21,071 bases of DNA, from the IMG/VR virus record IMGVR_UViG_3300050821_003885, positions 1 to 21,071 of that record. The stretch is one strand, 5' to 3'. Position numbers and translations under genes: made by a program. The notes under the pieces are model-generated. The model was not told the DNA's origin. It searched no databases and was given only the letters and a program-made list of their open reading frames with translations. Origin of the DNA: a virus. Below, piece by piece: positions 1 through 21,071 of this stretch; positions within the stretch are counted from its first letter, which is position 1; the number at the start of each line of letters is the position of its first letter.

Positions 1-87
1 TATGCAGTAACGTCAATAAAAGCGCGTTTTCCCTGTTCGCAACATATCGTCCCTGATCAGAGCACACGCACTAGAGCGCACAGCGCG

Positions 88-157
88 CACAGCTCAGCGC
101 GACGCACAGCGACACACAGCGCACACATGTGTAATCGCATCAGCACAGCTCAGCGCG
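88..157. repeat. 14-bp direct repeat in a CA/GC-rich tract
   Basis: CACAGCTCAGCGCG occurs at 88-101 and again at 144-157, 56 bp apart. It sits inside a tract (about 60-185) built from CACA, CAGCGC and CTCAGCG words. The function is unknown. The tract may be a degenerate short-period repeat. Confidence 0.6.
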
Positions 158-555
158 CTACACACACACGCTCAGCGACGCTCAGCTAATCAAGATCAAA
201 CCGCTAGACACACTCATCAATTCTGAGGGACTTTTTCAGGTTCCGCTTGTGAATGTATGCACTCCCTATTATCAAGATCATTCGCAATCTGAGAGGGTTT
301 GCTGCATTCCGTGTCTAATAGGTGTCACATCAGCGTAATTACACACGCGCTACTCACACGCGCGTCATTCACAGCCCCGAAACACACTGCTGTGATCACA
401 CACGTGTGATTCGCAGCGCGCCCGCTGCTTATCGAACAGTCGTTCGACACGCTGCTATCTCTGCATGCGACGCAGCAACTGCACACAGCGCACTACGTGC
501 ACACCACGCACCCCCAGCCCTCGCACCTATTGATTGCGCGACAGCAACAGTTCCC

Positions 556-705
556 GTGCGCATGCGCAAACGATCTGTTGCGCACACGCAAGTAACGTCC
601 GTTGCGCTTGCGCAACGACCTCTTGCGCTTGCGCAACTAATATCTGGTGCGCTTGCGCAATCAAACTCTTGCTCTTGCGCAACTAATTGCGTGCGCATGC
701 GCAAC
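556..705. repeat. Iteron-like array, seven 15-bp boxes
   Basis: Seven copies of a near-palindromic box, consensus TTGCGCTTGCGCAAC, start at 556, 578, 602, 623, 647, 669 and 691. Spacings are 22, 24, 21, 24, 22 and 22 bp, close to two helical turns, so all boxes face roughly the same side of the DNA. The copies at 602 and 623 are identical; the first and last have the fully palindromic core TGCGCATGCGCA. Phased boxes of this kind are typical of replication iterons or cooperative operator arrays. No initiator gene is visible in the window, so the role is inferred. Confidence 0.8.
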
Positions 706-716
706 AGTGCCCCAGT

Positions 717-743
717 GCTAGCTGACGGCTAGCGCCAGCTAGC
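717..743. repeat. Inverted repeat after the iteron array
   Basis: GCTAGCTG (717-724) and CAGCTAGC (736-743) are perfect 8-bp arms around an 11-nt loop that itself contains GCTAGC. It begins 11 bp after the last iteron-like box. It could be a protein-binding dyad or a cruciform. There is no U-tract, so it is not an obvious terminator. Confidence 0.5.
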
Positions 744-823
744 GATCCAGCTATCAGCCCTGATCAGCGCACAGCTAACCCCCTGACCTGCAAGAACCCA
801 GTTCTCGTGCGTAAATCAAGATC

Positions 824-1213
824 AGCAAACACCTAAACCCGCTGCTCACACACCCAGCAAACACACACGACCTGCATATATAGCCATCGATGCATGGGTT
901 TGCTGACGCTAGCAAACAAACTGAGCTGCAAGAACCCTGTTCTCACCCCGTTTGCTAACACAGCAAACAAGACGCGACCTGCATAAACCCTGTTAGCTAT
1001 ACGCAGCAAACATATCCGACCTGCATAAACCCGTACATCTAGATGCGTTGCTGGCTCAGCAAACTATGCGACGTGCACAAACCCTGTTCGGCTATGCTTT
1101 GCTCACCCAGCAAACGATATGCGAGCTGCGCAAATGCTCATTAGCTGATGTCAGCAAACTATGCTGAACTGCGGAAACCCCACACCAATGCACGTTTGCT
1201 CACTCCAGCAAAC
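824..1213. repeat. Tandem ~50-bp units: dyad plus GACCTGCATAAACCCTG box
   Basis: AGCAAAC occurs at 824, 856, 911, 962, 1005, 1058, 1109, 1153 and 1207; the last seven are 43-54 bp apart. Most are preceded by a full or partial GTTTGCT arm 5-6 bp upstream, making a dyad; the clearest pairs are 898/911, 950/962 and 1194/1207. Each of the middle units continues, after about 5 bp, into a second box with consensus CGACCTGCATAAACCCTG (973-990 and 1016 onward are near-perfect; 923, 1068, 1121 and 1163 are degenerate). The region therefore holds a compound unit repeated about six times. Drift between units suggests selection on the boxes only. Confidence 0.75.
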
Positions 1214-1218
1214 TCTCT

Positions 1219-1305
1219 GAACAGGGTGAATGCAGTTTTGATCTTGATTGCTGAAACGACGCAATGTCTTGAACAGGGCGGATGCAACCCTGCTAGCAGT
1301 TTGCT
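1219..1305. repeat. Inverted-orientation copies of the ~50-bp unit
   Basis: GAACAGGG followed by GATGCA or GAATGCAG (1219-1235 and 1271-1286) is the reverse complement of the ACCCTGTT and CTGCAT parts of the unit to the left. Each copy is followed by a GTTTGCT-like box (1246-1252 and 1299-1305). The two copies are 52 bp apart, keeping the same period but reversed polarity, so the array flips direction near 1216. Confidence 0.6.
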
Positions 1306-1350
1306 GAAAATTGCAACCCTCTGACCTGCAACGATGCAAATCACCCTCGT

Positions 1351-1904
1351 GTTTGCTGATATGGCAAACCCCGCACGCGCTCGCAGCAAACTCACACCCA
1401 TGTATTTCCCCAGCTCAGCCCCAAAGTTTGCTGGCCGATCCCCCGAAATAGCCCTGTTCAGGCCGCGTAACCCCAGATCTCGCGCTAGCTAATGCTTGCA
1501 ATTGCAATCACTGCAGCTCAGGGCAGTACGTAGCTCGTCTATGCAGTGCTCGCTGCGATGCTAGCAAACATTTGCTGAATGCATAATCCCTGATGGGGGG
1601 GTGTTTTCATTTCATCCAGCAAACTTTTTGCGGGACTGCTAGGCACCTCATCTTTTAGCGCGACCCCGCAAGCCGCGATAATGTTGCTAGAACCGTCGGA
1701 TCCAAGCATTACAGCCCTTTGACCTGCATAAACCCTCGTATCTGGCCCTGGCGGGAGTTTGCTGGTCCGATTTTCCGGATCCTTCCTGGGTTTTTCTTGA
1801 GCAAACCCGACAAATGTGGTGAGCTGCGCGTTTGCCGCATTCAGCAAAGATCAAGATCGGCTGCTTCAGTACGCTTCAATTTTTGTAGCACTGGAAAGTT
1901 TGCT
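1351..1904. repeat. Scattered GTTTGCT/AGCAAAC boxes
   Basis: Further copies of the dyad half-sites lie at 1351-1357 with GGCAAAC at 1363-1369, and at 1385-1391, 1425-1431, 1563-1569, 1618-1624, 1757-1763, 1800-1806 and 1898-1904. GACCTGCA-type boxes recur at 1323 and 1720. Spacing is irregular here, so this looks like a decayed extension of the array to the left. Confidence 0.55.
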
Positions 1905-2166
1905 GGGGGTTCATTTCAGCCTTGTTATCACAATGTACCACATGAGCGCTCGCCAGCGCGTCTTGACCCATTCTTTTGGATTGTTGCAGAACTCGCGCCA
2001 GCATGATTGTTCGTTCATCAGAGCGTCGATTGGATGAAATCCATCGTATCAGGTATCGAGTTGTGCACATGCTGTGTATAACCGTGCTACATTTCTGGGA
2101 GAGCTGAATATTGACGCGTGCATATATTAGTGGACCTGCATGTATGGATAGGGAGCCCGTGTTGAA

Positions 2167-2451
2167 ATGTCGTCGCCGTCGTTTTCTGAAGTCCTGAATC
2201 AAGAACTGAATCGGAACGCCAGACACGGCGGGGGATTCAAATGCGCGACGTGCACATGGTACGAGACGCTTGATTCTGATGCGCAAGCAGGGTTTGATGC
2301 TGTGGCGCAAACAGGCAACCCGGGCTACATTATGGCGCTTTATCGTGCGGCTGCGCAGTTCGGTTTCGCGGGGAGTAAGAGTGCTTTCAAAGGGCATATG
2401 AAGATGGCCCGGGATCCTTTGACGTCTCATCATCATCACGGGATGTGTTGA
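2167..2451 (+). CDS. Small CxxC / probable helix-turn-helix protein
   Basis: A 94-residue protein and the first gene after the repeat region. A GGGAG at 2150-2154 is a rather distant ribosome site. Residues 6-16 read FSEVLNQELNR. A CATC motif (residues 36-39) suggests a half zinc ribbon. The C-terminal part, with YIMALYRAAAQFGF then GSKSAFKGHMK, resembles a helix-turn-helix as in small actinophage DNA-binding proteins. The tail is His-rich and ends GMC. The gene stops one base before the metallophosphoesterase gene, so the two are very probably co-transcribed. The function is not known; a DNA-binding partner of the downstream enzyme is a possibility (inference). Confidence 0.75.
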   Translation: MSSPSFSEVLNQELNRNARHGGGFKCATCTWYETLDSDAQAGFDAVAQTGNPGYIMALYRAAAQFGFAGSKSAFKGHMKMARDPLTSHHHHGMC

Positions 2452-2452
2452 T

Positions 2453-3676
2453 ATGGATTTCCTTGAGGCGTTGAATAACGAGTTGCAGCGCGGCCCTAGT
2501 GTTGTCGAGTCTGCGTATCAGCCGTCGATCGCGTTTGAGGGTCGTATCGCAACAATCGAAACAGGGACTGTGTTTCAGGAGCCTGATCAGCCTCCTGAGT
2601 ATGCGGAGTTGCTGCGTAAGTTTGGTCGCGATCCTGAGCAGTTCAGGATTGTGGACATCATGTATGAGAAGCATTGGCAGGTTCCGTACAGGCCGTATGT
2701 GCGGAATGATGATGGGTCGCCGATTTTCGATGAGAAGGGGCGTCCGCTTCTTGAAGAGCAGACATTCAGGTGGGCGGCGTCGTATAAACTTCGGTGTGAG
2801 GAAATTGAGGGGTCTCCCCTTCCCGCGTTTGAGCAGATCGTCCGAAATGCGCGTGTCGAGCGAAGATCAGGCACAGGGTCGTACTGGTTCGTTTTCCAGG
2901 CTTCTGACACTCAGCTGGGGAAGCGTTCACGTGACGGTTCGCTGGAGGAAATCCTCAGCCGGTACGTCGACAGCGTTGATAAGGCGAAATCAGAACTGGC
3001 TTTGATGCGCCGTACGCACGGGGTTGCTGGTGTGCAGATTTCGATGCCTGGGGACTGTATCGAGGGTGCGGTCAGTCAAAAGGGTAAGAACATGGGGTTT
3101 CTTACGACGCTGACCACGCCCGAGCAAGTGACGGTTCTTGAACGGATGATGTTGTACACGGTGGAGCAGTTCGCGCCGTTGGGTGAGCAGATCATGCTCA
3201 CGGTGGTGAACGGTAATCATGATCAGTCGCAGCGGCAGATCAACACGTACCCGGGTGATGGTTGGGCGACGCAAGCCGCGACGGCGGTGGATATGGCGTT
3301 GAAGATGAACCCGTTGCAGTACAGCCATGTGGCGGTGGCGATCCCTGATGAATGGTCGGGCAGTATGACGATCCCTGTCGGGGACACGGTGGTGTGTGTG
3401 GTGCACGGCCATCAGTGGCAGCGGCACACGAACGTCATGCAATGGCTCGCGAACCAGGCGGTTCACAACCAGCCGCCCGGTGCGTGTCAGGTTTTGCAGC
3501 ACGGGCATTATCACACGTGGCGCACCGAAGCGCACAAGACGAAGACGATCGTGTGTTCAAGTACATACGATTGCGGATCTGACCACTATCGTGAGAAGCG
3601 TGGCCCTGACGCCAAGCGCGGCGGGTTGATTTATTTGATGCAGAACGGTGAAGTTTCTCGGATTTCTCTCGTGTGA
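2453..3676 (+). CDS. Mre11-like metallophosphoesterase
   Basis: A 407-residue protein with the calcineurin-type metallophosphoesterase signature in its C-terminal two thirds: SDTQLGK (151-157), GD (200-201), GNHD (254-257), HGH (318-320) and HGHYH (350-354). These supply the usual two-metal ligands; the first motif reads D-x-Q instead of D-x-H, which I recall as common in actinophage members. Phage relatives are often annotated as Mre11-type nucleases. Residues 1-145 form a separate N-terminal region and open with FLEALNNELQR, resembling the start of the gene upstream. The ribosome site is weak, consistent with translational coupling across the one-base gap. The likely role is DNA end processing or repair; the substrate is not provable here. 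Confidence 0.9.
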   Translation: MDFLEALNNELQRGPSVVESAYQPSIAFEGRIATIETGTVFQEPDQPPEYAELLRKFGRDPEQFRIVDIMYEKHWQVPYRPYVRNDDGSPIFDEKGRPLLEEQTFRWAASYKLRCEEIEGSPLPAFEQIVRNARVERRSGTGSYWFVFQASDTQLGKRSRDGSLEEILSRYVDSVDKAKSELALMRRTHGVAGVQISMPGDCIEGAVSQKGKNMGFLTTLTTPEQVTVLERMMLYTVEQFAPLGEQIMLTVVNGNHDQSQRQINTYPGDGWATQAATAVDMALKMNPLQYSHVAVAIPDEWSGSMTIPVGDTVVCVVHGHQWQRHTNVMQWLANQAVHNQPPGACQVLQHGHYHTWRTEAHKTKTIVCSSTYDCGSDHYREKRGPDAKRGGLIYLMQNGEVSRISLV

Positions 3677-3684
3677 AGGAGTAG

Positions 3685-4899
3685 ATGATGGTTGCTGCAC
3701 TGTCGACGCTGACCGCAGCGTCGGGATGGACCGCGCCGGCGGCGAGTGGCGTGTTCACGCTTGTGAGTAACACCAGCTACGCGAAGACCCAGACAACGAC
3801 GGGGTATTCGTTTACGGGGTCGAGTTTGCTGGGCCAGTTCACCCCAGCGGGTGGCGGGTCGGCTAGTTTGTTGGCGGTTGCGTTGCGTCCTGTTGCGTCG
3901 TCGAATGCGAACGAGTTCGGGTTTGAGATTCAGAACGGGAAGATCTTCCTGTATGTGGTGAGCAACGGTGTGTGGAAGTTGGGTGTTGAGACTACATACA
4001 GCCCGACGGCGCACGCATGGGTTCGTCTTCGCGAATCTAACGGCGTCGGGTTCCTTGATGTCGCCCCCGACGGGTTGACGTGGACGAATTTGAGTAGCCT
4101 CTCGTACGGTGCGTTGAATGTGACTGATGTGACGACTGTGCTGTACGCGTACCAGGCGACAGGGGCGTCTGTCGCGACGATCGCATCGCTGAACACTCCG
4201 CCGACCCCGCCGCCCCCTGCAGGGCAGTCGGTAACGGAGTATTCTGACTTGACTCTGGTGTTCCTTGATCACACGTCGATCGCCCCTGCGGAGCATCTAC
4301 CAGAGTTCCAGACGGTGTCGACGCCAGTCGGACCTGGGTTCGCGTTCTCCATCTCAGACACCACAGATGTAACTCCCTGGGATTCGGGGATGAAGTGTGT
4401 ACTGGCGAAGATGGTGAACGACAAAGACCCTGTGGTGATGAATACGACGCAGACATGGAATTTCTACGTGTATCTACCCACCCAGGAGATCGTGACCAGC
4501 TGGAACGGTGGGGTTTTGTGGGAATTTCACACCCCGGGTAATTCAAGCGGTAACAACATTTGCCTCGACAACACCGGCCGGGGGCCGACTAATCCGTCGT
4601 TCCGTTTCGTGCACGAGGGGAGTGGTACGTTCACGTGGGTTCCGTTGACGTTCAACACGTATCATCACTTCACGATCACCGTTCGTTGGTCGACGGGAAG
4701 CGACGGGTTCTATCAAGCGTCAATGGATGGTGTTGAGTATCAGAACTTCACCGGTGCGACCGTGTTCGCATCAGATGCGTCTGGTAGCGACGACACCCCG
4801 TTTTTGCAGTTCGGTTTCTACGCAGACATCGGTGCGTCGAACGGTGTGGCTTCTGTCGGAACTAACCAAGTGACAATCTCAGGCATCACCGTCGCTTGA
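3685..4899 (+). CDS. Beta-rich lectin/lyase-like virion protein
   Basis: A 404-residue protein preceded by GAAGGAG (3675-3681). ATG at 3685 or 3688 could start it; 3688 has the better spacing. Two beta-rich domains are separated by a proline-rich linker (TPPTPPPPAG, residues about 171-180). The N-terminal domain has a concanavalin-A-like look. The C-terminal domain, with the pattern WNFYVYLP, GGVLWEFHTPG, FRFVHEG and a late FLQFGFYAD, resembles the jelly-roll fold of heparin-lyase-type polysaccharide lyases. There is no signal peptide. A virion surface or tail protein that binds or cuts envelope glycans is likely; catalytic residues cannot be assigned. Its place upstream of the terminase is unusual for a tail gene. 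Confidence 0.7.
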   Translation: MMVAALSTLTAASGWTAPAASGVFTLVSNTSYAKTQTTTGYSFTGSSLLGQFTPAGGGSASLLAVALRPVASSNANEFGFEIQNGKIFLYVVSNGVWKLGVETTYSPTAHAWVRLRESNGVGFLDVAPDGLTWTNLSSLSYGALNVTDVTTVLYAYQATGASVATIASLNTPPTPPPPAGQSVTEYSDLTLVFLDHTSIAPAEHLPEFQTVSTPVGPGFAFSISDTTDVTPWDSGMKCVLAKMVNDKDPVVMNTTQTWNFYVYLPTQEIVTSWNGGVLWEFHTPGNSSGNNICLDNTGRGPTNPSFRFVHEGSGTFTWVPLTFNTYHHFTITVRWSTGSDGFYQASMDGVEYQNFTGATVFASDASGSDDTPFLQFGFYADIGASNGVASVGTNQVTISGITVA

Positions 4900-4902
4900 C
4901 TG

Positions 4903-4998
4903 TCACTCTTCGCTTCTGCCGAATATCTTTTCAGCGATCCACCCGAGGATTATCGCGTACCAAGGGAAAAGTCTTGCGCACCAACGGTATTCGTTCAC
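4903..4998 (-). CDS. 31-residue membrane-active small protein
   Basis: A GTG-start frame on the minus strand, with a stop codon three codons upstream of the GTG, so the start is well bounded. GAAGGA lies about 10 bp upstream. The product (MNEYRWCARLFPWYAIILGW, then IAEKIFGRSEE) has one hydrophobic segment and a charged tail, as in small membrane proteins. It follows the 57-residue gene in the same direction and ends 3 bp from the convergent end of the gene at 3685. The function is unknown. Confidence is limited by the short length. Confidence 0.5.
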   Translation of the reverse strand: MNEYRWCARLFPWYAIILGWIAEKIFGRSEE

Positions 4999-5017
4999 GT
5001 GGCTTCATTCCTTCGTG

Positions 5018-5191
5018 TCAGGTTGGGAAGTTTCCGTTCGCGTCTTGAACTGTCACGTACAAGCCGGTGACGCTTTCCAGGGCTGCTTGCACAGCCCAAG
5101 CCGTGGCTAGAGGGTAAGGACCCCATTTGCTGAGGCTCTGAACACCGGCTGGCTTCGGTGAGTGTACGTACCATTCTTCTGCTGCCATCAT
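5018..5191 (-). CDS. 57-residue minus-strand protein of unknown function
   Basis: The frame reads MMAAEEWYVHSPKPAGVQS and continues with WGPYPLATAWAVQAALESV to a stop at 5018-5020. The composition is that of a compact soluble protein, and no rightward gene competes for this strip. Two ATG codons (5191 and 5188) could start it. There is no ribosome site; instead a TATAGT hexamer lies 3-6 bp upstream on this strand, which fits leaderless translation from 5188. It heads a two-gene leftward unit with the 31-residue gene and is divergent from the gene at 5216. The family is not recognised. Confidence 0.65.
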   Translation of the reverse strand: MMAAEEWYVHSPKPAGVQSLSKWGPYPLATAWAVQAALESVTGLYVTVQDANGNFPT

Positions 5192-5194
5192 CGC

Positions 5195-5202
5195 ACTATA
5201 GT
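5195..5202. promoter_or_regulatory. Palindromic -10 element, possible divergent promoter
   Basis: ACTATAGT is its own reverse complement and so presents TATAGT on both strands. On the plus strand TATAGT (5197-5202) lies 13 bp before the GTG at 5216. On the minus strand it lies 6 bp before the ATG at 5188. Both distances would give leaderless or nearly leaderless mRNAs, common in actinobacteria. The -35 regions are weak (TTCTTC at 5174-5179 for the plus strand). Confidence 0.45.
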
Positions 5203-5215
5203 ACGCTTACACGTT

Positions 5216-5389
5216 GTGACTGAGCCTGTTCGTAAGTTGCTGCTGGTGTGGAGTTGGCCGTACATGATTCTTGAGACGGTTGAGGGTGAAGAGATCGCGC
5301 GAGTGCGCAGCACCGGGAGTGATGAAGTGTGGCGTTTCCTTGACAATCTGAATCACGGTGACACGCTCTCGTACAGGATTCGCGAATGA
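5216..5389 (+). CDS. 57-residue hypothetical protein
   Basis: Taken from the GTG at 5216 (MTEPVRKLLLVWSWPYMILE). An upstream GTG at 5162 would overlap the divergent gene and the promoter. The rest is a small mixed alpha/beta sequence (VEGEEIARVRSTGSDEVW, ending SYRIRE) with no recognised motif. It is the first gene of a long rightward train and overlaps the next by ATGA, so the two are translationally coupled. There is no ribosome site at the expected distance, in line with a nearly leaderless start. Confidence 0.65.
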   Translation: MTEPVRKLLLVWSWPYMILETVEGEEIARVRSTGSDEVWRFLDNLNHGDTLSYRIRE

Positions 5390-5679
5390 CTGATATTGAA
5401 GAGCTAGACACCCGCAAGGCGAAAGACTGGATTACAGCCCCCTGGTCTGATGAGCAGGTTGAGAACATCAACCGTTTTCAGAACGCGGGCGCGTTCCACC
5501 CGTTCACGTGTAATTGCCCGCATCCTGAGCGGAACTATAAACTGAAGGCGACGAACGAGGGTTTACGCTGCACCGACTGCGGATGGGATCAGCGTTGGGT
5601 GCACGTGTTCATGGCTGACGGGTCCGCGATGGCGAACTGGGAGGAAAGTATGAGCCGTCTAGGGTTGTGGCCGTTTTGA
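5386..5679 (+). CDS. 97-residue zinc-ribbon protein
   Basis: The ATG overlaps the previous stop (ATGA). The middle contains CNCPHPE (residues about 43-49) and, some 20 residues on, CTDCGW, a plausible zinc knuckle pair. The flanks are Trp-rich (WITAPWSDEQ, WDQRWVHVF, WEESMSRLGLWPF). It lacks a membrane segment or signal. Small zinc-ribbon proteins of this type are frequent in actinophage early and packaging regions; the function is unknown. Confidence 0.75.
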   Translation: MTDIEELDTRKAKDWITAPWSDEQVENINRFQNAGAFHPFTCNCPHPERNYKLKATNEGLRCTDCGWDQRWVHVFMADGSAMANWEESMSRLGLWPF

Positions 5680-5906
5680 CTCTTGTCGTTGAGATGAAGA
5701 TCGGGCGCACCGAAGTGGGCGAGTTGCGCATCATGCGAATGGAAGACGGAGCTACAGGGGCTAACACCTATGATTATGTTCTGAGGATGTTCGACACGCC
5801 TGATCAGAAAGGCAACCGTCATGCGGTCACAAAGATCGGGACTGTGACGCATAACTATGACGACGGCGCGTTGAAACTTGTGCAGCGTGTGATGGCGCTG
5901 CTGTGA
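5676..5906 (+). CDS. 76-residue hypothetical protein
   Basis: TTG at 5676 overlaps the previous TGA stop (TTGA) and is taken as the start; GTG at 5667 and ATG at 5694 are alternatives. The sequence (EMKIGRTEVGELRIMRMEDG, later YDYVLRMFDTPDQKGN and LVQRVMALL) looks like a small beta-rich fold with a C-terminal helix. No family is recognised. It sits directly upstream of the likely small terminase gene and shares its transcript. Confidence 0.65.
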   Translation: MTLVVEMKIGRTEVGELRIMRMEDGATGANTYDYVLRMFDTPDQKGNRHAVTKIGTVTHNYDDGALKLVQRVMALL

Positions 5907-5917
5907 AAGGATGAGAG

Positions 5918-6388
5918 ATGGTTCGCGAGGTGAAGCACGGCAAACGCACCACGTATGTGCGTGGCTGCCGGTGCGATCCGTGTAAAGAGGCGAACCGTAA
6001 GTACACAGAGGATTTGAGGGATCGTAAGCGCACGAATAAGCCTGTGCTCACTCCGCTTCGGAGTTTGAACCCTGAACCTGAACAGAAACAGGTGCAGGTT
6101 TACGACCCTGACGAACCGGGTCGTGTTGAGTCCGCGGTGCAGCTTGAAATCAATCTGCTCACGCAGAAGGTGCGCGAAACACTACCGGGGTTGATCGCGT
6201 CTGCGCTGGCTATGGCGAGGGATATCGACAATCCTGCGCTTGCGACGTCACACCCGAGTTCTCAACGTCAGCTGATGGCTGCGCTGTCGCAGTTGCACAA
6301 CGCATCTGTTGGACGCAAAGGGAAGCTTGCTGATGTGGCGCAGATGGCGAACCGCGGGGAGAAAACCCCCGCCGCCGCGGAGTCATAA
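5918..6388 (+). CDS. Probable terminase small subunit
   Basis: A 156-residue protein preceded by GAAAGGA. The N-terminus (HGKRTTYVRGCRCDPCKEA) is the HGT-x-x-Y-x-x-G-C-R-C-x-x-C module found in many actinophage proteins and may bind zinc. From about residue 70 the sequence is helical, with LPGLIASALAMARDIDNP, a threonine/serine-proline stretch and LMAALSQLHNAS, a pattern I associate with small terminase subunits of actinophages (DNA recognition before packaging). The large subunit lies 1.7 kb downstream, farther than usual, with tiny genes between. The assignment rests on recalled family resemblance, so it is moderately secure. Confidence 0.6.
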   Translation: MVREVKHGKRTTYVRGCRCDPCKEANRKYTEDLRDRKRTNKPVLTPLRSLNPEPEQKQVQVYDPDEPGRVESAVQLEINLLTQKVRETLPGLIASALAMARDIDNPALATSHPSSQRQLMAALSQLHNASVGRKGKLADVAQMANRGEKTPAAAES

Positions 6389-6412
6389 GTCACGAGCCTA
6401 GGGGAACCGATC

Positions 6413-6661
6413 ATGCCGTCAGCACCCCTACAACCGTTGCAGATGCCGTTTTTTGAGGCGCAGATCAGTCAAGTCACCGCCGAGGTGCAAGCCCTGGAGC
6501 GTACAACCGAGCAGGGTATGCGTGATCTTAGAGAAGTCACCGAGCGCGGAATGCGGGGGTTGCGTCGTGTCACTGTGACAATGGGTGTTGTCATGTCGAT
6601 ACTGCAAGTGTGCGTCATCTATGAGCTTCATGAATTGGTTCGAATCTTGGAGTGGATGTGA
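6413..6661 (+). CDS. Coiled-coil plus single membrane segment protein
   Basis: An 82-residue protein with AGGGGA at 6400-6405. Residues about 15-52 are a heptad-rich coiled coil with repeated short units (TTEQGMRDLREVTERGMRGL). A hydrophobic segment follows (VTMGVVMSILQVCVIYELHE, about residues 54-73) and then a short tail. The topology is that of a membrane-anchored coiled coil. It overlaps the next gene by 4 bases. The function is unknown. Confidence 0.7.
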   Translation: MPSAPLQPLQMPFFEAQISQVTAEVQALERTTEQGMRDLREVTERGMRGLRRVTVTMGVVMSILQVCVIYELHELVRILEWM

Positions 6662-6867
6662 GACTGTTCCGTACACGCAAGTACAAGGCGGGGTTTGAGA
6701 CCTGCCCTGAGTGCGTGTGGGACTACGACGGCTACGACAAGTACTACGTCGGCCGGGTCGGTGACGATGTGACGGTGTATGACTGTATGCGATGCAGGCG
6801 GCGGTGTGAGTATCGCAGCGACCCGAGTAACACCGGGCCGACGGCTCCTGTCTGGTTCTCAGAATGA
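6658..6867 (+). CDS. 69-residue zinc-ribbon protein
   Basis: GTG at 6658 overlaps the previous stop (GTGA) with TTGGAG 5 bp upstream; an in-frame GTG at 6652 is possible but less well placed. Two CxxC knuckles, CPEC (residues about 16-19) and CMRC (about 42-45) followed by RRRC, form a four-cysteine zinc ribbon around a Tyr/Asp-rich loop. The next gene starts within its stop codon. It is one of a series of coupled zinc-ribbon genes. The specific role is unknown. Confidence 0.75.
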   Translation: MRLFRTRKYKAGFETCPECVWDYDGYDKYYVGRVGDDVTVYDCMRCRRRCEYRSDPSNTGPTAPVWFSE

Positions 6868-7043
6868 AATGGAATTTCTGCCCCTGGTGTGGGCACCGTA
6901 TCTATCAGCACAGCATCTCTGGTTGCACCCACACGTTCATCACGATGAAGACTGAGTGGATTGACGGTTTCAACCGGCGCAAGATCGAGCCGTGTGACTG
7001 CACGACGACGCACGAGTTCCTTGAGCAGGTGCGCGGTGACTGA
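6864..7043 (+). CDS. 59-residue zinc-ribbon protein
   Basis: ATG at 6864 overlaps the previous stop (ATGA). The product begins MKWNFCPWCGHRIYQHSISG and later has CTHTF and CDC, giving five Cys and several His suitable for one zinc site. It ends FLEQVRGD. The opening CPWCGH is a standard zinc-ribbon knuckle. The gene is short but tightly packed between two good genes in the same direction, which supports it. The family is not known. Confidence 0.7.
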   Translation: MKWNFCPWCGHRIYQHSISGCTHTFITMKTEWIDGFNRRKIEPCDCTTTHEFLEQVRGD

Positions 7044-7215
7044 AATTAACGAAGACGACATCGTGCTTGACGAGCCGTACCACTACTCGTTCTTCAACTT
7101 CCGCGAGAAATGCCCGAAATGCGGGAATGACTGGCACGGTCTGGCGAACTACAAAGTCCACCCTCCATGTCCGGGGCCGTTCAACGAAACCGTGATCGTC
7201 AAAGGAGTCGACTGA
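7036..7215 (+). CDS. Zinc-ribbon protein with CPxC-xxx-WHGL motif
   Basis: GTG at 7036 overlaps the previous gene by 8 bases. The 59-residue product contains EKCPKCGNDWHGL then a loop with PPCPGPFN. The CPxC-x3-WHGL signature recurs in many small actinophage proteins and again in the gene at 7552 of this window. Its C-terminal end carries AAAGGAG, the ribosome site for the next gene. The function is unknown. Confidence 0.7.
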   Translation: MTEINEDDIVLDEPYHYSFFNFREKCPKCGNDWHGLANYKVHPPCPGPFNETVIVKGVD

Positions 7216-7448
7216 TGAGCAACTTCGTGACCACATGGCTTGAACGCAGCGAAGAATTGTACGCACAAGGTACGTACGACGGCGCGACGGCGGCTGCGCT
7301 GATCGGTTTGCTGACCTGGCTGGCGGCTGAATGGGTTACAGACGACGAAACAGATGACCAAGAGCCCCCAGAGTGTGAACAGCCGCCCTGGTGTGAAGAG
7401 CGCCGTCAAGCTGATCAGCTTGAACGGCTCGTATGGGATGCGCAGTGA
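7215..7448 (+). CDS. 77-residue hypothetical, possibly membrane-associated
   Basis: Start at 7215 (MSNFVTTWLERSEELYAQGT) chosen because AAAGGAG (7201-7207) lies 7 bp upstream and the ATG overlaps the previous stop (TGATG). A moderately hydrophobic helix (TAAALIGLLTWLAAEWV) is followed by a strongly acidic, Pro/Cys-containing tail. It may be a peripheral or single-pass membrane protein. No family is recognised. It overlaps the next small gene. Confidence 0.7.
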   Translation: MSNFVTTWLERSEELYAQGTYDGATAAALIGLLTWLAAEWVTDDETDDQEPPECEQPPWCEERRQADQLERLVWDAQ

Positions 7449-7548
7449 AATGCGTCGACTCCAAGAGTGGTTGATCGTGATTTTCACATGGTATGCACTC
7501 GTTTTGTGTGTATGTTGCGGCATAGCTGTGTCGATCGCTTACGGGTGA
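7438..7548 (+). CDS. 36-residue single-pass membrane peptide
   Basis: ATG at 7438 lies within the end of the previous gene; ATG at 7450 is an alternative. After a short charged start (MRSEMRRLQEW) comes one long hydrophobic stretch (LIVIFTWYALVLCVCCGIAV) to the end. The basic N-terminus and hydrophobic C-terminus predict a cytoplasmic N-end. Coupled overlap and the next ATG starting 4 bp after the stop support it as a gene. The role is unknown. Confidence 0.55.
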   Translation: MRSEMRRLQEWLIVIFTWYALVLCVCCGIAVSIAYG

Positions 7549-7551
7549 AAA

Positions 7552-7722
7552 ATGTCCGGCGACGAGTACGAGATCAGCGACACCGAGTTAAGGGAAGCGT
7601 CTATCAGGGCGATGTGGAAGAGTAGGGATGTGCTATGGAATTTTCACCCAAGATGCCCTATCTGCAACGAGGAGTGGCATGGACTCCCGATCCCTGGATG
7701 CCGCGGAGAGTACAACCGGTAA
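7552..7722 (+). CDS. Second WHGL-type zinc-ribbon protein
   Basis: A 56-residue protein starting at ATG 7552. The N-terminal half is acidic (MSGDEYEISDTELREASIRA). The C-terminal half contains RCPICNEEWHGL and CRGEYNR, matching RE-KCPKCGNDWHGL and CPGPFN of the gene at 7036. The two are likely paralogues. An overlapping frame from 7635 exists, but this one is favoured by the motif match and the tight junction with the upstream gene. Confidence 0.7.
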   Translation: MSGDEYEISDTELREASIRAMWKSRDVLWNFHPRCPICNEEWHGLPIPGCRGEYNR

Positions 7723-7871
7723 TCATCAGCGACACCGACAGCGAGGCGTGGTGTGAACTGATGCAGGTGATCAGCCAGCTTCGGACGAGCGGGATGGTTG
7801 AACGCCCTAGCACAGGCGACTGGCGTGGCATTAAGACAGTGACGCGATGCGCGAACCCGAAGTACTTGTAA
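7698..7871 (+). CDS. 57-residue hypothetical protein
   Basis: The frame continues past the stop of the previous gene with IISDTDSEAWCELMQVISQL and ends CANPKYL. ATG 7698 is the closest start and gives a 25-base overlap; ATG 7635 is possible but would overlap most of the zinc-ribbon gene. No strong ribosome site is visible. The helical, acidic sequence looks real, but start and function are uncertain. Confidence 0.5.
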   Translation: MPRRVQPVIISDTDSEAWCELMQVISQLRTSGMVERPSTGDWRGIKTVTRCANPKYL

Positions 7872-7957
7872 AACGTCTCCGCGACTGGGTGTGGCAGAAA
7901 ATAGCCGACTTCGCTGTCGTTGTTTACGAAGGAACGCACCACACACCTGCGATGTAG
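7847..7957 (+). CDS. 36-residue hypothetical peptide
   Basis: ATG 7847 overlaps the end of the previous frame. The product (MREPEVLVKRLRDWVWQKIA then DFAVVVYEGTHHTPAM) has an amphipathic helix and a short beta segment. It is the last gene of the small-gene train before the terminase leader. Its support is position and sensible composition only. Confidence 0.4.
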   Translation: MREPEVLVKRLRDWVWQKIADFAVVVYEGTHHTPAM

Positions 7958-8070
7958 AATGACGGATTCATCGGGTTTCCGGGTTTTTGTCGTAAGCTAT
8001 AGATGGCGGCATTGCTGGGCTATTTGAACGCCCCACGCCATTCTGATATTTCAAAGGGGCATGTGAGTCT
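7958..8070 (+). promoter_or_regulatory. Terminase leader with weak promoter and hairpin
   Basis: The only sizeable gap in the rightward train. TTTCCG (7976-7981) and TATAGA (7998-8003), 16 bp apart, make a weak promoter. An imperfect hairpin follows, with ATGGCG (8003-8008) pairing with CGCCAT (8036-8041) and an inner GGGC/GCCC. AAAGGGG (8053-8059) is the ribosome site for the terminase. The transcription claims are inference. Confidence 0.35.
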
Positions 8071-9702
8071 TTGACGACGGCACTCATCGACGCTCCGCTT
8101 CTGCTCGGGTCTGAAGTACCGCGGATCTTCACCGCGCCGTTGCGTGAGCTGACCGATGACACTACTGACGGGTTCGCTGCGATAGCGTTCGCTGAAGAGA
8201 TCATGGGTTTGCGGCTCTTCCCGTGGGAGAAGTGGCTACTCATACATGGGCTTGAGCTGCTGCCTGACTGGACGTACCGCTTCCGTACGGTGATCGTGTC
8301 AGCGGCCCGTCAGAACGGGAAAACGCTGATCCTGGTTGTCTTAGCTCTGTGGCATATGTACGCCAAAGGATCCCGCACGGTTCTTGCTACAGCCCAGGAT
8401 TTGGGTAAAGCCGAAGACACGTGGGCTGCGGCCGTTGAGTGGGCTCAAGAGAACGAAGAGCTGAACGATCTCATCCGCAAAGTGGTTCTAGCCCATCCTA
8501 AGCGGCTTATGGTGATGAACCCGCAGATAGAGAAAATCTGCGAATACCGTGTCGCGACAGCCTCCAGACGGGGTCCTCGCGGGTTCACCGGGGATTTCAT
8601 TCTCTTGGACGAGCTGCGCGAACACCAAACGTGGGACACATGGGCTGCGATCACGAAAACGATCATGGCGCGGCCGAAAGCGCAATGCTGGTGCTTCTCA
8701 AACGCCGCTGATGCTCTCGGGGTTGTTCTGCGGTATCAGCGCGCTTCAGCGCACCGCAAGTTGAATTGGCCCGACAACGACGAGGCGATGCAAGCACCCA
8801 CACTGGGTGACACCGACCCTGCTGTCGAAGAGTTGCTGTCGAGCTACAAAAACATCGACGTCGGCTGGTTCGAATGGTCAGCCCCGCCGAAGGCGTCACG
8901 AACTGATCGTGAAGCATGGAAGTGGTCGAATCCCAGTATGAACTGGACGTCGATCGAACCGAACTGCATCACCGATCGTGCGATCGCCCACGCATTGGCT
9001 ACTGACCCTGTCGACGTGTTCGACACCGAAGTGTTGTGCCGTCAGATCAACACCGCGTCTGGCGGGCCGTTCCCCGAAGGTGCGTGGGAGGCGTGCAGAG
9101 ACGACATGGGCGGCCTGCTTGTCGCAGGCAAACGCTCAGCGATCTGCATTGAGATAAGCACCACACGAGCTGCTGCGATGATCGCTAAAGCGTCACTCGC
9201 TGATGATGATGTCGCTGTTGTCGGAATTGCTGATCAACAACCCGGCACGGACTGGATAATCCCTTGGCTTCACGCGAATCGTCGCAGCTACAACGGCATC
9301 GTGGTGCGCGTCGGCGCGGGTTCTCCCGTGGCGTGGCTCGCGCCGAAAATCGAAGAGGCCCGGCTTCCGCTGATCGAATGGAAACCGGGCGAGGTTTCAC
9401 CGGCGTTCAGCCAGCTCTACGACCGTGTCAGCGGCCTGCAACCGGCTGACGCGGACCATCCGCAGCCGTGGATCCGTCGGACATTGAAACACTTGACTCA
9501 CCCCGGTCTGGATGTGGCGGCGTCGACAGCGGCGGTGAAATATTTAACCGGAGGAGCGTGGATCATCGACGTGAACAGCAGCCCGCACGACGTCGCCCCG
9601 CTGTACTCATCCACAGGCGCGGTGTGGGGACTCGGACAGCTACCTGACGACGGCCCGTCAATGTACTCAGGTCCAGACGCGCCCGAGGTGTTCGTGATAT
9701 GA
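8071..9702 (+). CDS. Terminase large subunit
   Basis: A 543-residue protein, the ATPase and nuclease that packages DNA into the prohead. TTG at 8071 is used, with AAAGGGG 11 bp upstream; the nearby ATG and GTG run into stops. Residues 77-85 are SAARQNGKT (Walker A, here with the R-x-N-G-K-T form), and FILLDE (176-181) is Walker B. CFSNA (208-212) fits the coupling motif. The C-terminal nuclease half begins around AICIEIS (357-363), where the first acidic residue is Glu rather than the usual Asp. The length is normal for the family. It overlaps the next gene by ATGA. Confidence 0.93.
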   Translation: MTTALIDAPLLLGSEVPRIFTAPLRELTDDTTDGFAAIAFAEEIMGLRLFPWEKWLLIHGLELLPDWTYRFRTVIVSAARQNGKTLILVVLALWHMYAKGSRTVLATAQDLGKAEDTWAAAVEWAQENEELNDLIRKVVLAHPKRLMVMNPQIEKICEYRVATASRRGPRGFTGDFILLDELREHQTWDTWAAITKTIMARPKAQCWCFSNAADALGVVLRYQRASAHRKLNWPDNDEAMQAPTLGDTDPAVEELLSSYKNIDVGWFEWSAPPKASRTDREAWKWSNPSMNWTSIEPNCITDRAIAHALATDPVDVFDTEVLCRQINTASGGPFPEGAWEACRDDMGGLLVAGKRSAICIEISTTRAAAMIAKASLADDDVAVVGIADQQPGTDWIIPWLHANRRSYNGIVVRVGAGSPVAWLAPKIEEARLPLIEWKPGEVSPAFSQLYDRVSGLQPADADHPQPWIRRTLKHLTHPGLDVAASTAAVKYLTGGAWIIDVNSSPHDVAPLYSSTGAVWGLGQLPDDGPSMYSGPDAPEVFVI

Positions 9703-10037
9703 CCGCATTTCTCGGAGCCCCACCGCCGCAGTACATTATCCCCGTGACACTGGGCGGGGATTTCACGTTCACCCTGGTCCGGGAAGACTCTGACTCCAAC
9801 CCTGTTGACTGGGATGGTGTTCTGACGATGACCGTCGACATCGTGAAAACGCAGCCAGCCCCGATCCTGGCCGCCGTCACAGGAAACCAAGCCGTCTTCT
9901 ACATACCTTCTGGTATGTGCGATCAGACGCACTCGAACAGCACGATATGGCAGATTGTATTCGCCGACCCCGACACAGGGACGAACGTCCCCGTCGCCGT
10001 CGGATACTTCGCCCGCTACGACGGAAGCGCAATGTGA
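9699..10037 (+). CDS. Beta-sandwich protein, LtfC/Gp6-like possible
   Basis: A 112-residue protein coupled to the terminase by ATGA. The sequence is almost wholly beta-strand in pattern: LGGDFTFTLVREDSDSNPVD, LTMTVDIVK, AVFYIPS, IWQIVFAD, AVGYFARYDG. It resembles the small beta-sandwich proteins found near head genes in actinophages. No signal or membrane segment is present. A virion accessory or connector role is likely from position; the family name is tentative. Confidence 0.6.
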   Translation: MTAFLGAPPPQYIIPVTLGGDFTFTLVREDSDSNPVDWDGVLTMTVDIVKTQPAPILAAVTGNQAVFYIPSGMCDQTHSNSTIWQIVFADPDTGTNVPVAVGYFARYDGSAM

Positions 10038-10177
10038 GCGCGATCGTGATCGAACCCGACAGCTCTGTCGTCGTGGTTGTTCCTATGCCCGCCTCTCAGA
10101 CGATCGTGCTGAGCGACACCGTTGTAGCTGTGGTTGTCGTTCCCGATCCACCTGGTTTGACGCTGCAAGTTGTGTAG
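10034..10177 (+). CDS. 47-residue valine-rich hypothetical protein
   Basis: GTG at 10034 overlaps the previous stop (GTGA). The product is dominated by two similar valine-rich strands (SSVVVVVPMP and TVVAVVVVPDPPG) ending LTLQVV. The two halves look like an internal repeat. The pattern suggests beta-strands, perhaps complementing the beta-sandwich protein encoded just upstream. No known family is recognised. Confidence 0.55.
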   Translation: MSAIVIEPDSSVVVVVPMPASQTIVLSDTVVAVVVVPDPPGLTLQVV

Positions 10178-10186
10178 TCTATTTGA

Positions 10187-10369
10187 ATGACAATTTGCGC
10201 TATCTGCGACGGCAAAGGTTTCGTGAAAGCAGCCCCGATCTCCACCCTCGGAGAAACATCCCTGCATGGTGTGGTTCCTGTCAGCAGGAATCTTCACCGA
10301 CGCGCGCTCTGGCGCAGCTCTGTGCACGCACCGTGCTGGGTGTGCGGCGGTAAAGGTGAAGCGCTGTGA
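10187..10369 (+). CDS. DnaJ-type zinc-knuckle small protein
   Basis: A 60-residue protein from ATG 10187, 9 bp after the previous stop. It contains two CxxCxGxG-like knuckles, CAICDGKGF near the start and CWVCGGKGEAL at the end, the signature of DnaJ-type zinc ribbons, separated by a 40-residue loop. In actinophages such proteins are common and unassigned. It overlaps the next gene by GTGA. The role may be in protein folding or binding; this is inference. Confidence 0.7.
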   Translation: MTICAICDGKGFVKAAPISTLGETSLHGVVPVSRNLHRRALWRSSVHAPCWVCGGKGEAL

Positions 10370-10755
10370 CTATCGCGACACCGAGAAGCGTCGAACTGCA
10401 CTGGATGGTCAGCGGACGCTGCGAATGCGCAACGACGATCATCGGTAACTACACCCCAGAGTGTGAGCACTGGACTGAGTGCGAATACGGGCGTCTCGGA
10501 GACAACGCGCAAGGCGACCCCCGCAAAGGGCTCGAAGATCTTCTGCTCGCCCCGCTTGAGTACGTGCTGAACCTCCTCGAAACGAAAATGCCCGTGATGT
10601 CCCCAGCGGGCGGGGCGAACAGCGTCACCCAGTCGCTCGACGGCAAAATCTATGCGCATATCGACTTCGGTGGTGTCACGACGTCGTATGAGCTTGAACC
10701 CGCCCACTACAAAGGCGAACCGGATGTTTTCATGATCGGGCGGCGAGTCAAATAA
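10366..10755 (+). CDS. 129-residue hypothetical protein
   Basis: GTG at 10366 overlaps the previous stop. The N-terminal part has scattered Cys (GRCECATTI, PECEHWTECEYG) that may form a zinc site; the C-terminal part is mixed alpha/beta (LLAPLEYVLNLLETKMPVM, HIDFGGVTTSYELEPAHY). It shares its TAATG junction with the next gene. The family is not recognised. Confidence 0.7.
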   Translation: MTIATPRSVELHWMVSGRCECATTIIGNYTPECEHWTECEYGRLGDNAQGDPRKGLEDLLLAPLEYVLNLLETKMPVMSPAGGANSVTQSLDGKIYAHIDFGGVTTSYELEPAHYKGEPDVFMIGRRVK

Positions 10756-10919
10756 TGCACAGCTGGCTTTCTGCATTACCCGATCCTGATGGGTGCTGGT
10801 GCAAGACAGACCCTCCGCGTTGCCCGAACATGGGGCATCTGTGTAACTGCCCCGGGTATTGCATAGCGAACAGCAACTGCCCGAAACATGGGTTCACCGC
10901 AGAAATCATCCAGACATGA
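10755..10919 (+). CDS. 54-residue cysteine-rich protein
   Basis: ATG 10755 overlaps the previous stop (TAATG). The product has seven cysteines in about 35 residues (GCWCK, RCPN, LCNCPGYC, NCPKHGF), enough for two metal sites or disulfides. Its stop lies within the start of the next gene (ATGA). It has no signal peptide, so intracellular zinc binding is more likely. No family is recognised. Confidence 0.65.
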   Translation: MHSWLSALPDPDGCWCKTDPPRCPNMGHLCNCPGYCIANSNCPKHGFTAEIIQT

Positions 10920-11182
10920 GCTACAGAAGAAACCTGATCAAGAAAGCTGTACGCCAACGCTTCGTGATCATGGGAACGACAGAAGGACCGTTCTCAGGGG
11001 TGCTGGTTGAGTACGACCACACCCACTGGATTTTCGAGAACTGTAAGACTGTACCTACGAGAAACGACCAACCAAGCGAAGAACTACCCGGGAGGGTATG
11101 GGTGAAGCACGCCTGCAACCCACCTCCGTTGTTACAGGAAATAACGGCAGACGCACGCGAGACCTTGGGAAGGGAGATCTAA
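10916..11182 (+). CDS. Small LSm/SH3-like barrel protein (tentative)
   Basis: Start at ATG 10916 (MSYRRNLIKKAVRQRFVIMG), overlapping the previous stop by ATGA. The 88-residue product has a short helix followed by strands typical of a small barrel: FVIMG, FSGVLVEYDHTHWIFENC, GRVWVKHAC. This pattern is seen in LSm-like small phage proteins near terminase and portal genes. Its 3' end holds AAGGGAGAT (11171-11179), a strong ribosome site with no gene now following it. It converges with, and overlaps by 4 bases, the HNH gene. Confidence 0.65.
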   Translation: MSYRRNLIKKAVRQRFVIMGTTEGPFSGVLVEYDHTHWIFENCKTVPTRNDQPSEELPGRVWVKHACNPPPLLQEITADARETLGREI

Positions 11183-11658
11183 CGGTCGGCGTCGTTGTGA
11201 GTAAATAGCTCGCAACGCTTCGCGGTGACAGCCTCTTCAGCCTCTGAGACAGTGTTGAAGGTCCCTGCATAGAAAGTTTCTCCGTAGTGACATACCATTG
11301 CCCACCAACGCCCTGTTGGTAGCTGGTAAACCCCCCTAACCCCGGATTTACTTTTCTGACGCGCGCCAGTCAAGTTTTCCAGATTCTGCTTTCTGGTTGC
11401 CGGACGCAAATGAGACGGGCGCACGCATCTTCGGACATGGCAGACATGGTCTAGATCAAATCCGAGGGGAATTGTTTTCCCGGAAAGTTCATATGCGACG
11501 CGATGGGCGGGATTTCTCTTTCCACCGATTGAGAAGTACCCATATCCACGGCTCGTGGAAGCCATCCACATCCAGCATCTTGTACCTAGTCTAGGATGCA
11601 CCGGCCCGTTCTTATCAACTTTCGACCAGAATCGCAGCTCCAGAGGAGAATCCGTCAT
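11179..11658 (-). CDS. HNH endonuclease with AP2 DNA-binding domain
   Basis: A 159-residue minus-strand protein. Residues 69-95 contain LDHVCHVRRC, PSHLRPAT and a late Asn (92), the D-H...C...C...H...N pattern of HNH_3 nucleases. Residues about 105-152 (SGVRGVYQLPTGRWWA, FYAGTFNTVSEAEEAV) form an AP2-type DNA-binding domain. This architecture is typical of free-standing homing endonucleases. It faces against its neighbours between a small-gene train and the portal, as expected of a mobile gene. No clear ribosome site lies upstream of its ATG. Confidence 0.92.
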   Translation of the reverse strand: MTDSPLELRFWSKVDKNGPVHPRLGTRCWMWMASTSRGYGYFSIGGKRNPAHRVAYELSGKTIPLGFDLDHVCHVRRCVRPSHLRPATRKQNLENLTGARQKSKSGVRGVYQLPTGRWWAMVCHYGETFYAGTFNTVSEAEEAVTAKRCELFTHNDADR

Positions 11659-11687
11659 GACACAAGCTTATCTAGGGTTGTGATTAG

Positions 11688-13163
11688 TTGATCACGAACA
11701 GCGGAGCCTACCATGCGCTGGCCCCGCAAGCTTTTGCGGAGACAAGCCCGCAGTTCTACGAATCATACCACGTTCCCCGTCTCGGGTATCCGCTTGAGAC
11801 GGCGTTCGCGTCTTACGGTCAGCTATACCGCTCGCAGTTGTGGGTACACGCCGCGGTGAACAAGGTCGCGAACTCCGTCGCCCGGTTGCCGATCAAGATC
11901 TGGGACTACGACGACACTGAGACGAAAACCCTCGACAAGACATCTCCGTACGCGAAGCTGATGCGACGCCCGTGTGTGACGATGCCGAACTATGCGTTCA
12001 AGCAGTGGATTGCTGCGACGATCGAAATCTACGGCGAAACGTATCTGCTGAAGTTGCGCGAGGGCAGGGGATCGCAGGTTACTTCGCTGCTGCCGATGCA
12101 CCCGAGTATGACGATGATTCACCGTGATGAGTACGGTGTTGAGCTGTATCGCTTCCTGGGGCGTCCGAATGAGATGTTCACCGAAGCGGATGTGATCCCG
12201 TTCCGTCTGTACAACCCCGACACGAGTATGCGGGGGTTGTCGCGTCTCGAAGCGTTGCGTTCAACGTTGATGGAAGAGGATTCTTCCCGCCGGGCGATGC
12301 AGGCGTGGTGGCAGAACCGCATGCGGCCCAGCATGATTCTGCGCGCGAAGCGCGAACTCGGAAAAGACGGCAGGGAGCGTCTTGAGCGCGCCTTGTCGTC
12401 ACGGCACGGCGGTTCGGGGAACACCGGCCGGGCGATCATCCTTGAGAACGATGAGTTCGAAGAGCCGAATCTGATTCAGTCCAGCGCTGAGGATATGCAG
12501 TATATTCAGGCGCGTCAGCTCGCACGTGAAGAGGTGTGCGCAGGCATGGATCTACCCCCGACGGCGTTGCAGGATATGACGCGCGCAACGTTCTCGAATG
12601 TGGTTGAAAATCAGCGTTCACTGTACCGCGACTCGATCACCCCGCGCGTGGAGTTCATCGAATCGGTGTTCGACTACTACGTCGGTAGTATCGAGTTCAA
12701 CGGCGATAAAGAAGCCAAATTCGACATGAAGCACGTCATGCGAGGCGACTGGGAGAAGCGCGCCGCAGCGCACGCGCAGATGGTGCAGACTGGCGTCGAA
12801 GAGCTTGCCGAGGCTCGCGAAGATATGGATCTACCCGACGCCGGGCCTCTATCACACCAGTTGTACGCGCAAATGCAGATGGTGCCACTAGACCCGAAGG
12901 CCAGGGCGGCTCTCATGCCCCCTCCCGTCGCGCCGCCTGTCGCGAAACCGATCGCCTCGTCTAACGCGCCTGCTGCGTCGTCGAACACGAACAACACCGA
13001 GAAACCCGCGTCGACTAATGTGCAGAAGTACATGCGCGACATCAGCGGCCTGATCGGGCGTAACCATAATCTTGCGGATGCGGCTGAGATTATGGTGCGT
13101 AAGACGGGGGATCGCGACGGTGTGAAAGAGGCGTTTGAGTTCCTGCTGGATCGTCAACTCTAG
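11688..13163 (+). CDS. Portal protein
   Basis: A 491-residue HK97-type portal; it forms the dodecameric channel at the head vertex through which terminase pumps DNA. TTG at 11688 follows an in-frame TAG directly, so it is the earliest possible start; a weak AGGG lies 12 bp upstream. Recognisable parts are SQLWVHAAVNKVANSVARLP near residue 45, VIPFRLYNPD, and the stem/crown region around REEVCAGMDLPPTALQD. The C-terminal 80 residues include a Pro/Ala/Asn-rich linker (PPPVAPPVAKP) and a final helical segment. Confidence 0.92.
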   Translation: MITNSGAYHALAPQAFAETSPQFYESYHVPRLGYPLETAFASYGQLYRSQLWVHAAVNKVANSVARLPIKIWDYDDTETKTLDKTSPYAKLMRRPCVTMPNYAFKQWIAATIEIYGETYLLKLREGRGSQVTSLLPMHPSMTMIHRDEYGVELYRFLGRPNEMFTEADVIPFRLYNPDTSMRGLSRLEALRSTLMEEDSSRRAMQAWWQNRMRPSMILRAKRELGKDGRERLERALSSRHGGSGNTGRAIILENDEFEEPNLIQSSAEDMQYIQARQLAREEVCAGMDLPPTALQDMTRATFSNVVENQRSLYRDSITPRVEFIESVFDYYVGSIEFNGDKEAKFDMKHVMRGDWEKRAAAHAQMVQTGVEELAEAREDMDLPDAGPLSHQLYAQMQMVPLDPKARAALMPPPVAPPVAKPIASSNAPAASSNTNNTEKPASTNVQKYMRDISGLIGRNHNLADAAEIMVRKTGDRDGVKEAFEFLLDRQL

Positions 13164-13191
13164 AATGTGTACGTCTCCGCGAAAATAAACG

Positions 13192-13754
13192 TACAGTACG
13201 AAACCGTCACGGGCATGCCGGGGATATTGTCACCGACATGTCCGTGACGGTGAGTGTTGAATGCTCGTCTATGTCGCATGGTTTGATCAGATCTGACGTG
13301 AAGAGCAGCGTCCCTGTTTTCGATCTGACGGCGATGCTGTTGTAACTCCCTTTGGGGAGGGTTTTCTTCCATTCGACTTCTGCAAGATGTATCGCGTTGT
13401 TTTCAACCAGCATTTCTGTTGTACGCGGCTGTGGAACCTCAACATCACGGTAGCGGGTGTTCGTTGGTGTGAAGAGTTCGCTCCAACCGCAGAACTTTCT
13501 TCCTGCGTCGTAACTGACCCCTTCGTCTGTGTAGTCGCGAATGGTTCTGACTAGGCCGCCGTACAGCCCGAACGGGTAGATACGCGGGCCTAGGAAGTAC
13601 GTCCAGCTGTTCGCGCTAACCCATCCTTTGTACCAGCGCGTATATGTGGGTTCTTCGTACGTTTCCCGCATGACGGGGAAGATATTGACGCGGGCGTCGT
13701 TGATGAGGTGCTTCAAGTTCAATCCGTTCATGTCAATAATACTACAGTACGAAA
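13192..13754. repeat. 12-bp direct repeat flanking the minus-strand gene
   Basis: TACAGTACGAAA is found at 13192-13203 and at 13743-13754. The first copy is 3 bp from the stop of the minus-strand gene and 28 bp after the portal stop. The second lies between that gene's start and the DUF732 start, its GAAA forming part of the DUF732 ribosome site. The two copies enclose exactly one gene. Confidence 0.8.
13207..13731 (-). CDS. Minus-strand accessory protein, unknown function
   Basis: 174 residues from ATG 13731 (MNGLNLKHLINDARVNIFPV). The open frame runs much farther upstream, but that part lies over the DUF732 gene and is noise. The protein is rich in aromatic residues and beta-strands (WYKGWVSANSWTYFLGPRIY, AEVEWKKTLPKGSYNSIAV, GTLLFTSDLIKP), soluble, with no signal peptide. 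TAGTAT (complement of 13739-13744) lies 7 bp before the ATG, fitting a leaderless -10 promoter. Opposite orientation inside a rightward head operon, with flanking repeats, marks it as a moron-type insertion. No family is recognised. Confidence 0.7.
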   Translation of the reverse strand: MNGLNLKHLINDARVNIFPVMRETYEEPTYTRWYKGWVSANSWTYFLGPRIYPFGLYGGLVRTIRDYTDEGVSYDAGRKFCGWSELFTPTNTRYRDVEVPQPRTTEMLVENNAIHLAEVEWKKTLPKGSYNSIAVRSKTGTLLFTSDLIKPCDIDEHSTLTVTDMSVTISPACP

Positions 13755-13764
13755 GGCTGGGCGG

Positions 13765-14064
13765 TTGAAGCGGCTGCTCGTCTTTTTGTGGTGCGCGTTC
13801 ACGGTTTTCTGCGCTGTCGCGCAAGCCGAAACTGATGATGATCAGTTGATGAATGAGCTTGCGCGACAAGGGATTACGTGGGACGGCCGCCGGGGTGAAG
13901 TATCTGCGGCGCATCTTGTGTGCGCTGAACTGGATCAAGGGCAGTCGCCCGCTGACATCGCGAACGCTTTGCTCTTCGAATCGAACATGTCCCAGTACCA
14001 GGCGGGGTTCTTCGTCGGTGTCTCGATCAGGCTTTACTGCCCGCAACACCTAGGTGAGGTATGA
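13765..14064 (+). CDS. Exported DUF732-family protein
   Basis: TTG at 13765 is chosen: GAAAGG (13751-13756) is 8 bp upstream, and it makes residues 1-21 a clean signal peptide (MKRLLVFLW..., ending AVAQA, cleavage before ETDDD). The mature part matches DUF732: DDQLMNELARQGITW, VCAELDQGQSPADIANAL, then a C-terminal YCPQHL, with two cysteines likely disulfide-bonded. DUF732 proteins are small secreted or envelope proteins of mycobacteria and relatives, of unknown function. The 99-residue length is typical. It overlaps the glycosyltransferase start by ATGA. A phage copy could act at the host envelope (inference). Confidence 0.8.
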   Translation: MKRLLVFLWCAFTVFCAVAQAETDDDQLMNELARQGITWDGRRGEVSAAHLVCAELDQGQSPADIANALLFESNMSQYQAGFFVGVSIRLYCPQHLGEV

Positions 14065-14903
14065 CTAAACCAGTGATCGTGTTCGTCTTCGCGGGCCGCG
14101 AACCGAACATGCGACTACAACTACCGCTCATCCGAAGAATCCTTGCATTGCACTCCAACGTTGAATATCACGTCTGGAACATGACGCATTGTGAATCAGA
14201 CGATGCGTTCGTCCGCTCGATCGAAGGCGACCGCATCACTGTCATCAATGATCTCGTCGACCGCGAGGATTTCGAGCAGTTCAGTCTCGCGTACAAGTTC
14301 TACGACACGATGAAGTACCGGAAGCATCTGTTCGTGAAGATCGACGACGACATCGTGTTCCTGCAAACCGACCGGTTCGGTGACTTTGTGGAGCAGATCG
14401 AGAAGCACCCCGACACGGTGCTGTGCGCGCACATCATGAACAACGGTGCGTGCGCGATGATCAACGGCGTCTGGGATGAGATGCACGCATTCCAGCAGGC
14501 GCGCAGAGACCCGTCGTGGGATATCGAACCCAGTGACGTGCACACGTCGAACAAGTTCGCTGTGATCAGTCACGAGTTCGCATTCAGGAACATCGAAGCG
14601 TTGCTCGCAGAACCGGTTGAGGTTGTTCCCGTGACGGATTGGTTGTCGATCAACGTCGTCGGATACAGCTACGACCTAGCTGGTGAGATGAACGCCCGAG
14701 GTTTAGGGAAGATCCGTCCGCGTATGCGGCAGTTCGACCCCGAAGCGCCGCTAGGCGACGAGGGCGTCATGAACCTGTTTCCCCGTGCTGTCGTAAAAGG
14801 TTGTCTTGCCGCGCATCTCAGCTTCGGATCGCAGCATGTCACCGATCAGCAGTACGACGAGTGGCGTGAATGCTACCAGGAGCTGGCAGTCCCCTACGTC
14901 TAA
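14061..14903 (+). CDS. Glycosyltransferase, GT-A type with DDD motif
   Basis: A 280-residue protein with AGGTGAGG directly upstream. It begins with a beta-strand (PVIVFVFAGREPNMRLQLPL). Residues 92-101 are VKIDDDIVFL, a D-x-D metal and nucleotide-sugar site as in GT-A glycosyltransferases. Later HIMNNGACAMINGVWDEM and AAHLSFGSQ could form the acceptor side. There is no membrane segment, so it acts in the cytoplasm. It lies immediately before the protease and capsid genes, favouring a virion protein as acceptor over a cell-wall target. The sugar is unknown. Confidence 0.75.
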   Translation: MTKPVIVFVFAGREPNMRLQLPLIRRILALHSNVEYHVWNMTHCESDDAFVRSIEGDRITVINDLVDREDFEQFSLAYKFYDTMKYRKHLFVKIDDDIVFLQTDRFGDFVEQIEKHPDTVLCAHIMNNGACAMINGVWDEMHAFQQARRDPSWDIEPSDVHTSNKFAVISHEFAFRNIEALLAEPVEVVPVTDWLSINVVGYSYDLAGEMNARGLGKIRPRMRQFDPEAPLGDEGVMNLFPRAVVKGCLAAHLSFGSQHVTDQQYDEWRECYQELAVPYV

Positions 14904-14926
14904 GTCCGTCAACAAAAGGAATCATC

Positions 14927-16537
14927 ATGTCTCCACAGCAACTCGCGGATCGCGCAGAGTCAAAGGCGATGACCGCTGAGATCGAGCCGGTTGAGTCTGA
15001 GAACCCGAATGGCGAGTTCCGTCTGGTGTTGAGCACCGACCGCAAAGACCGCGACGGCGACAATGTGTGGGCCGACCAGTGGCGTCTGCCGCTGCCCGAC
15101 AGGATTCACTTCGACACTGATCACGCGTGGGCGAGGGGGATGAGCGTCCCGCTCACCGCAGGCTCGGCTGTACCGTCGATCGACGCCGACGGAAAGATGG
15201 TTGTCTCCGGCGAGTACGCGGCTACTGATCACGCTCAGCTGACACGCAGTCTCGTCAACGGAAAGCATGTCCGCCACGCGTCGGTGTCGTATCTAGAGCA
15301 CGAGATGCCCGACGGCACGATCGAGCGGGAACTGCTGAACGGGACGTTCTGCGGTGTGCCCGCGAATCCTGACGCGGTGATCCTTGAGAGCAAAAGCTAC
15401 GCCCCTGAGATCGTCGAGAAGGCGGTCGAAGCGCAGGCTCAGTCGAAGAAATCCGGCGGAACAACCGAAGGCCAGTACCCGGCCGATGAAGGACCGTTCG
15501 CCGACCCTGAGAACCGCAAGTGGCCGCTCAACACACGTAAGCGCATCTTGAACGCTTGGGCGCGTATCCACCAGTCGGACGCAACGAAGAATTACAACGA
15601 AAGCGAGATCGCAACCATGACAGGACGTATTCGTAGCGCGGCTCGACGTGAAGGTATCGAGCTGAGCGACGACAACTCAAAGGAACTGGTTGCGTCTCTC
15701 GCCGCTGTGTGTAAAGCACTCGCGCACAACGGGAAGCTGCACACCAAGGACCTACCCGATTTCCTGCAAACCCAATCCACACCCGGAAACACCCCGATCG
15801 GTGAAGACGTCGGTGCGTCAAGCGTGTACGACGACGATGACGACGACTCTGATGACGACGGAAGCGACGCCGACGAACTCGGAGGGGACGATCTGATGAG
15901 CGACAGCGGAACGTTGGCGCAAGCCTTGCATGACGCCGCGTGCGCGCTCGGAGCCGCATGCATGGCGTCGCTGAAAGCTGGAAAGGCTGAGTCGAAGACG
16001 CCCGCGTTGACAGTCCCGCTCCGCGTCGTAACCGCAGGACCTCCGGGGCAAGAAATGTACAGCATCTACGCAGAAGGCCACGACGAGCCGATCGCGTACG
16101 GGTCTGTGAAAGATCTTCAACTCAACAACCTTGTTGTGTCGAAGACCGGCGCTCCCGTCGGCCCCTATCAGGGCGTCGAGGGAATGTCGGGTGAGAATGC
16201 TTCAGGTACAGAGCCCGGGCAGCCGTTGGCTGACGGGCAGCTGTTCCAAGAAGGTACTGCGGGGGCGGCGATCGCCCCGCAGTTTTTGTCAAAGTCCGCA
16301 ACCAACAACGACGACAGCAGTGATGAACAAGCACCATCAGCCGCCGAAGCTGAAACCGCCTCCGCCGCCGCCTCCAACAAGGACGCCGCCGCCGACGCCG
16401 TGAACGCATCGCCCGCAGATGTTGCAGCGAAATTCCCGAAAGCGGATGCCCGTCTGCGTTTGCTCAAGCTGCAAAACAAGAATCTGCAAACCCTAGGCGA
16501 ATCCATCGCAGAACAGGAGAACGATTCAGATGGATAA
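14927..16537 (+). CDS. Prohead protease (S78-like) with C-terminal extension
   Basis: 536 residues from ATG 14927 (ribosome site AAAAGGA at 14914-14920); an in-frame upstream start would lack one. Residues about 25-150 are the HK97 prohead-protease domain: DRKDRDGDNVWADQW, HFDTDHAW with the likely catalytic His, and VRHASVSYLEHE with the likely Ser. Then come a DUF6582-like helical module (about 190-245, RKWPLNTRKRILNAWARI), an acidic run (about 302-322), a block shared with the capsid protein (407-454), and an Ala-rich tail. At more than twice the usual length, the extension may act as a scaffold. It overlaps the capsid gene by 8 bases. Confidence 0.85.
   Translation: MSPQQLADRAESKAMTAEIEPVESENPNGEFRLVLSTDRKDRDGDNVWADQWRLPLPDRIHFDTDHAWARGMSVPLTAGSAVPSIDADGKMVVSGEYAATDHAQLTRSLVNGKHVRHASVSYLEHEMPDGTIERELLNGTFCGVPANPDAVILESKSYAPEIVEKAVEAQAQSKKSGGTTEGQYPADEGPFADPENRKWPLNTRKRILNAWARIHQSDATKNYNESEIATMTGRIRSAARREGIELSDDNSKELVASLAAVCKALAHNGKLHTKDLPDFLQTQSTPGNTPIGEDVGASSVYDDDDDDSDDDGSDADELGGDDLMSDSGTLAQALHDAACALGAACMASLKAGKAESKTPALTVPLRVVTAGPPGQEMYSIYAEGHDEPIAYGSVKDLQLNNLVVSKTGAPVGPYQGVEGMSGENASGTEPGQPLADGQLFQEGTAGAAIAPQFLSKSATNNDDSSDEQAPSAAEAETASAAASNKDAAADAVNASPADVAAKFPKADARLRLLKLQNKNLQTLGESIAEQENDSDG
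16145..16288 (+). repeat. 48-residue block shared with the capsid gene (copy 1)
   Basis: Encodes protease residues 407-454. It aligns without gaps to capsid protein residues 133-180 (16926-17069), 31 of 48 identical. The core PYQGV-x-GMSGENASGT is almost invariant. At DNA level 16160-16209 and 16941-16990 match at 44 of 50 bases, suggesting recent duplication or gene conversion. Confidence 0.9.
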
Positions 16538-18062
16538 GGCCACAGTCGACCGGCGTGCCGGCGAACTGAACGAGCAGGCCCAGGTGGCTTACAAGTCCCT
16601 CGTGGATGGTGAGATCACCGAAGCCGAGTTCAACACGAAGATGAAGGCTGTCGAGGATGAGAGTGAGCGCAATCAGGTGCTCTTCAAGTCCCGTCAGCGT
16701 GCCAACCAGTTCCAGGTGATCGGTAACGAAGACGAAGGCGCCCCGCCTCAGTCCGAAGAGCCGGTTCACGAGGACATCCTTGCGTACCGTCGCGCGTTCG
16801 GCGAGATCACCAAGGCGGCGCGTGAGCGTCACCGCGGTGGTGGCGCGTTCCGTTTCGGCTACAAGAGCTGGCTGGACAACGACTACGCGATGGCTGGTTT
16901 CATGAACCAGGCGCAGTCGAAGTCGACTGGTATGCCCACCGGCCCCTATCAGGGTGTCGCGGGGATGTCCGGTGAGAACGCCTCAGGTACCACAGCGGGC
17001 AGCGCCCTTTCGAACGGGACGTACTTCCTGACTGGTACCGCCGGCCCCGCGATCGAGCCCGAGTTCATTCCGGGGATTGTCGAGATGCGGTTCTTCCCGA
17101 CAGTCATCGAGTCGCTGTTCCCAGCGTTGCCGGTTTCGTCTCCGATCATCACGTATGTGACAGAGACCGGCTGGACCAACGCTGCTGCAGCCACTGGTGA
17201 AGCCGCAACCAAGCCGACGTCAACCCACACCCTGCAGCGCTACACCGAGCAGGTCGGGAAGATCGCGAACTTGGAGCGCACCACAGACGAAATGATCCAG
17301 GACGCCGCATACGTGTGGGCCCTGTTCCAGCGTCGTCTCGTGATGGGCGTTCAGCGTCGCACCGAGGTTGAGTTGCTCGCCGGCACCGGATACCCCGGGG
17401 TCAACGGTCTGCTCGGCCGGTCTGCATCCTTCACGCAGGGTGCGACTGTCAGTGCGCTGAGCAACGTCGCTATCCCGCCGACGATCGCAGGACCGTTCGG
17501 TACGGGTATGGGTTCGGCTGAAACCGTTACGTCGGTGACACCGGGCCGCTCCATCACCAACGCCCTCGGGTCGACGGCTGGTGGACCCGCAGGGAACGAC
17601 ATCGCGCTCGGTATTCTGCAGATGATCACCGATCTTCGCACGACGGTGTTCTTCGAGCCCGACGCGATCGTCATGAACCCCCAGGATTACTACACGCTGC
17701 GTACCGCCGTTGATAAGAACGGTCAGTACTTCGGCGGTAGCTTCTGGGGTCGTGACTACGGCTACCCGAATGACCAGGGCCAGCTATCCGCAGGTGGTGT
17801 TGACACCTTCACCCTTTGGGGTAAGAAGCTTGTCACCACTCCTGTGATCCCGCCGGGCCTGATCCTCGTCGGCGACTTCGCTGACGCGGGTGCTGTCCTT
17901 CGCCTCGGAGGCCTTCGGGTCGACGTGACGAACCTCAACGGGACCGATTTCGAGCAGAACATGTGGACGGCTCGCGCTGAGGCGCGCGTCGGACTCCTGA
18001 TCGAGCGTCCGTACCTGTTTGAGCTGGGTGTTCTCGAAACCGGGACTACCTGGAGCAGCTAA
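16530..18062 (+). CDS. Major capsid protein, HK97 fold
   Basis: A 510-residue protein with AGGAGA 9 bp upstream of ATG 16530. Residues 1-131 are helical and charged, as in a cleavable delta (scaffold) domain. K131-S132 matches the Lys-Ser dipeptide I recall as the HK97 cleavage point; the mature chain would be 379 residues. The rest shows the HK97 pattern: IEPEFIPGIVEMRFFPTVIE (E-loop and P-domain entry), LERTTDEMIQDA, VNGLLG, a TTVFFEPDAIVMNPQDYYTL spine region and a final RAEARVGLLIERPYLFELGV strand. Residues 133-180 repeat a block of the protease. Followed by a strong hairpin. Confidence 0.92.
   Translation: MDKATVDRRAGELNEQAQVAYKSLVDGEITEAEFNTKMKAVEDESERNQVLFKSRQRANQFQVIGNEDEGAPPQSEEPVHEDILAYRRAFGEITKAARERHRGGGAFRFGYKSWLDNDYAMAGFMNQAQSKSTGMPTGPYQGVAGMSGENASGTTAGSALSNGTYFLTGTAGPAIEPEFIPGIVEMRFFPTVIESLFPALPVSSPIITYVTETGWTNAAAATGEAATKPTSTHTLQRYTEQVGKIANLERTTDEMIQDAAYVWALFQRRLVMGVQRRTEVELLAGTGYPGVNGLLGRSASFTQGATVSALSNVAIPPTIAGPFGTGMGSAETVTSVTPGRSITNALGSTAGGPAGNDIALGILQMITDLRTTVFFEPDAIVMNPQDYYTLRTAVDKNGQYFGGSFWGRDYGYPNDQGQLSAGGVDTFTLWGKKLVTTPVIPPGLILVGDFADAGAVLRLGGLRVDVTNLNGTDFEQNMWTARAEARVGLLIERPYLFELGVLETGTTWSS
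16926..17069 (+). repeat. 48-residue block shared with the protease gene (copy 2)
   Basis: Encodes capsid residues 133-180, at the presumed N-arm of the mature subunit. The partner copy is at 16145-16288. In both proteins the block directly follows, or lies one residue after, an S-K dipeptide. Confidence 0.9.
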
Positions 18063-18068
18063 GCAGTA

Positions 18069-18110
18069 GCGCGTGCGCGGCGACCATATAGCGGGCCGCC
18101 GCGCACGCGC
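18069..18110 (+). terminator. Strong GC hairpin after the capsid gene
   Basis: GCGCGTGCGCGGCG (18069-18082) pairs perfectly with CGCCGCGCACGCGC (18097-18110) around a 14-nt loop. It lies 7 bp after the capsid stop. No U-tract follows, so it is either an I-shaped actinobacterial terminator or a hairpin protecting the capsid mRNA from 3' decay. Confidence 0.75.
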
Positions 18111-18123
18111 CTGTTAGCTAATT

Positions 18124-18780
18124 ATGGCGTTCTCTCCGCTGATCGGACCTCACGTTCGCGCTGAGCGGTTGAACATCTACGTCCCCTACACGCAAGTCCT
18201 ACCCGGTACGATGTCGGGGCTGCTCTACTACTTACGCGACACGGTGTTCGTTGACTGCCGTGACGATGTGTGGGCGTACGCGAAGTACATGCGCCGAGCA
18301 TGGACGGATGGTGCGAGGCTCATCAACGTTGAGCACGACGTTTTCTGGGCGCCGGGGATGCTCGACGAAATGTGGCGATGCGAACACGACTGGTGCGTGT
18401 GCCCGTACTCAGGCCCCCCGGATCCTCTCGGCGCTCCACCGTTCGGGTTGGTGAAGTTCAGTGAACTTCTCATCAGACAGACCGAGAACGTTTGGGTTGA
18501 CTGGATGGGTGAGCACGGCGAGCAGTGGCGCTCTTACCGGCCCGGGTGGACGACGACAGCATACATAAAACCGTACTACGGGCTCGACTGCTATCTACAC
18601 GACTGGATACGCGAGCAAGGTGTCGAGCAGCGTCATCACTCCCATTTCCCGCATTCGATCAACACCAGCATCGAAGGACATAAACCTTCAGAAGTCTACC
18701 ACCCCGTTCGCGTGCTGCGCGACGGCGCGATCGTAGACGGCCCTAAAACATTCGACATCACCGCCGTCAACACCCTGTGA
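18124..18780 (+). CDS. Glycosyltransferase-like protein
   Basis: A 218-residue protein from ATG 18124 with no obvious ribosome site. RLINVEHDVFWAPGMLDEMW (66-84) fits the E-x-D variant of the metal site seen in phage and bacterial GT-A enzymes, where a hydrophobic strand precedes an acidic pair and a proline turn. It is followed by CEHDWCVCPYSG, GLVKFS and a His-rich HHSHFPHS near residue 180. No membrane segment. It lies directly after the capsid gene and its hairpin, so capsid or decoration protein may be the acceptor. It is less certain than the glycosyltransferase at 14061. Confidence 0.6.
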   Translation: MAFSPLIGPHVRAERLNIYVPYTQVLPGTMSGLLYYLRDTVFVDCRDDVWAYAKYMRRAWTDGARLINVEHDVFWAPGMLDEMWRCEHDWCVCPYSGPPDPLGAPPFGLVKFSELLIRQTENVWVDWMGEHGEQWRSYRPGWTTTAYIKPYYGLDCYLHDWIREQGVEQRHHSHFPHSINTSIEGHKPSEVYHPVRVLRDGAIVDGPKTFDITAVNTL

Positions 18781-18787
18781 GGACTCA

Positions 18788-19066
18788 GTGAAGTGTTACG
18801 TGAACGGCGTCGCCACAGTAACAGATCAACCGAGTGAGATCTGCGCACCGAACCCCTGCCCCGGCGGGCAGGCGCGTGTCTATAACAGCGGCCCTAGCGT
18901 CGTGTACTTGGGCGGGACGGCGGTGACTACCACGAGCGGATTTCCGTTGGCTGAGTCGACTAGCCTAGACGTTCCCGTGGCTTCTGACACAGTGAATATG
19001 CTGTACGGAGTCTGCGCCTCAGGCGAGTCGGCGACAGTCGTCTACCTCTACCCGCAAGCCGTATAA
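18788..19066 (+). CDS. Small decoration-like beta protein
   Basis: A 92-residue protein from GTG 18788, with GAGGA overlapping the preceding stop. After a Cys/Pro stretch (EICAPNPCPGGQARV) come short strands VYNSGPSVVYLGG, TTTSGFPLAEST, LDVPVASDTVNMLYGV and SATVVYLYP, the pattern of small phage head-decoration or fibre-tip proteins that present a single beta domain. Its place behind the capsid gene supports a capsid-surface role. The family is inferred from pattern only. Confidence 0.6.
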   Translation: MKCYVNGVATVTDQPSEICAPNPCPGGQARVYNSGPSVVYLGGTAVTTTSGFPLAESTSLDVPVASDTVNMLYGVCASGESATVVYLYPQAV

Positions 19067-19107
19067 ATAGCGCTCTCCAATGTTATTGTTGATTCGGCGC
19101 CATTGTT

Positions 19108-19371
19108 ATGCCCGAAAACGATGATCCGCCTTGCATTTCTTGCAGACCGATCATGCGTTCACTTTATTGGCCATCGACCGCGGCGGAGGCGGAGATGTTC
19201 ACCAGGGACGAACGAGCCGAAATCCAGATGTTGTTCTACGATGAGCTGGTGCACATTCACGCCCAGATGCAGCGCGCGGGCAGTTACCGCTACCTGTGTC
19301 TAGTCAACGGGCGCCCCATATATGCGCACAGCCCCGTCGGTAAAGTAATCTGGCACACGCCATGGATGTAG
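19108..19371 (+). CDS. 87-residue hypothetical protein
   Basis: ATG 19108 follows a 41-bp gap with no strong ribosome site. The start (MPENDDPPCISCRPIMRSLY) contains one CxxC. A helix (FTRDERAEIQMLFYDELVHI) and a short beta end (YRYLCLVNGRPIYAHSPVGK) follow. It overlaps the next gene by 10 bases. The role is unknown. Confidence 0.6.
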   Translation: MPENDDPPCISCRPIMRSLYWPSTAAEAEMFTRDERAEIQMLFYDELVHIHAQMQRAGSYRYLCLVNGRPIYAHSPVGKVIWHTPWM

Positions 19372-19556
19372 CAGAGCCTTTACAGGAGACAATCGGCGGG
19401 TGGATCATTCAACGCTGGCCGCATCGATTCGCTGAGAAATGGATCGCATTCCCGGCGCGTGTCGTGTCCCCCGACGAGCCGTGGCCAGGTACGAGATACT
19501 TTCCAAGTAAGGAAGCGGCAGTGTATTTCTGCCGGAACTGGAGCGAAAAGGAATGA
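19362..19556 (+). CDS. 64-residue hypothetical protein
   Basis: ATG 19362 lies in the end of the previous gene, and its stop overlaps the next start (ATGA). The sequence is Trp-rich (GGWIIQRWPHRFAEKWIAFP) and ends with VYFCRNWSEKE. It has the look of a small soluble protein, perhaps an adaptor; no family is recognised. Tight coupling on both sides supports it as a true gene. Confidence 0.6.
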   Translation: MDVAEPLQETIGGWIIQRWPHRFAEKWIAFPARVVSPDEPWPGTRYFPSKEAAVYFCRNWSEKE

Positions 19557-19807
19557 GTGTGTCGACACCTACTCAGCAAAAAGTCCAAGACTTGATCATG
19601 GGTAAGACGCTCGGGCGTCTCGCGTGCGGCGGCAGCATGCACTACGACGAAGCGCACAAGAGCGACTGGGGCGGAAAGCCTGTCGTGCTGAAAATCCAGG
19701 TCGGCGACGACGCCCCGATCGAAATTCCGATCACAGGGTTCGATTTTCGACGCGACCAAGGGCAGCAGATGAGCACCCAAATCACTTTCGTCGCCCGCGA
19801 ACTGTAA
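19553..19807 (+). CDS. 84-residue hypothetical protein
   Basis: ATG 19553 overlaps the previous stop. AAAAGGA (19546-19552) abuts the ATG too closely to be its ribosome site, so coupling is likely. The sequence runs from a helical start (TQQKVQDLIMGKTLG) to a beta-rich end (KPVVLKIQVGDDAPIEIPIT, then TQITFVAREL). There is no membrane segment. The function is unknown; the position after head genes allows a connector or virion role. Confidence 0.65.
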   Translation: MSVSTPTQQKVQDLIMGKTLGRLACGGSMHYDEAHKSDWGGKPVVLKIQVGDDAPIEIPITGFDFRRDQGQQMSTQITFVAREL

Positions 19808-19808
19808 A

Positions 19809-20012
19809 TTGCCGAAAGACCCTATTGTCCGCAGAATAGTGGACATAGATAAATGGTGGTTCGACGGAAGGGCCGTCGCTAAGCAGTCAGCGTACAGGCC
19901 TCTCGTCGAGGGTGAATATGTGTGGGCTCGTCGAGATACGGAAATGTTCAAAGCTAGAATCACACACGTCAATGACGACGAACTGTTCATGCAGCTGGAA
20001 AAAGATACCTAG
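19809..20012 (+). CDS. 67-residue hypothetical protein
   Basis: TTG 19809 comes one base after the previous stop; there is no clear ribosome site. The protein (MPKDPIVRRIVDIDKWWFDG, then EGEYVWARRDTEMFKARITH and ELFMQLEKDT) looks like a small beta-barrel or SH3-like fold. AGGAGAG follows for the next gene. No family is recognised. Confidence 0.6.
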   Translation: MPKDPIVRRIVDIDKWWFDGRAVAKQSAYRPLVEGEYVWARRDTEMFKARITHVNDDELFMQLEKDT

Positions 20013-20022
20013 GAGAGATGAG

Positions 20023-20181
20023 ATGGACGAAGGGTTTGGCTACTGGCCCCCGTTTTACGATCCCTCTCCCCCCGACCCGGCTGAGGGTATGCCCGCGTTT
20101 GTTCTCCGGCCGGTTACGAAGATCACCGGCCCCGGCACGATCGGCACAGTGATGATGCCGATTCCTTGCTACTACCTCTAA
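20023..20181 (+). CDS. 52-residue proline-rich hypothetical protein
   Basis: ATG 20023 has AGGAG (20011-20015) 7 bp upstream. The product is Pro/aromatic-rich at the start (GYWPPFYDPSPPDPAEGMPA) and glycine-rich later (KITGPGTIGTVMMPIPCYYL). It has no signal peptide or membrane segment. The start at 20018 in another frame is not used because it gives no sensible protein. Confidence 0.55.
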   Translation: MDEGFGYWPPFYDPSPPDPAEGMPAFVLRPVTKITGPGTIGTVMMPIPCYYL

Positions 20182-20190
20182 AGGGTGCGC

Positions 20191-20439
20191 ATGAGCGGTG
20201 TGCACCCCACTGTCAGGGCGAAAGATAGAGCTGAGCGCGCAGGCAGAGCATGGATAGCGACTCTTGTCTCTGCGGGGTTGTCGCAGTGGGTGTCGTACGA
20301 GTTCATCATCCCGTGGTGGGGTAAAGCTCTGCTCATCGCGACTGGTACAGCCGGCGGGTCGTTCCTGTTCTCGTTCTTCGCGAAGTTCTTCGGCGAACGT
20401 GGTACAGCATCCTTTGTGAAGGGTGTTGAATACTCGTGA
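20191..20439 (+). CDS. Small membrane protein, holin-like
   Basis: 82 residues; ATG 20191 is preferred over GTG 20185 because AAAGGG (20180-20185) is 5 bp upstream. A basic N-terminus (PTVRAKDRAERAGRAW) is followed by two hydrophobic segments (about residues 22-40 and 44-64: ALLIATGTAGGSFLFSFF) and a short polar tail. Size and topology fit small actinophage holins, but no lysin gene is visible nearby, so the lysis role is tentative. It overlaps the next membrane gene by GTGA. Confidence 0.65.
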   Translation: MSGVHPTVRAKDRAERAGRAWIATLVSAGLSQWVSYEFIIPWWGKALLIATGTAGGSFLFSFFAKFFGERGTASFVKGVEYS

Positions 20440-20873
20440 CCGTCCGCTACGTGATGAACACCACTGTGGTGTACTGGTCGATTTCAATCTTCACCGCTGT
20501 ACTGGGTTTAGTGTTGATCGCCGCACCGGATTTCTGGTTCGGCCCCACATGGCATCAGTTCGGACCGCATTCAGGGTTCTGGTTAGGCTTCGCTTGCCTC
20601 GTGATGGGGTACGTGCAGTCGATGGTGATCGGTATGGACGCGGGTCCGAGGATCGTGTCGATCGTGTACCTCGTATCGGGGTGTGTGTTCTGGCTCGTCG
20701 GTGTCACGTTCGTCGTGGTTGGGGTGAGATACCACTCCGGTGTGATGGAGGCGCCTTTCATCTGTTACGTCGGCGCGCATTGTCTTGCGCACAGTGCAGC
20801 GTTGAATGCGCTCGCTAACCAGCAGAAACGCGACCGCGTATCGGTTGCAGCCGAAGCTGAGGCTGTCGCATGA
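20436..20873 (+). CDS. Multi-pass membrane protein
   Basis: A 145-residue protein from GTG 20436 that overlaps the previous stop. Three clear membrane helices lie at about residues 11-32 (WSISIFTAVLGLVLIA), 46-67 (FWLGFACLVMGYVQSMVI) and 73-99 (IVYLVSGCVFWLVGVTFVVV). A weaker segment (FICYVGAHCLAHSAAL) and a charged C-terminal tail follow. Grouped with two other membrane genes it may belong to the lysis or membrane-remodelling set. No family is recognised. Confidence 0.75.
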   Translation: MTVRYVMNTTVVYWSISIFTAVLGLVLIAAPDFWFGPTWHQFGPHSGFWLGFACLVMGYVQSMVIGMDAGPRIVSIVYLVSGCVFWLVGVTFVVVGVRYHSGVMEAPFICYVGAHCLAHSAALNALANQQKRDRVSVAAEAEAVA

Positions 20874-21071
20874 ACCATCACTTCGATGTTCTCACATTCG
20901 TTGTCACCATTGTAGGCGCGTTGGTCAGCGGCCCGGGCGTGTGGGGCATCATCTCGCACTTCATGACGAAGAAACGCACACTCCGCGAAGAGGAACGCCA
21001 AGAGGAGAAAGACCGCGTCGACCGGCAGCGCATCGAAGATGAGCGCCGCGAACTGCTTGAACGCGCAGCAG
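20870..21071 (+). CDS. Membrane-anchored coiled-coil protein, partial
   Basis: ATG 20870 overlaps the previous stop (ATGA). The visible 67 residues start with one membrane helix (VLTFVVTIVGALVSGPGVWG) and go on as a highly charged, Glu/Arg-rich coiled coil (TLREEERQEEKDRVDRQRIE). The frame is open to the window edge, so the C-terminus is missing. It is the third membrane gene in a row. Many actinophages carry such a protein next to holins; the function is not settled. Confidence 0.7.
   Translation, partial: MNHHFDVLTFVVTIVGALVSGPGVWGIISHFMTKKRTLREEERQEEKDRVDRQRIEDERRELLERAA

Follow-up and report, generated by a model that had tools for sequence, protein, structure and literature searches.

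In herpesviruses (UL26/UL26.5) and in lambda (C/Nu3), the maturation protease shares a segment with another head-assembly protein, and the sharing stems from genes nested with the scaffold. To our knowledge, no copy of the capsid arm has been described in the proteases of HK97 and D3. These two systems (gp5 capsid, gp4 protease) show the gene order portal-protease-capsid and an HK97-family capsid protein with an N-terminal delta-like domain. In the procapsid shell of HK97, the capsid protein is cleaved within a flexible region at K103/S104, a Lys-Ser dipeptide ahead of the N-arm (PMC10275583). In phage SPN3US, the protease gp245 removes its own C-terminal propeptide at the motif that is also used for other head proteins, and this propeptide probably targets the protease into the prohead (PMC7411985). 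How the few protease molecules of an HK97-type phage enter the procapsid, find their sites on the capsid subunits and are removed is incompletely understood.

The locus described here lies in an IMG/VR virus record of 21,071 bases, taken whole and hereafter called the window, which carries phage head genes (Table 1). Its gene order, its HK97-family capsid protein with an N-terminal delta-like domain and the Lys-Ser at the putative cleavage point ahead of the N-arm are as in HK97; in contrast, the putative mature arm is about twice as long as that of HK97. The protease resembles SPN3US gp245 in being a prohead protease with a C-terminal extension; SPN3US, however, is a giant phage of the T4-like head lineage, and homology between propeptide and capsid arm is not reported in the passages of that study that were consulted (PMC7411985). 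A likeness in self-processing is suggested by motifs only, namely Ser-Lys-Ser/Thr (SK[ST]) at residues 156, 357, 406 and 456. Unlike UL26/UL26.5 and C/Nu3, the window has a separate duplicate of the substrate's own arm: the arm copy in the protease and the arm in the capsid protein belong to separate ORFs and lie 781 bases apart, which is not the layout of a segment shared by nested or overlapping genes. The nearest annotated phages are the mycobacteriophages of cluster E (Kostyavirus, e.g. Elph10), in which the counterparts are annotated as major capsid protein (43% identical) and capsid maturation protease (40% identical in the core), and the protease tail lacks the arm copy. The window system is thus a variant of the HK97-type protease-capsid module, and a moderately surprising one. 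A natural protease that carries the cleavage site and arm of its own substrate would give direct access to the questions of recognition and targeting. It is also a clear case in which part of a structural gene has moved into the enzyme that processes that structural protein.

Table 1. Head genes of the window and the segments shared by protease and capsid protein
Feature	Position	Strand	Evidence	Place in gene order
Terminase	8071-9702			First of the head genes
Portal	11688-13163			Between terminase and glycosyltransferase
Glycosyltransferase	14061-14903		PHROG 4447, E 1e-82	After portal, before protease
Head maturation protease, 536 aa	14927-16537	+	PHROG 2753, E 7e-27; DUF6582, E 6e-16	
Protease arm copy S405-L454, S405-K406 included	16139-16288	+	31/48 aa match to capsid arm	
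Second Ser-Lys-Ser/Thr site, S455-K456-S457	16289-16297	+	Sequence	Directly behind arm copy
Major capsid protein, 510 aa	16530-18062	+	PF05065, E 1.4e-20; PHROG 10; TIGR01554	
Capsid N-arm source segment S130-I180 with putative cleavage site K131-S132	16917-17069	+	Conserved lysine in relatives	

In an ungapped alignment, protease residues T407-L454 (nt 16145-16288) are identical to capsid residues T133-I180 (nt 16926-17069) at 31 of 48 positions, and the core DNA (16160-16209 against 16941-16990) is identical at 44 of 50 bases, exactly as the preliminary description of this DNA had counted. When the two proteins are aligned locally, the score is 165, against 57 for the best shuffle, which confirms that the shared block is real and far above chance. 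Over the whole block the two copies differ at 52 of 144 bases, in a coding pattern. The block had been placed behind K131 in the capsid protein and behind S405-K406 in the protease, and this placement holds with one refinement. TCG-AAG (Ser-Lys) precedes both copies, and the capsid copy has one additional Ser codon (SK-STG against SK-TG). When a gap of one codon is allowed, the S-K is homologous in both, so the repeat includes the putative scissile lysine and not just the residues after it. The Ser-Lys-Ser behind the arm copy is not of capsid origin, as judged by sequence comparison.

The shared block was previously taken for the capsid N-arm, and this identity is borne out across all capsid proteins of relatives that were fetched, in which it leads into the P-E-F-x-P-G start of the capsid domain. 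By fold the protein is a member of the HK97 family, and its N-terminal domain is helical and delta-like; the PF05065 match covers residues 174-497, and profile comparison with HK97 gp5 chains gives E values of about 1e-32. Its predicted structure is poor (mean pLDDT 56) and was not used for placing the arm. The last lysine before the arm (K131 here) is conserved in every capsid protein compared, with S, T, A or D as the next residue, and mostly lies 36-46 residues upstream of the P-E-F-x-P-G motif (59 in L003 and L004). A competing lysine, K112, is nearly invariant by alignment column, being Arg in L024 and missing in L029; the equivalent of K131 is present in both. K131 forms the only SK[ST] motif of the capsid protein. 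The earlier comparison of K131-S132 with the Lys-Ser dipeptide of HK97 agrees with the cleavage at K103/S104 (PMC10275583) and with the conservation of the lysine in relatives. K131-S132 is therefore a good candidate for the maturation cleavage site, judged from sequence.

The protease consists of a core (about residues 1-156), a DUF6582 domain (181-249), an acidic linker, a small beta module (361-392), the arm copy and C-terminal helices (487-533). It did not match PF04586 in a Pfam profile search. Nevertheless, it can be assigned to the HK97/T4-type prohead serine proteases by its PHROG 2753 profile match, by its fold and by its conserved His and Ser residues: the predicted model matches the T4 gp21 protease (5jbl) with a Foldseek probability of 0.97-0.99 at an E value of only about 0.01, and H66, H114 and S119 are invariant among 33 protease homologues. 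Residues 400-486, around the arm copy, are predicted to be disordered (pLDDT 31-35), and they are flanked by the beta module, which is common to the closest relative, and by the C-terminal helices. The tail contains four SK[ST] motifs (K156, K357, K406 and K456) at or near module edges, against 0.27 expected in shuffled sequences, and the arm copy sits between two of them. At the end of the core, K156 is an invariant lysine (S/A-K-S/A/T) in the 33 homologues, which makes it a possible general site of self-cleavage. The tails of relatives likewise hold 94 SK-S/T motifs against 44 expected, an excess largely accounted for by a single conserved site where the core ends. Modules come and go among these tails, and their lengths differ widely. 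In 14 relatives (L010, L020-L026, L031, L032, L035, L038, L045 and L046) the tail is a mosaic of short modules between the conserved core and a conserved C-terminal helix, including DUF6582-like modules, a helical ILAGIDAILDQAQAL...LPPEV module, a Cys-rich CQCWDGYERVPGTTPCAPGSCRKCD module and a further module, VGKALAGSVEDL.

Relatives were collected from IMG/VR and GTDB genomes by capsid and by protease. The shared block was found in one of 98 distinct protease-capsid pairs, that of the window; a comparison of about 40 related pairs found the arm copy lacking in all of them. A repeat widespread among such proteases and capsid proteins was considered and rejected, since none of the 97 other pairs has it and a six-frame search with an arm profile adds a single case. 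This case is L001, the closest relative (capsid 72%, protease 45% identity), in which a second arm copy lies at 4983-5141. It comprises 53 codons in the -1 frame (open over positions 4743-5141), and its sole start codon, a CTG, overlaps the stop codon of the protease gene; the copy is thus downstream of the protease C-terminus, in another frame, and not within the protease. Among the 21 records that were searched whole, only those of the window and L001 have two arm copies, and the 19 others lack the second. Possible readings of the L001 copy are a C-terminal extension of the protease that is translated after a frameshift, a small gene of its own, and a fusion that an indel or an assembly error has disrupted. 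A standard slippery heptamer was not found at the end of the L001 protease gene; an AAAA run lies shortly upstream of the stop codon, and a moderately stable RNA fold (z -2.5) downstream. Because the arm copy is missing in all more distant relatives, it is a clade-specific addition and no general feature of such phages. The search through related pairs that had been proposed for the block showed absence in the distant pairs and a second copy beside the protease of L001. The preliminary description knew of no HK97-type system with this arrangement; searches of open-licence papers likewise found no description of a block shared by capsid protein and protease. In two other relatives an HNH-endonuclease-like ORF (L004:4350-4961, L005:2875-3486) overlaps the 3' end of the capsid gene, and its last residues, LAGGS, repeat the capsid C-terminus; no ORF is listed there in the very similar L003.

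At third codon positions the protease copy differs from the capsid gene of its own genome at 27 of 48 sites and from that of L001 at 26 of 48, and the two capsid genes differ from each other at 26 of 48. The copy has thus diverged as far as the two phages' capsid genes have from each other, which dates it to about the time when the window and L001 separated and rules out a recent local duplication; given the third-position differences, the 86% identity of the core is no sign of youth. Trees of the four sequences do not favour one history, as the three topologies lie within less than 2 lnL units, so that one ancient duplication fits about as well as two captures. Neutral drift of both extra copies is rejected under all three trees (2*delta lnL of 8.4, 23 and 37) in tests that use 42-48 codons with nearly saturated silent sites; under the weakest tree (8.4), none of 60 parametric null replicates reaches the observed value. 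In a simpler simulation with an equal number of random changes, one of 3000 neutral copies was as arm-like as the real one. Both copies look, from these comparisons, as if they were kept by selection, with the caveat that part of the constraint could date from life in a capsid protein if the source was an unsampled third capsid lineage. A copy that is absent or unconstrained in relatives, which had been named as a sign of a chance duplication, is hence not what was found. The interpretation given in the preliminary description is borne out in part, and the L001 copy strengthens it.

The constraint is uneven along the copy: omega is about 0.26 in its first half, with the better-kept core GPYQGVxGMSGENASGT, whereas it is about 0.6 in the second half. 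Among the 15 substitutions that separate the copy from the window's capsid arm (40 aligned columns), eight, mostly to acidic residues or Gln, are unseen in any capsid arm, and E, Q or D replace conserved arm residues, the Y and L of the YFL motif among them. The copy scores just under the lowest capsid arm tested. By this measure the copy in its present form is not interchangeable with a capsid arm. In the core, the protease copy and the window's capsid gene share a run of nine sites (p 0.014), a hint of partial gene conversion, but the runs test gives no significant result.

The explanation that we tentatively favour, at somewhat less than an even chance, is that the captured capsid arm and its cleavage signal were kept for a role in a self-processed protease tail, either as a pseudo-substrate or in targeting. 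The sequence comparisons show the capture and its retention: a stretch of about 50 codons, from the S-K at the probable cleavage site through the N-arm, was copied into the adjacent protease gene, where it encodes part of the flexible C-terminal tail, and selection has kept it as a translated segment. The function is inferred. The tail would act as a removable targeting propeptide that enters the procapsid along with the protease, and the arm copy would serve as a pseudo-substrate or an arm-like contact. The protease would then cut its own tail at K406/T407, perhaps also at K456/S457, as it would cut the capsid protein at K131/S132, and the tail fragment would be freed prior to packaging. Consistent with this are the inclusion of the S-K in the repeat and the conserved lysine ahead of the arm in the capsid proteins of relatives, the rejection of neutrality, the excess of SK[ST] motifs in a disordered tail, and the further arm copy where the protease and capsid genes of L001 meet, one of just two such records among 21; the self-removed C-terminal propeptide of SPN3US provides a precedent (PMC7411985). 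However, the copy is diverged, with a weakly constrained second half and replaced conserved residues, about 40 related pairs do without it, the L001 copy lies outside the protease with only a CTG start, and an unsampled capsid lineage as the source could account for part of the conservation. The wider scheme, in which the clade would have captured its own capsid arm and cleavage signal, possibly twice independently (once inside and once behind the protease), to form a substrate-mimicking, self-cleaved targeting tail, seems rather unlikely when taken as a whole.

In the main rival, a serious possibility that still falls short of being probable, the segment is a tolerated by-product: illegitimate recombination would have put a fragment of the neighbouring gene, or of a related phage's capsid gene, into a permissive, disordered and fast-changing tail, where it would do nothing specific other than keep the reading frame open. 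The tails of relatives do swap modules and differ greatly in length, hardly any constraint acts on the second half of the copy, the eight foreign substitutions go towards the acidic and Gln-rich composition of the tail, and the balance of silent and replacement changes could also arise if the segment first evolved for a while in a capsid lineage and then drifted neutrally. A tolerated fragment is at odds with the rejection of neutrality for both copies under every tree and with the fact that L001, the only close relative, also carries a second copy near the same genes. The mimicry first suggested for this locus, in which an uncleaved arm copy would occupy the site of the mature N-arm and anchor the protease to the shell or compete during maturation, would suit a copied part that is the arm sequence itself and whose core is better kept. 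It appears improbable, since the arm region of the HK97 and D3 procapsids is flexible and acquires order only once maturation is over, D3 Prohead 2 preparations by then show no protease band, and the copy lacks residues conserved in all capsid arms examined. An assembly chimera or sequencing artefact might be suspected because both loci derive from metagenomes and, in L001, the copy and the protease are in different frames; with 52 of 144 base differences in a coding pattern, an intact frame through the block in the window and a second, different contig bearing its own diverged copy, this reading is close to refuted and hardly credible.

Some features of the surrounding genes may be added. The glycosyltransferase encoded upstream of the protease (14061-14903) has about 39% identity to glycosyltransferases of many mycobacteriophages. 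Adjoining the capsid gene downstream, a gene at 18124-18780 encodes a protein of 218 aa with no Pfam, PHROG or NCBIfam match. Just 3' of the capsid stop codon, at 18069-18110, lies a near-perfect, GC-rich inverted repeat with 17-nt arms and an 8-nt loop, which resembles a terminator.
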